Part shown: in pieces, positions 1-64,000 of the stretch
Numbering within the stretch: position 1 is the stretch's first letter
Layout of the letters: each line of letters starts with the position of its first letter
Assembly: GCF_021390645.1 (NCBI RefSeq)
Contig: NZ_JAJEJT010000003.1
Span: 806,001 to 870,000 of the forward strand
Length of the DNA: 64,000 nucleotides
DNA from: Paraburkholderia flagellata
GTDB lineage: Bacteria > Pseudomonadota > Gammaproteobacteria > Burkholderiales > Burkholderiaceae
Direction: 5' to 3'
Position numbers and translations under genes: made by a program
Notes under the pieces: model-generated
What the model was told of the DNA's origin: nothing
The model's input: the letters and a program-made list of their open reading frames with translations, nothing else
The model's database searches: none

Positions 1-2
1 CG

Positions 3-1127
3 CAGCTCTTCGAGCAGACCGACGAACTGCGCGAAGTCGGCGCAGCCGTCGCGCTCTCGGCCAACGCCACGCGCTTTTACGAGCGCATGGGCCTGCGTCC
101 GGCCTTCGAAAAAGTGTGCGCGGAAGTCCCGGGGCTCGTCTATCGTGACGGACGCAGCGGCGATGTGATCGGCCATCATCACGGCACACCGGACTATCGC
201 GGGGAATTCGGCGGCTCGTACTGGGGCGTGCATCGCGCCGACCTCCAAGCGGTGCTGTCGGGCGCGGTCGGGCTCGAGCGCATCAAGCTCAGCCATCGAC
301 TCGTCGATCTCGCGCAGCATCCCGATCGCGTGAGCCTGACGTTCGCCAACGGTGAACGCGTCGATGCCGATCTCGTGATCGGCGCCGATGGCGCGCGCTC
401 GATCACGCGGCGCTGGATGCTGGGCTACGACGATGTGCTGTATTCGGGCTGCTCGGGCTTTCGCGGCGTGGTGCCGGCGGGGCGCATGGACCTGCTGCCC
501 GATCCCGAGACCATCCAGTTCTGGGTCGGGCCGGGCGGCCATCTGCTGCACTACCCGATTGGCGACAAGGGCGATCAGAACTTCCTGCTGGTGGAGCGCC
601 ATCCCTCGCCGTGGCCGTCGCGCGAGTGGGTCATGCCTGGCGAGGAAGGCGAGCAACTGCGCCTTTTCAAGAACTGGCACCCGGCAGTCGTGCAGATGAT
701 CACTGCCGTGCCGATCAGCCAGCGCTGGGGTCTCTTTCACCGTCCACCGCTCGGCCGCTGGAGTAAGGGCCGCATCACGCTGATCGGCGACGCCGCGCAT
801 GCGCTCGTGCCGCACCACGGCCAGGGTGCGAACCAGTCGATCGAAGATGCCGTGGTGCTGGCCGACCAATTGGCGAAGGCCGGGCCGGGCAACTGGCGCG
901 AAGCGCAGGAAGCCTACGAGCGCCTGCGCCGGGGCCGCACGCGCAAGGTGCAATACGCTTCGATTACCACGGCGGACGTGCTGCATCTGCCCGATGGCCC
1001 CGCTGCCGAGGCGCGCAACGCCCGGCTCGGCTCGCGTGCAGGCGTGCTGAATCATCTGGACTGGATTCATGATTTCGACGCGCTTGCGCAGGAGCCGAAC
1101 GAGCGGCAAGGCGGGACATGGCTTTGA
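3..1127 (+). CDS. FAD-dependent aromatic hydroxylase, 5' end outside window
   Basis: Flavoprotein monooxygenase of the salicylate/3-hydroxybenzoate hydroxylase class (group A), which would hydroxylate an aromatic acid using NAD(P)H and O2. The frame is open from base 3, so the N-terminal FAD-binding GxGxxG segment lies upstream. Visible are the VGAAVALSANA stretch typical of the family, the DG motif (VIGADGARS) and the second FAD motif (LIGDAAHALVPHHGQGANQ) near 778-838. The C-terminus is complete at the TGA ending at 1127. The substrate cannot be read from the sequence. There is no operon partner inside the window; the next gene starts about 90 bases on with its own ribosome binding site. 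Confidence 0.85.
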   Translation, partial: QLFEQTDELREVGAAVALSANATRFYERMGLRPAFEKVCAEVPGLVYRDGRSGDVIGHHHGTPDYRGEFGGSYWGVHRADLQAVLSGAVGLERIKLSHRLVDLAQHPDRVSLTFANGERVDADLVIGADGARSITRRWMLGYDDVLYSGCSGFRGVVPAGRMDLLPDPETIQFWVGPGGHLLHYPIGDKGDQNFLLVERHPSPWPSREWVMPGEEGEQLRLFKNWHPAVVQMITAVPISQRWGLFHRPPLGRWSKGRITLIGDAAHALVPHHGQGANQSIEDAVVLADQLAKAGPGNWREAQEAYERLRRGRTRKVQYASITTADVLHLPDGPAAEARNARLGSRAGVLNHLDWIHDFDALAQEPNERQGGTWL

Positions 1128-1220
1128 GGGCACCCGATAAGCGGCGCAGTTAATGATCCGTTAATCTCGGCGTTCTAGAATCGCGGTTTTTAACTGACCA
1201 TTTCTGCACAAGGAGCGTCC

Positions 1221-1751
1221 ATGCAAATCACCGCCGACTCGCGTTACGACCTCGTTGCGCGTCTGCTGCACTGGCTCGTCGTCGCACTCGTGGCGGCGCA
1301 GTTCGTGATCGGCTGGACCATGCCCGATGTGCACCGCGACACGCGCCCCGTTGGCGAAATCGCCTGGCATCTGGGCGTTGGCACGGCACTCCTTGCCGCA
1401 ATGGCCTGCCGTCTGGTCTGGCGCGCGACCCATCGTCCACCGCCCGACGATCAGACGCCGTTCATGCGCGCCGTGGCGGCCCTCACGCATCTCGGCCTGT
1501 ACGCCCTGCTCATCGCGGTGCCCGTGCTCGGGTGGATCAACGCCTCGTCGCGCGCGTGGGATGTCACGCTGTTCGGCGCCATCCCCCTGCCCGCGCTCTC
1601 CTCTGCGGGTTCGTCGTTCGGGCATGCCATGGGCGACGTTCACAGTGCGCTCGCCTGGGTGCTGTTCGCGCTCATCTGCCTGCATGTGGTCGCAGCACTC
1701 TTTCATCGTTTCGTGCTCAACGATCGTGTGCTACAGCGCATGAAGCTCTAG
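1221..1751 (+). CDS. cytochrome b561
   Basis: Inner-membrane di-heme cytochrome b561 of 176 residues with four hydrophobic helices. The likely heme ligands are His17 (RLLHW), His50 (IAWHL), His141 (GDVHS) and His155 (CLHVV). Proteins of this family pass electrons between quinol and acceptors such as superoxide. The ATG at 1221 is preceded by AGGAG with good spacing. It converges on exbD with only 14 bases between them. A role in moving electrons from the neighbouring PQQ dehydrogenase system is possible but is inference from position only. Confidence 0.9.
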   Translation: MQITADSRYDLVARLLHWLVVALVAAQFVIGWTMPDVHRDTRPVGEIAWHLGVGTALLAAMACRLVWRATHRPPPDDQTPFMRAVAALTHLGLYALLIAVPVLGWINASSRAWDVTLFGAIPLPALSSAGSSFGHAMGDVHSALAWVLFALICLHVVAALFHRFVLNDRVLQRMKL

Positions 1752-1765
1752 CCGTCGCTGGCCAT

Positions 1766-2191
1766 TCAGTCGTGTCGCGGCGCATCCGGCTCGGTCACGA
1801 AACCGACCTTTGCCAGTCCCGCGGCACTCGCGGCCGAGAGCAGCTTCGCCACACGCCCGTACGGCGTCGCGCGATCGGCCGAGAGACGGATTTCGGGCTG
1901 CGGCGTAAGCCGCGCGGCGGCGGCCAGCCGCGCAGATAAGCTGGCCTCCTGAACAGGCTGCGCGTTCCAGCTCATGTGGCCGAGCGCATCGACGACGATA
2001 TCGACGTGCGGTGCGGCCAGGTCCTCGCGCTGACTGCTCGCGCGCGGCAACGCCAGCTTCGCGGCATGGTGCAGAACGGGCAACGTCACCATGAAGATGA
2101 CGAGCAGCACGAGCATCACGTCGATTAGCGGCGTCATGTTGATGTCGGCTGCCGGCATCGCTTCGTCGTCCAGATCGCGATCGTCGGTCAT
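1766..2191 (-). CDS. exbD: ExbD/TolR-type energy transducer subunit
   Basis: Biopolymer transport protein of 141 residues, the usual ExbD size. It has a short cytoplasmic N-terminus, one membrane helix at about residues 17-37 that starts with the conserved MTPLIDVMLVLL stretch, and a periplasmic domain. The Asp of PLIDV is the proton-carrying residue of the family. Its ATG overlaps the exbB stop codon (ATGA). It is the last gene of the pqqABCDE-tonB-exbB-exbD operon and would use the proton gradient to drive TonB. Confidence 0.93.
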   Translation of the reverse strand: MTDDRDLDDEAMPAADINMTPLIDVMLVLLVIFMVTLPVLHHAAKLALPRASSQREDLAAPHVDIVVDALGHMSWNAQPVQEASLSARLAAAARLTPQPEIRLSADRATPYGRVAKLLSAASAAGLAKVGFVTEPDAPRHD

Positions 2192-2886
2192 ACCCGCTCC
2201 TTCAGCGTTGCCGCCTGCACTGGTGCGCTACCCGTGAGCAGGAACGCGTGCAGTCCGTATGCGAAGCGGTTGAGCTGCGCGACGATTTCGCGCGAGACAC
2301 GCGCGAGCGTGTGATAGCCAAGCACGGCGGGAATCGCTACACACAGGCCGAGCGCCGTCATGACGAGCGCCTCGCCAACGGGGCCTGCAACATGTTCGAG
2401 ACTCGCGTCCCCACTCGCGCCGAGTGCCAGTAGCGCATGGTAGATTCCCCAGACGGTGCCGAGCAGACCGACGAACGGAGCCGTGCTGCCGATCGAGGCA
2501 AGCAGCCCGAGACCGCGCTGCAGACGCGTCGAACTGTCGCCCACCGATGCCCTGAGGCTGCGCAGCAGCCACTCGCTCAAATCGACTCGTCCCCGGTGCC
2601 CAGCGCCACTCGCCTCGTGGTGCGCGAGCGCGCGCTGGCCCGCGCTGGCCAACTCGAAGAACGGCGTGCCGGGGCGGCCCAAGGCGTCGATGCCATCGTC
2701 AGCCGCGCTGGCTTCCCAGAAGCGTCTTTGCGCAGAGCCTGCATGGCGGCGCAGACGCGCGAACTCGAACGCCTTCAATACGATCACCGACCACGACACG
2801 ACCGACATCGCTACGAGCAGCGCCGCAACGAAGCGCGTCATCGGGTCGCCCTGGGCCCACAGGTGCGTGATTCCATAGGTTGGCAT
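2188..2886 (-). CDS. exbB: ExbB/TolQ-type proton channel subunit
   Basis: MotA/TolQ/ExbB proton channel of 232 residues. I chose the ATG at 2886 (MPTYGITHLW) because GGAGGA precedes it at the right distance, although the frame stays open further upstream. There is one helix near residues 17-37 and two C-terminal helices; the second holds LLGTVWGIYHAL, close to the ExbB signature. Together with ExbD it forms the channel that energises TonB. It sits 13 bases after tonB and overlaps exbD by 4 bases, so the three are translated together. Confidence 0.92.
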   Translation of the reverse strand: MPTYGITHLWAQGDPMTRFVAALLVAMSVVSWSVIVLKAFEFARLRRHAGSAQRRFWEASAADDGIDALGRPGTPFFELASAGQRALAHHEASGAGHRGRVDLSEWLLRSLRASVGDSSTRLQRGLGLLASIGSTAPFVGLLGTVWGIYHALLALGASGDASLEHVAGPVGEALVMTALGLCVAIPAVLGYHTLARVSREIVAQLNRFAYGLHAFLLTGSAPVQAATLKERV

Positions 2887-2899
2887 GAGGTCCTCCGTT

Positions 2900-3655
2900 T
2901 CATTCGCTGAGGGTGAAAGTGAACGGCACGTCGGCGCGTGCCGGCGCCGGCTTGCCGTCCTCCACATACGGCTGGCAGCGGCTCGTGAGCGCCGCGTCGC
3001 GCGCCGCTTCGTCGAGCCGCGCGAAGCCGCTGGTCGTCGCCACGCGCGCGGCGGCCACATGGCCGTCCGCCGCGGTATCGAGTTCGATGATGGCCGTGCC
3101 CGCCTCGGCGCGGCGCAAGGACTGCGCGGGATAGTCGGGCTTCGTGAGCGCGCAATCCAGATGGGCAATGCGGCGTGGCGTGTTGGTGGCGGGCGCCTGT
3201 GCGGCGGGCGCGGGTTGCGGTTGCGCTTCTGCTATCCGTTGCGTTGGCGTCGCGGTTTCGTACGCAGCGTGTGTGTCCGGTAGTACCGCTGGCGGCGGCG
3301 TCATGGGTGTGAGGTCTTGCGCATGCACGCGGGCCGCTGGACGCGTTCGAACCGGCGGCTCGGGCACATTTCGGACGGCTTGGTGAACAGACCGACTCGG
3401 CGACGGCCTTCGCGCAGGTTCTTCGCTCTTGTGCGAGACCAGTGGGATCGGCGCTATCAGCACAGCATCTACGATCTTCATGCGTACCTGCATGGCGTGC
3501 GACGCCGGCGCCTCCCACCGCGCCACGGCAATCAGCGCGGCATGCAGCGCAAGCACACCGGCGACCACACCGGCGATCGCGGCGCGCCGCCCAAACGCGA
3601 AGTGACCGAACACCGGACCCTCGCCACGATCGATGCGCGCAACGACCGACGTCAT
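2900..3655 (-). CDS. tonB: TonB energy-transducing protein
   Basis: TonB of 251 residues from the ATG at 3655 (MTSVVARI), which follows GGAG; a longer frame exists but would overlap pqqE. One N-terminal membrane helix (about residues 25-45) is followed by a Pro/Ala/Gln-rich periplasmic spacer and a C-terminal TonB_C domain (YPAQSLRRAEAG, then DGHVAAARV, ending near PFTFTLSE). It begins 13 bases after pqqE. A tonB-exbB-exbD set at the end of a PQQ operon suggests a TonB complex reserved for a receptor tied to PQQ or to the metal of the PQQ enzyme, probably the receptor at 9354-11651. Confidence 0.92.
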   Translation of the reverse strand: MTSVVARIDRGEGPVFGHFAFGRRAAIAGVVAGVLALHAALIAVARWEAPASHAMQVRMKIVDAVLIAPIPLVSHKSEEPARRPSPSRSVHQAVRNVPEPPVRTRPAARVHAQDLTPMTPPPAVLPDTHAAYETATPTQRIAEAQPQPAPAAQAPATNTPRRIAHLDCALTKPDYPAQSLRRAEAGTAIIELDTAADGHVAAARVATTSGFARLDEAARDAALTSRCQPYVEDGKPAPARADVPFTFTLSE

Positions 3656-3668
3656 TTCGACTCTCCAC

Positions 3669-4787
3669 TCAAAGCGCGAGCGAGTTCTGCTTGCTGCGGA
3701 ACACAATTGGCCGTTCGTCACTGCGTGTTGGCCGTCTCGCGAATTCCACGGCCTGCACGATGCGCTCGTGATGCGGCGACTTCGCGCACACCGGGTCCGC
3801 CGCGGCCGCGTCGCCGGTCAGTAGATAAGCCTGGCACCGGCAGCCGCCATGATCGGCGTGGCGCTCGTCGCAACTGCGGCAGGGCTCGCGCATCCAGCCG
3901 TCGCCGCGAAACGCGTTGAACGCTTCGCTCTCGTACCAGATCTGCCGCAGCGGCACGTCGCGCACGTTCGGCAATACGAGGCCCGGCAGCGAACGCGCCG
4001 CGTGGCATGGCAACGCCGCGCCGTCTGGCGCCACGCCGAGAAACACGCTTCCCCAGCCGCTCATGCACGCCTTGGGCCGTTGCTCGAAGTAGTCGGGCAC
4101 GACGAACAGAATGCGACACCGATCGCCGATGCGGGCGCGATACCGGTTCACGGTCTCCTCGGCTTCGCAAAGCTGCTCGGCGGTGGGCATCAACTGATCG
4201 CGGTTGAGCATGGCCCAGCCGTAGTACTGCGTGTTTGCAAGCTCCAGATAATCGGCGCCCAGTTCGAGCGCCATGTCGATGATCTGCGCGATGTGCGGCA
4301 GATTGAACCGATGCAGCACGCAGTTGAGGACCATGGGATAGCCGTGCGCCTTCACGAGCCGCGCAACGTTGCGCTTAAGCTCGAACGTGCGCGTGCTCGT
4401 GAGAAAGTCGTTGAGTTCGCGCGTGGAATCCTGCATCGACACCTGAATATGATCGAGCCCGGCCGCCTTGAGCCGCTCGATGCGCTCGACGTTCAAGCCG
4501 ACGCCGGACGTAATCAGGTTCGTATAGAAGCCAAGCTGCCGCGCATGGGCGACGAGTTCTTCCAGATCGTCGCGCAGCAGCGGCTCGCCGCCGGAAAAAC
4601 CGATTTGCGCTGCGCCCAGCTCGCGTGCGGCGCTGATGGTCGCGCGCCATGCTTCGGTATCGAGTTCTTCGCCGTGCCGGGCGAAGTCCACCGGGTTGTA
4701 GCAGAACGCGCAATGCAGCGGGCAGCGGTAAGTCAACTCGGCGAGCAGCCAGAGCGGCTTCGCAAGGGGAGCGGTATCGGTTGCCAT
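3669..4787 (-). CDS. pqqE: PqqE, radical SAM glutamate-tyrosine crosslinking enzyme
   Basis: Radical SAM/SPASM enzyme of 372 residues that, with PqqD, joins Glu and Tyr of the PqqA peptide in the first step of PQQ synthesis. The radical SAM cluster ligands are Cys22, Cys26 and Cys29 (CPLHCAFC); the SAM-binding GGEP follows, and auxiliary-cluster cysteines lie in the C-terminus (CRSCDERHADHGGCRC). The true start is the ATG at 4787, one base after the pqqD stop; the much longer open frame upstream runs through pqqD. The length fits the family (about 370-390). Confidence 0.96.
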   Translation of the reverse strand: MATDTAPLAKPLWLLAELTYRCPLHCAFCYNPVDFARHGEELDTEAWRATISAARELGAAQIGFSGGEPLLRDDLEELVAHARQLGFYTNLITSGVGLNVERIERLKAAGLDHIQVSMQDSTRELNDFLTSTRTFELKRNVARLVKAHGYPMVLNCVLHRFNLPHIAQIIDMALELGADYLELANTQYYGWAMLNRDQLMPTAEQLCEAEETVNRYRARIGDRCRILFVVPDYFEQRPKACMSGWGSVFLGVAPDGAALPCHAARSLPGLVLPNVRDVPLRQIWYESEAFNAFRGDGWMREPCRSCDERHADHGGCRCQAYLLTGDAAAADPVCAKSPHHERIVQAVEFARRPTRSDERPIVFRSKQNSLAL

Positions 4788-4788
4788 T

Positions 4789-5076
4789 TCAGTCGAGCCA
4801 GCCGCGCAGCCGCGCGTGATCGAGAAAGCGGTAGACGTCGGGAGCCAGTTCGGAAGTGCTGAACAGGCGCTCCAGTTCGCCAATGATCTCGTCGAGTTCG
4901 TGCGCGCCGTCACAACGCGCGAGTATCTCGCCCGCGCTCGAATTGAGCTGCACCATGCCTTCGGGATAGAGCAGCACATACGCGTCCTGGGCCGCCTCCC
5001 ACTGCAAGCGGTACATGCCGCGCAAACGCGGGCGCAGCGGCACGCCGTTGCCAGCATCGGGGACTATCGGGTTCAT
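4789..5076 (-). CDS. pqqD: PqqD, PqqA peptide chaperone
   Basis: Small peptide-binding protein of 95 residues that presents PqqA to the radical SAM enzyme PqqE. The family pattern is visible ([13 protein letters not shown], then [12 protein letters not shown] and AGEIL). The start at 5076 overlaps the pqqC stop in an ATGA, and the stop lies one base before pqqE. An in-frame ATG three codons earlier (5085) is less likely given the overlap. It is a separate gene here, not fused to pqqC or pqqE as in some species. Confidence 0.95.
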
Positions 5077-5798
5077 ATGGGCCATGCCTTTTCGACCGCA
5101 TCGAGGATCGACCAGAGAATATCGAGCTTGAACTGCAGGATCCCGACCGCACGCTGCTGTTCGTCGGCCGTGCGGAAATGGCTCAGCGTCACTTCGAGCC
5201 CGTGTTCGACGTCGCGCTGCGCGAGCGGCACGCGGCTGCGGAAATACTGGAGGCCCTGCGGCTCGATCCACGGGTAATGCGAAGGCCAGCCCGCGAGCCG
5301 GTCAAGATGAATCTGCGGCGCGAACATCTCGGTGAGCGACGAGCACACCGCCTCCTGCCACGGTGCACGCCGCGCGAAATTCACGTAGGCGTCGACCGCG
5401 AAGCGCACGCCGGGCAACACGAGCCGTTGCGACCACATCGTGTCCCGATCGACGCCGACGGCTTCACCCAGCCGCACCCAGGCTTCGATGCCGCCTTCGT
5501 CCTCGCCTTGTCCATCGTGATCGACGAGGCGCTGGATCCAGCGGCGGCGCGTGGCGCGGTCGGGGCAGTTCGAGAGGATCGCTGCGTCCTTGAGCGGGAT
5601 ATTGATCTGATAGTAAAAGCGGTTCGCGACCCACCCGCGGATCTGCGCGGGCGAACAGCGCCCGCCGTTGAGCATCCGGTTGAACGGATGATGGATGTGA
5701 TAGCGCGATTGGAGCGCGCGAAGGCGCGACTCGAATTCATTCGCACTCCATGGTATTTTGTGCGCCTCTGGCAACGTGAGTGGTGCGTTCATCGTCAT
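5073..5798 (-). CDS. pqqC: PqqC, pyrroloquinoline-quinone synthase
   Basis: Cofactor-free oxidase of 241 residues that performs the final ring closure and eight-electron oxidation to PQQ, using O2. The sequence is a full-length PqqC: the conserved [14 protein letters not shown] start, the [16 protein letters not shown] helix, and the His/Tyr/Arg-rich helical bundle to the end. Its ATG overlaps the pqqB stop by 4 bases (ATGA). Translation is probably coupled along pqqB-C-D. Confidence 0.97.
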
Positions 5799-6718
5799 AC
5801 CTGAAACTGCATGCCGTCGTGGGCCACGTCGATACCGTGTGCCCGCAGTTGCGCGTGTTCGACGGAATGCGGGTCGAGAATCGGGTTTGTGTTGTTGATA
5901 TGCGTAAGCACCTTGCGCGTGCCGCGCGGCAAGGTATCGAGCCAGTCGATCATACCCGGCGTTCCATCCGTTCCGCGCTGCGCGAGATGTCCCATGTCGG
6001 CCGCGTGTTTCGTCGAGAAGCCGAGGTCGATCATTTCGGTTGTGGTCCAGAACGTGCCGTCCACGAGCACGAGGTCGGCGTTACGCATGGTGCCGAGTAC
6101 GTCGGTACTCATCTGCGCGAGACCCGGCGCGTAGAACGCGCGCGTTCCCGTTCCGGCATCTTCGATCAGGAGTGCCACATTGTCTCCCGGCACGGATGCC
6201 TCGCGGCGCGGCGAATAAGGCGGCGGCTTGCTCTCCACGGGCATCGCCGTAAAGCGCAGGCCAGCGCAGGCCGCAATCGTGAACGGCTCGCCCGGCGTGA
6301 TCCCATGCGCGTCCACGCCACAATAGTGGCCGAGCAGCGGCACGAGCGGCAACCCGCTCGACAGATCGTCGAGCACCGGCGCGCAAGCATAGAGCGGCAA
6401 CGGCGACGTGCGTTCGCGCAGCATCAGGAGGCCCGTTACGTGGTCGATCTGCGCGTCGGTCAGGACGACGGCCGCGAGCGCGCTATCGCGCGTTGCGCGC
6501 GCGGGCTGCAGGTCGGGATGCGAGCGCAACTGCGCAAGCAGATCCGGCGACGCGTTGACGAGCACCCAGTCCACGCCGTTGCCGCTCACCGCGATCGACG
6601 ACTGCGTGCGCGGCAGAACATCCCCGCCCGCCTGCCGCGCGCGGCGGCAATTCGCGCAGTTGCAGTTCCATTGCGGCAGGCCGCCGCCCGCACCTGAACC
6701 CAGTATTCTGATCTTCAT
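5795..6718 (-). CDS. pqqB: PqqB, metallo-hydrolase-fold PQQ biosynthesis protein
   Basis: Protein of 307 residues with the metallo-beta-lactamase-like fold, proposed to hydroxylate the crosslinked Glu-Tyr intermediate in PQQ synthesis. It opens with [18 protein letters not shown] and carries the zinc-binding NCNCANC cluster, both typical of PqqB. It begins 66 bases after the pqqA stop, with a small hairpin in the gap. Length and start match the family. Confidence 0.97.
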
Positions 6719-6765
6719 GATCGTTCTCGCTGCATGCCGCCCGCTTCGCCTTCATGGCCGCGCGG

Positions 6766-6780
6766 ACGGCACACTGCCGT
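6766..6780 (-). other. stem-loop between pqqA and pqqB
   Basis: A perfect 6-bp stem (ACGGCA/TGCCGT) with a 3-base loop begins 5 bases after the pqqA stop. There is no T-tract, so it is more likely a pausing or mRNA-processing hairpin that keeps pqqA transcripts in excess over pqqB-E than a full terminator. That role is inference. Confidence 0.5.
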
Positions 6781-6784
6781 GCGC

Positions 6785-6859
6785 TCAGCGGTTGGCGATA
6801 TACATCGTGATTTCGAAGCCGAAACGCAGGTCGGTATAAGCGGGGGTGGTCCACTGCAT
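6785..6859 (-). CDS. pqqA: PqqA precursor peptide
   Basis: Ribosomal precursor of PQQ, 24 residues, too short for ordinary gene finding. The peptide begins MQWTTPAYTDLRFGFE and ends ITMYIANR; Glu16 and Tyr20 have the exact E-x3-Y spacing that PqqE joins to build PQQ. GGAGAC lies just upstream of the ATG at 6859. It is the first gene of the pqqABCDE-tonB-exbB-exbD operon and lies downstream of a sigma-54 type promoter at 6924-6940. I see no pqqF/pqqG protease gene in the window, so peptide release must be handled elsewhere. Confidence 0.97.
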   Translation of the reverse strand: MQWTTPAYTDLRFGFEITMYIANR

Positions 6860-6923
6860 GACATGTCTCCTTGTTTAAGATTGAGTCGCAATACCGCATC
6901 GAATGTGCGGCCAGTCTCTTCAA

Positions 6924-6940
6924 AGCAAGGGGCATGCCGG
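6924..6940 (-). promoter_or_regulatory. sigma-54 promoter of the pqq operon
   Basis: On the minus strand this reads CGGCATGCCCCTTGCT: a -24 GG at 6938-6937 and a -12 GC at 6926-6925, exactly ten bases apart. It is close to the RpoN consensus TGGCACG-N4-TTGCW. Predicted transcription starts near 6913, about 54 bases before pqqA. A sigma-54 activator gene ends 146 bases further upstream. Confidence 0.75.
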
Positions 6941-6988
6941 AGTGAGCCAGCGCTCGCCCGATGCAGCCAACGCTGCAAAACTGGCAAA

Positions 6989-7035
6989 GGGTGTTGCGTT
7001 TCGGAACACGGGTGCTACAGGATGCAACACCCGTG
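6989..7035. promoter_or_regulatory. putative activator binding site (UAS) for the pqq promoter
   Basis: Two nested inverted repeats: GGGTGTTGC (6989-6997) with GCAACACCC (7024-7032), and CACGGGTG (7007-7014) with CACCCGTG (7028-7035). They lie about 50-95 bases upstream of the -24 element, the normal range for an enhancer-binding activator. The core ATGCAACAC (7022-7030) recurs at 11885-11893 between the receptor and dehydrogenase genes. The CACGGGTG hairpin could also end transcription of the activator gene. Confidence 0.5.
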
Positions 7036-7085
7036 GGACAGAGGAAGATAAAGGGAGTGACGAGGCGGCGCGCGCAAATAGCGCT

Positions 7086-9074
7086 TCAAGCGTCGCCCGA
7101 GCCGCGGCACGGATCGGCAGCGGGCATCTTGCGATAGATGGTGTTGCGCGACACGCCCAGGGCCCGCGCCGCTGCCGACACGTTGCCGCCATGGCGCGCG
7201 AGCGTGGCCGCAATCGTCGACGCGGTCACGTCTTCGAGACGGGCGTCCTCCCGCACCAAAAGGTCCGCAGGCGCAGGCGTCGTGGGTAAAGCATGCGGTT
7301 CGCCCCGGCAGCGCAGATCGTCGAAGAAGTCGTCGGGCAGGTGCTCGCGCCGGATCTGGCCGTCCTCGTCGACCATGGCCGCGGCCGTGCGCAGCAGGTT
7401 GCCGAGTTGCCGGAAGTTGCCGGGCCACGCGCAGCGTTCGAACAGCGCCATCACGTCCGGCGCGACGCTGAGCGGCTCCCGGTTCGCACGCCCGTGCGAT
7501 TCGCGGTGCAAGAGCTTCTGGATCACGACCGCGAGATCAGTGCGGTCGCGCAACGGCGGCAAGCGGACCACGAGGCCATTGAGCCGGTAATAAAGGTCTT
7601 CACGGAAGCGGTTCTGGGCGATCATCTCGCGCAAATCGCGGTGCGTCGCGCAGATAATCGCGATATCGACGGGAATCGTCTTCGTCGAACCGAGCGGATT
7701 GACCATGCGCTCCTGCAGCACGCGCAAGAGACGCACTTGCAGCGGATACGGCATGTCGCCGATCTCGTCGAGAAACAGCGTGCCGCCGTTCGCCTGCAAC
7801 AGCTTGCCCACCGCACCCTTGCGCCGCGCGCCGGTAAACGCACCCTCCTCGTAGCCGAACAACTCCGATTCAATCAGCGTTTCCGGAATCGACGCGCAAT
7901 TCACAGCCACGAACGGCTGATCGCGTCGCGGCGAATCATTGTGAATGGCCTGCGCGAGCAGTTCCTTGCCCGTGCCGGTTTCCCCGGTGACGAGAACCGG
8001 AATGTCCTTGCCGATCACCTTGCGCACCTTCGCGATCACGAGCGCCACTTGCGGATCGCCCGTATCGAGGTAACTCAGGCGCGAGAGCCCCATGGATGGC
8101 GGCTGCGCCATCGCACAGGCGGACGGCGGCGCGCAAGCGTCATGCACCACGACGGGCCGGGTGCCTTCGGCCAGCGTTGCGCGCCTGAACTGCACTCGCG
8201 CGCAAACCACCGCACCGTTGACCAGATTGAGCATGACGTGCGACTCCAGGCCCGCGCGCATCCGGTCTATGAGTTGCGCGCTCGTGGTCTGGAACAGCGA
8301 CGACAGCGTATGGGCACGCAGCGCGGCGAGCGAAAGACCGAGCTGGAACTGCGCGCTACGGTTCGCCGAAAGGAAGCGCCCGTCGCTCGTGAACGCGGCG
8401 ATGCCCTCCATGAGCGTGCCGAGAAATTCGGGGCGGCCATGAAACGAGACCTGCAGCGTTTCCTGAAACGTCGTCGCAAACAAATGATTCTCGATCATCT
8501 GCACGGACATGCGCGCGAGCGCCATGGTGTGCTGGTGATAGCTGCGGTGGTCGCCCGTCACGTCCAGCACGCCGATCACGTCGCCGTACGGATCGAAGAT
8601 CGGTACGCTCGAGCAGGTGAGAAAGCGGTTCGCCGCGAGGTAATGCTGATCGCCGTGCACGACCATCGCACAGCCCTCGGCGAGCGCAGTGCCAATCGCG
8701 TTGGTGCCCTGGCGGTCTTCCGCCCAGTTCGCGCCGGGCCGCAGCGCGACCTTTTCGGCGCGCTGGAGGAAGTCGTCGTCGCCGATCGAATGCAGGATCA
8801 GCCCTTCGGCGTTGGTCAGCACGATCATGCTTTGCGTGTTGACGATCTGCTCGTGCAGCGTCTCCATCACTGGCGTGGCGTGCATGCACAGCACGCGGTT
8901 CTGCTCGCGCTTTAGCTCGAGTCCCGCGCCCGAAAGCACATCGTAATCGGGTCTCGCCGTCGCGCGCAGACCGAATGTCTCCGATCGTTCGTGCGCTTTC
9001 TGAATGGCTGGCGCGGGCCAGCCATTGGACACCAGGACCGCTTGCCCCGCGGCCATATGTACGTCGTCGCGCAT
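7086..9074 (-). CDS. sigma-54 dependent activator, AcoR-like (GAF-AAA+-Fis)
   Basis: Enhancer-binding transcription activator of 662 residues. The ATG at 9074 follows GGAGGAG; a longer frame upstream lacks such a site. An N-terminal GAF-type sensor region (about residues 60-205) resembles AcoR, the activator of acetoin/alcohol genes. The AAA+ domain has Walker A GETGTGKE near residue 364 and the sigma-54 contact loop GAFTGA near 411. The Fis-type helix-turn-helix ends the protein (GGNVSAAARALGVSRNTIY). It sits among three sigma-54 type promoters (pqqA, receptor, dehydrogenase) and is the obvious regulator of that set. The ligand is unknown, perhaps the alcohol or aldehyde. Confidence 0.93.
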   Translation of the reverse strand: MRDDVHMAAGQAVLVSNGWPAPAIQKAHERSETFGLRATARPDYDVLSGAGLELKREQNRVLCMHATPVMETLHEQIVNTQSMIVLTNAEGLILHSIGDDDFLQRAEKVALRPGANWAEDRQGTNAIGTALAEGCAMVVHGDQHYLAANRFLTCSSVPIFDPYGDVIGVLDVTGDHRSYHQHTMALARMSVQMIENHLFATTFQETLQVSFHGRPEFLGTLMEGIAAFTSDGRFLSANRSAQFQLGLSLAALRAHTLSSLFQTTSAQLIDRMRAGLESHVMLNLVNGAVVCARVQFRRATLAEGTRPVVVHDACAPPSACAMAQPPSMGLSRLSYLDTGDPQVALVIAKVRKVIGKDIPVLVTGETGTGKELLAQAIHNDSPRRDQPFVAVNCASIPETLIESELFGYEEGAFTGARRKGAVGKLLQANGGTLFLDEIGDMPYPLQVRLLRVLQERMVNPLGSTKTIPVDIAIICATHRDLREMIAQNRFREDLYYRLNGLVVRLPPLRDRTDLAVVIQKLLHRESHGRANREPLSVAPDVMALFERCAWPGNFRQLGNLLRTAAAMVDEDGQIRREHLPDDFFDDLRCRGEPHALPTTPAPADLLVREDARLEDVTASTIAATLARHGGNVSAAARALGVSRNTIYRKMPAADPCRGSGDA

Positions 9075-9204
9075 GCTCTCCTCCACGATTGGCCGGTACC
9101 TTGCCGGACACTTTGGTATTTCTCGGTGTCCTCTATTAGCAAGCTCCGGGCCATCCGGCCATCGATTCGAGCCGGGCGGTTTGCGCCGAATGCGCACGCG
9201 ACGC

Positions 9205-9211
9205 GCAACAC
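9205..9211. promoter_or_regulatory. third partial copy of the GCAACAC element
   Basis: GCAACAC, the 7-base core of the elements at 7024-7030 and 11887-11893, lies 131 bases upstream of the activator start. It may allow autoregulation, but a 7-base match alone is weak. The rest of the 279-base gap (9075-9353) shows no gene or clear terminator. Confidence 0.25.
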
Positions 9212-9353
9212 GCTATGTAAGCGAACCGTATGCAAAGCAGCACGCGTTCATCGCGACACGTGACGCAGCGATTCGCCAGACTGTGTATTACCCCAAATCG
9301 CCCGCGTGGAGGAATGCGGACTCACCCCGATACGTGCATGCAGTACCCTCCGC

Positions 9354-11651
9354 TCAATCCCACGCGTAATGGAGGCCCACCCAAAAACCGCGCGGCGCGC
9401 CTGGTCCGACGAATTGCTCGTTGACGGGATTCGCGCCGTCGAACGTGTGGCCGGGGCCGTTGAAGAAGTTCCGGCCCAGCACGCCGAAGCTCGCATAGCG
9501 TTTGTCGAACAGGTTCGTCACGTTCGCGAAGATCTCCAGCCGCTTCGTGACGTGATAGCGCGTGTCGAGATCCACGAGCACATAGCCCGCGATCTTTCCG
9601 TTGGTGTCCTGATTATTTTCATCGCCTTGCGCATACACGCCGCTGCGCCATGTGATGTTCGTGCCGATGCTCCACTTCGCCGTGGCCGCGTAGTCGAGCC
9701 GCAGCTTGACGGCATGCGCCGGAATGCCGGGCACGTGGTCACCCGGCCGCACAGTCACGACGCCGTTCGCATCCGCTGAGGAATTCGCCGGGCTTTGCTC
9801 GGTCCACGTCGAGCGGTAGGTCGCGTCCACATAGCTGTAGTTCAGACCAATGCCAACGGGGCCGAACACCGTGTGCCCCGCGAGTTCGACACCCTGACGG
9901 CGCGTCTTGCCGACGTTCTGAAAATAGCCCTGCGTGCTGCCCGCCGCGCTCACGAACTCGATGTCGTTGGAGAGCGTGGTGCTGAATGCGGCGGCGCTCC
10001 ACGTTGTCGACGCGCCAATATGGCCGCGCGCGCCTGCCTCGAAGGTCTTCGAGACCACGGGCTGCAACGCCGGATCGGCCACGAAGTCGTTCGGCAGTGA
10101 GCATGGCGCTGCTGGGTCCGCGCACGCCAGCTCGATTGCAGTGGGCGCGCGCATGCCTTCGTTGTAGGCCGCGTAGACGGTGACGGCTGGCAGCGGATTC
10201 CAGTTCAGCCCCACGGCGGGATTGAAGCGCGAGAACGTGTGATAGCCGTCGAGCAGCGGCTGCGCGCCGCTCTCGTCGGCAATGCGGGCGCTCGCCCAGT
10301 CATAGCGTCCCGAAAGCGTGAGCGTCCATTGCGGCGTGAACGTAAGCGTTTCGTTCAGATAGACGCCATAGTTCGCGTTGCGCGTTTTTGCATCGGTCTG
10401 CTGAACGAAATCGCCGATGCCGACCGTCGCGCGGTCGGGGGTGAACGAGGCGTCCTGCGAAGACGAAACGTAGTGCGAGTTCGCGAAGTCCGCCGCCACG
10501 CCCGCAACGAGCTGGCTCCCAATGCCGCCCAGCTTGCCGAGCAGCGTGAGTTGCAGGCTCGCGCCAAAGCTGTCCGTGGTGACGACGGAATCGACGTTGG
10601 TGCCCTCCAGCGTGTCGACGTTGCCGTCTGCATCGATCGAGCCAAAGTCAGTGTTGTTGTTGCTGCTCAGGTTCTCGTTGCGCAGATGGCGATAGTAGGC
10701 GTTGCCGCTCAGCTCCACGTTGTCGTTGAAGAAATGGTCGCCCGAGAGCGTGAGGTAGCCTACGCTGTTGCGATTCAGGTCTGGAAACGTATACGCCTGT
10801 TTCGGGTCGTCGAGAAACGAGCGCGGAATAGTCTGGCTGCCGTAAAGTTGGTTGTCCGCGCCGCCGCCCGAGATCGAAAGCGTCGTGTCGTCGTCGATAT
10901 AGCGCAGTTTGCCGAATGCCTGGCGCACGCGGCTCGCGTTGTGATCGGCCCAGCCGTTGTCGTTCGTGACGTTCGCGTTTGCGTAGTAGTCGACGTGCTG
11001 TCCAAGCGTGCCGCCCTGCTCGAACTGCGCGCTCTTGCGCCCCCATGAGCCCCCCGAGAGATCGATGTCACCGCCGGGACTCGTGCGTCCGTTCTTCGTC
11101 GTGATCGCGATTGCGCCGCCCAGTGTATTGAGCCCGTACACGGGATTCGAGCCTGGAATGAGCTGGATCTTGTCGATTGCCCCGGTCGGTATCAGGTCCC
11201 AGTTCACGACGTCGCCAAACGGCTCGTTCACGCGCACGCCGTCGACGAACACCGACAATCCCTGAGGGGTGCCAAGCACTGGCGAAGCCGTGAAGCCGCG
11301 ATAGTTCAGATTCATCTGGAAAGGATTGCCCTGGGCGTCGGTCACGCTCACACCTGGCAGGTTCGCGGCGAAGAAGTCAGTCAGCGTTTCGCGGTGCTGT
11401 GTCGCGATATCCTGCGCGCTCACGGTCTGCACGTTGGCCGGCACCTTCGCGAGCGGCGTGCCGATACCGAGCAGCGGCGTCGTGCCGACCACGACAACGC
11501 CTGGCAGAATGAGCGGGCTCGCGGGTTCGCTCTGTTCCTCAGCCGCAGCCACAGCCGGCGAGGATGCACCCGCGCAAAGCGCGCCGAGTGTGAGGCCTGC
11601 GCCAAGCACGGCGTATGTGCGCCGGGCGTTCGCCTCCTTCTCTGGAATCAA
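9354..11651 (-). CDS. TonB-dependent outer-membrane receptor
   Basis: Outer-membrane active transporter of 765 residues. It starts with TTG at 11651 after GGAGACGAAAG. A signal peptide covers about residues 1-36, then a TonB-box-like VVVVGTTP near residue 52, a plug domain (DFFAANLPGVSVTDAQGN; YRGFTASP; VFVDGVRVNEPFGD) and a 22-strand type barrel ending ...RGFWVGLHYAWD. It diverges from the PQQ dehydrogenase gene and has its own sigma-54 type promoter. Given a dedicated tonB-exbB-exbD in the pqq operon, the cargo may be a lanthanide chelate or PQQ; the sequence alone does not settle this. The terminal residue is Asp, not the usual aromatic. Confidence 0.92.
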   Translation of the reverse strand: MIPEKEANARRTYAVLGAGLTLGALCAGASSPAVAAAEEQSEPASPLILPGVVVVGTTPLLGIGTPLAKVPANVQTVSAQDIATQHRETLTDFFAANLPGVSVTDAQGNPFQMNLNYRGFTASPVLGTPQGLSVFVDGVRVNEPFGDVVNWDLIPTGAIDKIQLIPGSNPVYGLNTLGGAIAITTKNGRTSPGGDIDLSGGSWGRKSAQFEQGGTLGQHVDYYANANVTNDNGWADHNASRVRQAFGKLRYIDDDTTLSISGGGADNQLYGSQTIPRSFLDDPKQAYTFPDLNRNSVGYLTLSGDHFFNDNVELSGNAYYRHLRNENLSSNNNTDFGSIDADGNVDTLEGTNVDSVVTTDSFGASLQLTLLGKLGGIGSQLVAGVAADFANSHYVSSSQDASFTPDRATVGIGDFVQQTDAKTRNANYGVYLNETLTFTPQWTLTLSGRYDWASARIADESGAQPLLDGYHTFSRFNPAVGLNWNPLPAVTVYAAYNEGMRAPTAIELACADPAAPCSLPNDFVADPALQPVVSKTFEAGARGHIGASTTWSAAAFSTTLSNDIEFVSAAGSTQGYFQNVGKTRRQGVELAGHTVFGPVGIGLNYSYVDATYRSTWTEQSPANSSADANGVVTVRPGDHVPGIPAHAVKLRLDYAATAKWSIGTNITWRSGVYAQGDENNQDTNGKIAGYVLVDLDTRYHVTKRLEIFANVTNLFDKRYASFGVLGRNFFNGPGHTFDGANPVNEQFVGPGAPRGFWVGLHYAWD

Positions 11652-11750
11652 CTTTCGTCTCCGTCTGTTTTATGCGCTCACGCGAGTTGCGCGCCGAAGC
11701 GCCAGGCGCAGACCGATGCGCACACAACCGTCTCCTCTTTGCCGTTATCT

Positions 11751-11766
11751 AGCCAGGAACGTGCCA
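11751..11766 (-). promoter_or_regulatory. sigma-54 promoter of the TonB receptor
   Basis: Reads TGGCACGTTCCTGGCT on the minus strand. The -24 half TGGCACG matches the RpoN consensus perfectly; the -12 half keeps the essential GC, ten bases from the GG, but has TGGC in place of TTGC. Transcription would start near 11739, leaving a leader of about 88 bases. Confidence 0.6.
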
Positions 11767-11884
11767 GCACACTCGGAGATGCCCTTCGCTTTGCCCTGGC
11801 CACTGAGGATCCGCGCATACGCGCTTGCCGCGAGCCGCCCCACTGTCACGTTCGCCAACACTTTTCGACGCGGCATGTACCGGA

Positions 11885-11893
11885 ATGCAACAC
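11885..11893. promoter_or_regulatory. shared activator-site candidate ATGCAACAC
   Basis: Same 9-mer as in the pqq control region (7022-7030), with further similarity on the GTGTTGCAT strand (then TCCGGTA here, CCTGTA there). Distances to the -24 GG are 88 bases for the dehydrogenase, 120 for the receptor and 84 for pqqA, all workable for an enhancer-binding activator. A second loose half, CCAACAC, lies at about 11855-11861. Confidence 0.45.
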
Positions 11894-11971
11894 ATCGGCC
11901 ACACGCGAGGCACCTCGCCGATGAGCCGATCAACGGGCTGCATCGCCCGTCACACAACGCTCCGCGGCGAA

Positions 11972-11987
11972 TGGCATACGACTTGCG
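11972..11987 (+). promoter_or_regulatory. sigma-54 promoter of the PQQ dehydrogenase
   Basis: TGGCATACGACTTGCG with GG and GC ten bases apart and both halves near consensus. Transcription would start near 11998, about 80 bases before the dehydrogenase ATG. Confidence 0.72.
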
Positions 11988-12078
11988 TGAATGGCTGCGC
12001 ACCCGGACCGGCCCCATCCTCGCGCATCCAGCCTGACCGCTTCCCGGCCGTGCATCGACAAATATTCAGGAGACGAAG

Positions 12079-13806
12079 ATGAAGAGACGCTCGGCTGCGG
12101 CAAGCCGGCTTGCGACCTGCGCAATGGCCATCGCGGCAGCGATGTCCCTGAACGCCGGCCCCGTGGATGCCGCCTCGGACTATCCGCCCGTGACCTACGA
12201 CCGCCTGACCCGCGCGCAAAGCGACCCAGGCTGGCTCACGTACTACCGGAGCTACAACGGCCAGTCGCATTCGCCGCTCAAGCAGATCGACGCGTCGAAT
12301 GTCGGCGAGTTGAAACAGGCGTGGAGCTACCAGTTTCCCGCCGAGCTGAAACAGGGCTTCGAGGCGACGCCTATCGTCAACGGCGACTATCTCTTCGTCA
12401 GCACGCCGAAAGATAATGTCTACGCCTTCGATGCGAAGACGGGCACGCAACTCTGGAAATACGAACCGAAGCTCGGCGCTGAGTCGTTCAAGACCGCGTG
12501 CTGCGACGTGGTGAACCGTGGTGTCGCGCTCTACGGCAAGAACGTCTATATCGCCATGCTGAGCGGTGAAATCGCAGCGCTGGACGCGAAGACCGGCAAC
12601 GTGGTCTGGAAGAAGCAGATGTTCGAACCGGGCCTGGGCTACGCGTTCTCGCTCGCGCCACTTGCGCTCGACGGCTCGATCGTCGTGGGCACCTCGGGCG
12701 GCGAGTACGGCATACGCGGCTACATCGCCGCGCTGAGCCCCGACGACGGCGCGATCGTGTGGAAGCGCTACACCATTCCTGGCTCCGGCGAAAAAGGCTC
12801 GGAAACCTGGCCCGACGGCATGCAGGCGCACGGCGGCGGCGCCGCATGGCTCACCGGCACCTATGATGCCGCGAGCCGCACGCTCTACTGGGGCGTCGGC
12901 AACCCCGGCCCCTGGCTCGCCGCACTGCGTCCCGGCGATAATCTGTACTCCGATTCGCTTCTCGCGCTCGACCCGAAGAACGGCAAGCTCAAGTGGCATT
13001 ACCAGTACACGAGCAATGACACGTGGGACTATGACGGCGTCAATACGCCGATCCTCGCAACTATCCAGTACAAGGGCAAGGATTACGACGCCATCATCCA
13101 CGCCGACCGCAACGGCTTCTTCCACGCTATCGACCGGCAAACGGGCAAGCTGATCTATGCGGAGCCGTTCGTAAAAGCGACCTCCGTGACCGGCTACACG
13201 GACGACGGCAAGCCGGTTCAGGACCCGTCGAAATATCCGAAAGCCGGCACGACCATCGACACGTGCCCGAGTTTCCTTGGCGGCAAGAACTGGTGGTCGG
13301 TGTCCTACGATCCGGAGCGGCACATTGCCGTGGTGCCCGCGCTGCACGCGTGCATGAGTCTCTCGGGCAAGTCGGTGAGCTATATGGAAGGTCTGCCCTA
13401 TCTTGGCGAAGGCTTCGAAATCAAGCCTGAACCGGGCAGCGAAGGCTATGGCGAACTGCAGGCCATCGACGTGAACACCGGCAAGAAGCTCTGGGGCCAC
13501 TGGAGCAAGATGCCCTGGAACGGCGGCGTGGCGACCACGGCAAGCGGACTCGCGTTCAGCGGCTCGCTCGACGGCCATCTCTATGCGTTCGACGTCGCCA
13601 CAGGCAAGGTGCTCTGGGAAAGCCCGCAACTCGCAAGCGGCATCGTCGCGCAGCCTTCCGTGTTCGAAGTTGACGGCAAGGAGTACGTGGCCGTGCTTGC
13701 CGGCTACGGCGGCGCGAATCCGATCTGGGGCGGCCCGATGGCCGATGTGGCGAAGGATGTCCCGCGCGGCGGCACGCTCTACGTGTTCGCACTGGACCGG
13801 GGCTGA
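12079..13806 (+). CDS. PQQ-dependent alcohol dehydrogenase, lanthanide-type metal site
   Basis: Periplasmic quinoprotein of the XoxF/ExaF/PedH class, 575 residues, oxidising a primary alcohol and passing electrons to cytochrome c. A signal peptide ends near residue 33. The eight-bladed propeller motifs are present (DAKTGTQLWKYEP; DVATGKVLW). Cys141-Cys142 form the typical vicinal disulfide over PQQ. Metal-site residues in family order are Glu209 (GGEYG), Asn275 (GNPGPW) and catalytic Asp317 (TWDYDG). Asp319, two residues on, is the extra carboxylate found in lanthanide enzymes; calcium enzymes have Ala or Ser there. CAGGAGACG precedes the ATG. Its promoter is sigma-54 type. The substrate (methanol, ethanol or other) is not certain. 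Confidence 0.93.
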   Translation: MKRRSAAASRLATCAMAIAAAMSLNAGPVDAASDYPPVTYDRLTRAQSDPGWLTYYRSYNGQSHSPLKQIDASNVGELKQAWSYQFPAELKQGFEATPIVNGDYLFVSTPKDNVYAFDAKTGTQLWKYEPKLGAESFKTACCDVVNRGVALYGKNVYIAMLSGEIAALDAKTGNVVWKKQMFEPGLGYAFSLAPLALDGSIVVGTSGGEYGIRGYIAALSPDDGAIVWKRYTIPGSGEKGSETWPDGMQAHGGGAAWLTGTYDAASRTLYWGVGNPGPWLAALRPGDNLYSDSLLALDPKNGKLKWHYQYTSNDTWDYDGVNTPILATIQYKGKDYDAIIHADRNGFFHAIDRQTGKLIYAEPFVKATSVTGYTDDGKPVQDPSKYPKAGTTIDTCPSFLGGKNWWSVSYDPERHIAVVPALHACMSLSGKSVSYMEGLPYLGEGFEIKPEPGSEGYGELQAIDVNTGKKLWGHWSKMPWNGGVATTASGLAFSGSLDGHLYAFDVATGKVLWESPQLASGIVAQPSVFEVDGKEYVAVLAGYGGANPIWGGPMADVAKDVPRGGTLYVFALDRG

Positions 13807-13833
13807 ACCGAGCCTCCCGCTTCTCGCCTTCCG

Positions 13834-13864
13834 CCGCACGCGCACGCCACCCGGGCGTGTGCGG
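13834..13864 (+). other. stem-loop between dehydrogenase and fusion cytochrome
   Basis: CCGCACGCGC (13834-13843) pairs with GCGTGTGCGG (13855-13864) through one G-T pair, with an 11-base loop. No T-run follows, so it probably stabilises the upstream mRNA or weakens read-through between the abundant dehydrogenase and the genes below. Confidence 0.4.
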
Positions 13865-13890
13865 CCCCGCCTTCACTGGAACGTACGATC

Positions 13891-15111
13891 ATGAATATCC
13901 GGATCACCTATCTCGCCGTGGCCGCCGCGCTCGCGGCAGGCGGCGCGCACACCAGCGTACATGCCGCGACGAATGCCGTGCGCGTTTGCACGCTGCCAGG
14001 GAGCCCCACGGCTGTGCTCGACCAGACCGTCGCGCGCGCCGTGCTGAAAACCGCTGGCGTGGCCGCCACGTTCGTCACGCGCGGCATCGACGACGATGGC
14101 GGCGACGACGGCATCTCGGCGCGCGAACTCGCCAGCGCGCTGGGCCGCGACTGCGACCTCGTCGCCGGTTTCCCGCGCTCGAGCGTCGCCGACGCATCGG
14201 GCTCGCAGATGATCTTTTCGCAGAGCTATCTACGCTCCGGCTATGTGAGCGTCACGTTACGCCACGCACGCGCCGCCGCACCCGCTGCCGACGGCAAGGA
14301 AACGGTCGCGGCAACCTGGTCCAGCCCTTCGCAACTCATCGCCGTGCAGCAGAAGAACGCGCGATTCGACCTGGAAAACACCTCCGAGCTGACCGTCGAC
14401 GCAGTCGCAAAAGGGCGAGCGCAGCGCGCAATCGTCTGGTATCCGGCCGTCGTGGCCTACCAGCGCGCGCATCCACAGCATCAATTCGCGGTTGCGGCGA
14501 CGTCGTCGCCGTATGCCGACTGGCATCTCGTGTTCGCTTCAGGATCTGACATGCGTGCGCTGCAAACGCGCATCGACGACGCCCTTGCGCGCATGAATGA
14601 CGACGGCCGCCTCGCCGCACTCACGCGCGGCTGGACGCTGCCGGATGGCGCTGCGAGCGAGGCGCGTTCGAATGCGTCGCATCTCGATGGCATGAAGACC
14701 TCATATCAACGTGCCACGATGCATACGGCAGCCGCGATCATCAAGGTCTCCGCAACGACCGGCGGCAACGCGCCCGCATTCGACCACGATCAGGTCGAAC
14801 ACGGCCAGCATCTTTATTCGGAATCCTGTGCGAAATGCCACGGCGCGCAACTCGAAGGCATCACCGCGCCCGCGCTGAGCGGACCGGCCTTCGCGCCCGC
14901 GGCGAATTCGCATCTGACGATCGGCGGCATCTACCAGTATATGTCGACCAATATGCCAGCCGATCGCCCCGGCAAGATGACCGATCAGGAGTACGCAGAT
15001 TTGATGGCCTTCCTGCTCTACACGAACGGCTATGACACAGGCAACGCGAAGCTCACTTCCGAAGCCGCTCAAACGTCGACCACGCCGCTCAACGCCGGCC
15101 CGCGACACTAA
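13891..15111 (+). CDS. periplasmic binding protein (XoxJ/MxaJ-like) fused to cytochrome c
   Basis: Two-domain periplasmic protein of 406 residues. A signal peptide covers about residues 1-26. Residues about 30-255 form a solute-binding-like domain (VRVCTLPGSPT; DCDLVAGFPRS; SYLRSGYVSVTL) resembling MxaJ/XoxJ, the partner of methanol dehydrogenases. Residues about 298-385 form a class I monoheme cytochrome c with CAKCH at 313-317 and a likely axial Met at 355 (TNMP). Such cytochromes (XoxG) take electrons from the dehydrogenase. In methylotrophs XoxJ and XoxG are separate genes; here they are one chain. It lies 84 bases after the dehydrogenase and 19 before the HiPIP gene. Confidence 0.85.
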   Translation: MNIRITYLAVAAALAAGGAHTSVHAATNAVRVCTLPGSPTAVLDQTVARAVLKTAGVAATFVTRGIDDDGGDDGISARELASALGRDCDLVAGFPRSSVADASGSQMIFSQSYLRSGYVSVTLRHARAAAPAADGKETVAATWSSPSQLIAVQQKNARFDLENTSELTVDAVAKGRAQRAIVWYPAVVAYQRAHPQHQFAVAATSSPYADWHLVFASGSDMRALQTRIDDALARMNDDGRLAALTRGWTLPDGAASEARSNASHLDGMKTSYQRATMHTAAAIIKVSATTGGNAPAFDHDQVEHGQHLYSESCAKCHGAQLEGITAPALSGPAFAPAANSHLTIGGIYQYMSTNMPADRPGKMTDQEYADLMAFLLYTNGYDTGNAKLTSEAAQTSTTPLNAGPRH

Positions 15112-15130
15112 CACGACCCAGGAAACCAGC

Positions 15131-15445
15131 ATGAACACCCGCAATCGCAGAACCTTCATCCTTCACGCGGCCGGTCTTTGCGCAGCGCTTGTCACGGCCG
15201 GGCGCGCACTCGCCACACCTGGCCTCGTCGACGAGAGCGACACCACCGCGAAGTCGCTAGGCTACCGCGCCAAGGCCAGCAGCGTAGACGCAGGCAAGTT
15301 TCCGAAGTACGCAGCGGGTCAGCGCTGCGCGAGTTGCCGCTTCTATGCGGGCGCGGCGGGCGACGCCGCAGGCGCATGCCCGATGTTCCCCGGCAAGGCG
15401 GTTGCCGCCGATGGCTGGTGCAACGTCTACGCCCCGCGCGCCTGA
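15131..15445 (+). CDS. high-potential iron-sulfur protein (HiPIP)
   Basis: Small periplasmic electron carrier of 104 residues. The start is the ATG at 15131 after AGGAAACC; the longer open frame upstream overlaps the cytochrome gene. A twin-arginine signal (NRRTFILHAAG) fits export of a folded 4Fe-4S protein. Four cysteines follow the HiPIP pattern: CASC, then GACPMFPG, then GWCNVY. As the third gene of the dehydrogenase cluster it may carry electrons from the cytochrome domain onward to an oxidase or reaction partner; that link is inference. Confidence 0.9.
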   Translation: MNTRNRRTFILHAAGLCAALVTAGRALATPGLVDESDTTAKSLGYRAKASSVDAGKFPKYAAGQRCASCRFYAGAAGDAAGACPMFPGKAVAADGWCNVYAPRA

Positions 15446-15465
15446 GCGTATGCCAATACGCGCGC

Positions 15466-15672
15466 TCACAGCGCCATGCCGCCGTCGATGGTGAGGCTCC
15501 GCCCCGTCGTATAGCCGGACTCCTTGCGCGCGAGCCACGCAACGAGCCCGGCGATCTCATCCGGGTCCGCCGCGCGCTTGAGCGGAATGAGCGGCTTGAT
15601 CGCCTCGACGTGGCCGGCGGTCATGTCCGTGATCGTCGGACCCGGCTGAATGTTGTTCACCGTGATCGGCCG
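15466..15672 (-). pseudogene. C-terminal remnant of a short-chain dehydrogenase
   Basis: About 65 codons match the end of an SDR: ITVNNIQPGPTITDM, the helix DPDEIAGLVAWLAR and the final GRSLTIDGGMAL. The Rossmann-fold half and the catalytic Ser-Tyr-Lys are missing; upstream the frame runs into unrelated sequence and then the oppositely oriented phosphoesterase start. A leftover of deletion or rearrangement, not a working gene. Confidence 0.75.
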
Positions 15673-15742
15673 TGGACACCGGACGACGAATCGTCCAGAA
15701 TCGCCCAATTCACGACTTTCGCGGCCAGCCTGGGTTCGCACC

Positions 15743-16480
15743 ATGAAAATCGCGGCACTTTCCGACATTCACGGCAATTTGGCCGCTCTCGAAGCGGTGC
15801 TCGACGATATCGAACGGCAAGGAGCGGATGTCATCGTCAATCTTGGCGACATCCTTTCCGGCCCGCTTTATCCGTCGCAAACGGCGGACCGGTTGATGCA
15901 GCTCCGCTTGCCCACGATTCGCGGCAACCACGAAAGACAGCTTCTTGGGGCGGATCGCACTCGCATGGGACTATCGGACCGCTTCGCGCGTGAGGCGCTG
16001 AGTGAAGAACACCTGGCGTGGGTCAGCGCATTGCCTGCCACGCTATGGCTCGAAAGCGATGTGCTGCTCGTGCACGGCACGCCGCAGGACGATCTCTCCT
16101 ATTTCCTCGAAACCGTCACCGCGGATGGGTGCCGCACCGCTACGCATGGCGAGGTCAGACGCCGCGCAGCCGAGGTCGAGGCAACGTTGATTCTGTGTGG
16201 CCATACGCATCTCGCGCGTTCGATGCAACTCGCAGACGGCCGCTTCATCGTGAACCCCGGCAGTGTCGGTCTGCCCGCGTACGAGGACACGCACCCCTTT
16301 GCGCATCGCATGGAAACGGGTACGCCACATGCCCGCTATGCGAGCGTCACGCGAAGCCCGCGCGGCTGGGAGGTGGAGTTTCGCGCCGTGGAATACGACT
16401 GGCACGCAGCCGCCGAACTCGCTGCCGCCAATGGCCGGCCCGACTGGGAAGCGGCGCTGCGCACCGGCTTTTGCTCATAG
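15743..16480 (+). CDS. metallophosphoesterase, YfcE/MJ0936-like
   Basis: Calcineurin-like phosphoesterase of 245 residues. All metal motifs are visible: DIHGN at residues 8-12, LGDILSGP, RGNHE, GHTHLA and NPGSVG. Such enzymes hydrolyse phosphodiesters or phosphomonoesters with two metal ions; the natural substrate is unknown. The ATG at 15743 (MKIAALSDIHGN) is the family start, although the ribosome site is weak and the frame continues upstream across the SDR remnant. Confidence 0.88.
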   Translation: MKIAALSDIHGNLAALEAVLDDIERQGADVIVNLGDILSGPLYPSQTADRLMQLRLPTIRGNHERQLLGADRTRMGLSDRFAREALSEEHLAWVSALPATLWLESDVLLVHGTPQDDLSYFLETVTADGCRTATHGEVRRRAAEVEATLILCGHTHLARSMQLADGRFIVNPGSVGLPAYEDTHPFAHRMETGTPHARYASVTRSPRGWEVEFRAVEYDWHAAAELAAANGRPDWEAALRTGFCS

Positions 16481-16514
16481 CAATTGCCGGTGTCGAGCGC
16501 CGCGTAACGGCCTG

Positions 16515-17504
16515 CTACACCGTAACCACGATCTTGCCGAACTGCCCGTTGGTTTCGAGGTAGCGGTGCGCATCCACAATGTCATCGAACGCATAGGTAC
16601 GGTCGATAATGGGCTTGAGCGCGCCGCTTTCGAGTCCCTTGAGCACGTATTCCACCGCGGCCTTCCGGCGTTCAGCGTCGCCGCTGGTGAGCCAGATGTT
16701 GTGGGCCTTCACGCTGACGACCTTCGCGATCATCTCCAGCACGGGTAGTGTCGTGGCGCGTTCATCGAGCGCGCCGTAGAGAAACGCGATCCCCTGGAAA
16801 GACAGCGCCGAGATCAGTTTCGCGAAGTTCGGGCCGCCGACCGGATCGAAAGCGACGCGAGCCCCTTTTCCGCCGGTGATGCGCATGATCTCTTCAACGA
16901 GGTCCGTCTCGTCGGTCACGACCACGTGCGCCGCGCCCGCATCGAGCAACTGCTGTTTCTTGCCGGCGCGGCGCGTGAGCGCGATCGAAGTCGCACCCGC
17001 GTAGTTCGCAATCTGGATCGCCGCGAGTCCGACACTGCTCGACGCCGCAGGCACGACGACATAGTCGCCCGCGCCCACCTTCGCATCTTCGATCAGCGCG
17101 CCGTAGGCGGTGACGAACATCATCCAGACCGACGCGGCCTCAGCGAACGAAAGTGATTCAGGATGCCTGACGACCGCATACTCCGGCACGACGATGCTTT
17201 CCCCGTAGGTGTAGTACTGATTCATCGAGAACGACGGGATCACGTTGACTTTGTCTCCCGGAGCGAAGCCCGTTGCGCCCTCGCCCACGGCGTCGACAAT
17301 GCCTGCCGCTTCGTACCCGAGGCCCGCTGGAAAGCGGACCGCCTCGATGTACTGGTCGGTGCGCCACATCGATTCCGCGCGATTCAGACCAATGGCTTTC
17401 ACGTTGATGCGAACTTCGCCGGGGCCGGGGGTACGTACTGATTCGTCCACGAATTTCAGCACTTCCGGGCCACCCGCTTCTGCAAACTTGACAGTCCGTG
17501 ACAT
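16515..17504 (-). CDS. NADPH:quinone oxidoreductase-like MDR dehydrogenase
   Basis: Medium-chain dehydrogenase/reductase of 329 residues without the structural zinc cysteines, as in the quinone oxidoreductase/crotonase-like branch. A GroES-like N-terminal domain (PGPGEVRINVKAIGLNRAE) is followed by a nucleotide-binding domain (AASSSVGLAAIQIAN). The ATG at 17504 follows AGGAG; a longer in-frame start at 17549 would overlap the gene upstream. It is 41 bases downstream of an old-yellow-enzyme gene, so the pair likely reduces electrophilic alkenes or quinones under the LysR gene nearby. Confidence 0.88.
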   Translation of the reverse strand: MSRTVKFAEAGGPEVLKFVDESVRTPGPGEVRINVKAIGLNRAESMWRTDQYIEAVRFPAGLGYEAAGIVDAVGEGATGFAPGDKVNVIPSFSMNQYYTYGESIVVPEYAVVRHPESLSFAEAASVWMMFVTAYGALIEDAKVGAGDYVVVPAASSSVGLAAIQIANYAGATSIALTRRAGKKQQLLDAGAAHVVVTDETDLVEEIMRITGGKGARVAFDPVGGPNFAKLISALSFQGIAFLYGALDERATTLPVLEMIAKVVSVKAHNIWLTSGDAERRKAAVEYVLKGLESGALKPIIDRTYAFDDIVDAHRYLETNGQFGKIVVTV

Positions 17505-17545
17505 GACTAACTCCTGCTTCGATTGATGATGGAGCAATGAACGAC

Positions 17546-18661
17546 TCACAAGGCCATTTCAGCCTGTGAATTCGACGGATGAACCGGGAAGTCCGAATAG
17601 TGCGTTTCGTCGCCGCCCCAGAATGCTGCGCGGACATAGGGCGTAAGCGGCAACTTGTGCTTCAGACGATACGGCAAGTCCGGGTTTGACGAGAAATGCC
17701 TGCCGAACGCCACAAGATCCGCGTCACCGGACGCCACGATCGCTTCGGCGCTTTCGCCGTTGAAGCCGCCAGCCGCGATGATCGGACCGGTGAAGTGCTT
17801 GCGCAGATACGTCGCTGCGACGGGCGCGTGCCCTTCGTGAAGCGTGTCGTCACCTTTGACGCGCGGCTCGATCACATGGAGGTACGCGATCTTGTATTCA
17901 TCGAGCACCCGGGCGACGTGGCTGAACGTCGCTTCCGGATTGCTGTCGGAGATGCCGCCCCATTCGCCCGACGGCGAGATGCGTACGCCGACGCGATCCG
18001 CGCCCCACACCGAAATCAGCGCTTCGACCGCTTCGCGCAGGAAGCGCACGCGATTTTCGATCGGGCCGCCGTATGCGTCGGTGCGCTGGTTGGTGCCGTC
18101 CTGGATGAACTGGTCGACGAGATAACCGTTCGCGCCGTGCAGTTCGACGCCATCGAATCCTGCGTCGAGCGCGCGTTGCGCGGCGACGCGGAATTCCTCG
18201 ACGATACCGGGAATCTCTTCGAGCCCGAGCGCGCGGTGAGGCGAGACCGGCACGAAGCCGTCTTTCGTCAACGCTACGCCTTCGAAAGGCACGACCGAAG
18301 GCGCCACAGGCGCGACGCCGCCCGTCATTTCGACATGGCTTTGACGGCCGCCGTGGATCAGTTGCATGAACACGCGGCCGCCCTTCGCATGAACCGCATC
18401 GGCGATGGCTTTCCAGCCCGCGATCTGGCCGTCGTGATAGAAACTCGCCGCACCGAGATACGAGCGGGCAGTCACGGAAATGCTGACGCCTTCAACGATC
18501 TCGAGACCGCCAGCGGATGCGCGCTGGCCGTAGAAGTCGGCCATCATCGGGCTCGGAATGTCGCCGGGCTGGATCGTGCGCAGGCGGGTCATCGGCGCCA
18601 GCACTACGCGATGCGAAAGGGAATAGGCGCCGAGCTTCGTAGGGGTGAACAGGTGTGCCAT
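17546..18661 (-). CDS. old yellow enzyme, alkene/N-ethylmaleimide reductase
   Basis: FMN-dependent ene-reductase of 371 residues, the usual size. The ATG at 18661 (MAHLFTPTKLGAYSLSHRV) follows AAGGAAAG; the frame runs further upstream without family similarity. Visible are APMTRLR, the LIHGGRQSH strand with the substrate-binding His, HGANGYLVDQFIQDGTNQR and the FMN phosphate region IIAAGGF, FGRHFSSNPDLPYRL. It reduces activated C=C bonds using NAD(P)H. Likely co-transcribed with the oxidoreductase at 16515-17504. Confidence 0.93.
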   Translation of the reverse strand: MAHLFTPTKLGAYSLSHRVVLAPMTRLRTIQPGDIPSPMMADFYGQRASAGGLEIVEGVSISVTARSYLGAASFYHDGQIAGWKAIADAVHAKGGRVFMQLIHGGRQSHVEMTGGVAPVAPSVVPFEGVALTKDGFVPVSPHRALGLEEIPGIVEEFRVAAQRALDAGFDGVELHGANGYLVDQFIQDGTNQRTDAYGGPIENRVRFLREAVEALISVWGADRVGVRISPSGEWGGISDSNPEATFSHVARVLDEYKIAYLHVIEPRVKGDDTLHEGHAPVAATYLRKHFTGPIIAAGGFNGESAEAIVASGDADLVAFGRHFSSNPDLPYRLKHKLPLTPYVRAAFWGGDETHYSDFPVHPSNSQAEMAL

Positions 18662-18863
18662 GGTCTTTCCTTGAGAGTGACAAAGGGGCCGGCACGCAAG
18701 CTGTCGATATCGGCTCCAGGCATGGGAGATACTCGATCCCGCACCATCCTTCAGGAGCCACGCTTCGTCGCGTCGCCGTCTGATGGTCAATCTAGCGATT
18801 CGCGGCGCAAAGTAAAAAGACCTTCTGGGAAGGGGGGCATGCCTCGCAGGCATGGCGTGCGAA

Positions 18864-19745
18864 TCAAGGAAGGACGAGTTCGTCGAGCCGTGAAAGAAAT
18901 AGCCGCAACGTAGGCGACGCGTTGGCGCGGTTGTAGCCCACCACGAGGTCGACCGTCGGGGCCTCGCCGTCCAGCGGCCGGCTCACGACCGACCATGGCA
19001 ACAGGTTGTTCGCATACTCAGGCATGAGTGCGAGGCCGCGCGTGGACGCCACGAGCGACATGGCCATCGCGAGGTTGTCCACGCGGTGCTCGGTGGCCAC
19101 CTCCACGCCCTGCGCCTGCAGATAGCCCACGATCACCTCGTGCAGCACGCGCGCCTTGTTGGACGCCATGACGAACGGCTCGCCGGCAATGTCCTGCGCA
19201 CAGACGGCGGATTTCGCCGTGAGCGGGTGATCGCTAGGCATCAGCACGATGAGCCGCTCGCGGTTCACCACACGGTATTCGAGGTCATAGCCGGGCTCCG
19301 CGCGCAGAAAGCCAAGATCGAGCTTGCCGCGTGCGAGCGCGTCGGCCACGTCCGGCGAGTAGTAGCTCGAGACGGTCACGTCGATATTGGGCAGCTCGTC
19401 GCGCAGCACGCTCATCGCGCGCGGCAGCCACGTCATTTCCTGGCCCGTGAGAAAGCCCAGCGCGAACACCTTGCGCTCGGGCAGCGCCGCGCGGCGCGCG
19501 GCCTCGGCAGCGGCGTCCACCTGTGCGAGCGCGAGCCGCGCATGGTCGAGAAACGCCTTGCCCGCGGTGGTCAGTTCCACACCCCGCGCGCTGCGAATGA
19601 ACAGCGCCACGCCCACCTGGTCCTCCAGATCGCGGATCTGGCGGCTCAGTGACGGCTGCGACGTGAAAAGCCGCTGCTCCGCGGCCACGGTCAGGCTGCC
19701 GGTTTCGGCCACGGCCACGAAATACCGCAGATGCCGCAATTCCAT
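18864..19745 (-). CDS. LysR-family transcriptional regulator
   Basis: Regulator of 293 residues. N-terminal winged helix (LRHLRYFVAVAETGSLTVAAEQRLFTSQPSLSRQIRDLE) and a C-terminal effector-binding domain. The ATG at 19745 follows GGAGAG. It lies behind the ene-reductase pair on the same strand and diverges from the SDR at 19950. The 204-base gap between them is where such a regulator would bind; I cannot identify the site. Confidence 0.93.
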   Translation of the reverse strand: MELRHLRYFVAVAETGSLTVAAEQRLFTSQPSLSRQIRDLEDQVGVALFIRSARGVELTTAGKAFLDHARLALAQVDAAAEAARRAALPERKVFALGFLTGQEMTWLPRAMSVLRDELPNIDVTVSSYYSPDVADALARGKLDLGFLRAEPGYDLEYRVVNRERLIVLMPSDHPLTAKSAVCAQDIAGEPFVMASNKARVLHEVIVGYLQAQGVEVATEHRVDNLAMAMSLVASTRGLALMPEYANNLLPWSVVSRPLDGEAPTVDLVVGYNRANASPTLRLFLSRLDELVLP

Positions 19746-19949
19746 CGCGCTCTCCAGTCTGGCCATGCCTCGCAGGTATGCCGGCAAGCCTACAAAGTCT
19801 TTTCCCGCCGCGCAAGCACCCTCTAGAGTTCGGCACATGGCAGCACGTACGGCAGGAATCGAGCAACACCCCGCGCGGGCTGACCGTATCACCTGCCCGA
19901 AAGCCATCGCTCGCGGGTATGGCTCTAACCATCGATCAGGAGATTCGTC

Positions 19950-20696
19950 ATGTCCCAGCTCACCGGCAAGACCGCGCTCGTTACGGGCGCCTCGCGCGGC
20001 ATTGGCCGCGCCATCGCGCTCTCGCTCGCCAGCGCCGGCGCGCAGGTGCTCGTGCACTACGGCAACGCCGAAGATGCCGCCGACGCAGTCGCCGCCGAAA
20101 TTCGCGCGGCGGGCGGAAAAGCCCAGAAGGTGGGCGCGAACCTGCGCGACGCCGACGGCCCGCATCAACTGGCCAAACGCGTGCGGACGATTGTCGGTGA
20201 CCGGCTCGATCTCCTCGTCGCCAACGCCGGCATCTCGAAGTCGGCGTCGCTCGAAGACACGACTGTCGAAGACTTCGACGACCTGTTCGCCGTGAACGTG
20301 CGTGCCCCGTTCTTTCTGGTTCAGCAGCTTCTACCCACCATGTGCAAGGGCAGCAGCATCGTGCTGCTTTCCTCGCTCGCCGCGCGCACTGCCGTTGGCA
20401 CAATTTCCGCCTATGCGGCGAGCAAGGGCGCGGTGGATACGCTCGTCGCCCATTTCGCAGCGGCGCTCGGGCCGCGCGGCATCCGCGTGAACGCTGTCGC
20501 CCCAGGCGTGGTGGCCACTGACATGTCGAGCTTCACGAAAACCGAAACGGGCCGCGCGACGGCGCTGGGGATGCAGGCGTTCAAGCGCATCGGGCAGCCG
20601 GAGGATATCGCCGATGCCGTCACGTTCCTCGCCTCCGACGCGGCGCGCTGGATCACTGGCGACACGCTGCGCGTGGATGGAGGCTCGAAGCTTTGA
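19950..20696 (+). CDS. short-chain dehydrogenase/reductase
   Basis: NAD(P)-dependent SDR of 248 residues, similar to 3-oxoacyl-ACP reductases. The TGASRGIG cofactor motif lies at residues 12-19, with NAG at about 92-94, catalytic Ser (LLSSLA), Tyr and Lys (YAASKGA) and a C-terminal TGDTLRVDGG. CAGGAGATTC precedes the ATG. It is transcribed away from the LysR gene and is probably its target; the substrate is unknown. Confidence 0.92.
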   Translation: MSQLTGKTALVTGASRGIGRAIALSLASAGAQVLVHYGNAEDAADAVAAEIRAAGGKAQKVGANLRDADGPHQLAKRVRTIVGDRLDLLVANAGISKSASLEDTTVEDFDDLFAVNVRAPFFLVQQLLPTMCKGSSIVLLSSLAARTAVGTISAYAASKGAVDTLVAHFAAALGPRGIRVNAVAPGVVATDMSSFTKTETGRATALGMQAFKRIGQPEDIADAVTFLASDAARWITGDTLRVDGGSKL

Positions 20697-20741
20697 GACT
20701 TCGCTCGAAAATCAGCGCACCAAACAACGATCGCGTCTGCC

Positions 20742-20770
20742 TTTTGTAGAGATTTGTACAGATTTGTACA
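20742..20770. repeat. phased TTTGTA repeats before the EF-hand gene
   Basis: The 10-mer GATTTGTACA occurs twice in tandem (20751-20760 and 20761-20770), preceded by a related TTTTGTAGA. Each copy carries the self-complementary TGTACA at 10-base spacing, that is, on one face of the helix. It lies about 100-130 bases upstream of the EF-hand gene, so a regulator site is plausible. Confidence 0.4.
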
Positions 20771-20874
20771 ACGTCTAAAGTCAGATGAAATACAACCGTA
20801 ATCCAGAATGAATGTCTGCACGGCCGTATGGCATTTCGCGGCCCACCAAACTCAACTCGTCAAAGGATTCTGTG

Positions 20875-21408
20875 ATGTCCATGTCCTCGGTGAACGGTTC
20901 GACCTCTGCTTACGAGGCGTATTTCAGCTTCGCGCAAAAGCAGTCAGCTTCGTCGGACTCGCCCGATCGTGCCACGCTCAACAGCTTTTCGACCCAGAAA
21001 ACGGTCACGGCCATCAATACGAGCACCGGCGCGGCCGAAACGCAGACACTGCGCGCGACGCCGCTCGCGGTTGCATGGGCGCCCCAGATGTTCGTGCAGG
21101 GCGACAAGAACAACGACGATTCCCTGTCGCTCGACGAATTCCAGGCTCAACTCTCGCGCGCCGGCGTAGGAGCCGACGACGCAAAGCAGCTTTTTAGCAG
21201 CTTCGACACGTCCAACGACGGTCAGGTATCGCTTACCGAGTTCGTGACGGGCGTGAGCAGGAGCATTTCGAGCGGAAGCCAGGTGTTCAACGATCTTCTG
21301 GACTCCTATACACGAGATGCAAACGGCAATCTGGATCAAGCCAAAACCGATAATTTCCTGAGCACCGGCCTGAGCCTGGCCGAAACGTTCTGGAAAAATC
21401 TCGGCTAG
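20875..21408 (+). CDS. EF-hand domain protein
   Basis: Protein of 177 residues from the ATG at 20875 (MSMSSVNGSTSA), which follows AAAGGA; upstream in-frame starts lack a site. Two calcium-type EF loops are clear: DKNNDDSLSLDEF and DTSNDGQVSLTEF, with a third weaker one (TRDANGNLD). No signal peptide or membrane helix is visible, so it is cytoplasmic or uses another export route. The loops lack the Pro at position 2 typical of lanthanide-binding lanmodulin. Function unknown. Confidence 0.8.
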   Translation: MSMSSVNGSTSAYEAYFSFAQKQSASSDSPDRATLNSFSTQKTVTAINTSTGAAETQTLRATPLAVAWAPQMFVQGDKNNDDSLSLDEFQAQLSRAGVGADDAKQLFSSFDTSNDGQVSLTEFVTGVSRSISSGSQVFNDLLDSYTRDANGNLDQAKTDNFLSTGLSLAETFWKNLG

Positions 21409-21420
21409 CAACAAAAACGC

Positions 21421-21520
21421 ACCGTCAGCCCCGAGCAAATTGCCGACGCGATCCGCTTCGTCGGTTCCGATGAGGCCAGCTTCATGACGGGCGAAATCCT
21501 GCGCATGAATGGGGGCGCAC
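21421..21520 (+). pseudogene. C-terminal remnant of a second SDR
   Basis: Frame-1 translation gives PEQIADAIRFVGSDEASFMTG then EILRMNGG, the last 30-odd residues of an SDR. There is no start or Rossmann fold; the stretch begins about 13 bases after the EF-hand stop. Confidence 0.65.
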
Positions 21521-21631
21521 GGCGTCGTGATTCTCATTGGGCCGCCGCGCTCAGCCAGGCCCCTCGCATACGCTGACGCGGGCCACGGCTTTCCGGGCGA
21601 TCCGGTCTACACGGTTTTCGAACCGCTCTGA
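21512..21631 (+). pseudogene. possible alpha/beta-hydrolase C-terminal remnant
   Basis: In another frame from the SDR remnant, the sequence reads GVVILIGPP...AYADAGHGFPGDPVYTVFEPL and then stops at 21629-21631. DAGHGF resembles the catalytic His region of alpha/beta hydrolases. About 39 codons only, with no start. Confidence 0.35.
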
Positions 21632-21657
21632 GCCATGCGCTTCGCCGCGACCCCGCC

Positions 21658-23379
21658 TCACCCCGCGCCAATATGCGACTGCAGCGCCTTGAGCCAGCAC
21701 GCCACCACCACCGCCCCGCCATCAGGCGTCCCGATCGCGCGCGCGCCCAGATAGCTTGCGCGCCCCGCGCGCGGCGTCATTTGCGCCGTGCCTTTCGCGC
21801 CCAACTCCGCGGCGCTCACCGCCTGCGCCCACGCTTCGCCCGCGGGGCATACCGACCTCAGGGCGCTTTCCAGCGCATCGACGGCGGGAACGAGCGCATC
21901 GAGCATCGTGCGGTCGCCCGGCTTCGCGCCGCCCAGTTCGCTGATCGCCTCGGCCGCGCCGCGCATGGCGGCCGCCCAATCCAGCGCGCCGGGCTGCGCT
22001 GACTCGCCGAGCGTGCGCGAGGCGCGCAGCAGCGCCGTTGCATAGAACGGTCCGGAACTGCCCGCTATCGCGCGGCGCAACGCCGTGCTGAGCGCGGCGA
22101 GCGCGCTGCCCGGCGAACCCAGCGCGCCTTGCGGCACAGCGAGAATGGCCTGCGCGGCGCGATGCATGCTCGCGCCCAGATCGCCGTCGCCGGCTCGGGA
22201 ATCGAGGTCCGTGAACAGGGCTTCGTTCTCGATCAATGCGTGCGCAACGGCATCGAGCGCGGGCTTGAGAAGCCGCTTCCAGTGTTCGCTGGCCGCATCC
22301 GCAGGCGTTGCGCCCGCCTCTGCGTGCGTATCCGCTGCTGAAAATGCAGACTCGATGCGGATCTGCCGATTGACCGTGCCGACGCCGGGCCATGCGTGCG
22401 CTTCGGTGTCGGCGTCGAGCAACGCGAGTCTGGCATCGTCGAGCCGGAGCACGGAGATCGAACAGCCCGGCATGTCGAGCGCCGAGAGAAACGTGCCGGT
22501 CCACGCCCGCTCGACCACCACATCGCGGCGACTCAGACTCTCGAATGCATCGCGCATGATGATCGCCAGTTCCATCACGGGAGTTGCGCCGAGTCCGTTC
22601 ACGAGCAGCGCCACGCGCTCTCCGCTTTTCAACGCGAGGTCTTCGACGATGTTGGCGAGCAGCGTCTCCGTCAATTCGCCCGCCGCCATCGGCGCCGTGC
22701 GTTCCACGCCCTTCTCGCCGTGGATGCCCATGCCGAGTTCGATCTCGTCGTCGGCCAGGCGAAAGCCGGCTTTTTCCGCGCCGGGCAGCGTGCAGCCGTC
22801 GAGCGCCACGCCCATCGTGCCGAGATTCTCGGCCGCGCTGCGCGCAATCGCGGCTACGAGGCCCAGACCGTCGCTGCGCGCGGCCGCCGCGCCCGCAATC
22901 TTGTGCACTAGCACAGTCCCTGCAATACCGCGGCGCTGATTGCGCTCCGTATGCCCGCGCAACGACACGTCGTCCGCCACGATGACGATTTCGACCGGAA
23001 TGCCTTCGGCGCGCGCCAGTTCTGCCGCCAGGCCGAAATTGAGCCGGTCACCCGTGTAGTTCTTCACGATGAGCAGCGCGCCCTTCGGGCCCGCGCTCGC
23101 GCGGATCGCGGCGAGCACGGCGTCGGTCGAGGGCGACGTGAAAACTTCGCCGCACACCGCGGCGCTCAGCATGCCTTGCCCCACGTAGCCGCCATGCGCG
23201 GGCTCGTGGCCGCTACCGCCGCCCGAGATCACGGCGACGCAACGCGCGTGCGCGCTCGGCAGCGGATTGCGAACGAGGACGTTTTCGTCGCCGAGCACGG
23301 CGACATGCGGCGCGGTCCGCGCAATGCCTTCGAGCATTTCGCGCACCACAAACGACGGGTCGTTGACGAGCTTCTTCAT
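21658..23379 (-). CDS. dihydroxyacetone kinase, DhaK-DhaL fusion
   Basis: ATP-type dihydroxyacetone kinase of 573 residues with both domains in one chain. The N-terminal DhaK domain (about 1-330) has SGGGSGHEPAHGGYVG and GMGIHGE, with the His that binds dihydroxyacetone covalently. The C-terminal DhaL domain (about 365-573) has the Mg-ATP aspartates in DLDSRAGDGDLG. It phosphorylates dihydroxyacetone or related triose/tetrose sugars for glycolysis. The ATG at 23379 follows AAGGGAC. No PTS or permease gene is adjacent. Confidence 0.93.
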   Translation of the reverse strand: MKKLVNDPSFVVREMLEGIARTAPHVAVLGDENVLVRNPLPSAHARCVAVISGGGSGHEPAHGGYVGQGMLSAAVCGEVFTSPSTDAVLAAIRASAGPKGALLIVKNYTGDRLNFGLAAELARAEGIPVEIVIVADDVSLRGHTERNQRRGIAGTVLVHKIAGAAAARSDGLGLVAAIARSAAENLGTMGVALDGCTLPGAEKAGFRLADDEIELGMGIHGEKGVERTAPMAAGELTETLLANIVEDLALKSGERVALLVNGLGATPVMELAIIMRDAFESLSRRDVVVERAWTGTFLSALDMPGCSISVLRLDDARLALLDADTEAHAWPGVGTVNRQIRIESAFSAADTHAEAGATPADAASEHWKRLLKPALDAVAHALIENEALFTDLDSRAGDGDLGASMHRAAQAILAVPQGALGSPGSALAALSTALRRAIAGSSGPFYATALLRASRTLGESAQPGALDWAAAMRGAAEAISELGGAKPGDRTMLDALVPAVDALESALRSVCPAGEAWAQAVSAAELGAKGTAQMTPRAGRASYLGARAIGTPDGGAVVVACWLKALQSHIGAG

Positions 23380-23733
23380 GTGAGTCCCTTGAAAGAGTAA
23401 CAGGGGCAGAAACAGATCCATTCACGCCATGGGCGTATTGAAGCACGGGCGTGAAAACGCGTTCCGGATTCGCGCACCACTCATCGAGCGAGAATCGCAG
23501 GATCAAGGCGGCTAGGTAAAAACACCCATCAAAGCGGCACGACGAACACCCGTTATTCAGGCAGTAGCGTCCGATCACGGACTTGCCCGTGCATTCGCCC
23601 GCCTGCATGCCTGGAAGACCATGGCCCCTCTGCCCGCCTCCCACGCTGACGCCGGTGCCTTCATCAGTAACCTGCCCACTTCCGCCGGGCAACGCGGCGC
23701 GAGTGGCGATGTGCCGAATCGCGTTGCGTAGCG
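23380..23733. other. intergenic region without a recognised gene
   Basis: 354 bases between divergent genes. Open frames here are short and unlike known proteins. It must hold the promoters of both neighbours, but I could not assign them. Confidence 0.5.
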
Positions 23734-24816
23734 ATGAACGTAGCTGAAACATCCGGATCCCTACCACAGGCACCATCCCGCGCCCCCGGCAAAGGCGTCG
23801 CCGTTGCGCTAGCCGTTGCGCTGATCGTATGCGTGGCAATCGGCGCGATGCTGAGCGCTAACCTTTCGCGTGGGACGGCGGACTCGCGGCTTCGCCATGA
23901 ACTGGCCATCACGTCGGAACTCGAAGCCCTGCTCACGCTGCATATTGCAGCGAATACCGACTTCCTCAAAGGCGTGGGCACGGCGGGCTACACGTCGCGC
24001 GGGTGGCCGATCAAGCGGGCCGCAGTCGTGGTCGGCATTTACGACCGGCTCGCGCATGACTTTGCCGGCGCGTCGCGCAATGAACGCACGATCCGCCAGT
24101 TGCGGCAGTTGAGCGCCGTCTGGCCCGAGCAGCTCGACGCGGCCGCGCGCAATATCGCGCTCGCCGACGCGGGCGCGAAACTCGAGCCCGCCCTGATGCA
24201 GCGCGCGAACGAAACGCTCAGCTCCATCATGTCGCTCCTCACCGCGCTGCGCTCCGGGCAACGCGAGCAGATCAAGGAATGGGCGCGCCAATACCCCGAT
24301 ATCGTCGTTTCGGTGAACGTATCGCCGGTCCAGTTCATGCGCGCGGATTTGCCCGCGATGATGGCGGACACGCTCGCGCATGCAGGCGTGAGCCCGCGCA
24401 ATATCGAACTGGAAATCACGGAGGGCGTGCTCATGGCGCCCCGTTCGCTCGCCACACTGCGTGCCCTTCGCGAGATGGGGCTCTCGGTCGCTATCGACGA
24501 TTTCGGCTCGGGCTATTCGAGCCTCGGCTACATTCGCAGCTTCATGCCCGATCGTCTCAAGCTCGACATGTCGTTCGTGAAGGGCATTGGCCACTCGCGC
24601 GCGGACGAGGTCATCGTGAAAGCGGTGCTCGCCCTCGGCCATACGCTCGGCATGCGTGTCGTGGCCGAAGGCGTGGAAACGCTACGGCAACTGGAATTCC
24701 TGATCGAGAACGGCTGCAACGAGGCGCAGGGCTACTGGTTCGCCCGCCCGGTGGATGCAGCGAGCGCACAGTCCTATCTGGAAGCAAGCCATGCGGCCAG
24801 CGTTCACCAGCGGTAA
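23734..24816 (+). CDS. membrane protein with truncated EAL domain
   Basis: 360 residues in an unbroken frame, but the parts do not make a normal phosphodiesterase. There is one membrane helix at about 22-44 and a helical sensor-like region to about 178. From residue 183 the sequence is an EAL domain that starts in its middle (YPDIVVSVNVSPVQF), keeping DDFGSGYSS at 255 and AEGVET near the end. The first third of EAL, including the metal-binding EAL motif, is missing, as are any GGDEF domain and a second membrane helix. With one helix the EAL part would face the periplasm. Best read as an internal deletion product, probably inactive. It overlaps the next gene by 26 bases. Confidence 0.7.
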   Translation: MNVAETSGSLPQAPSRAPGKGVAVALAVALIVCVAIGAMLSANLSRGTADSRLRHELAITSELEALLTLHIAANTDFLKGVGTAGYTSRGWPIKRAAVVVGIYDRLAHDFAGASRNERTIRQLRQLSAVWPEQLDAAARNIALADAGAKLEPALMQRANETLSSIMSLLTALRSGQREQIKEWARQYPDIVVSVNVSPVQFMRADLPAMMADTLAHAGVSPRNIELEITEGVLMAPRSLATLRALREMGLSVAIDDFGSGYSSLGYIRSFMPDRLKLDMSFVKGIGHSRADEVIVKAVLALGHTLGMRVVAEGVETLRQLEFLIENGCNEAQGYWFARPVDAASAQSYLEASHAASVHQR

Positions 24817-26290
24817 CCTGCTCAGATGGCTCACGGGGCCGCGCACCATTTTCTATGGCAGCCTCGCGGTCGCCTTCATCATGGCGTCGCTCTGCGCGAC
24901 GGTGCTCTACGAGAGCCGCCACGACGCCCTGGAGCGCGCGAGAGAGAATTCGCGCAACGTCGCGCTCGTTGCCGAACGCGACATCGAGCGCAATTTCGAG
25001 CTCTATGCGCTTTCGCTGCAAGCCGTGGTCGACGGCATCGGCCGGGCCGACGTCATGGCGTTGCCCGCGCATCTGCGCAGCCAGTTACTGTTCGACCACG
25101 CCATTACCGCGGAATATCTGGGCTCGATTCTCGTGCTCGACGAAGCGGGCAACGTCGCCATGAATTCGGCCACCGACACGCCGCTGAAGGCGAATTTCGC
25201 CGACCGCGACTACTTCACGGTTCAGCGCGACAATCCCCACGCTGGCCTCTACATTAGTGCGCCATACCGTTCGCGCTTGCGCAACGGCGCGCCCAGCATC
25301 GCGCTGAGCCGCAGACTTTCGCATCCCGACGGGTCGTTCGCCGGCATCGTCATGATCGCCATCAACCTGGAGTATTTTCACCAGCTGTTCGCCGGGCTCT
25401 CGCTTGGGCCGCACGGGGCGATTTCGTTGATCGCGCAAGACGGCACCATGATCATGCGCCAGCCCTACGACGCGTCCGTGGTGGGACGCAACATCCGTCG
25501 CGCCAGTACGTTCCGCCAGTTTCTGGCCGCGAAAGAAGGCAGTTTCTCGGATACGTCGTCGATCGATGGTGTACAGCGCATGTATTTTTTCCGCAATTTC
25601 CCGCGCCAGCCGCTCATCATCATGGTGGCGGAAGCCGAACCCGATATCTACGCCGCCTGGCGGCGGCGTGCGCTGACCATCGGCACGCTCATGGGCACCT
25701 TCGCCATCGGCTTCGTCGCGCTCTCGTTCGTGCTCGCCACGCAGTTGCGGCGCAGAATGCGCGCCGAGTCCGAACTGCAGTTGCTCGCGCGCACCGACAG
25801 CCTCACGGGACTGAACAATCGCCGCACGCTCGGCGAGATCCTGGAACAGGAATGGCGGCGTGCAAAACGCGCGCGCAGCGTGTTCTCGCTGCTCTTCGTC
25901 GATATCGACAGGTTCAAGGCCTATAACGACAAGTATGGCCACCAGGCCGGCGACGACGCGCTCGCCGCCGTCGCGCGCTGCATTGGCGAAAACATCCGCC
26001 GGCCCGCGGACACTGCCGCCCGTTACGGCGGCGAAGAGTTCATCGTCGTGCTGCCCGATACGCTGCTGGAAGGCGCCTGTGCGATCGCCGAGAAAATCCG
26101 CCATGCGATCAGCGAACTCGCCATCGAGCATTCAGGCAGCGAGTACGGGCGCGTCACGGCGAGCATTGGCTCCGCAAGCTGGTCACCCGACCACGATGTC
26201 GACGTCACGCAGATCATCAAGGCAGCCGATCAGGCGCTGTACGACGCCAAGGCGCGCGGCCGCAACCGCGTCGCCATGTGTGTCGCCTGA
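24791..26290 (+). CDS. diguanylate cyclase with dCACHE-type sensor
   Basis: 499 residues from the ATG at 24791 (MRPAFTSGNLL). Two membrane helices (about 20-38 and 292-316) flank a periplasmic CACHE-type sensor, followed by a GGDEF domain. The signature is GGEEF at 413-417, an active variant, and an inhibitory RxxD site (RPAD) lies five residues before the RY-GGEEF block. It makes the second messenger c-di-GMP in answer to an external small molecule. It overlaps the truncated EAL gene and ends 9 bases from the convergent efflux operon. Confidence 0.92.
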   Translation: MRPAFTSGNLLRWLTGPRTIFYGSLAVAFIMASLCATVLYESRHDALERARENSRNVALVAERDIERNFELYALSLQAVVDGIGRADVMALPAHLRSQLLFDHAITAEYLGSILVLDEAGNVAMNSATDTPLKANFADRDYFTVQRDNPHAGLYISAPYRSRLRNGAPSIALSRRLSHPDGSFAGIVMIAINLEYFHQLFAGLSLGPHGAISLIAQDGTMIMRQPYDASVVGRNIRRASTFRQFLAAKEGSFSDTSSIDGVQRMYFFRNFPRQPLIIMVAEAEPDIYAAWRRRALTIGTLMGTFAIGFVALSFVLATQLRRRMRAESELQLLARTDSLTGLNNRRTLGEILEQEWRRAKRARSVFSLLFVDIDRFKAYNDKYGHQAGDDALAAVARCIGENIRRPADTAARYGGEEFIVVLPDTLLEGACAIAEKIRHAISELAIEHSGSEYGRVTASIGSASWSPDHDVDVTQIIKAADQALYDAKARGRNRVAMCVA

Positions 26291-26299
26291 CCCGCGCGG

Positions 26300-27772
26300 C
26301 TATGGGGTGGCAACGCTGCTACCCGCGTCCGCATGCTCTGGCCGGGGCGCATCCTGCCCGCCTCCTAGCGCCACGTATAACGAAGCGCCGTTTTGCAGCG
26401 CCGCCGCGCGTAGCTGGATCAATTGCTGCTGTGCCGCGAACAGGCTGCGCTTTGCATCGACCACTTCCAGGTAGATGGAAATGCCGTTCTGGTAGCGCAG
26501 ATCGGCGGCTTCCGCCAGGCGCGCCTCGGAGGCCACCGCGCGCTCCTGTGCCGCGATCTGCTCCTGCAGGCGCTGGCGCGCAATCAGCGCATCGGAGACT
26601 TCGCGGAACGCCACCTGAACGGTTTTCTGGTAGTTCGCCACGAGTTCCGTTTGACGCGCTTCGGACAGGCGCACCTGCGCGCTGCGGCGACCCGCGTCGA
26701 AGATGGGCAGCGTGACGAATCCGGATATGAGCCATGCCTGCTTGCCGGGCACGAACAGATCGCTCAACTCCGGAGACACATAGCCGAAACTGCCCGTGAG
26801 CGAAACGCGCGGGAAGTAGTCGGCGCGCGCGGCGCCGATGTCGGCGTCGGCGGCTCGCAACGACTGCTCGGCGGCGCGAATATCGGGGCGCAGTGCAAGC
26901 AGCGAGGAAGGCAGGCCTGCATCGAGCGCGCCGAACTGGTCGGCGTCGGCCAGCACATGGCGTTGCGTCATGCCGGCGGCGTCGGGCAGCGGGCCACCGA
27001 TCAGGACAGCCAACTGATCGCGCTGCTGGCCCGTCGTCCTTTGCAGCTCGGCAAGCTGCGTTTGCGCCTGCGTGACGAGAATGCGCGCCTGTTCGTAATC
27101 CACGAGCGATGTCGCGCCCGCGTCAAGACGAAGCCGCGCGACTTCCAGCGCGTATTGCCGTGTTTCGAGCGTGTGCTGAGCCAGGTCGATGCCCTCGTTG
27201 CCCGAGAGAATCGCGTAGTAAGTCGCGGCCACGTTGCTGATGAGCGAGAGACGAAACGCTTCATTGGCCTCCACCGTCGCCAGATAGTTGCGGCGCGCGG
27301 ACTCGCTCAGGTTTGCCACGCGCCCCCAGAAGTCGAGTTCGAACGACGTGACGGCCACCTGCACGCTGTACTGGTTGAAGTGAACCGAGGTGTTGTTGTT
27401 GGCAAGCTCAGGCTCGATGGTGTTGAGCGGCGTTTTGGTGCGGGTGGCATCCGCGCCCGCGGCCACTTGCGGAAACTGCGCGGAGCGCTGCACGCGGTAG
27501 AGCGCCTGCGCCTGCTCGATGCGCGCAACTGATGCCGCAAGATCGCGGTTATGCGCGAGTGCCATGGCAATGAGTTGCTTGAGCGCCGGGTCGCGGAAAA
27601 ACGTCTCCCATGTCAGCTCCGAAGCGAGACGCTCGCCCCCCGGCGCAGCAATATCCGCACTCTCGTAGGTGCTGGCAACTGGCAATTCCGGCTGCTGGTA
27701 GCGCGGGGCGAAATTGCACGAAGCGAGCGCGAGGCATGCAGCAATCGCCATCCACCTGGCAGTCTTAAACAT
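26300..27772 (-). CDS. RND efflux outer-membrane lipoprotein, OprM/NodT family
   Basis: Outer-membrane channel of 490 residues. The ATG at 27772 (MFKTARW) follows GGGAG. A lipoprotein signal with lipobox ALASC (Cys near residue 19) and two outer-membrane efflux repeats are visible (DLAASVARIEQAQALYR; ADADIGAARADYFPRVSLTG). It is the exit duct of the tripartite pump and overlaps the pump gene by 8 bases. Confidence 0.94.
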   Translation of the reverse strand: MFKTARWMAIAACLALASCNFAPRYQQPELPVASTYESADIAAPGGERLASELTWETFFRDPALKQLIAMALAHNRDLAASVARIEQAQALYRVQRSAQFPQVAAGADATRTKTPLNTIEPELANNNTSVHFNQYSVQVAVTSFELDFWGRVANLSESARRNYLATVEANEAFRLSLISNVAATYYAILSGNEGIDLAQHTLETRQYALEVARLRLDAGATSLVDYEQARILVTQAQTQLAELQRTTGQQRDQLAVLIGGPLPDAAGMTQRHVLADADQFGALDAGLPSSLLALRPDIRAAEQSLRAADADIGAARADYFPRVSLTGSFGYVSPELSDLFVPGKQAWLISGFVTLPIFDAGRRSAQVRLSEARQTELVANYQKTVQVAFREVSDALIARQRLQEQIAAQERAVASEARLAEAADLRYQNGISIYLEVVDAKRSLFAAQQQLIQLRAAALQNGASLYVALGGGQDAPRPEHADAGSSVATP

Positions 27773-30700
27773 CGCTCGCTCCCGCTGGCCGCGCGTCTTC
27801 TTCGTCATCGTCCTGCGCGCGCTTGCGGCTCAACCATCTGCGTGCCACCACATAGAACACGGGCGTAAAGAAGATACCGAGCAGCGTGGCCGTGAACATG
27901 CTGCCCAGGATGCCGGTGCCCACCGCCTGCCGCCCCGCCGCACCCGCGCCCGTGGCGAGCGCGAGCGGCAGCATGCCGAGCACGAAGGTCACGCTCGTCA
28001 TCAGAATCGGACGCAAGCGCTGGCGCGCGCCGTTCACTGCCGCACTCACGGTATCGCTGCCCGCGGCCTCCTCCTTGACGGCGAATTCCACGATCAGGAT
28101 GGCGTTCTTGGCAGCGAGGCCGATGATCGTCACGAGGCCGATGTTGAAGTAGACATCGGCGGAAAAGCGCCGCGCCATGGTGAGGAGAACCGCGCCCAGC
28201 ACGCCCAGCGGAATGATGAGCAGCACGGCAACGGGAATCGCCCAGCTCTCGTAGAGCGCGGCGAGCAGCAGAAACACCACGACGAGGGAAAGCAGCAGCA
28301 GCGCACCGATCTGCCCGGCCGCCTGCTGTTCCTCGAAGGCCGTGCCGGTCCATTCGTAGGTCAGGCTGCCGGAAAGAACGTGGTCCGCAATGCGTTCCAT
28401 CTCTGCGAGCGCGGCCCCGCTGGAGCGGCCGGGCGCCGCCTGCCCCGAGATCGTGGCCGACGGAAAACCGTTATAGCGCTCGACCTGCTGTGGCCCCGCA
28501 GTCCAGTGCACGCTCGTGAACGCCGAAAACGGCACCATCTCGCCCACGTTGTTGCGCAAGCGCAGCGCGCCGATGTCCTCGGGCCGCATGCGCTGGTCGG
28601 CGTCGGCCTGCATGAGCACGCGCAGCACGTTCCCCTCGTAGACGAAGTCGTTCACGTAGTTCGAGCCGAACGCGAGCGCAAGCGCGCTGTTCACCTGGCC
28701 GATCTGCAACCCCAGCGCACGTGCCTTCACGCGGTCGATATCGACATACAGTTGCGGCGCGGGCGGCAAGCCGTCGGGCCGCACGCCCACCAGCAAGGGG
28801 CTGCGCGCGGCCTCGGCCAGCATGCGCGCGCTCGCCTGCTGCAACGCCGCGCCACCTACGCCGCTGCGGTCCAGGATCTTCATCGTGAAGCCGCTCGCAT
28901 TGCCGAGCGAGGGAATGGCGGGCGGATCGAGCGCGAAGACGAGCGCTTGCGGAATATTTCGGAATGCTGCGTTCGCGCGCCCAACGAGCGCCCCCGCCGA
29001 ATTCGCGGCGCCCGGCCGGTCCGCCCACGGCTTCAGGTCGACGAACGACATGGCCGCCGACTGCCCCTGGCCGAAGAAGCTGAATCCCGTGACCGACGCG
29101 ATATTGCGCACCTGGGGCTGCTGCCTGAGAAAGGCCTCGACCTGATCGACGACCTGTTGCGTGCGCTGCGCGGTCGCGCCGGGCGCCGCCGTATACGCGA
29201 CGAAAATGTGCCCCTGATCCTCAGCCGGAATGAAGCCGCGCGGCAGTTGGGTGAAGAGGAACCCGGTCGCCACGCAGACCACGACGAATACGACGAGCCA
29301 ACGAACCGGCTTGCGCAGCATGGCCTGCACGGCCATCACGTAGCGCTCGGTGGCGGTATCCAAGCCGCGGTTGAATGCGTCGAAAATGCGCTGCTGGATG
29401 CGGGCTGGCCAGTGCGCGGCAGCGCGCTTGCCGGTGCCGTCATCGGGCTTCGTCTTGCTGCCCAGCAGCGTCGCCGACATGGCCACGCCCAGCGTGAGCG
29501 CAAGCAAGGTGGACAGAAAGATCGAGACGGTGAGCGTGACCGAGAACTGGCGATAGATCGCGCCCGTCGAACCCGGAAAGAACGCCATCGGAACGAACAC
29601 CGCAATGAGCACGAGCGTGCTCGCGATGGCGGCGCCCGCAATCTGCCCGATGGCCTTGACGGTCGCCCGCCGTGCACTGAGCCCCTCTTCCTGGATCACG
29701 CGCTCGACGCTTTCCACCACCACGATCGCGTCGTCATTGAGCACGCCGATCGCCACGACCATGGCGAACAACGAAAGCAGATTAATGGAGAGTCCGAACA
29801 AATAGATCCCCACGCAAGTGCCGATCAGCGCGATCGGTACGACCAGCGTGGGAATGAGCGTCGCGCGCCACTTCTGAAGGAACAGGAACACGATGACCGT
29901 CACGAGCAGCAACGCTTCGACCATCGTGCGCAGCACCCCGCTCAGCGAAGTCGTGATGAACGGCGTCGTGTCGAACGGCACGACCCATGTCACGCCCTTC
30001 GGGAAAGTGGGCTGCAACTGCGTGAAGCGCTGCCGCACGGCGCTCGCCACGGCCAGCGCGTTCGCGCCGCTCGCGAGCTGGATGGCGATCCCTGCGGACT
30101 CCTTGCCGTTCACGCGAAAGCGAAATCCATAGCTGTCGTTGCCCAGTTCCACGCGCGCGACGTCACCCACGCGCACCGTAGAGCCATCCGGGTTCGAGCG
30201 CACGATGACCTCGCGAAACTGCTCGGGCGTCGAAAAGCGGCCGCGCATGACGACCTGCGCATTGAGTTCGGCGCCAGGCGCGAGAGGCTGGTCGCCGAGG
30301 CTCCCGCCCGCAGTCTGGCTGTTCTGTTCCTGGATGGCCGTCATCACTTCGTTGGCCGAAAGACCGAAGCTGCTGAGTTTTTCCGGATCGATCCAGATCC
30401 GCATCGCATACGACGAACCGAACAGCTGCGCATCGCCGACGCCGGGAATGCGGCGCAATTCATTGACGATGTTATTGGCGGCGAAGTTGCCCAGTTCCAC
30501 AGCCGGTATCGACCCATCGGCCGATTGCAGCGCAACGAGCATGAGAAAGCCCGACGACGCCTTCGTGACGGTCACGCCCACCTGCCTCACCTCCAGCGGC
30601 AAGCGCGGCTCGACGCGGCTCAAGCGGTCCTGGACCTGCGAGAGCGCCACGTCGAGATTCGTGCCGGGCCTGAGCGTGACGGTGATCTGCGCCGTGCCGT

Positions 30701-30953
30701 TCGAGCGGCTTTGCGACGACATGTAGAGGAAGTTCTCGACGCCGTTCATTTCGTCTTCGATGATCGACGTGACCGTGCGGTCCAGCGTATTCGCGTCCGC
30801 GCCGCTGTAAACCGCCGATATCGTGAGCGAGGGCGGCGCTACGTCGGGATACTGCTCGACTGGCAGCAGCATGAGCGCGAGGCCGCCAAAGAGCGCAATG
30901 AAGAGCGCAACCACCCACGCGAAGACCGGCCGGTAGACGAAGAATCGGTTCAT
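27765..30953 (-). CDS. RND multidrug efflux permease, HAE1 (MexB/AcrB-like)
   Basis: Inner-membrane proton-driven exporter of 1062 residues, full length. It starts MNRFFVYRPVFAWVVAL as in AcrB. The proton-relay Asp pair in helix 4 is present (GVLNDDAIVVVE), as are the FFPGSTGAIYRQF and porter-domain motifs. It works with the adaptor at 30966-32123 and the channel at 26300-27772. Drug range cannot be told. No TetR or LysR regulator gene is adjacent. Confidence 0.96.
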   Translation of the reverse strand: MNRFFVYRPVFAWVVALFIALFGGLALMLLPVEQYPDVAPPSLTISAVYSGADANTLDRTVTSIIEDEMNGVENFLYMSSQSRSNGTAQITVTLRPGTNLDVALSQVQDRLSRVEPRLPLEVRQVGVTVTKASSGFLMLVALQSADGSIPAVELGNFAANNIVNELRRIPGVGDAQLFGSSYAMRIWIDPEKLSSFGLSANEVMTAIQEQNSQTAGGSLGDQPLAPGAELNAQVVMRGRFSTPEQFREVIVRSNPDGSTVRVGDVARVELGNDSYGFRFRVNGKESAGIAIQLASGANALAVASAVRQRFTQLQPTFPKGVTWVVPFDTTPFITTSLSGVLRTMVEALLLVTVIVFLFLQKWRATLIPTLVVPIALIGTCVGIYLFGLSINLLSLFAMVVAIGVLNDDAIVVVESVERVIQEEGLSARRATVKAIGQIAGAAIASTLVLIAVFVPMAFFPGSTGAIYRQFSVTLTVSIFLSTLLALTLGVAMSATLLGSKTKPDDGTGKRAAAHWPARIQQRIFDAFNRGLDTATERYVMAVQAMLRKPVRWLVVFVVVCVATGFLFTQLPRGFIPAEDQGHIFVAYTAAPGATAQRTQQVVDQVEAFLRQQPQVRNIASVTGFSFFGQGQSAAMSFVDLKPWADRPGAANSAGALVGRANAAFRNIPQALVFALDPPAIPSLGNASGFTMKILDRSGVGGAALQQASARMLAEAARSPLLVGVRPDGLPPAPQLYVDIDRVKARALGLQIGQVNSALALAFGSNYVNDFVYEGNVLRVLMQADADQRMRPEDIGALRLRNNVGEMVPFSAFTSVHWTAGPQQVERYNGFPSATISGQAAPGRSSGAALAEMERIADHVLSGSLTYEWTGTAFEEQQAAGQIGALLLLSLVVVFLLLAALYESWAIPVAVLLIIPLGVLGAVLLTMARRFSADVYFNIGLVTIIGLAAKNAILIVEFAVKEEAAGSDTVSAAVNGARQRLRPILMTSVTFVLGMLPLALATGAGAAGRQAVGTGILGSMFTATLLGIFFTPVFYVVARRWLSRKRAQDDDEEDARPAGASDV

Positions 30954-30965
30954 GACGCGCGCCGC

Positions 30966-32123
30966 TCAGGAGTGGCCCGCAGCGGCGAAGGGATGGGCGT
31001 CCACGCGCTGCCCCGGCTGCACCCTCTGCCAGCCATCGACGATGACACGCTCACCCGGCTCCAGCCCGTCCTTCACGACCCATTGCCCCGCTTCCTGCGG
31101 GCCGAGAACGACATTGCGACGCACGACAGTGCCGTCGTCGGCGACGAGCGAGAGGCTCGCCCCGTTGTTGTCGAACTGCACGGCGCGCGCGGGGACAGCC
31201 AGGCCATTCGGTATCGTTCCGATCACGACGCGCCCGCGCACGAACTGCCCCGGCAACAAGATGCGCGACGCATTGTTGAAGCGCGCACGCAGAACCTGCG
31301 TGCCGGTGGAAGGATCGACGACGAGATCGGTAAAGTCGAGCACGCCCGGCTCGCCATAGTCGTCGCCGTTCGCGAGCGTGAGCCACACTTGGGCGCGGTC
31401 GGCGGCGGGCGCCGCGAGCGCACCCGACGCGATTTGTTTGCGTACCTCCAGCAAAGATATATTCGACTGCGTGAACACGGCGTTCACGGGCGAGAGCTGA
31501 TTGACCTGCGTGAGCAAGGTCGCGCCGCCCGCACTGACTAGCGCGCCTTCGGTCACGAGCGCGCGCCCGACACGGCCCGCAATGGGCGCGCGAACCGTGC
31601 ATCGGTCGAGACGAAGTTGCGCGAGCGTCACGGCGGCGCGTGCGTCCGCAACATTCGCATCGGCCTGCTGTAGTGCGGCCGTCGCGGCCTCGAATTCCTG
31701 GGCGCTCACGACCTGGCGCGCCACCAGCGGCTTGAAGCGCGCAACTTCGGAGGCCGCATTGCCCTGCACGGCCTGGGCCCGGTTGAGCGCCGCCTGGGCC
31801 TGCTGCAATGCGGCCTGGTAATCGCGCGAATCGATGAGAAAGAGCGGCGCGCCGGCCCGCACGTCGGTGCCTTCCTCAAAGAGACGCCGCTCGACGATAC
31901 CGTCTACGCGGGCCCGCACCTCCGCCGAGCGGATCGCTTCGATGCGGCCTGGTAGTTCGATCACGCGGGGAATGGATTGCGCCGCAACCGTTTCGACCAG
32001 CACGCTCGGCGGCGGCGCTGCGCCGCTCTGGGCTTGCCGGTCGCGACATCCGAAGCCCGTCAGCAGCAGTGCCGCAACGACGATCAGCAACGGTCGACAG
32101 CGTCTGGGTTCGCAGTTTGACAC
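30966..32123 (-). CDS. RND efflux periplasmic adaptor lipoprotein
   Basis: Membrane-fusion protein of 385 residues. I chose GTG at 32123 (VSNCEPRRCR), with GGAG seven bases before it; the frame is open further upstream but without similarity. The lipobox LTGFGC gives a lipid-anchored Cys. Lipoyl/biotin-like halves (VRARVDGIVERRLFEEG; VRAPIAGRVGRALV) flank a coiled-coil hairpin. It is first in the operon, 12 bases before the pump. Confidence 0.92.
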   Translation of the reverse strand: MSNCEPRRCRPLLIVVAALLLTGFGCRDRQAQSGAAPPPSVLVETVAAQSIPRVIELPGRIEAIRSAEVRARVDGIVERRLFEEGTDVRAGAPLFLIDSRDYQAALQQAQAALNRAQAVQGNAASEVARFKPLVARQVVSAQEFEAATAALQQADANVADARAAVTLAQLRLDRCTVRAPIAGRVGRALVTEGALVSAGGATLLTQVNQLSPVNAVFTQSNISLLEVRKQIASGALAAPAADRAQVWLTLANGDDYGEPGVLDFTDLVVDPSTGTQVLRARFNNASRILLPGQFVRGRVVIGTIPNGLAVPARAVQFDNNGASLSLVADDGTVVRRNVVLGPQEAGQWVVKDGLEPGERVIVDGWQRVQPGQRVDAHPFAAAGHS

Positions 32124-32576
32124 GCGAGGCTCCACCGAAAAATAGAGTCGGTACACGCGCACCCGGAACGGCTCATTGCGCACGTACTCGAACGGCTCAT
32201 TGCGATGTTCACCCAAACTGCGATTTACGGCCCCCGATGTGCGCAGTCCGCAAGGGCAGAAACGTGAGAAAGGCACACAACATTTCAATTGTTATCTAAC
32301 AGATATCGCTTTCATACTTTCACAGGATTTACGCAAAACCGCCACAAAATCAACTACTCGTAAATTTCTTGAAGTCAGAATTCCCTTTACTACTATGGAT
32401 AGACGCTTCACACCCTTATTCACACCGCTGGATTCTTTCGTTTTCCAGCCATTGCCCATACGCTTTTAAGGGCACGTTCGCCCAGTCGGATATCACGGTT
32501 TTCGGATTGTTCTATAACCGAAGAAGCCGTAGGTCATGGCGACGTCAATCATCTTCTTGCCTCAGGAGATCGAATC
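32124..32576. promoter_or_regulatory. AT-rich divergent region of the efflux operon
   Basis: 453 bases with no supported gene. From about 32276 to 32420 the base composition is clearly AT-richer than its surroundings. A 12-base palindrome TGTTATCTAACA at 32290-32301, 167 bases before the adaptor start, could be a repressor operator. It separates the efflux operon from the RcnB-like gene. Confidence 0.45.
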
Positions 32577-32903
32577 ATGAAAAGCCAACTCGTCCTCTCA
32601 GTCATCGCTGCGCTCGTCGTCGGTGTCTCCTCGTCCGCAATTGCACAAGGCACATCCGGTGGCGATCAAAGCCAGGGGACAGGTCGCCAGCAGGTCATGC
32701 CGACCATGCCGCATCGCGACTGGCACGAGGGCCAGCAGGTTCCCTCGAAGTACCGGCATTACAACTTCCAGATGAAAGACTGGAAGTCGCATAATCTGGA
32801 CGCGCCTGGGCGCGGCCAGCAATGGCTGGGCGTGAACGGCGACTACGTGCTGGTGTCAAGAAGCAACTGGAAGATCGCGAAGATCGTTCCGGGTACTGAA
32901 TGA
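32577..32903 (+). CDS. RcnB-family periplasmic protein
   Basis: 108 residues with a signal peptide (cleavage near Ala23). The mature part has the RcnB pattern: PSKYRHYNFQMKDWKSHNL, then PGRGQQWLGVNGDYVLV and a final G/W-x-I. E. coli RcnB helps nickel/cobalt homeostasis; many relatives are of unknown function. CAGGAGATCG lies before the ATG. Here it is single and next to no metal transporter. Confidence 0.8.
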   Translation: MKSQLVLSVIAALVVGVSSSAIAQGTSGGDQSQGTGRQQVMPTMPHRDWHEGQQVPSKYRHYNFQMKDWKSHNLDAPGRGQQWLGVNGDYVLVSRSNWKIAKIVPGTE

Positions 32904-32917
32904 GTGGGATGACGAGA

Positions 32918-32939
32918 CGGGCTACGTGAGTGTAGCCCG
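32918..32939 (+). terminator. hairpin after the RcnB-like gene
   Basis: A perfect 8-bp stem CGGGCTAC/GTAGCCCG with a 6-base loop begins 15 bases after the stop. No strong T-run follows, so efficiency is uncertain. Confidence 0.5.
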
Positions 32940-32991
32940 CTCAATTACTGCATGATTCATGCAGGGGCGGTTGCCATGCATGCCGCCCTTC

Positions 32992-33372
32992 TCAATCGAC
33001 GAGCCGCGAGCGAAGGCGCTTGTACTCGTCGTCTGAAATCGATCCTGCCGTTTTCAGCTTGTCGAGCTTCTCGATTTCGTCCGCGACACTGTAGCCCACG
33101 ATGTGGCGCAGTTCTTCGCGCGCCTTCTGCGCCCGTTCCTGGTTGCGATGCGCCATGTCCCTGCCTTGTGTGAGCACGTAGGCAAAAATGCCGATATAGG
33201 GCAAAACGATCAGAAATATCACCCAGACGATCTTCAGGAATCCCGATATATCGGTTCGACGAAACAGGTCACTCGTAATCGTGATGAACAGCCAGAACCA
33301 CAGAATGAACATGAATATCGAAAACGCATCGATAATGAAGTTCGAAAACGTAAAGCCATTTGCGAAGATCAT
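32992..33372 (-). CDS. small membrane protein with PLDc_N-like and SHOCT regions
   Basis: 126 residues from the ATG at 33372, which follows GGAGG. Two membrane helices (about 14-34 and 45-68) resemble the PLDc_N-type two-helix module, and the C-terminus is a SHOCT motif (LDKLKTAGSISDDEYKRLRSRL). SHOCT ends are thought to mediate oligomerisation. Physiological role unknown. Confidence 0.8.
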   Translation of the reverse strand: MIFANGFTFSNFIIDAFSIFMFILWFWLFITITSDLFRRTDISGFLKIVWVIFLIVLPYIGIFAYVLTQGRDMAHRNQERAQKAREELRHIVGYSVADEIEKLDKLKTAGSISDDEYKRLRSRLVD

Positions 33373-33502
33373 GAATCGCCTCCGTCGGTTTTGCGTGTGG
33401 AAAAGGCAACTGTGCGCGCACACGGGCATTGAAGGCCGCACCGTGCTCGCGCGAAACGTGATGCACGGACGTGACGCGGCCGCCAAGCTTGCTTTCGTCA
33501 GG

Positions 33503-34063
33503 TCAAATCAGGCCGCGCCTGCGCTCCCGGCCGGCAAACGGCACCACGGCCATGGAAATGAGATCCAGTCCGAGGAACAGTCCGAGCAACGGTAACGGCA
33601 CGCTCGGGAAATTGGCGGCCAGAAAAATGGCGAGCAGGAAAGACAGCGCCGCGCTGACGATGCCGATATTGTTGACCTTCACGTCCTGCCCGACCGACGC
33701 AATGATCTTGAAGAAGCCGTCCAGCACGAAGAAGATCATCAGCATCACGGTAAGACCGCGCGCCCGTGCGCTGTCGTTGACCAGAATGAGAATACCGATG
33801 AGGACGGGCACGATGACTGGCGGAATGCGCCTGACAGCGAGTGCCCAGTCTTTCGTCGTGAAGAGATTCAAGGCATGCACGAAGCCGCAGAATAGCAGCA
33901 TCCTTGCGATGAAAAGCGTTCCAATCATTGACCTTGTCGTGAGCGACAAGACGATGCAGAAAATGCCCGCCGCGACGAGAAGCGTTGAGCTGGCAATCGG
34001 AAAAATAGCACGCTTTTTCATATTCGAATGTAACTGCGACAATACGGTTACATAGCTCGGCAT
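33503..34063 (-). CDS. HdeD/DUF308-like membrane protein
   Basis: 186 residues with six hydrophobic helices and the repeated short-loop layout of HdeD (acid-resistance membrane protein) relatives. The ATG at 34063 gives the family length; an internal ATG at 34021 is possible, and neither has a strong ribosome site. Function in acid or envelope stress is inference. Confidence 0.7.
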   Translation of the reverse strand: MPSYVTVLSQLHSNMKKRAIFPIASSTLLVAAGIFCIVLSLTTRSMIGTLFIARMLLFCGFVHALNLFTTKDWALAVRRIPPVIVPVLIGILILVNDSARARGLTVMLMIFFVLDGFFKIIASVGQDVKVNNIGIVSAALSFLLAIFLAANFPSVPLPLLGLFLGLDLISMAVVPFAGRERRRGLI

Positions 34064-34144
34064 ATCTGACTTGCGCGTATTCTTGCCGGATTATAGGCTT
34101 AAGCGAAATTAAGCGTTCTACGATCAGCCGTGGAAGTATAGTGC

Positions 34145-36007
34145 GTGAGTCCGCAAATACAAGGGCGCGATTGCACTGTGAACCTCGAACGCAGCCACAC
34201 CTTCTCGTTCAGCCCCAACGGCGAGCACTTCCTGCTCGACGGTGAGCCCTTTCAGATTCGCAGCGGCGAGATGCATCCCGTGCGCATTCCACGCGAGTAC
34301 TGGCTACATCGCATTCGCATGGCCAAAGCGATGGGCATGAACTGCATCGCGTTGTACGTCATGTGGAATTACCACGAGTCGCGCAGAGGTGTGTTCGACT
34401 TCGAGAACGGCAATCACGATATTGAAGCCTTCATCCGCCTGTGCCAGCAAGAAGGGCTGTGGGTGCTGTTGCGGCCAGGGCCCTATGTTTGCGCCGAGTG
34501 GGACCTGGGAGGCCTCCCCTCTTACTTGCTGAGCGAAACGGACATTCAGTTGCGCACCGACTCGGCTACGGATGCCCGTTACATGACGGCGGTTGCGCGC
34601 TACATCGGCGAACTGGTTCCGCGCATCAAGCCGTTGATGCTCGAAGAAGGCGGCCCGATCCTGATGATCCAGATCGAGAACGAGTTCGGATCATACGCAA
34701 GCAATCCCGCGTATCTGGAAGAACTCAGGCAGCTTTGGCTGCGCGGCGGCATAACGGGGCCGTTCTATACCGAAGACGGCCTCGGGCAACTCGAACGCAA
34801 TCGCAGCACAGTAAGGGGCGGCGCGATTGCGTTGAGCAACGGCAATGCGCAACAAATCGCAGCGGTGCGGCGCGCCTTTCCTGCCGTGCCCGCGATGGCG
34901 GGCGAGGTCTACCCGGGCTGGCTCACGCATTGGGGCGAGCCGGTATTCGCTGGGCTCAATTACGATCTTTCCGCCATCTTGACGGAATTCATGCAGTCGA
35001 AATTGTCGTTCAACCTCTACGTCATTCATGGCGGCACGAGCTTTGGCTTTTATGCCGGCGCGAACGTGGACGAGTCGGGTAACTATCAACCCGATATCAC
35101 CAGCTACGACTATGGCGCGCCAATCAACGAGCAAGGGGCGGCCACAGCGAAATACGTGAAGTATCGCGACATCATTGCCAGCTACCTGAGCGAGCCTTTG
35201 CCGGACATTCCCGATGGCATCGCCACTCTCCCGGTCCAAACGCTCGCGCCGACCCTCTACGCTTCGATCTGGGACAATCTGCCGGCGCCCCTGCCACGCG
35301 AGTCGAGCGTCGATCCGCATTCCTTCGAACACTACGGCCTGACCGCCGGCTTCGTGCTGTATCGCAAGACGTTGCAGACGCAACACGTTGGCGCCCTGGA
35401 TATCAGCGGCGTTCACGACTATGCGGCTGTTTTCGTGGGCGAGCGTTACGCGGGTGGCGTTTCGCGCGTACAGATTCCGCGCGGCTATGCGCAGGCGTTG
35501 CGCGTGATGCATCGCGCGCCGCTCGCGCTTTCCGCCACCTCGAACGGAGCGCCAAAAGCGCTGGAGATCCTGGTAGAGGGCATGGGGCGCATCAACTTCG
35601 GGCCTGCGATAGTCGACCGCAAAGGCCTGCTCGAGCCCGTGAAGATGCAATACGCCGATGGGTCCGTCTCGTTGCTCGAGAACTGGGAAGCCTTTCTGCT
35701 GCCGATGGATGAAGCGTTCATCGTCGGATTGAAGGAACACTGCACGAATCCGCTGAAACCTGGGCTCTTTTTCAAGGCGCGTCTGGAATTGAAAGAGGTC
35801 GGGGACACCTGGCTCGATATGAGCCACTGGACCAAGGGCGTCGTCTGGGTCAACGGGCGCAATCTCGGGCGCTACTGGAATATCGGCCCGCAAAGGCGCT
35901 TGTATTGCCCCGCGCCGTGGCTCACGCAAGGCGAGAACGACGTGCTGATCTTCGACCTGCACCAGACCGAGGCGAAGCCAGTGCAACTCGTGAATTCGTT
36001 GTATTAG
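34145..36007 (+). CDS. GH35 beta-galactosidase
   Basis: Glycoside hydrolase family 35 enzyme of 620 residues, cytoplasmic (no signal peptide). Catalytic core: FLLDGEPFQIRSGEMHPVRIP, LRPGPYVCAEWDLGGLP, acid/base Glu180 in QIENEFGSY, nucleophile Glu281 in LTEFM, and GGTSFGFYAGAN. The C-terminus has jelly-roll domains with WTKGVVWVNGRNLGRYW. It starts with GTG at 34145; GTG at 34178 is an alternative. It ends in a 4-base convergent overlap with the GH36-like gene, so both may act on galactosides from outside. Confidence 0.92.
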   Translation: MSPQIQGRDCTVNLERSHTFSFSPNGEHFLLDGEPFQIRSGEMHPVRIPREYWLHRIRMAKAMGMNCIALYVMWNYHESRRGVFDFENGNHDIEAFIRLCQQEGLWVLLRPGPYVCAEWDLGGLPSYLLSETDIQLRTDSATDARYMTAVARYIGELVPRIKPLMLEEGGPILMIQIENEFGSYASNPAYLEELRQLWLRGGITGPFYTEDGLGQLERNRSTVRGGAIALSNGNAQQIAAVRRAFPAVPAMAGEVYPGWLTHWGEPVFAGLNYDLSAILTEFMQSKLSFNLYVIHGGTSFGFYAGANVDESGNYQPDITSYDYGAPINEQGAATAKYVKYRDIIASYLSEPLPDIPDGIATLPVQTLAPTLYASIWDNLPAPLPRESSVDPHSFEHYGLTAGFVLYRKTLQTQHVGALDISGVHDYAAVFVGERYAGGVSRVQIPRGYAQALRVMHRAPLALSATSNGAPKALEILVEGMGRINFGPAIVDRKGLLEPVKMQYADGSVSLLENWEAFLLPMDEAFIVGLKEHCTNPLKPGLFFKARLELKEVGDTWLDMSHWTKGVVWVNGRNLGRYWNIGPQRRLYCPAPWLTQGENDVLIFDLHQTEAKPVQLVNSLY

Positions 36008-37962
36008 CACCCAACTACCGGCAGGAGTTCCAGCGTGAGAACTTCGAATGGGGCGAGCTGAATTTGAAGTGGCACGTCCGCGTCCAGTACTGCCGGAATG
36101 CTGGCCATGCCTGCATGCCAGACACTCCGCGCGTGGAATCGCGTCGCCTCCGCAGCCGGCAGTTCCAGTTGATGCCGCAGCGCCAGTGCGAAGCGCTGCG
36201 CCTGGTTGTGCGGATTGCGCAGCGTCACGATTGCCTTGTGGGGCGCCCACGCGGCCCAGCCGTAAATGGCCGCTTCGTCGGGCGCGCCGCCAATCCAATG
36301 GCTGTCGCGCAATACGTCGCCGTTCGCGCGCGCCCATAGGGCGGCTCGCGCAAGCACGTTCCAGTCGTCGTCGCCCAGCAGCGAAGGCGTGAGGTATAGC
36401 TCCTGCAATTGCGTACCGCTTGCAAAGAACGATCGTACCTCGTGCGCGAATGCGTCCCCTGCCGACGCATTCAGGCGTGGATTGCGCTGCGCAAAGACAA
36501 TACCGTGCAGCATGAGCGAATTGAGCGGAAAGAACGGGCTGCACTGCACGACGTTGCGATACGTCTGCGCATCGCGGTAGGTGATCCAGCGCTCGCGGTT
36601 CGTGCCGCTGCCCGCTTGACCGTCATCGTTACCGCCGCGCCAGATCGCATCGACGTAGCGCAGCCAGAATGGCGAGGGACGCGTACCTGTCGAGAGATTG
36701 ATGAAGGTTTCGGGTTTGGCTGCGCGAATGTCGCCGATGAGCTGGATCGCCGCGTCCCAATCGCTATCGAAAAGGCTGCCTGGAAACACGCTGTCCGCGT
36801 TGCCCGTCCCATCGATTTTGAAATGGTTCACGCCGTCTCTCGCGAGCAGGTTCATCACGACTTCGTGAAAGCGCTCGTAGTACCGCGGCCCCGATAACGC
36901 AAAACCGTTGTCGATGACTTCATAGCCGGCGGCGCGCCCGCGCGTGACGCGTTCCTCCTTCGGCGCGCAATAGCCGCCCCAGGGAGACAACCATACGCCC
37001 GGCGCGCCGCCATATCGTGCTGCGGCGTCGCGCAGCGGCCCGAAGCCATCTGGAAATGCCCGGCTGAAATGCCAGCCGCCGCCAAGGTCGTCCCAGCCAT
37101 CGTCGAAAAGAAACGAATCGATCTGCACGCCGCGTGCAGCATACAACTCGTGGCCGATCGCTTCGATACGCTCCAGCGCCTGGTCCTGCGTATAAGGGGT
37201 GAGGTAACCGATATCCCACCAGCTGTTGTAGTGCAGAAACGGACGATATGAACGGCCGCGCTCCTGTTCGAGGTATGCGGCGAAATCGCGCCGCAGTTGA
37301 CCTTCGCGAGCCACGCCGGCCACCGCGGAGTAAGTCAGCGAACGGCTCTTTTCGAGCGGCAGCGCGCGTTGCAGCGTAAAGCTAAAGCCTTCCCCTTCCA
37401 CGTGGCTGGTTGCGAGCGGCAGTTCGAAGCCTAGATAGAAGTTGCCGGCTACGACCGGCGTGCCCTTGCGTTCGCTGCTAGCCTGCGCGCCGGCAGCCCG
37501 CGCTTGCAGCAACGAAACGACGGCGATGGCTTCGTCCTGGCGCACGGCGGTCAGTTCCAGCCTCATACGCAGATATCGCGCGCCTTCGCGCTGCTCTGCG
37601 CTCCATTGCGCGCGCAGGCGTCCCTGGGCGTCTCCCAGCGTGATGCTCACGCGGCGGCCCACGACTCGTTCGGCCAATCGCGATGCCTGAGGGTTGGCGG
37701 CGAGCACGTCTTCCCGTACGGGTGCAAGCACGCGCATTGCGGTCGGGCCGAGTGTCGTGCCGTCCGCGAAGGTCAGCGCGAATGGCGTGTCGATGGGCAG
37801 CGCGCGTTCCCCTACGCAATCGAACAGCGAGAAGCGGGTCAGGTGTTCATCCGCGAGTGTCCAGCGCAACGCAATTGCATCGTTCCCGAACGAGCAGACC
37901 TCGTCCTGCTTCCGGAATTCGGGCATTCTGGCTTGCGTAGAAGTTCGTTCGTCGGCACGCAT
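36004..37962 (-). CDS. GH36-like alpha-galactosidase family protein
   Basis: 652 residues from the ATG at 37962 (MRADERTSTQAR); a later ATG (MPEFRKQ) is also possible. A beta-rich N-terminal domain is followed by a TIM barrel with clan GH-D marks: FLHYNSWWDIG, FLFDDGWDD, and Asp384 in HFKIDGTGN as likely nucleophile. There is no signal peptide. It differs from standard MelA/AgaN enzymes, so the exact sugar is uncertain. Converges on the GH35 gene. Confidence 0.75.
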   Translation of the reverse strand: MRADERTSTQARMPEFRKQDEVCSFGNDAIALRWTLADEHLTRFSLFDCVGERALPIDTPFALTFADGTTLGPTAMRVLAPVREDVLAANPQASRLAERVVGRRVSITLGDAQGRLRAQWSAEQREGARYLRMRLELTAVRQDEAIAVVSLLQARAAGAQASSERKGTPVVAGNFYLGFELPLATSHVEGEGFSFTLQRALPLEKSRSLTYSAVAGVAREGQLRRDFAAYLEQERGRSYRPFLHYNSWWDIGYLTPYTQDQALERIEAIGHELYAARGVQIDSFLFDDGWDDLGGGWHFSRAFPDGFGPLRDAAARYGGAPGVWLSPWGGYCAPKEERVTRGRAAGYEVIDNGFALSGPRYYERFHEVVMNLLARDGVNHFKIDGTGNADSVFPGSLFDSDWDAAIQLIGDIRAAKPETFINLSTGTRPSPFWLRYVDAIWRGGNDDGQAGSGTNRERWITYRDAQTYRNVVQCSPFFPLNSLMLHGIVFAQRNPRLNASAGDAFAHEVRSFFASGTQLQELYLTPSLLGDDDWNVLARAALWARANGDVLRDSHWIGGAPDEAAIYGWAAWAPHKAIVTLRNPHNQAQRFALALRHQLELPAAEATRFHARSVWHAGMASIPAVLDADVPLQIQLAPFEVLTLELLPVVGC

Positions 37963-38247
37963 GGGAAACCTGTCCTTGGCGCAAACAGCCTTTATAGGGT
38001 AATGGCAACTGGCATGCGCACTCAACCCGCTCCGTGTTCAAGCGTGTAGTGGCCCTAAAGCAGCGCACACGAACGAACGTCAATGACGCGCAGCCTGATT
38101 TGCTTATGGGAACCTTAAGCCAACTATTTTTCCCGCGGCTTTACCACCGGTTACACGATTGACAAATCTGCGCATTCCTTCCGTAAGCTCAGCGACTAGA
38201 ATCCGCTTCCATCGCAACCGCGTCCGTTGAATGGAATAGAGATCATC

Positions 38248-38544
38248 ATGAATCGCCTGACGTTTTATCTACTCGCAGGGCTCGCAGGGACGTGTGTCAG
38301 CAGCGCGGCATCGGCCCATGCCGATATCGGTGTCTATCTCGGCGTTCCCGGTCCGGTTTATGCCGCGCCCGAGCCGGTGTACATGGCGCCGCCGCCAGTC
38401 GTTTATGCAGCGCCGCCCGCAGCGGTCTACGAAGCGGCCCCGGCTTACGGCTACTACCGCTACGACCACGACGAAGACGAGCGCCACTGGCATGACCACG
38501 GCCGCCATCGTGGCTGGGAACATCATCACGGCGACGACGACTAA
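38248..38544 (+). CDS. secreted Pro/Tyr-rich peptide with His/Asp-rich tail
   Basis: 98 residues with a signal peptide (about 1-24, ending SAHA). The middle is a repeat of YAAPEPVYMAPPPVVYAAPP type and the tail is rich in His, Asp, Glu and Arg (HWHDHGRHRGWEHHHGDDD). Tails like this bind divalent metals. Common in Burkholderia as a hypothetical protein. The 285 bases upstream (37963-38247) hold no recognised gene. Confidence 0.75.
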   Translation: MNRLTFYLLAGLAGTCVSSAASAHADIGVYLGVPGPVYAAPEPVYMAPPPVVYAAPPAAVYEAAPAYGYYRYDHDEDERHWHDHGRHRGWEHHHGDDD

Positions 38545-38662
38545 ACGGCGCGGGTCAGCCAGATAGTGCGCGCGCAACATAACGCTTGCACCTGCCGCTG
38601 TGCTCGCGCAACTGCCGGGCACGCTCCCGCGACAGCAGTTGTCTTCGTCTAGGCTCATAAAG

Positions 38663-38674
38663 TTGTCTAGTCAA
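38663..38674. promoter_or_regulatory. upstream HutC-like half site
   Basis: TTGTCTAGTCAA resembles the operator at 38803-38814, with one change in its ACAA half. It lies 140 bases upstream, which would permit DNA looping by a GntR/HutC repressor. Confidence 0.3.
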
Positions 38675-38775
38675 TAAGCGCTCACAACACGCCCTTCCCT
38701 GCCCCCTACCTTTCAGCCCGGCATGCAACGCTTGCATGTCGGCGCGTTTACACCTTCCGCCAGCAAAAACCCTAG

Positions 38776-38804
38776 TTGTTTCATTATGTGAGACTCATTA
38801 TCTT
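38776..38804 (+). promoter_or_regulatory. sigma-70 promoter of the amino-acid binding protein
   Basis: -35 TTGTTT (38776-38781), 17-base spacer, -10 TATCTT (38799-38804), about 90 bases before the ATG. Confidence 0.5.
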
Positions 38805-38814
38805 GTCTATACAA
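38803..38814. promoter_or_regulatory. HutC-type GntR operator
   Basis: TTGTCTATACAA contains GTCTATAC, which fits the HutC-subfamily pattern GT-N-TA-N-AC. It overlaps the end of the -10 box and the start site, a classical repressor position. Confidence 0.5.
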
Positions 38815-38897
38815 CACGGCTGACGTGACAGCCCGCTGTTGACCAAGCCGCCTTCCGCCTTGGCGGCGTTGAAAGACATACTGGAGACTCCACGTCA

Positions 38898-39674
38898 ATG
38901 AAGAAGTTTGCCCTGTGCATTGCGATGCTCGCCGTCGCAACCTCCGTCTGCGCGAAGGACTGGACCACGGTCCGCTTCGGCGTGGATGCGAGCTATCCCC
39001 CGTTCGAATCGAAAAGCACGGACGGCAAGCTGGTCGGCTTCGACATCGACGTCGGCAACGAAATCTGCAAGCGCATCAACGCGAAGTGCGTTTGGGTGGA
39101 AAGCGAATTCGACGGCATGATTCCGGCGCTCAAGGCGAAGAAGTTCGACGCCGTGCTCTCCTCGATGTCGATGACGCCGCAGCGTGAAGCGCAAATCGCA
39201 TTCTCGTCAAAGGTCTTCCACACGCCTAGCCGTCTCGTCACGAAGAAAGGCTCGACCCTCCAGCCCACGGCCGATTCGTTGAAGGGCAAGACGGTTGGCG
39301 TCGAGCAGGGAACGACTCAGGAAGCCTATGCCAAAGCCAATTGGGCGCCCAACGGTGTGAAGATCGTGCCGTACCAGGATCAGGACCAGGTCTATGCGGA
39401 TCTGCTCTCCGGCCGCCTCGACGCTGCGCTGCAAGATGCTGTGCAGGCCGACCTGAGCTTCCTGAAGACGCCGCGCGGCGCAGGCTTCGTGTTTGCGAGC
39501 GGCGAGCTGAGCGACCCGAATGGCATCCTCGGCAATGGCGCCGCCATCGGCCTGCGCAAGGACGACACCGACCTGAAGGTCAAGATCGATAAAGCGCTCG
39601 CGGACATGATCAAGGACGGCACGTACAAGAAAATTGAATCGCGATACTTCGCATTCGACGTGTACGGTTCGTAA
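38898..39674 (+). CDS. periplasmic amino-acid binding protein (ArgT/HisJ-like)
   Basis: ABC-transporter solute receptor of 258 residues with a signal peptide ending near VCA. Family 3 signature: VRFGVDASYPPFESKSTDGKLVGFDIDVGNEIC. Such proteins bind lysine, arginine, ornithine or histidine. No permease or ATPase genes follow; the next gene is a zinc deacylase-like protein and a terminator lies between. The upstream HutC-like operator favours histidine or a related compound, as inference. Confidence 0.92.
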   Translation: MKKFALCIAMLAVATSVCAKDWTTVRFGVDASYPPFESKSTDGKLVGFDIDVGNEICKRINAKCVWVESEFDGMIPALKAKKFDAVLSSMSMTPQREAQIAFSSKVFHTPSRLVTKKGSTLQPTADSLKGKTVGVEQGTTQEAYAKANWAPNGVKIVPYQDQDQVYADLLSGRLDAALQDAVQADLSFLKTPRGAGFVFASGELSDPNGILGNGAAIGLRKDDTDLKVKIDKALADMIKDGTYKKIESRYFAFDVYGS

Positions 39675-39699
39675 GCGCAAGCACTACACAAGTGACGAA

Positions 39700-39724
39700 G
39701 GCGCGGGATACTCCCGCGCCTTTT
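39700..39724 (+). terminator. rho-independent terminator
   Basis: A perfect 9-bp stem GGCGCGGGA/TCCCGCGCC with a TAC loop, followed by TTTT, 25 bases after the binding-protein stop. Confidence 0.85.
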
Positions 39725-39768
39725 GCCCTTCTTCAGCCGATGAAAATTCACCTCGCGCTCACGCCATC

Positions 39769-40884
39769 ATGCAAACTCAAACCCATCCGCTGATTTCGCC
39801 GGCGCTCGGCACTGCGCGGCACCTCACGAGCTTCCACTACGGCCCAACCGGCGCGCAGAAGATCTACATCCAGTCGTCGCTGCATGCCGACGAACTGCCC
39901 GGCATGCTGGTCGCCTGGGCGTTGCGCAAACGCCTCGCTTCCCTCGAAGCCGCGGGAAAGCTGCGCGGCGAGGTCGTCGTCGTGCCCGTGCCCAATCCGA
40001 TCGGCCTGAATCAGCGCCTGCTGGGCCAGTTGCTCGGCCGTTTCGAAAGCGGCACCGCGGCCAATTTCAATCGCCACTTCCACGATCTTGCCGAACTCGT
40101 GCTTCCGCGTGTCGGCCCTCGACTGAGCGGCGACGCGCAGCAGAATCTGCTCGCCGTGCGCGCTGCAATGCGAGAAGCGCTTGACGAACAGGCGCCCACC
40201 ACCGAACTCGGCTCGCAACGTCTCGCGCTCCAGCGCCTTTCGTACGACGCCGATGTCGTGCTCGACCTGCATTGCGACTTCGAAGGCGCAATGCATCTCT
40301 ACACGAACCCCGATCTGTGGGCCGATGTCGAGCCGCTCGCGCGGTATCTCGAAGCGAAAGCATCGCTCTTCGCGCTCAATTCGAACGGCAATCCCTTCGA
40401 CGAGATTCACAGCTTCTGCTGGTCCGCGCTGCGCGAGCGCTATGGCGAGCGCTATCCGATTCCCAACGGCGCGGTTTCCGTGACGATCGAACTACGTGGC
40501 CAGGCGGACGTGAGCTACGACTTCGCCGAGCACGATGCGAACGCCATCATCAATTACCTGACGCATCGCGGTGTGATCGAGGGCACGCCCGCGCCACTGC
40601 CTCGGCTCGAATGCGCGGCCACGCCGCTCGCGGGCGCCGAATCGCTCATCGCGCCGGCCTCCGGTGTGCTCGTGTTCCGCACGCCGGTTGGCGTGAGGGT
40701 CGAACCTGGCCAGCCTATTGCCGATGTGGTCGATCCGCTGACCGATCGCGTCACTACGATCACGAGTTCCGTGACCGGCATGCTGTACGCACGTCAGCGC
40801 ACGCGCTTCGCCACTGCGGGGATGGAAGTGGCGTGGGTTGCCGGCGCCACGCCGCTGCGCAGCGGGTCACTGCTGCCTGATTAA
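39769..40884 (+). CDS. succinylglutamate desuccinylase/aspartoacylase-family zinc hydrolase
   Basis: M14-type zinc deacylase of 371 residues from the ATG at 39769 (MQTQTHPLISPALG). Zinc ligands are in SLHADELPG (H-x2-E) and DLHCDF. A C-terminal lipoyl-like domain (SGVLVFRTPVGVRVEPGQPIADV) is typical of this branch. It would remove an acyl group from an amino acid or similar compound. Its position behind an amino-acid receptor suggests catabolism of an acylated amino acid. No clear ribosome site is seen. Confidence 0.88.
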   Translation: MQTQTHPLISPALGTARHLTSFHYGPTGAQKIYIQSSLHADELPGMLVAWALRKRLASLEAAGKLRGEVVVVPVPNPIGLNQRLLGQLLGRFESGTAANFNRHFHDLAELVLPRVGPRLSGDAQQNLLAVRAAMREALDEQAPTTELGSQRLALQRLSYDADVVLDLHCDFEGAMHLYTNPDLWADVEPLARYLEAKASLFALNSNGNPFDEIHSFCWSALRERYGERYPIPNGAVSVTIELRGQADVSYDFAEHDANAIINYLTHRGVIEGTPAPLPRLECAATPLAGAESLIAPASGVLVFRTPVGVRVEPGQPIADVVDPLTDRVTTITSSVTGMLYARQRTRFATAGMEVAWVAGATPLRSGSLLPD

Positions 40885-40999
40885 TTTATTTAGGGTCATG
40901 CGAAAGAATCTGTGACGAGGCGTAACAGCAGGCCAGCCGGCACATCGCAAAGGAGATTGCCTGCCGTTGCAGCGCAATCAGCACGCGAGCAAGCGCCAT

Positions 41000-41114
41000 T
41001 TACACTTGCTTTCGATTCTTTACCTATGCGCGGCGGGTTAAAACTTACGATTGCTGACGCCTAACATATCGGGCACCAAGGCGGCCGGGGACCTCCGTTT
41101 CAGGCCGCCTTTCT
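41000..41114 (+). ncRNA. possible small RNA with terminator
   Basis: In the 267-base gap after the deacylase gene there is a promoter-like TTTACA-16-TACCTA (about 41000-41027), then 50 bases, then a strong hairpin AAGGCGGCC (41078-41086) with GGCCGCCTT (41103-41111) and TTCTC. The hairpin is too far (about 190 bases) from the preceding stop to be its natural end. No conserved RNA family recognised. It could simply be a late terminator. Confidence 0.3.
41078..41114 (+). terminator. rho-independent terminator
   Basis: A 9-bp perfect stem AAGGCGGCC/GGCCGCCTT with a 16-base loop, ending in TTTCTC. Confidence 0.6.
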
Positions 41115-41151
41115 CATTCGTAAATAACGTCTGCGGAATAGCCCACAATCA

Positions 41152-41847
41152 ATGAACAGCTTCGATGTCGTCATTCTGGGAGCGCTCACCCAACTCGATC
41201 TGCCGCCACTGCTCAACCACGCGATCCGGGTGATGGCGGGACTGTATACGTTCAAAGGTTATTTCCTCATCCCGTTCATCGTGTGGATCTGGTTCCAGCC
41301 GAGCGAGCGGCGCGAGTGGCGGCGCGAGATGATGATCGCCACGGTGGCCAGCGGCCTGATCGCGCTGGCAGCGGGCCGCCTCCTCGCGCGCTTTCTGCCG
41401 TTCCGGCAACGGCCGATTTTCAATCCTGATCTGCATCTGCATTTCGCCTCGTCGTCCTTGCGGGCAGCCGGGCTGACCGACTTCAGTTCGTTCCCAAGCG
41501 ATCACGCCATGCTGTGGGTGGCGATTGCAATGGGGATCTTCCTTGTATGGCGTTTCGTCGGTGCGCTGGCGATTTTATATGTGGTACTAATCATCTGCCT
41601 GCCGCGTGCGTATCTCGGCTATCACTACCCCACGGATCTGATCGCGGGCGCCGTAATCGGCGTGGTGATTACCTGGCTGATGACGCGCGACGCCATCAGG
41701 AAGCGAACCGCCGAGCCCGCTCTGCGCCTGATGACGCGCTTTCCCGGGCCGGCCGCCGCAATCGCATTTCTCGTGTGTTTCGAACTCGTCACGCAGTTCG
41801 ACGACCTGCTGCAACTCGCCCACTCCGTGTCGCACGCAATGAGCTGA
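41152..41847 (+). CDS. PAP2-family membrane phosphatase
   Basis: 231 residues with several membrane helices and the three phosphatase motifs: RFLPFRQRP, FPSDHA and RAYLGYHYPTD. Enzymes of this type remove phosphate from lipid pyrophosphates (undecaprenyl-PP) or phosphatidates at the outer face of the inner membrane. The ATG at 41152 has no strong ribosome site. Single gene, convergent with the aldehyde dehydrogenase. Confidence 0.9.
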   Translation: MNSFDVVILGALTQLDLPPLLNHAIRVMAGLYTFKGYFLIPFIVWIWFQPSERREWRREMMIATVASGLIALAAGRLLARFLPFRQRPIFNPDLHLHFASSSLRAAGLTDFSSFPSDHAMLWVAIAMGIFLVWRFVGALAILYVVLIICLPRAYLGYHYPTDLIAGAVIGVVITWLMTRDAIRKRTAEPALRLMTRFPGPAAAIAFLVCFELVTQFDDLLQLAHSVSHAMS

Positions 41848-41890
41848 AAGTCGGCGCGGGCGGTGCCTGCTGCGCACCGCCCGTGCGGCA

Positions 41891-43333
41891 TCAGACTGCG
41901 CCCGGATTCACGTACGAAGTCTTGACCGTGGTGTAGAACTCGCGCGCATAGCTGCCTTGTTCGCGCGGACCGTAGCTCGAACCCTTGCGGCCACCAAACG
42001 GAACGTGATAGTCCACGCCCGCCGTTGCGGTGTTCACCATGACCATGCCGGCCTGCACGTGGCGTCGGAAATGGTTGGCATAGCTGAGCGACGTCGTGCA
42101 GATGCCCGCCGACAAACCGAACTCCGTGTCGTTCGCCACGGCCAGCGCCTCGTGATAGTCCTTCACCTTGATGACCGAGGCGACAGGGCCAAATACCTCT
42201 TCGCGGTTGATGCGCATTTCCGAAGTCGTGCCGGTGATGAGCGCGGGGGCGAGGAAATAGCCGCGGGTGGCGCCTTCGACACGCTCGCCGCCGTACACTT
42301 CGCCACCCTCTTCGCGCGCAATCGCGATATAGCGCTCGTCCTGCTGAAGCTGCTTGTCGTCGACAACGGGCCCGATGTGCGTGCCGTCCGCCAGCGCGTC
42401 GCCCGTCTTGAGCGTCTTCATGCGGGCCTTCATCGCTTCGATGAAACGGTCGTGAATGCCTTCGGTCACGATCAGTCGGCTCGACGCCGTGCAACGCTGC
42501 CCCGTAGAGAAGAATGCACCGTTGATGCAGGCTTCCACGGCCACGTCGAGATTGGCGTCGTCGAGCACGACCATGGGATTCTTGCCGCCCATCTCAAGCT
42601 GGAACTTCTTGCCCGTGGCAAAGCACTTCGCGCCAATCGCGCGGCCCGTCGCGACCGAGCCGGTGAAACTCACGGCGTCGACATCAGGAGAGCTGACGAT
42701 TGCCTCGCCCACCACCGAGCCGCGCCCCATCACGAGGTTGATGACGCCGGCCGGCGCGCCCGCCTCAGCAATGATCTTCACGAGTTCCCACGTGCTCGCC
42801 GGCACGAGATCGGCGGGCTTGATGACGACCGTGTTGCCATAGGCCAGCGCAGGGGCGATCTTCCAGGCGGGAATGGCGATCGGAAAGTTCCAGGGCGTGA
42901 TGAGCCCGATCACGCCGATCGGCTCGCGCGTCACCTCGACGGTCATGCCCGGGCGCACCGACGGCACGATCTCGCCGCCCAGGCGCAGCGCCTCGCCGGC
43001 GAAGAACTTGAAGATCTGCGCGGCGCGGCCAACTTCGCCGATGGCCTCAGGCAGCGTCTTGCCCTCTTCGCGCGCGAGCAGGCGGCCCAACTCGGCCTTG
43101 CGCGCGAGAATGACGCTTCCCACCTGGTCGAGCAGGTCGAAGCGCTGCTGCGGCGTCGAAAGCGACCACTGCGCGAAGGCTTCGCGCGCGGCGGTGATGG
43201 CGTTGCGCGTCTGCGCGTCATCTGCCTGCGCGAATTCGCCGATTGCGTCGTCGAGATTGGACGGATTGACGTTGGTGGAGGCCGTGGCGCCGCGTACCCA
43301 TTCGCCGCCGATGTAATTGTCGAACTTGTTCAT
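41891..43333 (-). CDS. 2-oxoglutarate semialdehyde dehydrogenase
   Basis: Aldehyde dehydrogenase of 480 residues. Visible: PWNFPIAIPAWKIAPALAYGN, FTGSVATG, catalytic Glu in LEMGGKNP and Cys in STGQRCTASS. The sequence type and the neighbours (FAH-family dehydratase, pentonate dehydratase) indicate the last step of the Weimberg pathway, oxidation of 2,5-dioxopentanoate to 2-oxoglutarate. It follows the FAH gene by 21 bases; AGGAAAC precedes the ATG. Confidence 0.9.
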   Translation of the reverse strand: MNKFDNYIGGEWVRGATASTNVNPSNLDDAIGEFAQADDAQTRNAITAAREAFAQWSLSTPQQRFDLLDQVGSVILARKAELGRLLAREEGKTLPEAIGEVGRAAQIFKFFAGEALRLGGEIVPSVRPGMTVEVTREPIGVIGLITPWNFPIAIPAWKIAPALAYGNTVVIKPADLVPASTWELVKIIAEAGAPAGVINLVMGRGSVVGEAIVSSPDVDAVSFTGSVATGRAIGAKCFATGKKFQLEMGGKNPMVVLDDANLDVAVEACINGAFFSTGQRCTASSRLIVTEGIHDRFIEAMKARMKTLKTGDALADGTHIGPVVDDKQLQQDERYIAIAREEGGEVYGGERVEGATRGYFLAPALITGTTSEMRINREEVFGPVASVIKVKDYHEALAVANDTEFGLSAGICTTSLSYANHFRRHVQAGMVMVNTATAGVDYHVPFGGRKGSSYGPREQGSYAREFYTTVKTSYVNPGAV

Positions 43334-43354
43334 GGTGTTTCCTGGTTCAGTGGC

Positions 43355-44533
43355 TCACAGCAATCCGCGCGAAGCCAGATTGCGATAAAGCGCGCGCACG
43401 CCGAAGGTCCACGGCGCGAGTGCCGTGCTCAATTGCACGGTGTTGATCAGCGCGCCGAGTTCCGGCGCGGAGATGGTGACCTTGTCGCCGAGATGATGCG
43501 TAAAGCCGCCGCCAGCCGTATCGCGGTCCTTGATCGGCGAGAACATCGTGCCGAGAAAGAGCATGAAGCCGTCGGGATACTGATGATGAGGGCCCCACGT
43601 TTGCGCCACGAGGTCGGCCGGGTCGCGGCTGATTTCGCTCATGTGGCTGATGCCCTCCAGAACGAAGTCATCGTCCGCACCTTCCACGCGCAGCGCGACG
43701 CTCGTCTTGCGCACCGTGTCGAGGTTGAACGACTCGTCGAACAGACGCACGAACGGACCGATCGCACACGAGGCGTTATTGTCCTTGCACTTGCCGAGCA
43801 GCAGCGCCGAGCGGCCTTCGATGTCGCGCAGATTCACGTCGTTGCCGAGCGTTGCGCCGACGATCTCGCCGCGGCTGTTCACGGCCAGAACGATTTCCGG
43901 CTCGGGGTTGTTCCAGACCGATGCGGCCAGCAAGCCGACGTCCGCGCCAAAGCCCACAGCCGACATGGGTTGAGACTTCGAAAAGACTTCCGCGTCGGGT
44001 CCAATGCCCACTTCCATGTACTGCGACCACGCCCCGCGCCGTTCGAGTTCCGCCTTGAGCTTCATCGCTTCTTCCGAGCCCGGCTTGATCTTCGAGAGAT
44101 CGGTGCCGATCGTGGCCGCGATTGTCTCGCGAACTTCCTGTGCCTTCGCGGGGTCGCCGCCCGCCTGCTCCTCGATCACGCGCTCGATCAGGCTCACCGC
44201 GAACGTCACGCCGCATGCCTTGATAGCTTGAACGTCGTTGGGCGCGAGCAGACGCAGCGCGCTCGCCGGGCTGCCTGGCAGATTCGCTTCGATCAGTTTC
44301 TCCACCGGGCCGAGCGATTCACCGCTCACGGTACGCGCAAATTGCGCGACGTCTTCGCGGTCGAAAAGGTCTGCGGTCGTCGGCGCGCTGGCCGTGATGT
44401 CGATGACTTCGCCGTTGCGAACGAGCACGACGCACGGGCCTTCGTGCTCGCCTGCCTTGCGCCACACGCGGCCAACGAGCAACGCCTGCCCGACGTCGCC
44501 GGGAAGCCAGTTTGATGGGGTGTTCGAGGTCAT
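43355..44533 (-). CDS. FAH-family 2-keto-3-deoxypentonate dehydratase (XylX-like)
   Basis: Fumarylacetoacetate-hydrolase-family protein of 392 residues, larger than ordinary FAH enzymes and like the dehydratase that converts 2-keto-3-deoxy-xylonate or -arabonate to 2,5-dioxopentanoate. Motifs: KACGVTFAVSLIERVIEEQ, EVGIGPDAEVFSKSQPMSAVGFG, NPEPEIVLAVN, LGNDVNLRDIEGRSALLLGK. It is the middle gene of the operon, 31 bases after the dehydratase. Which pentose it serves cannot be read. Confidence 0.88.
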   Translation of the reverse strand: MTSNTPSNWLPGDVGQALLVGRVWRKAGEHEGPCVVLVRNGEVIDITASAPTTADLFDREDVAQFARTVSGESLGPVEKLIEANLPGSPASALRLLAPNDVQAIKACGVTFAVSLIERVIEEQAGGDPAKAQEVRETIAATIGTDLSKIKPGSEEAMKLKAELERRGAWSQYMEVGIGPDAEVFSKSQPMSAVGFGADVGLLAASVWNNPEPEIVLAVNSRGEIVGATLGNDVNLRDIEGRSALLLGKCKDNNASCAIGPFVRLFDESFNLDTVRKTSVALRVEGADDDFVLEGISHMSEISRDPADLVAQTWGPHHQYPDGFMLFLGTMFSPIKDRDTAGGGFTHHLGDKVTISAPELGALINTVQLSTALAPWTFGVRALYRNLASRGLL

Positions 44534-44564
44534 GCTGCCTCCAGTTCAGTCCGGTGTTTAGTGA

Positions 44565-46349
44565 TTAATGTGAATGGCGCGGGTTGCCACGCTCGGCAAT
44601 GACTTTCAGATAAAGCGTGGCGGGCTCGAGGCATCCGCCCGTGGACAGTTGCCCCACCGTCTTGCGGTACAACTCCTGCCACGGCGTTTGTGCAGGCGGA
44701 ACTTCGAAGTGCGCAGTTTCGCGGCGCCGCGCAAGCTCGGCCTCGTCGACCAGCACGTTCACGCTGCGCGCGTTCAGGTCCACGCGAATGCGATCGCCCG
44801 TTTGCAGCAGCGCGAGACCGCCCCCCACCGCCGCCTCAGGCGACATGTTCAAGATCGACGGGCTTGCCGACGTGCCGCTCTGGCGGCCATCGCCGAGCGT
44901 AGGCAGCGACGTGATGCCCTTGCGCACCAGTTCCGCCGGCGGCGCCATGTTCACCACTTCGGCGCTGCCCGGATAGCCCACCGTGCCCGTGCCGCGAATC
45001 ACGAGAATGCAGTGCTGGTCGATTTCGAGCGACGGGTCGTTGATGCGCGCGTGGTAGTCCTCGGGACCGTCGAACACGATCGCGCGCGCCTCGAAGGTAT
45101 TCTCCGCGCCCGGCTCGCTCAAGTAGGTTTGCCGGAAGGCGTCGCCGACCACCGACATCTTCATGATCGCGCTGTCGAAGAAGTTGCCCGAAAGGACCAT
45201 GAAGCCCGCGCCATGCTTGAGCGGATCTTCCGTTGTCCTGATGACTTCGCGATCGGGCTCGGGCGTGCTGTCGGCAATGGCGCCAATGGTTCGGCCCGAT
45301 ACCGTGAGGCATTCACGATGCACGAGGCCTGCGCGATCGAGTTCGCGCAGGACGCCAGGCACGCCGCCCGCGCGGTGGAAACTTTCGCCAAGATACTCGC
45401 CCGCCGGCATGCAGTTGACGATGAGCGGCACCTTTTCGCCAACGCGTTGCCAGTCTTCGAGGCTCAGCTCGATGCCCATGTGCCGCGCGATGGCGATGAG
45501 GTGCGGCGGACAATTGGTGGACGCACCCAGCGCGGAGGCCACGACGATGGCGTTCTCAAACGCCTCTTTCGTCATGATGCGCGAAGGGCGCATGTCGTAG
45601 CGCACCAGGTCGACAATGCGCTTGCCCGTTGCGTACGCCATCTGGCCGCGCTCGCGGTACGCCGCCGGAATGCTGGCGCAGCCGGGCAGCGACATGCCGA
45701 GCGCTTCGGCAAGGCTGTTCATCGACAGCGCCGTGCCCATGGTGTTGCAGTGGCCGATGGAGGGCGACGAAGCCGTCGTCAGTTCCATGAAGCCCTCATA
45801 GTCGATTTCACCGGCCGCCAGCAGGTTGCGCGCATGCCAGATGACCGTGCCCGAGCCGACGCGCTGGCCGTTATGCCAGCCGTCGAGCATCGGTCCGCCC
45901 GACAGCACGATGGCGGGCATATCGACCGTTGCGGCGGCCATCAGGCACGCAGGCGTGGTCTTGTCGCAGCCCGTGGTCAGCACGACGCCGTCGAGCGGGA
46001 AACCATGCAGGATCTCGACCAGGCCCAGATAGGCCAGGTTACGGTCGAGCGCCGCCGTGGGCCGGCGGCTCTGCTCGGCAAGCGGATGCACCGGAAATTC
46101 CATCGGGATGCCGCCCGCGTCCCGAATGCCCGCCTTCGTGCGCGCGGCGAGTTCGATGTGGTGGCGATTGCAGGGGGCGAGATCGCTCCCCGTTTGCGCA
46201 ATGCCGATGATGGGGCGCCCCGATTGCAGTTCTTCGCGGGTCAGACCGTAGTTCATGAAGCGCTCGACATACAGCGCGGTCATGTCCGCATGGGCCGGAT
46301 CATCGAACCATTCCTGGCTGCGCAGGCGCCGTGCATTGGGCTGGGTCAT
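44565..46349 (-). CDS. IlvD/Edd-family sugar-acid dehydratase (xylonate/arabonate type)
   Basis: Iron-sulfur dehydratase of 594 residues, the size of pentonate dehydratases. The ATG at 46349 (MTQPNARRLRSQEW) follows GGAG; the open frame upstream is not part of the gene. Cluster cysteines are in APCN, TTGCDKTTPAC and SIGHCNTMG. It removes water from D-xylonate or L-arabonate to give the 2-keto-3-deoxy acid. First gene of the Weimberg-type operon; sugar dehydrogenase and lactonase genes are not nearby, so the cell may import the acid itself. Confidence 0.9.
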   Translation of the reverse strand: MTQPNARRLRSQEWFDDPAHADMTALYVERFMNYGLTREELQSGRPIIGIAQTGSDLAPCNRHHIELAARTKAGIRDAGGIPMEFPVHPLAEQSRRPTAALDRNLAYLGLVEILHGFPLDGVVLTTGCDKTTPACLMAAATVDMPAIVLSGGPMLDGWHNGQRVGSGTVIWHARNLLAAGEIDYEGFMELTTASSPSIGHCNTMGTALSMNSLAEALGMSLPGCASIPAAYRERGQMAYATGKRIVDLVRYDMRPSRIMTKEAFENAIVVASALGASTNCPPHLIAIARHMGIELSLEDWQRVGEKVPLIVNCMPAGEYLGESFHRAGGVPGVLRELDRAGLVHRECLTVSGRTIGAIADSTPEPDREVIRTTEDPLKHGAGFMVLSGNFFDSAIMKMSVVGDAFRQTYLSEPGAENTFEARAIVFDGPEDYHARINDPSLEIDQHCILVIRGTGTVGYPGSAEVVNMAPPAELVRKGITSLPTLGDGRQSGTSASPSILNMSPEAAVGGGLALLQTGDRIRVDLNARSVNVLVDEAELARRRETAHFEVPPAQTPWQELYRKTVGQLSTGGCLEPATLYLKVIAERGNPRHSH

Positions 46350-46414
46350 ATCACTTACTCCGTTATTTCGTGTCTCGACGATGTCGCCGGCGCATATTTG
46401 CGCCCGCACCGAAT

Positions 46415-46428
46415 TGTTATCGGTAACA
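46415..46428. promoter_or_regulatory. LacI-type operator, copy 1
   Basis: TGTTATCGGTAACA, a near-perfect palindrome of the GntR/IdnR gluconate-operator type (TGTTA-N4-TAACA). It lies 66 bases upstream of the dehydratase start. The identical sequence in reverse orientation is at 46573-46586. Confidence 0.65.
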
Positions 46429-46572
46429 TTTCTGGATATTAGCACTTTGCGTTCGCGCTGTGCACCAGGTGAGACCACGCGTTTTCCCGGCTAAGGCGTG
46501 GCCCCGGCCGCCCCGACCGAAGTCGTCCGGCTTGCCCTGGCACGCCCTGCCGTGCTAATTTAGCGCCCGCAG

Positions 46573-46586
46573 TGTTACCGATAACA
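46573..46586. promoter_or_regulatory. LacI-type operator, copy 2
   Basis: TGTTACCGATAACA, exact reverse complement of copy 1, 158 bases away on the MFS-transporter side of the 355-base divergent region. Two sites at this distance suit a tetrameric LacI-family repressor acting on both operons by looping. No such repressor gene is in the window. Confidence 0.65.
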
Positions 46587-46704
46587 AGACAGCGCGTTGT
46601 TCACCGACAGCGCCGAGATCCAGCAAACACACCACGAACTTCGTGGAAATAGCCTCCCCTTGCGCGGGACCGATCAAAGGCATATGTGAAAGGAGACGCA
46701 TCCC

Positions 46705-48057
46705 ATGCCAACCCTGACCCAGATTGCGGACTCACCGGCCGCCGCCAGTGAAGCCGAAGATCTCTTGTACCGCAAGGTATTGAAGCGTATTTTGCCGCTT
46801 TTGCTTCTGTGCTACGTCGTCGCCTATCTCGACCGCGTGAACGTCGGCTTCGCCAAACTGCAGATGCTGGATTCGCTGGGCCTGAGCGACAGCGTCTACG
46901 CCGTGGGCGCGAGCATATTCTTCTGGGGATACTTCCTCTTTGAAATGCCGAGCAACCTGCTCCTTCACCGCTATGGCGCGCGTTTCTGGATCGCGCGCAT
47001 CATGGTGACATGGGGCATCGTTTCTTCGTCGCTTGCGTTTATCGCGCCGCTCGCGAGTTTCTTCCACGTGCAGACCTCGACGATGTTCTACATCCTCCGG
47101 TTTCTGCTCGGCGTGTGCGAAGCGGGCTTTTTCCCCGGCATCATTCTTTACCTGAACTACTGGTTTCCGGCGCGCCGCCAGAGCGTCGCGATGTCGGGGT
47201 TCCTGATCGCCATTCCGGTGAGCCTCACGCTCGGCGGGATCATCTCGGGGTGGCTCATGGAAAACACGCACGGCCTGTTTGGCCTCGGCGGCTGGCAGTG
47301 GATGCTGCTGCTCGAAGGCATTCCTTCGATTCTCGTCGCCTTCGTCGTGCTGTTGCGCATGGGCGACGGCATTCAGTCGGCGAAATGGCTGAGCGCCGCC
47401 GAAAAGGCGGTGCTGCAGAAGAATCTCGAACAGGAAAGCGGGACGAAAACGCATAGCGCCGTGGCGGCGCTGAAAAGCCCGCGCGTCTGGCTGCTGACGT
47501 TCATTCTTCTCACCTTCAATACCGGCTTCTATGGATTGGCGTTCTGGCTGCCTTCCATCATCAAGGCTTCCGGTGTGAAGAGCACGTTCAATATCGGCTT
47601 GCTGACCGCCATTCCCTATCTCAGCGCGGTGGTGGCCATGATCTGGAATGCATCGCACTCCCGCAAGACGGGCGAGCGCCGGCTGCATGCGGCCATTCCG
47701 GCCTGTATTGGCGGCGTCGGCCTGATTCTGAGCGCATTGTTCGCGCACAACGTGCCGCTTTCCATCGTATTCCTGACTATTTCCACCTGCGCGATCCTTG
47801 GGCTCATGCCGATCTACTGGACCTTCCCGGGGCAGATTCTCTCGGGCACCGCCGCGGCGGCCGGTATTGCGCTCATCAACTCGGTGGGCAATCTGTCCGG
47901 CTTCACGGGCTCCATGATCACCAGTGTGGCGAAGGACCTGACCGGCGACATCAATAACGGCACCTATGCGCTGGGCGCCTGTTTGCTCGTGAGTTGCGTT
48001 TTGATTCTGTCGATTCCGAAAAGCATGCTGAACCGGGACCCGGTGGAAGAAAACTGA
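46705..48057 (+). CDS. MFS transporter, anion:cation symporter family (sugar acid)
   Basis: Twelve-helix transporter of 450 residues. The loop motif YLDRVNVGFAKLQM in helix 1 and RFLLGVCEAGFFPGIILYLNYWFP in helix 4 are typical of tartrate/galactonate/phthalate importers. AAAGGAGACGC precedes the ATG. It is divergent from the dehydratase operon and shares its operators, so it most likely brings in the pentonate that the operon degrades. Confidence 0.92.
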   Translation: MPTLTQIADSPAAASEAEDLLYRKVLKRILPLLLLCYVVAYLDRVNVGFAKLQMLDSLGLSDSVYAVGASIFFWGYFLFEMPSNLLLHRYGARFWIARIMVTWGIVSSSLAFIAPLASFFHVQTSTMFYILRFLLGVCEAGFFPGIILYLNYWFPARRQSVAMSGFLIAIPVSLTLGGIISGWLMENTHGLFGLGGWQWMLLLEGIPSILVAFVVLLRMGDGIQSAKWLSAAEKAVLQKNLEQESGTKTHSAVAALKSPRVWLLTFILLTFNTGFYGLAFWLPSIIKASGVKSTFNIGLLTAIPYLSAVVAMIWNASHSRKTGERRLHAAIPACIGGVGLILSALFAHNVPLSIVFLTISTCAILGLMPIYWTFPGQILSGTAAAAGIALINSVGNLSGFTGSMITSVAKDLTGDINNGTYALGACLLVSCVLILSIPKSMLNRDPVEEN

Positions 48058-48152
48058 GGGAATCACGGCGCGCTATGCGAATCAGCTAAAACATCCGTTG
48101 CGAAGGCCACCTTCTGGCTGGACCTTCCTTACACGATCCCGTTCTAAAAATT

Positions 48153-48181
48153 GCGTCGGCCTTGCGCCGGCGCTTTTTTTT
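48153..48181 (+). terminator. rho-independent terminator after the MFS gene
   Basis: An 8-bp stem GCGTCGGC/GCCGGCGC (one G-T pair) with a 5-base loop, followed by eight T residues. Nothing else is recognised in the 308-base gap 48058-48365. Confidence 0.85.
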
Positions 48182-48365
48182 GCCCTGCACAGTCCGGCCA
48201 GCCGGACCAGTCAGCCTTGCTGGACACCCCAGTTCTTGCACAAAAAGCGTACAAAATAAACAATGGGAAGTGCCTAAAGAATTTCAGCACGCTGCCGATA
48301 AGCCGTGAACACTGTTTTCCGCCCGATACACTGCCATCGGGCCACTATCAAGCCATGGAGACCCT

Positions 48366-49148
48366 GTGATTCGACACTGCCTTGGAGGCCTGCTGCTGGC
48401 GCTCGGCTGTCTTGGCACCGCCGTTGCCGCGGGCCCCGACTGCTCGCGCTCATTTACGCTCGCCTTACACGATCATGGGCTGCTTTACTCGGTCGACACG
48501 GACACGGGCATCGACAAGGACTTCGCCGACGCATTGGCGCGGCGCAGCGGCTGCCAGATCCGTGTGAGCCTGATGTCGCGCGCACGCATCTGGAAACTCA
48601 TCGAATCGGGCGCGCTCGATTTCAGTCTTTCGGGTATTGCCAACGAAGAGCGCAATCAATACGCGGATTTTGCCTGGTACTTCAGCAACAAGTACTATCT
48701 GCTGGTTCGCAAGGATTCGGGCATCCATCAACTGGCCGATTTCGAGCACAACGACAAGTTTCAGCTCGGCGTGATTCGCAGCTTCCGCTACAGCGAGTCG
48801 GCCAACCGGCTGGTCGACTCCCTCTCCGCCGAAAACCGCGTGAGTCAGGCCGGCGGCCTGGAACCGCTTTACCAGGCGCTGATTCTCGGGCGCATTCAGG
48901 GAATGATCATCGAGCCGTTTGATTATCCCGCTATCGATGAAGCGAAGATTCGGAGCGTGACCAATATCGTGGAGTTCGACGATCCAGCCATTCCGCATGG
49001 ACTCATCATGTCGAAGAAGGCGCTCTCGCCCGAGGAGCGTGACAAGTGGCGCGCCCTCGTCAACGAAATGATCGCCGACGGCACGGTGCGCCGTATCTTC
49101 ACGAAGTACTTCAAGCCTGACCTCGCTGACTCGATGGTCCCCTTCTAG
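48366..49148 (+). CDS. periplasmic solute-binding protein, family 3
   Basis: 260 residues starting with GTG at 48366 after GGAG; signal peptide to about residue 21. The fold pattern of amino-acid receptors is visible (DTGIDKDFADALARRSGCQI; LGVIRSFRYSESANRLVD; RRIFTKYFKPDLAD), although the usual YPPF pocket motif is absent. It is 8 bases from a CHASE-GGDEF-EAL gene and there is no permease, so it may be a sensor subunit, not a transporter part. Confidence 0.85.
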   Translation: MIRHCLGGLLLALGCLGTAVAAGPDCSRSFTLALHDHGLLYSVDTDTGIDKDFADALARRSGCQIRVSLMSRARIWKLIESGALDFSLSGIANEERNQYADFAWYFSNKYYLLVRKDSGIHQLADFEHNDKFQLGVIRSFRYSESANRLVDSLSAENRVSQAGGLEPLYQALILGRIQGMIIEPFDYPAIDEAKIRSVTNIVEFDDPAIPHGLIMSKKALSPEERDKWRALVNEMIADGTVRRIFTKYFKPDLADSMVPF

Positions 49149-49156
49149 ACGCCACC

Positions 49157-51904
49157 ATGACCCGGACGCGCCTCGTTCTGCTCCCGCTACTGGTTCTCGC
49201 CGCCGCGCTCGGCGTGACGTGGGCGCTCTGGAACCACGAGCGGGAAGCGGCCCGCCACGAACTGCTCACGCAGTTCGACTTTTCGCTCGGCGACGTCGTG
49301 AGCCGCATCGAACAGCGCATGGGCACGTACGAGCTTTTGCTGCGCGGCGTGCAGAGCCTGTTCGCCGCGAGTGGCGAGGTCGACCGCGACGCATTCCGGG
49401 CTTACGTCAACACGCTCAATCTCGACGCCAACTTTTCGGGCATCCAGGCCATCGGCATCATCGCGTGGGTGCCGCAAACGCAAAAGACAGCGCATATCGC
49501 GGCCATGCAACAGCGCGGGCTGCCGGGCTACTCGATCGACCCCGATGGCGCGCGCCCGAACTACGCGCCCATCATCCAGCGCGAGCCGTATATCGGCGCC
49601 AATCGCGCGGCTCCCGGGTTCGACGCCTGGGTTGACCCGGTGCGCCGGCGCGCCATGGAACAGGCGCGCGACACCGGCATGGCGACCATTTCTGGCAAGG
49701 TGCGCCTTTCGGTGGACACCGATCCCGGCGCCGATCCCGGCTTCGTGATGTACATGCCGGTCTATGCGCGCGGCCAAACGCCGGAGAACGCCACTGAGCG
49801 CCAGGCGCAGCTAGCTGGCTGGGTGTATGCGTCCTTCCGCATGCACGACGTCATCGCCAGTCTTTACGGCGAGGAGCCGCCCGGCCTCTCGGTTTCCATT
49901 TACGACGGCGTGGAATCATCGCCGGATGCGCTGCTCTACAGAACGTCGGGCGCCACCGCCCTTCACGTACCTGGCGACCTCTCGGCGACAGAATATCTCG
50001 TAGTTTGCGGACACGACTGGATGCTCAAGCTGATGGCGCGCGACGGCTTCAAGGCCCGCTTCGGCCGCGACGCTGCCACGCTCATCGCCATCACCGGCAC
50101 GGGTCTGAGCCTGCTGCTCGCGCTGCTCACACGCCTCATGATGACGGGCCGCAGCCGCGCGATACGGCTGGCCTCGTCGATGACGAAGGAACTGCGAGAA
50201 AGCGAGGAGAAATTCCGCGCCATTGCGGACTGCACCGTGAACTGGGAAATCTGGTGGTCGCCGGAAGGCAAGCCGCGCTGGATCAACTCGGCGGTGGAGC
50301 AGTACATCGGTTATACGGTCGAAGAATGTATGGCCATGAGCGATTTCGCCTGCACCGTGATCTATCCGGGCGACGCCTCCTACGTCGCGCCCGAGTTTCG
50401 CGGCGCGCAACTGGGCTCACGTGGCGAGAACCTGGAGTTTCGTTGCGTGCGCAAGGATGGCTCGCTCATGTGGCTCTCCGCATCGTGGGTGCCGATCACC
50501 GACACCAAGGGCGCTTTCATTGGTTTTCGCACGAGCGGGCGCGACATCACCGAGCGCAAGATCGCCGACCAGCGCATCAAGGAACTGGCCTTCTACGACG
50601 CGCTCACCGGCCTGCCCAATCGCACGCTGCTGCTCGACAACCTGAAGGACGCCATTACCGACAGCGCGACGAACGGCACGAGCGGCGCCCTGCTGTTCAT
50701 CGATCTGGACCACTTCAAGACGCTCAACGACACGCTCGGCCACGACAAGGGCGACCTGCTGTTGCAGGAGGTGGCGAAGCGCCTCGCGGCGAGCATACCC
50801 GCAGGCGACACTGTGGCGCGCGTGGGCGGCGACGAGTTCGTCGTCGTGGTGGGCAATCTGAATCCCGTTCCCTGTGAAGCAGCCCGCCAAACCGAGGCCC
50901 TCGGAGAGCGGATTCTCGCGGTGCTCGGGAATCCTTATCGACTCGACGATATCGACTACCGCAGCACGGCCAGCATCGGTGCAACGGTATTCAAGGGCTT
51001 CCAGGCATCGACGGACGACCTCATGAAGCAGGCCGATCTCGCCATGTACAAGTCCAAGGAACGCGGACGCAACGCGGTGCGCCTCTTCGACCCCGACATG
51101 CAAACCGTCGTCGTGGAACGCGCAGCGCTGGAGGCGGCGCTGCGCGAAGCGATCGAACACGAACAGTTCGTGCTGCACTACCAGATGCAGATCGACCGCG
51201 ACCGCGTAACCGGCGTCGAGGCGCTGGTGCGCTGGCGTCATCCCGCACGCGGGCTCGTGTACCCGGCCGACTTCATTCCCGTGGCCGAAGAAACCGGCCT
51301 CATTGCCGAGCTGGGCAGTTGGGTTCTGCGCGCAGCCTGCACCCAGTTGGCGCGCTGGGCCATGCAACCCGACACCGCGCATCTCACTATAGCGGTCAAC
51401 GTGAGCGTGCAGCAGCTTCACCAACCGGACTTCGTGGAAAGGGTGCTGGCCACGCTCGAACGAACCGGTGCGAGAGCGGACCGGCTGAAGCTGGAGTTGA
51501 CGGAAAGCGTGCTGGTCGACAACGTGCAGGAGATCATCGAGAAAATGGAAGCGCTGAAGGCAAAGGGCATCGTCTTCGCGCTCGACGATTTCGGCACCGG
51601 CTATTCGTCGCTTTCGTATTTGAAGCGCCTGCCGCTCGATCAACTGAAAATCGACCGCTCATTCGTGCGCGATGTCCTCGTCGATCCGAACGATGCCGTG
51701 ATCGCGCGGACCATCGTGGCGCTCGCGCACAGCCTGGGCCTCGGCGTGATCGCCGAAGGCGTGGAGACTGAAGAGCAACGCGCCTTCCTCGCCTCGGCGG
51801 GATGCTACGCGTATCAGGGCTATCTGTTCTGCCGCCCTGTTCCTGTCGAGGAGTTCGAAGCGGCGTTGCGCGGACTCGAGGCGCTGGAGCGCGTCACGGA
51901 ATAA
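49157..51904 (+). CDS. CHASE-PAS-GGDEF-EAL c-di-GMP enzyme
   Basis: Membrane protein of 915 residues. Helix 1 at about 5-25, a periplasmic CHASE domain (about 40-275) with the RMGTYELLLRGVQSLF start, helix 2 near 310-330, a PAS domain (about 350-470), GGDEF at 557-561 and EAL at 688-690. Both catalytic motifs are intact (GGDEF, EALVRW, DDFGTGYSS), so it could make or break c-di-GMP. It follows the binding-protein gene by 8 bases, suggesting that the ligand-loaded receptor signals through CHASE. Confidence 0.95.
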   Translation: MTRTRLVLLPLLVLAAALGVTWALWNHEREAARHELLTQFDFSLGDVVSRIEQRMGTYELLLRGVQSLFAASGEVDRDAFRAYVNTLNLDANFSGIQAIGIIAWVPQTQKTAHIAAMQQRGLPGYSIDPDGARPNYAPIIQREPYIGANRAAPGFDAWVDPVRRRAMEQARDTGMATISGKVRLSVDTDPGADPGFVMYMPVYARGQTPENATERQAQLAGWVYASFRMHDVIASLYGEEPPGLSVSIYDGVESSPDALLYRTSGATALHVPGDLSATEYLVVCGHDWMLKLMARDGFKARFGRDAATLIAITGTGLSLLLALLTRLMMTGRSRAIRLASSMTKELRESEEKFRAIADCTVNWEIWWSPEGKPRWINSAVEQYIGYTVEECMAMSDFACTVIYPGDASYVAPEFRGAQLGSRGENLEFRCVRKDGSLMWLSASWVPITDTKGAFIGFRTSGRDITERKIADQRIKELAFYDALTGLPNRTLLLDNLKDAITDSATNGTSGALLFIDLDHFKTLNDTLGHDKGDLLLQEVAKRLAASIPAGDTVARVGGDEFVVVVGNLNPVPCEAARQTEALGERILAVLGNPYRLDDIDYRSTASIGATVFKGFQASTDDLMKQADLAMYKSKERGRNAVRLFDPDMQTVVVERAALEAALREAIEHEQFVLHYQMQIDRDRVTGVEALVRWRHPARGLVYPADFIPVAEETGLIAELGSWVLRAACTQLARWAMQPDTAHLTIAVNVSVQQLHQPDFVERVLATLERTGARADRLKLELTESVLVDNVQEIIEKMEALKAKGIVFALDDFGTGYSSLSYLKRLPLDQLKIDRSFVRDVLVDPNDAVIARTIVALAHSLGLGVIAEGVETEEQRAFLASAGCYAYQGYLFCRPVPVEEFEAALRGLEALERVTE

Positions 51905-52805
51905 GCGCGCCACGCTCTCGCGGCACGAGCAGGTCGGACATGCCCACGCGGTGCAACATCTCTGCTCTCACGCGGTCCAGTACGGCAAAGCCAACGTCCG
52001 CTCCGTCCTGGGTCGGGTCGACATGCACCCGGAACGGCCGCTTCCCGAAGGGGGCATCGACCACTTCAACGATCGCCCCGGCCACGAGGCCTACGTCGGC
52101 TTCTGGCGGCACGATGGCGGCGAACGCCTTCTGGATCTGCTCGCCAAACCCTGCATAGGGGCCGGCTTCATAAGCTGCGACCACGTCCTTGTCTTCCGGA
52201 CTGCCCGCATGCGAAAAGTGATTCGTGCCCGCGGTAAAAGCGCCCGGCACGATGATCGACGTTTCGATGCCCCAGCGCGAAAGCTCTCGCGCATACTGAA
52301 CTGCAATTGCATCCATCGCGGCCTTCGCCGCAAAATACGGCGCGAGAAAAGGCGGCGTGCCGCCTGCGGAACTGCTGCTCGACAGCCACACCACCAGGCC
52401 CTCGCGCCGCTCGCGCATGTGCGGCAGCACCGCGCGGTTCACCCGCTGCGTGCCCAGCACGTTGATATCGTATAGGTGCGCATACTGTTCCGGGCTGAAC
52501 GCTTCGGCCGGCCCGAAGGCCATGTGGCCCGCGTTGTGGACGATGACGTCGATACGCCCACTCTCGGCGATCACGCGGGCGATGCCCTCATCCACGGACG
52601 CCTGCGACTGCACGTCGAGTTCGACGGTGCGCAGATCCGTGCCCCTGTCCCGCGAGAATTGCGCCATCTGCTCGACAACCGGGGCGTTGCGCCCTGCGGT
52701 CGCGCGCATGGACGCGTAGACGGTATGGCCGGCGTTGGCGAGTGCTTCGGCGGCAAGGCGACCAAAACCGCTCGATGCGCCGGTAACGACAATGACTTTC
52801 TTCAT
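51894..52805 (-). CDS. SDR family oxidoreductase
   Basis: Classical-type SDR of 303 residues from the ATG at 52805 (MKKVIVVTGASSGFGRLAA) with AAGGAG upstream. Motifs: TGASSGFG, HNAGH, SSSSSAGG, YFAAKAAM. It carries an extended C-terminal part like other NAD(P)-linked aldehyde/steroid reductases of this group. Its 3' end overlaps the convergent GGDEF-EAL gene by 11 bases. It lies 40 bases downstream of another SDR and is probably in the same transcript. Confidence 0.9.
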   Translation of the reverse strand: MKKVIVVTGASSGFGRLAAEALANAGHTVYASMRATAGRNAPVVEQMAQFSRDRGTDLRTVELDVQSQASVDEGIARVIAESGRIDVIVHNAGHMAFGPAEAFSPEQYAHLYDINVLGTQRVNRAVLPHMRERREGLVVWLSSSSSAGGTPPFLAPYFAAKAAMDAIAVQYARELSRWGIETSIIVPGAFTAGTNHFSHAGSPEDKDVVAAYEAGPYAGFGEQIQKAFAAIVPPEADVGLVAGAIVEVVDAPFGKRPFRVHVDPTQDGADVGFAVLDRVRAEMLHRVGMSDLLVPRERGALIP

Positions 52806-52845
52806 GATGGGCTCCTTGTTCGTCATGAAATACTTGATCAGGACA

Positions 52846-53598
52846 TCAAACAATGCCGCCGTTCACGCGTATCGTTTGACCGTCGATCCAGCTTGCGCCG
52901 CTGCCAACGAGGAACGAGACCACCTCCGCGATGTCGTCCGCCTGGCCGAGCCGCTCGAGCGGAGGCATCTTCGCAAGGCGCTCGATCTGCTCGGGCGTCT
53001 TGTCCTTGAGAAACAGCTCGGTCGCGGTAGGTCCCGGGGCGACCGCATTAACCGTGATATTGCGGCCGCGCAGTTCCTTGGCGAAGATGTTTGTCATCGT
53101 TTCCACGGCGGCCTTGGTGGCGGCGTACACCGAGTAGCCCGGCAGCGCGAGCGCCTGGATGCTGCTCGAAAAGTTGACGATGCGGCCGCCCTGGCGCAGC
53201 TTCTTCGCGGCAATGCGCAGCGTATTGAAGGTGCCCTTGAGGTTGATCGCGACGAGCCGGTCGAACAGTGCGTCGTCGGTATCGGCCAGATTGACGAGGC
53301 CCGGCTGCATGACGCCCGCGTTGTTCACCACGATATCCACGCCGCCAAAGAGCGTAATGGCCTGGTCGAACATCGCGGCCACCTGGGCGGGGGCGGCCAC
53401 GTCTGCCTGAATCGCCGCGGCGCGGCCGCCGGCTGCCTTGATTTCCTCCACGACCGCGTCGGCGTCCGCCGCGCGGCCGGCGTAGTTGACGACGACTGCG
53501 ATGCCTTCACCTGCGAGGCGTCTGGCGATCGATGCGCCGATGCCGCGGGATGCGCCGGTAACGATCGCGACTTTGCTGCTGTTGGCTTGCGTGCTCAT
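52846..53598 (-). CDS. SDR family oxidoreductase
   Basis: SDR of 250 residues from the ATG at 53598 (MSTQANSSKVAIVTG), after GGAG. TGASRGIG, NNAGV, Ser in FSSSIQ, YAATKAAV and the SWIDGQTIRVNGG end are present. Similar to glucose/3-oxoacyl reductases; substrate unknown. It diverges from the LysR gene at 53716. Confidence 0.92.
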   Translation of the reverse strand: MSTQANSSKVAIVTGASRGIGASIARRLAGEGIAVVVNYAGRAADADAVVEEIKAAGGRAAAIQADVAAPAQVAAMFDQAITLFGGVDIVVNNAGVMQPGLVNLADTDDALFDRLVAINLKGTFNTLRIAAKKLRQGGRIVNFSSSIQALALPGYSVYAATKAAVETMTNIFAKELRGRNITVNAVAPGPTATELFLKDKTPEQIERLAKMPPLERLGQADDIAEVVSFLVGSGASWIDGQTIRVNGGIV

Positions 53599-53683
53599 GG
53601 TGATGCTCCGTTTCGGTTGGGCGGGTGGTGCAACGTGATGCGATGGGTGCATCTTCCCGCCAGGCAACGCTCAACGGTAGCCG

Positions 53684-53705
53684 CATAGCCTGAATATCGG
53701 TTATG
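53684..53705. promoter_or_regulatory. imperfect dyad between SDR and LysR genes
   Basis: CATAGCC and GGTTATG form a 7-bp dyad (one mismatch) with 8 bases between, 10 bases before the LysR ATG. A position for autoregulation; weak evidence. Confidence 0.25.
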
Positions 53706-53715
53706 CTCCCCGCGT

Positions 53716-54630
53716 ATGACCATCTTCAACGACCTCAGTCTGCTGCGTGCCTTCGTTGCCATCGTGGAGAGCGGCAGCATCTCCGCGGCGGCGCGCAAGC
53801 TGAATCTGAGCCAGCCCACGCTGAGCCGCCAGTTGCGTTCGCTCGAAGATCAATGCGGCGCAGCGCTGCTGCGGCGCGACACGCACCGCATGAGCCTCAC
53901 GGAAATGGGCCACCAGTTCCTTGCCGACGCGCAGGCGCTGCTCGCGCTAGCCGAGGAGTCCGAACAGCGCATGCGGCAGGACCAGAGCGCACTGAGCGGC
54001 AATATCCGCGTGTTCTCCACGATCGACTTTGGCCAGTCCGTGGTCAGCCGGATGATCAGCAGTTTTATCCAGGCGCACCCGGCGGTGAGAGTGGAGTTGG
54101 CATATTCGAACCGCCCACTGCATATGATCGAAGAGGGCTGCGACGCCGGTATCGTTGCAGGTGCGCTCGCTGACGATCGCGTCGTTGCGCGCACGCTGGG
54201 CGAGATCCGGCGCTATCCGGTTGCGTCGCCCGCCTTCCTCAAGGATCACAAGTTCGCCAGCAAGCCGGAAAGTCTGCAAGCCTTACCGTGGATCGCACTT
54301 TCGAGCCGGCAATTCGGCGGTTCGAGAGATGTCACGCTGTATTCGGGGGCAGCAACGCATACGCTGCAGATCGAGCCCGTGATGATTTCGGAAGGGGTCA
54401 CAAGTATGCGCGAGGCCGCACGCATGGGGCTGGGACTCGCCGTGTTGCCGGAATGGCTGATCGAGGAGGATCTGATGTCGGGCCGCCTCGTGCGGGTATT
54501 GCCGAAATGGCAGGCGAAACCGCTCGCCGCGCAAATCGTCTATCCCGTGCAAAGGCGGCTGCCGTTGCGCGTGCAAGCGTTGATCGAATTCGCCACGGAA
54601 TATATGACCACGGTTTTGAAGCCGCGGTAA
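53716..54630 (+). CDS. LysR-family transcriptional regulator
   Basis: 304 residues: winged helix (LLRAFVAIVESGSISAAARKLNLSQPTLSRQLRSLE) and a ligand-binding domain. Divergent from the two SDR genes, which it likely controls. Converges with the next LysR gene, 13 bases apart. Confidence 0.93.
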   Translation: MTIFNDLSLLRAFVAIVESGSISAAARKLNLSQPTLSRQLRSLEDQCGAALLRRDTHRMSLTEMGHQFLADAQALLALAEESEQRMRQDQSALSGNIRVFSTIDFGQSVVSRMISSFIQAHPAVRVELAYSNRPLHMIEEGCDAGIVAGALADDRVVARTLGEIRRYPVASPAFLKDHKFASKPESLQALPWIALSSRQFGGSRDVTLYSGAATHTLQIEPVMISEGVTSMREAARMGLGLAVLPEWLIEEDLMSGRLVRVLPKWQAKPLAAQIVYPVQRRLPLRVQALIEFATEYMTTVLKPR

Positions 54631-54643
54631 CGCCTGATTCGAT

Positions 54644-55567
54644 TCACGCGCCCCGGCGCGGCGCCGGGCCGCCAAATTCCGTGGCGCGCACGGCCTCGAC
54701 CAGATAGTCGACGAACGACACAATGCGCGCCGAAATCGCCGTGTTGCGGTAATACACGGCGTGAATAGGCTGCCGCACGTCCTGCGTCTGGCGCGGGAGC
54801 ACCTGCACGAGGCTGCCGTTCGCGCGGTCCCGCGCCGTCATGAAGTCCGAGAGACACACGATACCCACGCCCACGAGCGCGAGTTGCCGCAAGGTCTCGC
54901 CGCTCGACGACCACACGTCCGGCTCAATGCGCTGCGGCTCGCCATCGGCGCCCGTGAGCGGCCATACGTTAAGCGCTTCGGGCTGAGTGAAACCTAGCAG
55001 CGTGTGCTTGCCCAGATCCCCCACCCGCGCGGGCCGCCCATGTGCCGCCAGATACTGCGGGCTCGCGAGCACCCGCACGCGGCTATTGCCGATCAACCGG
55101 CTATGCAGCGTGGAGTCCTTGAGCCGGCCAATGCGGATCGCTACATCGGTGCGCCGCTCCAGCAGATCGATGATGCCCTCATTGCTGTTCAGCTCCAGCT
55201 CTACCTGCGGATAACGCTCGCGATAGCCCTGCACGAGCGGCACGATCACATGGAGCATGAAGGGCGATGCCGCATCCACGCGCAATCGCCCCGCCGGCAT
55301 CTCGCGCCGCGCGAGCATCTGCTCCTCGGCACCCTCCACCGACTCGATGATGGCCCGCGCGTTGTGCAGGAAGGCCTTGCCCTCTTCCGTGAGCTCCAGC
55401 CGCCGAGTGGTTCTGCGCAACAGCGTTGTCTTCAGCTTTTCTTCCAGCCGCGCGAGCGTCCTGCTCGTGGCGGACACCGTGAGATCCAGTTGTTGCGCCG
55501 CCGCCGTGATGGAGCCGCTATCCACCACCGTCGCAAAGGCCTGCAGTTCGTCCAGAGTGATCTTCAT
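54644..55567 (-). CDS. LysR-family transcriptional regulator
   Basis: 307 residues of the CrgA/DmlR-like LysR branch (LDELQAFATVVDSGSITAAAQQLDLTVSATSRTLARLE). Divergent from the MFS exporter at 55678; the 110-base gap between them is AT-rich and probably holds its operator. Likely regulates the exporter and the aldo/keto reductases after it. Confidence 0.92.
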   Translation of the reverse strand: MKITLDELQAFATVVDSGSITAAAQQLDLTVSATSRTLARLEEKLKTTLLRRTTRRLELTEEGKAFLHNARAIIESVEGAEEQMLARREMPAGRLRVDAASPFMLHVIVPLVQGYRERYPQVELELNSNEGIIDLLERRTDVAIRIGRLKDSTLHSRLIGNSRVRVLASPQYLAAHGRPARVGDLGKHTLLGFTQPEALNVWPLTGADGEPQRIEPDVWSSSGETLRQLALVGVGIVCLSDFMTARDRANGSLVQVLPRQTQDVRQPIHAVYYRNTAISARIVSFVDYLVEAVRATEFGGPAPRRGA

Positions 55568-55677
55568 TCTTGATTTGAAATCAAAACACTTTGGTTTATA
55601 GACCAGTTTTTAGTCAAAAGTAAAACCCGCACAATGCAGCGGTCCCAACTTGCCAATGCCCACCAGGCCACGACGCC

Positions 55678-56901
55678 ATGCTCGAACGCGACCTCAGTCT
55701 ACCCGCCACGGCTCGCCCTCTGCGCTGCGCCGTCCCGCCCGCGCGCCGCAGCGCCGCGCTACCGCTCTTTGCCCTCGCCGTTGGCGCGTTCGGCATCGGC
55801 ACGACCGAATTCTCGCCGATGGGCCTCCTGCCCGTGATCGCCGAAGGCGTGCATGTGTCGATTCCCAGCGCCGGCATGCTGATCAGCGCCTATGCGATTG
55901 GCGTGATGGTGGGCGCGCCGCTCATGACGCTCGCGCTCGCCCGCTGGCCGCGACGGACCGCACTCATGGCGCTGATGGGCATCTTCACGCTCGGCAACCT
56001 GCTTTCCGCCATCGCCCCCGACTACACCACGCTGCTGCTCGCGCGCCTCGTCACGAGCCTGAATCACGGCGCGTTCTTCGGCATTGGCTCGGTGGTGGCC
56101 GCGAGCTTTGTGCCGCGCGAGCGCCAGGCAAGTGCCGTCGCGACGATGTTCATGGGCCTCACCATCGCGAACATCGGCGGCGTACCCGCGGCCACGTGGC
56201 TCGGCGAGACCATAGGCTGGCGCATGTCGTTCGCGGCGACCGCCGGGCTCGGCGGGCTCGCCATTGCAGGCCTGTGGGCCGCGTTACCCAAAGGCGAGGC
56301 GGGCGACATGCCCAACCTTCGCGCCGAACTCGGCGTGCTCACGCGCCCGGTGGTGCTCGGCGCGCTCGCGACCACGGTGCTCGGCGCAGGCGCAATGTTC
56401 ACGCTCTACACCTATGTCACCCCCACGCTCACGCATCTCACGGGCGCGACGCCCGGCTTCGTGACTGCCATGCTCGTGCTGATCGGCGTGGGTTTTTCCA
56501 TCGGCAATGTGGCGGGCGGGCGTCTCGCCGACCGCTCGCTCGACGGCACGCTGCTTGGCTTCCTCGCGCTGTTGATCGTTGTGATGCTGGCGTTCCCGGC
56601 GCTCGCCGCCACGCATGTGGGCGCGGCCGCTGCACTGCTCTTGTGGGGCGTCGCGACGTTCGCAGTCGTGCCGCCGCTGCAAATGCGCGTGATGCGCGCC
56701 GCTCACGATGCGCCAGGGCTCGCCTCTTCCGTCAATGTCGGTGCGTTCAATCTCGGCAACGCGCTGGGCGCCGCCGCGGGCGGTGCCGCACTCTCTGCTG
56801 GTTTCGGCTACAGCGCGGTGCCGGTTGTGGGTGCGCTCATCGCGCTTGGCGGCATTGCGCTCGTCGTCGTGCAGATCGTCATGAAACGGCGTTCGCGCTA
56901 A
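55678..56901 (+). CDS. MFS drug/sugar exporter, DHA1 type
   Basis: 407 residues, twelve helices, with the DHA1 pattern: LPLFALAVGAFGIGTTEFSPMGLLPVIAEG in helix 1 and PLMTLALARWPRR in the helix 2-3 loop. Related proteins export arabinose-like sugars, purine nucleosides or drugs. First gene of a run with two aldo/keto reductases and a SRPBCC protein. Confidence 0.92.
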   Translation: MLERDLSLPATARPLRCAVPPARRSAALPLFALAVGAFGIGTTEFSPMGLLPVIAEGVHVSIPSAGMLISAYAIGVMVGAPLMTLALARWPRRTALMALMGIFTLGNLLSAIAPDYTTLLLARLVTSLNHGAFFGIGSVVAASFVPRERQASAVATMFMGLTIANIGGVPAATWLGETIGWRMSFAATAGLGGLAIAGLWAALPKGEAGDMPNLRAELGVLTRPVVLGALATTVLGAGAMFTLYTYVTPTLTHLTGATPGFVTAMLVLIGVGFSIGNVAGGRLADRSLDGTLLGFLALLIVVMLAFPALAATHVGAAAALLLWGVATFAVVPPLQMRVMRAAHDAPGLASSVNVGAFNLGNALGAAAGGAALSAGFGYSAVPVVGALIALGGIALVVVQIVMKRRSR

Positions 56902-56947
56902 ATCATTGTCAGTGCTTAGGTAACCCAATTTTTTTATGGAGAGCATC

Positions 56948-57754
56948 ATGAGCAAGATTCCCGCATTCGGCCTCGGCACGTTCCGCCTGCAAGGGCAGGT
57001 TGTCATCGACTCCGTGCGTAACGGCCTCGAAGTCGGCTACCGCGCCATCGACACCGCACAGATCTACGGCAACGAAGCCGAAGTCGGCGAAGCCATCGCC
57101 GCTTCCGGCATTGCCCGCGACGATCTCTTTCTCACGACCAAGATCTGGGTCGACAACTACTCGCGTGAAAAGCTGGTTCCGAGCTTGAAGGAAAGCCTGA
57201 AGAAGCTGCGCACCGACGCAGTCGATCTCACGCTCATTCATTGGCCTGCGCCCAATAACGGCGTGCCGCTCGAAGAATTCATGAGCGCACTGGCCGAGGC
57301 GAAATCGCAAGGGTTGACGAGGCAAATCGGCATTTCCAATTTCAATATCGAACTCACGAAGCAGGCAATTGCTGTAGTCGGCAAGGAAAACATCGCGACC
57401 AACCAGATCGAGTTGAGCCCGTATCTGCAGAACCGCAAGCTCGTTGGCTTCCTCCAGCAAGAATGCATTCACGTAACCTCCTATATGACACTCGCCTACG
57501 GCAAGGTGCTCGGCGATCCGGTCATCCGCGCGATTGCCGAGCGGCGCCGCGCCACGCCCGCGCAAGTGGCGCTCGCCTGGGCGCTGCGCCTGCGCTACTC
57601 CGTCATCCCCTCTTCGACGAAGCGCGAAAACCTCGCCAGCAACCTGCTCGCGCAAACGCTGGAACTCACGGACGACGACATGGCGCAGATCGCCGCGCTC
57701 GAACGCAACGGCCGTGAAGTGAGCCCGGATGGCCTCGCTGCACAGTGGGATTGA
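56948..57754 (+). CDS. aldo/keto reductase, DkgB-like
   Basis: 268 residues, the size of E. coli DkgB (2,5-diketo-D-gluconate/methylglyoxal reductase). The ATG at 56948 has GGAGAG upstream; ATG at 56936 is less good. Catalytic tetrad: Asp in [11 protein letters not shown] (with Tyr), Lys in LTTKIW, His in LIHWP. NADPH-dependent reduction of aldehydes is expected. Lies 46 bases after the exporter. Confidence 0.92.
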
Positions 57755-57793
57755 AGCGTCAGCAGCACTTTTTGAAATTTCGAAGGAACACCC

Positions 57794-58792
57794 ATGCGTA
57801 TCACCATTCCCTCGCGGATCGGCTTTGGCACGGCTCCGCTCGGCAACATGTACCGCGAGATTCCCGAAGCGGAAGCGCTCGCCACCGTTGAAGCCGCCTG
57901 GCAAAGCGGTATTCGCTATTTCGACGCGGCCCCGCTTTATGGCGCGGGACTCGCAGAACTGCGCCTCGGTGAGGCGCTCGCGCGCCACCCGCGCAACGAG
58001 TACAGGCTCGGCACCAAGGTAGGCCGCCTCATTCTGGACGAGGTGGAGTCCACCACGGCGCGCGACCTGGGCGAAAAAGGCGGGCTGTTCGAGCACGGCC
58101 TGCCGAACCGCATCGTCTACGACTACACCGAAACTGGTACGTTGCGCTCGATCGAAGACAGCCTCAAGCGATTGCGCACCGACCATCTCGACTATGTCTG
58201 GATTCACGATCCGGCAGTCGATTTCCACGGTGAAGCGTGGCGCGACGTATTCGACATCGCGATGTCGGGCGCTGCGAAAGCGCTCACGCGCCTGCGCGAC
58301 GAAGGTGTGATCAAGGCGTGGGGGCTCGGAGTGAACCGCGTCGAGCCGTGTGTGTTGGCGATCGAGCGCGCCGATCCCGACGGTTTCCTGCTCGCCGGCC
58401 GCTACACGCTGCTCGATCATGCCAGCGCGCTCGAAAAATTGATGCCCGCCGCTCAGGCGCGCGGACTCGGCGTTATCGTTGGCGGTCCTTATAATTCCGG
58501 CCTGCTCGCCGGCGGCACGCATTACGAATACCAGAAGGCACCGCAAGCGATGATCGATCGCGTCGCACAGATCAGGGCAATTTGCTCGCGTTACGGCGTG
58601 GATATTCGAGCGGCCGCGCTGGCGTTCTCGCTTGCACACCCCGCGGCGGCAGGCGTGATTCCCGGCGCGAGCCGCCCCGAACGCATTGCGGAGAATCTGG
58701 CTCTCGCGAACAGCGCGATTCCCACCGCGCTGTGGGACGAACTCAAATCGGCAGGCGTGATCAGCGCAAACGCACCGACTCCGCGGAACTGA
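57794..58792 (+). CDS. aldo/keto reductase, D-threo-aldose 1-dehydrogenase type
   Basis: 332 residues of the L-fucose/pyridoxal dehydrogenase-like AKR branch. Markers: RIGFGTAPLGNMYREI, FDAAPLYGAGLAELRLGEAL, LGTKVGR, VWIHDP, and the C-terminal VIPGASRPERIAENL. It oxidises an aldose or related aldehyde with NAD(P). GAAGGAAC precedes the ATG; 39 bases after the DkgB-like gene. Confidence 0.9.
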   Translation: MRITIPSRIGFGTAPLGNMYREIPEAEALATVEAAWQSGIRYFDAAPLYGAGLAELRLGEALARHPRNEYRLGTKVGRLILDEVESTTARDLGEKGGLFEHGLPNRIVYDYTETGTLRSIEDSLKRLRTDHLDYVWIHDPAVDFHGEAWRDVFDIAMSGAAKALTRLRDEGVIKAWGLGVNRVEPCVLAIERADPDGFLLAGRYTLLDHASALEKLMPAAQARGLGVIVGGPYNSGLLAGGTHYEYQKAPQAMIDRVAQIRAICSRYGVDIRAAALAFSLAHPAAAGVIPGASRPERIAENLALANSAIPTALWDELKSAGVISANAPTPRN

Positions 58793-58795
58793 CGC

Positions 58796-59239
58796 ATGGA
58801 AAAAGAGACTATGGCCAACGTTAGCGTGTCCATCGAAATCGCAGCGCCCGTCGAGTCGGTCTGGGCGACGCTCGGCGATTTCAACGGCCTCCCCGCATGG
58901 CTCGAATTTGTGCGCTCGTCGCGGCTTTCGGATGGTGGCCGCATTCGCCACCTCGAAGCGATGGACGGCGCGATCATTGTCGAAGCGTTGCTCGAGCACA
59001 GCGCATCGGACACGTTCTATCGCTACACGATCGTCGAAGGTCCCGATCCGGTATCGAACTACGTGGCGACGCTATCTGCACGGCAGATCGACGCGGGCAA
59101 AACGACCGTCACATGGGCGAGCCATTTCGAGCCGCGCGATGCGCATCAGGCCACTTCGCTCGTCGGGCATTACGAGGTGCTGTACCGCGCGGGACTCGAT
59201 CGCCTCAAGATGCTCGCCGAGGCACGCGCTCGAGCGTGA
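58796..59239 (+). CDS. SRPBCC/polyketide-cyclase-like protein
   Basis: 147 residues of the START-like SRPBCC fold, with the usual opening VSVSIEIAAPVESVWATLGDF and a hydrophobic pocket. Start at 58796 or, equally likely, at ATG 58811 (MANVSVS). Members bind lipophilic or aromatic ligands. It follows the aldo/keto reductase by 3 bases, so it is the last gene of that operon. Confidence 0.82.
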   Translation: MEKETMANVSVSIEIAAPVESVWATLGDFNGLPAWLEFVRSSRLSDGGRIRHLEAMDGAIIVEALLEHSASDTFYRYTIVEGPDPVSNYVATLSARQIDAGKTTVTWASHFEPRDAHQATSLVGHYEVLYRAGLDRLKMLAEARARA

Positions 59240-59255
59240 CCGAGGCCGCGCCGCG

Positions 59256-60395
59256 TTACATCGATGATTCGAGCATGACGCTGTAGTCGTCTTCGGAGGC
59301 CTCGCGCGGATTGGTCTTGTGGCTGTGATCCTTGAGCGCGCCCTTGATGATCGCGGGGAACATCTCAGCGTTCACGCCAAGCTGCGCGAGGCCCGTCGGC
59401 AAGCCGAGCCGTTCGGTTATCGCGCGCACAGCGGGCGCCACTTCGGCGCCGCTGCCTAAGCCCATCGCCGTCGCCAGGCGGTTGAGCTTGCCTTCGTCAC
59501 GCACCGATGGCGCTTGCTCGTTGAAACGCAGCACAGCCGGCAGGAAAATAGCGTTCAGCGTGCCATGATGCAAACGCGGATTGATGCCGCCGAGCGAATG
59601 GCTAAGGCTGTGCACGCAACCCAAGCCCTTCTGGAACGCCAGCGCGCCCTGCATCGAGGCGCTCATCATGTTCAGGCGCGCCACGCGGTCGCCGCCGTCG
59701 CGCGTCGCGCGCTCGATATGACGCCACGCGCGCCACAATCCGTCCAGCGCAATGCCGTCAGCAGGCGGATTGAAGGCGGGCGCGAGAAAGGTCTCCATGC
59801 AATGGGCAATGGCGTCCATTCCCGTCGCCGCCGTCATAACCGGCGGCAAGCCTAGCGTGAGTTCGGGATCGCAAATCGCCACACGGGGCACGACATAAGG
59901 CGAAATCACGCCGACCTTGCGGCCATCGTCGAGAATCAGGATCGCGCCGCGTCCCACTTCGCTGCCGGTGCCCGCAGTCGTTGGCACTGCGATGACCGGG
60001 GCCGTCTTCGCCGTGATGTTTGCCGCTCCGCCTTCGATTACGGCAAAACGCTGCAATGGCCCTTCGTGCGTGGCGCAAACAGCCACGCCTTTTGCAAGGT
60101 CGATTGCCGAACCGCCGCCCACTGCGACAATGCCGTCGCACTCGCCTGCGCGGTAGGCCGCCACGGCCTCGCGCACTGCCGCCTCGTTCGGATTGGGCGG
60201 CGTGCCGTCGTATATCGTTGCTGGCGCAACGTCTGCCAGCGCGCCAAGCACGCTATCGATGATCCCCGCCGCACGCACTCCCTTGTCCGTGACGATCAAA
60301 GGGCGGCTGATGCCCACACGTTCGCATTCATCCTTGAGCAGGCGAATGGCGCCGAAATCGAACTGAATCTGCGTGACGTAGTTGATGAGGGACAT
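59256..60395 (-). CDS. iron-containing alcohol dehydrogenase
   Basis: Group III alcohol dehydrogenase of 379 residues. NAD-binding GGGSAIDLAKG, GTGSEVGRGA and metal ligands in MDAIAHCMETFL (Asp/His), LSHSLGG and LHHGTLNAIFLP are visible. It oxidises a short alcohol or diol, or reduces the aldehyde or maleylacetate. Divergent from a LysR gene, across 174 bases. No strong ribosome site before the ATG. Confidence 0.92.
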   Translation of the reverse strand: MSLINYVTQIQFDFGAIRLLKDECERVGISRPLIVTDKGVRAAGIIDSVLGALADVAPATIYDGTPPNPNEAAVREAVAAYRAGECDGIVAVGGGSAIDLAKGVAVCATHEGPLQRFAVIEGGAANITAKTAPVIAVPTTAGTGSEVGRGAILILDDGRKVGVISPYVVPRVAICDPELTLGLPPVMTAATGMDAIAHCMETFLAPAFNPPADGIALDGLWRAWRHIERATRDGGDRVARLNMMSASMQGALAFQKGLGCVHSLSHSLGGINPRLHHGTLNAIFLPAVLRFNEQAPSVRDEGKLNRLATAMGLGSGAEVAPAVRAITERLGLPTGLAQLGVNAEMFPAIIKGALKDHSHKTNPREASEDDYSVMLESSM

Positions 60396-60569
60396 AGGAT
60401 TGAGCTTCAGTTATAGTGAATTCGACTGTTGCGGCAGCAATCGCTCGAGACTGCAATTTGATTACCGCATTAGAGCCACATGGTGCTATTGTTTCGGGCC
60501 AGTATAGGGAGACGCCCATTACGCGGTAATTGAGAAGATTTGATACAGCTATAACTTTTCCTCAACCCC

Positions 60570-61505
60570 ATGACCCCGTCGCTCAATTCCATCATCTCCC
60601 GCCTCCATGCGAAGCAGCTCCGGCTCCTGATCGCACTGGGCGACCACGGCTCGCTGCTGAAGGCCGCGCAACAGGTCGCACTCACTCAGCCAGGTGCGAG
60701 CAAGGCGCTGCAGGAGATGGAAACGACGTTCGGCACACCGCTCTTCAATCGCACCAATCGTGGACTCGAGCCCACCGAAGCGGGACACTGCACGATCCGC
60801 TACGCGCGCTTGATCCATACCGATCTCACGCATTTGCGCGAGGAGTTGGTTGGACTCTCGCGCGGGCGTGGTGGACGCGTGGCGGTTGGCGTCATCATGG
60901 GCGCGGTGCCGCTGCTGACCGATGCGATTTCCACGCTGATCGCGGCGCATCCGGAAATGTCGGTTGAAATCGTCGAAGACACGAGCGCGGCGCTTCTCAC
61001 CCAGATCGACGCGGGCAGGCTCGATCTCGCGATCTGCCGCACCACCGTCAGCCAGACGCCACAGCACTACGAGAGCGTCAAGCTTCAGGACGAAACGCTC
61101 GCCGTCATCGCCAACGTGCGGCATCCGTTGCGCCGCGCGAAGAAACTCGCGCTCAAGGACATGGAGAAGTATCGCTGGGTCGTCTACCGCGCAAACATGC
61201 CAATGCGGCTGTTGCTCGAACGCGAGTTTCGCGAGGCTGAAATCCGCTTTCCCATGCATCTGCTCGAAACGACCTCCGCGTTCGCCACGCTCGCGTTGCT
61301 GCAAGGCAATCCGTCGTTCGTCGCGCTGGTTTCGATCGACGTCGCGCAGTTCTTCGCCAGCCAGGAAATGGCGTGCATCCTCCCGCTGCGCCTCGCTTCG
61401 CGCAGCGAGCCTTATGAACTCGTCACGCGCAAAGGCGCGCCGCTCGCGCCTGCTGCGCGACTGCTCAGCGAAGCGCTCTGCGACAAGCAGGGCATCGAAT
61501 TCTGA
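60570..61505 (+). CDS. LysR-family transcriptional regulator
   Basis: 311 residues, GbpR/pca-type LysR (RLHAKQLRLLIALGDHGSLLKAAQQVALTQPGASKALQEME). It lies between the iron alcohol dehydrogenase (divergent) and the cupin operon (same strand), and could control either. Confidence 0.92.
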   Translation: MTPSLNSIISRLHAKQLRLLIALGDHGSLLKAAQQVALTQPGASKALQEMETTFGTPLFNRTNRGLEPTEAGHCTIRYARLIHTDLTHLREELVGLSRGRGGRVAVGVIMGAVPLLTDAISTLIAAHPEMSVEIVEDTSAALLTQIDAGRLDLAICRTTVSQTPQHYESVKLQDETLAVIANVRHPLRRAKKLALKDMEKYRWVVYRANMPMRLLLEREFREAEIRFPMHLLETTSAFATLALLQGNPSFVALVSIDVAQFFASQEMACILPLRLASRSEPYELVTRKGAPLAPAARLLSEALCDKQGIEF

Positions 61506-61539
61506 GTGCGCGGCGACCGAACCCGGGGAAACCCTGGCA

Positions 61540-61553
61540 TTGACCTAAATCAA
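61540..61553 (+). promoter_or_regulatory. FNR/ANR-like box at the cupin promoter
   Basis: TTGACCTAAATCAA differs at one base from the FNR consensus TTGAT-N4-ATCAA. Centred at 61546.5, it is 41.5 bases from a start near 61588, with TATCGT (61576-61581) as -10. The same TTGACC also makes a plain sigma-70 promoter with CACAAT (61564-61569). Confidence 0.45.
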
Positions 61554-61580
61554 ATCCCTCCCGCACAATGAACCATATCG

Positions 61581-61605
61581 TGGACCTGACGTCCATATTA
61601 TGGAC
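61581..61605. promoter_or_regulatory. overlapping palindromes at the cupin operon start
   Basis: TGGAC-N5-GTCCA (61581-61595) and the perfect 15-base palindrome GTCCATA-T-TATGGAC (61591-61605) overlap just before the cupin ATG at 61621. The layout suggests an operator for a dimeric repressor; the protein is not identified. Confidence 0.5.
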
Positions 61606-61620
61606 AAACGAGAGCAACTG

Positions 61621-62142
61621 ATGACGGACAAAACCTATTCGCCCATGACGCCGTATCAGCTTCCGTTCCCCAAGGAAGCGCAGCAGGAAATCGTCATTCC
61701 CCACGCCATTCCCACCGACGAGCGCGTGTGGGTTCCCCAGGCTGAAAACGTGTGGTTCCGCCCGTTGTGCCTGAACACCGCACAGGGCTACTGGATGAAT
61801 TTGCTGCGTGTCCGTAAGTCAGGTGTCCTGAGCAGGCACCGGCATCCACAGGCCGTTCACGGCATGGTGCTCAAGGGCCGCTGGCGTTATCTGGAACACG
61901 ACTGGGAAGCGACCGAAGGCAGCTACGTGTTCGAGCCGCCCGGTGAAACGCACACGCTCTACGTGCCGGAAGACGTCGAGGAAATGATCACCTACTTCCA
62001 GGTGAACGGCGTAATGTTCTATTGCGATCCGTGGGGCAACTACACGGGCTATGAAGATGTGTTCACGAAGATCGACATGTGCCGCAAGCATTACGCGGCT
62101 GTGGGTCTTGGCGAGGATTACGTGGACCAGTTCATCCGATGA
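61621..62142 (+). CDS. cupin protein, 2,4'-dihydroxyacetophenone dioxygenase family
   Basis: 173 residues from the ATG at 61621, preceded by GAGAG (an upstream ATG at 61600 lies in the palindrome). The cupin metal motif SRHRHPQAVHGMVLKGRW and the second motif PGETHTLYVP give the His ligands. Family members are Fe dioxygenases that cleave aryl hydroxyketones or related acids, but many are uncharacterised. The stop overlaps the SDR start (ATGA). Confidence 0.85.
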   Translation: MTDKTYSPMTPYQLPFPKEAQQEIVIPHAIPTDERVWVPQAENVWFRPLCLNTAQGYWMNLLRVRKSGVLSRHRHPQAVHGMVLKGRWRYLEHDWEATEGSYVFEPPGETHTLYVPEDVEEMITYFQVNGVMFYCDPWGNYTGYEDVFTKIDMCRKHYAAVGLGEDYVDQFIR

Positions 62143-62876
62143 GCCGCGCGCAATACGATTTCGCGGGGCGCGTGGCCGTCGTCACCGGCGCGGCGGGCGG
62201 GATAGGCCGCGCGATCTGCAACGCGTTCGCGCGCGGTGGAGCGCGCACGGTCAACTGGGACCGCGTGCCCGGCTCGCTCGATACGAAAGATGCACCCCGC
62301 CATATCGAAACCGACGTCACGCGAGCGGAAACGATCGAAGCGGCACTGGCCGCGACGCTCGCCGAATTCGGGCGCGTCGACTACCTCGTGAACAACGCGG
62401 GCTTCGCCGGGTCGACCGTTGCACTCGACGCTTACGATCCCGCCGAATGGCAACGCATTGTCGACGTCAATCTGGTAGGCACCTATCACGTTTGCCGGTA
62501 CGTCGTTCCCGCCATGCGCCGCGCGGGTTCGGGGCGCATCGTCAATGTGGCATCGCTTGCGGGCAAGGAAGGCACGCCGAACGCATCCGCCTATAGCGCA
62601 GCGAAGGCCGGCGTGATCGCGCTCACCAAATCGCTTGGCAAGGAGCTCGCGCAAACGGGCATTCTCGTCAACGGCATTGCGCCCGCCGCCGTGCAAACGC
62701 CGTTGCTCGCGCAGATGTCGCCCGCCCACGTGCAGACGATGATCGACAAAAGCCCGCTCGGGCGTCTAGGCACCGTCGATGAGGTCGCCGATCTCGCGCT
62801 ATGGCTTTGTTCGGATTCCTGCAGTTTCAGCACCGGCGCAATATTCGATCTTTCCGGCGGCCGCGCGACGTACTAG
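62139..62876 (+). CDS. short-chain dehydrogenase
   Basis: SDR of 245 residues with TGAAGGIG, NNAGF, Ser (VNVASLAG), YSAAKAGV and a C-terminal TGAIFDLSGG. Resembles 2-keto-3-deoxy-L-fuconate and 3-oxoacyl dehydrogenases. Translationally coupled to the cupin gene, it likely oxidises or reduces a hydroxy-acid intermediate of the same pathway. Confidence 0.92.
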   Translation: MSRAQYDFAGRVAVVTGAAGGIGRAICNAFARGGARTVNWDRVPGSLDTKDAPRHIETDVTRAETIEAALAATLAEFGRVDYLVNNAGFAGSTVALDAYDPAEWQRIVDVNLVGTYHVCRYVVPAMRRAGSGRIVNVASLAGKEGTPNASAYSAAKAGVIALTKSLGKELAQTGILVNGIAPAAVQTPLLAQMSPAHVQTMIDKSPLGRLGTVDEVADLALWLCSDSCSFSTGAIFDLSGGRATY

Positions 62877-62935
62877 TACACGAGCCGCCCGATCCAAGAC
62901 ACACACACACGATAACAGCCAAAAGGAGACACGCC

Positions 62936-64000
62936 ATGACCAAAAAACCGCAACGGCTCAAACGCATACAGACAATAGCCGTCGCCTTTCTGACAATAGC
63001 GGGCATCGTCAACTATCTGGACCGCAGCACGCTTTCCATCGCCAATCATTCGGTGGCGGAAGAACTGCATCTGAGCGCCTCGCAAATGGGTTTGCTGCTT
63101 TCGGCGTTCTCGCTCGCTTATGCGTTCGCGCAATTGCCGGTGGGCGCGATGCTCGACCGTTTCGGCTCGCGCGTGATGCTCGGGCTTGGCATGCTGGTGT
63201 GGTCGCTTGCACAGGTCACCGGCGGTTTCATCCAGACGCTCAACCATTTTCTGGCGGCGCGCGTGGTGCTGGGCATCGCCGAAGCGCCGCTCTTTCCAGC
63301 TGGCGCCAAAGTCATTCACGAGTGGTTCGCCGTGCGCGAACGCGGTGCGCCAACCGGCACGTTCGTTTCCTCCTCGACTATCGCGCCGATGATCGCGCCG
63401 CCGCTCCTCACCGTGCTGATGCTCGCATTCGGCTGGCGTCCGATGTTCATCATCATGGGCGTGCTGGGCGTGCTCGTCTCGGTTGGCTGGTATGTGGTCT
63501 ATCGCAACCGCGATCAAATCACGCTCACGGCTGAAGAAACAGCGTGGCTCGAAGACGGCGCAACCGAAGCCCCGAAAAAGAGTTCGCTGAGCTTCGCCGA
63601 GTGGGGCATGCTGCTCAAGCAGCGCAACACGTGGGGCATGATCTTCGGCTTCATGGGCGTGATCTACATGGTGTGGCTCTATCTCACCTGGCTGCCGGGC
63701 TATCTGGAGAAGGAGCGTCATATTTCGATCGCGCATACGGGCTGGCTCGTCGCCATTCCCTATGTGTTCGGCACGATCGGCATGGCCAGCAGCGGCTTTA
63801 TTTCCGATTACCTGCTCAAGCGCGGCATGGCGCCCATCCGCAGCCGCAAATGGCCGCTGTGTGTCGGCCTGATCGGCGCAGCGGCCTTCACCGTACCCGC
63901 TGCCTATACGCCAAGCACCGCGCTCGCCATTACCTATGTTTCCGTTGCGATGTTCTTCGTGAACATGTCGAGCGGAGCGGCCTGGGCGCTCGTGAGCGTG
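62936..64000 (+). CDS. MFS transporter, sugar-acid/aromatic-acid type, 3' end outside window
   Basis: The first 355 codons of an anion:cation symporter-family importer. The ATG at 62936 follows AAAAGGAGAC. Motifs: YLDRSTLSIANHSVAEEL in helix 1, DRFGSRVMLGLGM in the 2-3 loop, RVVLGIAEAPLFPAGAKVIHEWF in helix 4. Third gene of the cupin-SDR operon, probably importing its substrate. The frame is still open at the window end. Confidence 0.92.
   Translation, partial: MTKKPQRLKRIQTIAVAFLTIAGIVNYLDRSTLSIANHSVAEELHLSASQMGLLLSAFSLAYAFAQLPVGAMLDRFGSRVMLGLGMLVWSLAQVTGGFIQTLNHFLAARVVLGIAEAPLFPAGAKVIHEWFAVRERGAPTGTFVSSSTIAPMIAPPLLTVLMLAFGWRPMFIIMGVLGVLVSVGWYVVYRNRDQITLTAEETAWLEDGATEAPKKSSLSFAEWGMLLKQRNTWGMIFGFMGVIYMVWLYLTWLPGYLEKERHISIAHTGWLVAIPYVFGTIGMASSGFISDYLLKRGMAPIRSRKWPLCVGLIGAAAFTVPAAYTPSTALAITYVSVAMFFVNMSSGAAWALVSV

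Follow-up and report, generated by a model that had tools for sequence, protein, structure and literature searches.

Lanthanide-dependent PQQ alcohol dehydrogenases are marked by an extra aspartate two residues past the catalytic one (D-x-D), and the xox and mxa systems have as helpers the XoxG cytochrome and the XoxJ/MxaJ binding protein. The locus described here lies in a 64,000-nucleotide stretch of Paraburkholderia flagellata DNA (the window) and resembles parts of several known systems. Among solved structures its dehydrogenase is nearest to PedH of the Pseudomonas putida ped cluster (PedE/PedH), and both clusters have their own regulators; the published passages on ped (PMC12997753) describe control by PedS2-PedR2 and other regulators and an ABC transporter of the inner membrane, PedA1A2BC, and state that a LutH homologue is absent, whereas the window has a sigma-54 activator, its own pqq operon and its own TonB system. 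As in xox and mxa, the dehydrogenase is followed by a binding protein, here faintly MoxJ-like, and a c-type cytochrome, but the two are fused in one polypeptide, score far under the family cut-offs and are joined by a HiPIP. The TonB-dependent receptor recalls LutH of the lut system in being tied by linkage to lanthanide-type dehydrogenases, but it is adjoined by tonB-exbB-exbD inside the pqq operon; among solved structures it is closest to the PQQ importer PqqU (YncD), whose binding triad it does not match. Finally, an insect-associated genomic region of Burkholderiaceae is described in the relevant passages (PMC9088363) as containing pqq genes, a histidine kinase, a sigma-54 regulator and methanofuran-pathway genes, and by that description it resembles a pqqBCDE/receptor locus found in many relatives rather than the alcohol dehydrogenase cluster of the window.

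Between positions 1766 and 15445, pqq genes, a TonB system, a receptor, an activator, a WDYD-type dehydrogenase, the fusion and the HiPIP lie side by side (Table 1). Profile searches recovered every part named in a preliminary description of this region, from which the 24-codon pqqA was absent, and they support its placing of cofactor synthesis, oxidation and electron transfer genes at a single locus. The intergenic gaps along pqqABCDE-tonB-exbB-exbD are 66, -4, -4, 1, 7, 13 and -4 bp, tonB beginning 7 bp after pqqE, and as read from this spacing the genes are one tight operon. The locus had been called self-contained, and it does have its own pqq operon, with the sole pqqE over cut-off in the genome; however, two ORFs of ~850 aa with PQQ repeats lie elsewhere in the genome and would rely on the same pqq set.

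Relatives were compared as genus loci, the best 69 rows (68 genomes, G133 twice) besides the window's own among fusion matches in at least 103 genomes, and as 80 named loci found through the fusion; the loci are related, and counts are not independent. Beyond the best 69, the matches listed are to the cytochrome half or, with weak scores, to the binding-protein half.

Table 1. Genes and candidate regulatory sites of the locus, in window coordinates.
Feature	Coordinates	Strand	Evidence
exbD	1766..2191	-	PF02472 100.6 bits
exbB	2188..2886	-	PF01618 104.3 bits
tonB	2900..3661	-	C-terminus TIGR01352 42.9 bits (cut-off 27.1), scored on 2900-3721
pqqE	3669..4787	-	TIGR02109 537 bits
pqqD	4789..5076	-	TIGR03859 109 bits
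pqqC	5073..5798	-	TIGR02111 347 bits
pqqB	5795..6718	-	PF12706 147 bits
pqqA	6785..6859	-	24-residue precursor peptide, E..Y core
Sigma-54-type site above pqqA	6924..6939	-	CGGCATGCCCCTTGCT; <=2 mismatches in 32/52 loci, 56/73 named loci
Candidate activator site above pqqA	6990..7008	-
Second, weaker candidate activator site above pqqA	7013..7031	+	2 mismatches
Sigma-54-dependent activator (acoR)	7086..9074	-	GAF PF01590, PAS, AAA+ PF00158, Fis-HTH PF02954
Sigma-54-type site above activator gene	9138..9153	-	TGGCCCGGAGCTTGCT; 47/50 loci, 71/74 named loci
TonB-dependent receptor (tbdr)	9354..11651	-	765 aa, start codon uncertain; PF00593 186 bits, PF07715
Sigma-54-type site above receptor	11751..11766	-	TGGCACGTTCCTGGCT; 16/16 loci, 30/33 named loci, distance varies
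Candidate activator site between divergent adh and receptor promoters	11876..11894	+
Sigma-54-type -24/-12 site above adh	11972..11987	+	TGGCATACGACTTGCG; <=2 mismatches in 66/67 loci, 79/80 named loci
PQQ alcohol dehydrogenase (adh), predicted lanthanide (WDYD) type	12079..13806	+	575 aa; TIGR03075 564 bits
Periplasmic binding-protein/cytochrome c fusion	13891..15111	+	406 aa; CAKCH; PF13442 44 bits
HiPIP	15131..15445	+	Twin-arginine-like leader; PF01355 79 bits; start taken at second Met of ORF 15032-15445

The adh product exceeds the curated cut-off (480 bits) of TIGR03075, the methanol/ethanol-type PQQ dehydrogenases, and is the sole enzyme in the genome to do so. Its best relative among solved structures is PedH (6zcw, E 4.6e-124), and the extra aspartate is present as WDYDGVN (WDFDGVN in PedH, WDFSG in ExaA); this residue and the metal-ligand motifs occur in every one of 68 ADH sequences from this family of loci, the window's included. 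Because the extra aspartate is present, we assign the product by this marker to the lanthanide-type PQQ alcohol dehydrogenases, as the preliminary description had done. The cytochrome half of the fusion gives a clear match, and the binding-protein half a weak one to TIGR03871 (MoxJ; 19.4 bits, cut-off 212) and TIGR03870 (13.5 bits, cut-off 258); with both scores under cut-off, it is not placed in the XoxJ/MxaJ family. A weak TIGR03872/MoxG match is also seen. The fused arrangement of both domains is kept in alignment A1, in which six of seven members match TIGR03871 at E<=1. The HiPIP is present in a minority of loci (21/69 genus loci and 35/80 named loci at >=75% length).

The activator has the make-up of a sigma-54-dependent activator (PF00158 233 bits, PF02954 45 bits, GAF, and a weaker PAS_4) and is named AcoR-like from these domains; DhaR (NF008485) matches over most of its length with 272 bits, under the cut-off of 551. 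Its start was set at 9074 because a -24/-12 site sits 79 bp upstream, as in relatives. The conservation of the four sigma-54-type sites among the named loci compares with dinucleotide-shuffle expectations of 4.5 loci for adh, 2.4 for acoR, 1.7 for tbdr and 3.1 for pqqA, and at <=3 mismatches the pqqA site is found in 52/52 loci and 73/73 named loci; upstream of exbD, within the operon, none of 18 loci carries a site of this kind. The candidate activator sites share a palindrome, TGTNNC..GCAACA, of which the genome has two exact copies, both at this locus, the pattern having been derived from them. At <=2 mismatches the motif shows no genome-wide selectivity (200 sites, and 193 when the pattern is reversed), and because it is non-selective alone we keep it as support by position only. 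The conserved sites together with the shared palindrome strongly suggest that one switch governs adh, the pqq operon, the receptor and the activator together, in line with the common control proposed previously.

As the ligand of the receptor we lean towards a metal over PQQ, since the receptor accompanies lanthanide-type dehydrogenases and not PQQ synthesis as such. Among 101 genus genomes with pqqE, a receptor is present in 86 of the 92 having a soluble methanol/ethanol-type enzyme and was matched in none of the nine without a TIGR03075 enzyme over cut-off (Fisher 2e-9, kinship uncorrected). All 18 receptor genomes besides the window's own in a phylum sample have TIGR03075 over cut-off; in 17 of them the loci read include a D-x-D enzyme, and in eight such an enzyme lies inside the fetched 20-kb stretch; in receptor genome G539 the locus read, one of four TIGR03075 matches, has a Ca-type enzyme. 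Linkage of receptor and ADH requires at least five changes on a tree of 66, from which L181-L191, identical rows and receptor matches covering <90% of length were left out (L131 is labelled as island there though its genome's ADH is ~6 kb away; relabelling leaves five). No receptor match was found despite a lanthanide-type enzyme in six genus genomes (G014, G047, G051, G069, G078 and G120; seven candidates scored per genome) and three of the phylum sample (G162, G374 and G350; two candidates scored per genome), and at these search depths all receptor absences are provisional. A set of 15 receptor genomes seemingly without a lanthanide-type enzyme (<=9 candidates scored per genome) would have argued for PQQ uptake had it held, and was rejected because all 15 carry a TIGR03075 enzyme.

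We consider it rather unlikely, though well worth weighing, that within the same regulon the receptor imports PQQ or a PQQ-metal complex, recapturing periplasmic loss as a distant functional counterpart of PqqU. Such uptake is suggested by the closest solved relative, since the receptor-family profile places PqqU first (6v81/9c4o; 1.1e-27, 1.7e-27), before BtuB (5.3e-15), and it is consistent with pqqE being found in 86 of the 88 genomes that have the receptor and lying no more than 10 kb from 81 of the 91 receptor copies (four fragments excluded: two in G111, one each in G106 and G040). G004 and G025, which have an ADH locus and no pqqE match, keep the receptor with tonB-exbB-exbD, a finding that fits a metal ligand as well as PQQ. 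In L134 and L311 the receptor has a YncE-like propeller as its neighbour, an arrangement seen for pqqU and yncE in E. coli. However, the published PqqU binding signature is Y/F/W99, R304 and R365 (PMC12124388), and in the receptor the position of Y99 is taken by Leu126, which does not vary among 18 members, that of R365 by Asp400 (alignment uncertain) and that of R304 by Arg324, which is not invariant; with this signature absent, we rejected filing the receptor as PqqU. Its NF041535 (PqqU) score is also under cut-off (129 against 1200 bits), and the nine pqqE genomes noted above, having no receptor match, argue in the same direction.

The preliminary description treated the set as a joint unit that would be weakened if its parts were unlinked in most relatives. 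That is the case for the receptor, the TonB system and pqqBCE, but not for adh, the fusion, acoR and pqqA, which are the core of the locus; adh, acoR and pqqA occur together in 72/80 of the named loci, themselves found via the fusion. The complete set is present in just 8/69 other genus loci, where 14 of the 69 stretches end at a contig edge and others before acoR, making absences there weak. The joint reading thus stands for common control and falls for a fixed unit. In many relatives a separate locus, similar in appearance to a methylotrophy island, carries pqqBCDE together with the receptor and often a TonB system. This separation of the two blocks in most of the genus would fit a mostly historical neighbourhood, in which one block with pqq and the receptor and another with the alcohol dehydrogenase came to lie side by side, each under its own regulation, but sigma-54 sites precede each of adh, acoR, pqqA and tbdr when these are together, and the linkage recurs in several arrangements, also in Burkholderia, so that we find this improbable. 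Very doubtful is uptake of an iron siderophore to supply the HiPIP and the haem proteins, with an indirect lanthanide link: the best NCBIfam score is to a siderophore receptor family (181 bits, under 223.5) and HiPIP and cytochrome require iron, but the receptor is linked across the phylum sample to PQQ genes and lanthanide-type enzymes, and the HiPIP is absent from most receptor loci.

The pqq genes vary in a regular manner. In 37 loci the set is reduced to pqqA and pqqD, and all 37 genomes have pqqE elsewhere, whereas in 14 of the 19 loci with a full set the genome has no other (Fisher 2e-9 for reduced or full set against pqqE elsewhere). P. xenovorans LB400 is of the reduced type. The solo pqqD is of normal length in 35 of 36 cases, with a median dN/dS of 0.20. 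Perhaps the stoichiometric parts, pqqA and pqqD, are held under the switch while the catalytic enzymes are shared.

The reading we favour, and think somewhat probable, is that of a regulon induced by alcohol and driven by sigma-54, serving a lanthanide-type PQQ alcohol dehydrogenase of the periplasm, with the receptor as a probable metal importer. The activator would sense an alcohol or a product, bind the TGTNNC..GCAACA palindromes, as their conservation suggests, and fire RNAP-sigma54 at four promoters, those of adh-fusion-HiPIP, the receptor, its own gene and pqqABCDE-tonB-exbB-exbD. PQQ would be made by the pqq genes, in keeping with the established function of these families, and the receptor, powered by TonB-ExbB-ExbD from the pqq operon, may import the other half of the active site, which is most likely a lanthanide, as such or as a chelate. 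Electrons leaving PQQ could then reach the respiratory chain by way of the fusion's cytochrome c domain and, after it, the HiPIP. Where relatives have a second pqq operon, only the genes for the consumed peptide and its chaperone, pqqA and pqqD, are left of the local set, which may keep the coupling to demand while dropping the shared enzymes.

To our knowledge, the way in which bacteria adjust PQQ supply to demand is poorly understood. For P. putida KT2440, passages of the ped account call lanthanide entry across the outer membrane unresolved (PMC12997753). The present locus offers one small cluster in which both lanthanide entry and PQQ supply and demand are testable by single deletions. Tentatively, only the PqqA peptide and the chaperone PqqD would be wired to the sigma-54 switch of the dehydrogenase where another operon provides the catalytic enzymes, and where there is no other operon, as in the window, the whole pathway and a TonB-energised rare-earth receptor would come under it, so that a single signal may set the supply of cofactor, metal and enzyme. 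Since pqqA and pqqD are repeatedly the only pqq genes retained, a simple rule may govern which steps in making a peptide-derived cofactor must track demand.

All of the parts that the preliminary description had named in the cluster are present, together with a 24-codon pqqA gene that it had not named. On the minus strand pqqA, pqqB, pqqC, pqqD, pqqE, tonB, exbB and exbD follow one another uninterrupted with gaps of 66 to -4 bp, and the genes for the sigma-54 activator (acoR, AcoR-like by domain make-up) and the TonB-dependent receptor (tbdr) lie farther upstream on the same strand. The alcohol dehydrogenase gene (adh), a gene fusing a periplasmic binding-protein domain to a cytochrome c domain, and a HiPIP gene are divergent from the receptor; the fusion and HiPIP are likely electron carriers of the cluster. 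A cytochrome b561-like gene stands tail to tail with exbD, and a b561 gene is also found upstream of pqqB in many of the second loci (pqqBCDE plus receptor) of relatives. Here and in loci L145, L146, L148 and L151-L153 of relatives, pqqA has an uninterrupted reading frame, about 23-24 codons long and containing the E..Y core, and this is the usual size of the PqqA peptide. PMC9088363 instead terms pqqA of these bacteria a degraded fragment roughly 100 bp long.

Coordinates of features in the window
Feature	Positions	Strand
Cluster under study	1766-15445	
Cytochrome b561-like gene	1221-1751	
pqqA	6785-6859	minus

The adh product is most closely related among solved structures to PedH (6zcw, E 4.6e-124) and next to ExaA, and the metal-ligand motifs GGEYG, GNPGPW and WD are all present. 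The extra aspartate two residues after the catalytic one (WDYDGVN) is found in 68/68 dehydrogenase sequences of the locus family, including that of the window; this residue is a sequence marker of lanthanide enzymes, and by that marker the dehydrogenase is of the lanthanide type. The best named relatives of the receptor come from Paraburkholderia, which we take to be the genus of the window. In the genome (9.0 Mb in six contigs) no second pqqE over the cut-off and no second TIGR03075 match at 1e-30 was found; two PQQ-repeat ORFs of 853 and 856 aa lie elsewhere, and would use the same PQQ supply as the cluster.

Sites of the -24/-12 type are present in the window upstream of adh, the receptor gene, pqqA and the activator gene. 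In the genus loci (the 69 best fusion matches besides the window's own, in 68 of at least 103 matching genomes), sites with no more than two mismatches precede adh in 66/67, tbdr in 16/16, acoR in 47/50 and pqqA in 32/52 (52/52 with up to three), and the same scan, for which mononucleotide shuffles were the control, finds them at exbD in the operon interior in 0/18 and at tonB in 2/10. A second set consists of 80 named loci, by record title from Paraburkholderia (45), Burkholderia (21), Caballeronia (13) and an uncultured Ralstonia (one); it has the site at adh in 79/80, tbdr in 30/33, acoR in 71/74 and pqqA in 56/73, with 4.5, 1.7, 2.4 and 3.1 respectively expected from dinucleotide shuffles. 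Because some loci belong to both sets and kinship makes loci non-independent, these counts show conservation and not a probability. The sites mostly fall at about -100 (adh), -80 (pqqA) and -70 (acoR), and the position at the receptor varies. In many loci, palindromes of the form TGTNNC..GCAACA occur upstream of adh, pqqA and the receptor gene; genome-wide the pattern is without selectivity. The earlier suggestion of one switch is well supported by the conserved sites at these four genes, and we conclude that the cluster is real, coherent and very probably one regulon; its joint function is inferred.

The proposed check for conservation of the whole cluster across relatives divides the parts: the receptor, TonB and pqqBCE are unlinked in most relatives, and adh, the fusion, acoR and pqqA stay together. 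The complete set with TonB-ExbB-ExbD and HiPIP is present in eight of the 69 genus stretches (L044-L050 and L052); of these, L048 carries a partial pqqB, and L052 gave no match for pqqC. Counting presence at ≥75% of length (40% for tonB), adh is found in 67 of the 69, pqqA in 62, pqqD in 60, acoR in 50 (some stretches stop short of it), pqqE in 23, hipip in 21 and tbdr in 16. Of the named loci, 72/80 contain adh, acoR and pqqA together, and 28/80 (14 Paraburkholderia, 13 Burkholderia and 1 Caballeronia) the receptor, acoR, pqqA, pqqC and adh; both sets were retrieved via the fusion, which is thus present by construction. Membership of the ADH locus switches at least five times on the receptor tree (66 rows, FastTree), and the linkage of receptor and dehydrogenase therefore probably arose more than once. 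In P. phosphatilytica (L250 and L107) acoR-pqqA-pqqD-adh-fusion is followed directly by pqqB, pqqC, pqqE and the receptor, with both blocks adjacent.

The five pqq genes of the ADH locus are cut to pqqA and pqqD in 37 of the 69 genus stretches (for example L054, L057, L064, L084, L097, L105 and L254), five of which (L057, L064, L084, L097 and L105) keep remnants of pqqB, C or E. All 37 have pqqE elsewhere in the genome, and complete sets are the sole ones of their genome in 14/19 (Fisher 2e-9). The reduced and full states change at least five times on the dehydrogenase tree, with loci that have partly lost one gene counted as full. The solo pqqD is of normal length in 35/36 and, with a median pairwise dN/dS of 0.20 versus 0.11 for pqqD of full operons, seems to be under purifying selection. 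PqqA is consumed in PQQ synthesis and PqqD carries it, so the two retained genes encode stoichiometric parts. Titles and abstract openings in the open-access literature yielded no report of this retention.

The occurrence of the receptor with lanthanide-type enzymes favours metal uptake over PQQ uptake, because the receptor nearly always implies such an enzyme. Among 144 genus genomes the receptor is present in 88, pqqE in 101 and both in 86, and all 86 have a soluble enzyme (62 of the window's type, nine a more distant relative and 15 by TIGR03075), the D-x-D motif formed by the extra aspartate having been read for part of them only. Fifteen genomes have pqqE and no receptor match: nine lack a TIGR03075 enzyme over the cut-off, most with only ~800-840-aa frames, and six have one, of which G051, G069 and G078 hold receptor fragments. 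At 3-13% of the receptor's length, these remnants (L106, L150 and L053, respectively) point to loss of the gene in genomes that now lack it. In a phylum sample of 398 genomes the receptor is found at E≤1e-70 in at least 19 (the window's own included, two candidates scored per genome); TIGR03075 enzymes are present in 18/18 of the others versus 6/22 hand-picked receptor-less genomes, 11 of which are genus members without pqqE. A D-x-D enzyme was read in 17/18 receptor genomes and also in 3/6 of the receptor-less TIGR03075 genomes; the receptor is nearly always accompanied by a lanthanide-type enzyme, and the reverse does not hold.

Uptake of PQQ itself is suggested by the receptor profile, which finds the PQQ importer PqqU first in the PDB (1.1e-27), but the receptor lacks the PqqU signature given in PMC12124388. 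The same paper reports PqqU beside pqq genes in four Burkholderiales genomes and proposes PQQ-metal co-transport for some PqqU, which would bring the metal and PQQ readings together. G004 and G025 carry the ADH locus (L062 and L061, respectively) and, elsewhere, a receptor with tonB-exbB-exbD (L129 and L130), but no pqqE match; the pqqA pattern, which misses many pqqE-bearing genomes, was not found in either, and they are possible PQQ scavengers.

Of 91 receptor copies, 81 are no more than 10 kb away from pqqE, and outside the ADH locus they mostly follow pqqBCDE, frequently with tonB-exbB-exbD next. At L134, where eight ORFs were read, the receptor is accompanied by genes for b561, a histidine kinase and a YncE-like propeller, by tonB and exbB, and by ftr, which belongs to the methanofuran/H4MPT pathway. 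The ftr, kinase and propeller genes recur at L311, in a different genus of the same family. XoxF-like genes are ~40 kb away in several genomes (e.g. G010 and G122). In two genomes outside the class (L318 and L320), a histidine kinase gene and xoxF flank the receptor, and a YncE-like propeller is also close by. An insect-associated region of Burkholderiaceae described in PMC9088363 holds pqq and methanofuran genes and resembles the second locus of relatives.

Neither a lanthanide-type alcohol dehydrogenase cluster of Paraburkholderia nor a HiPIP acting with a quinoprotein alcohol dehydrogenase was found in open-access titles and abstract openings. The cluster varies on the PQQ-alcohol-dehydrogenase clusters already known and is set apart from them by sigma-54 wiring, by a TonB system of its own within the pqq operon, and by the fusion and HiPIP.
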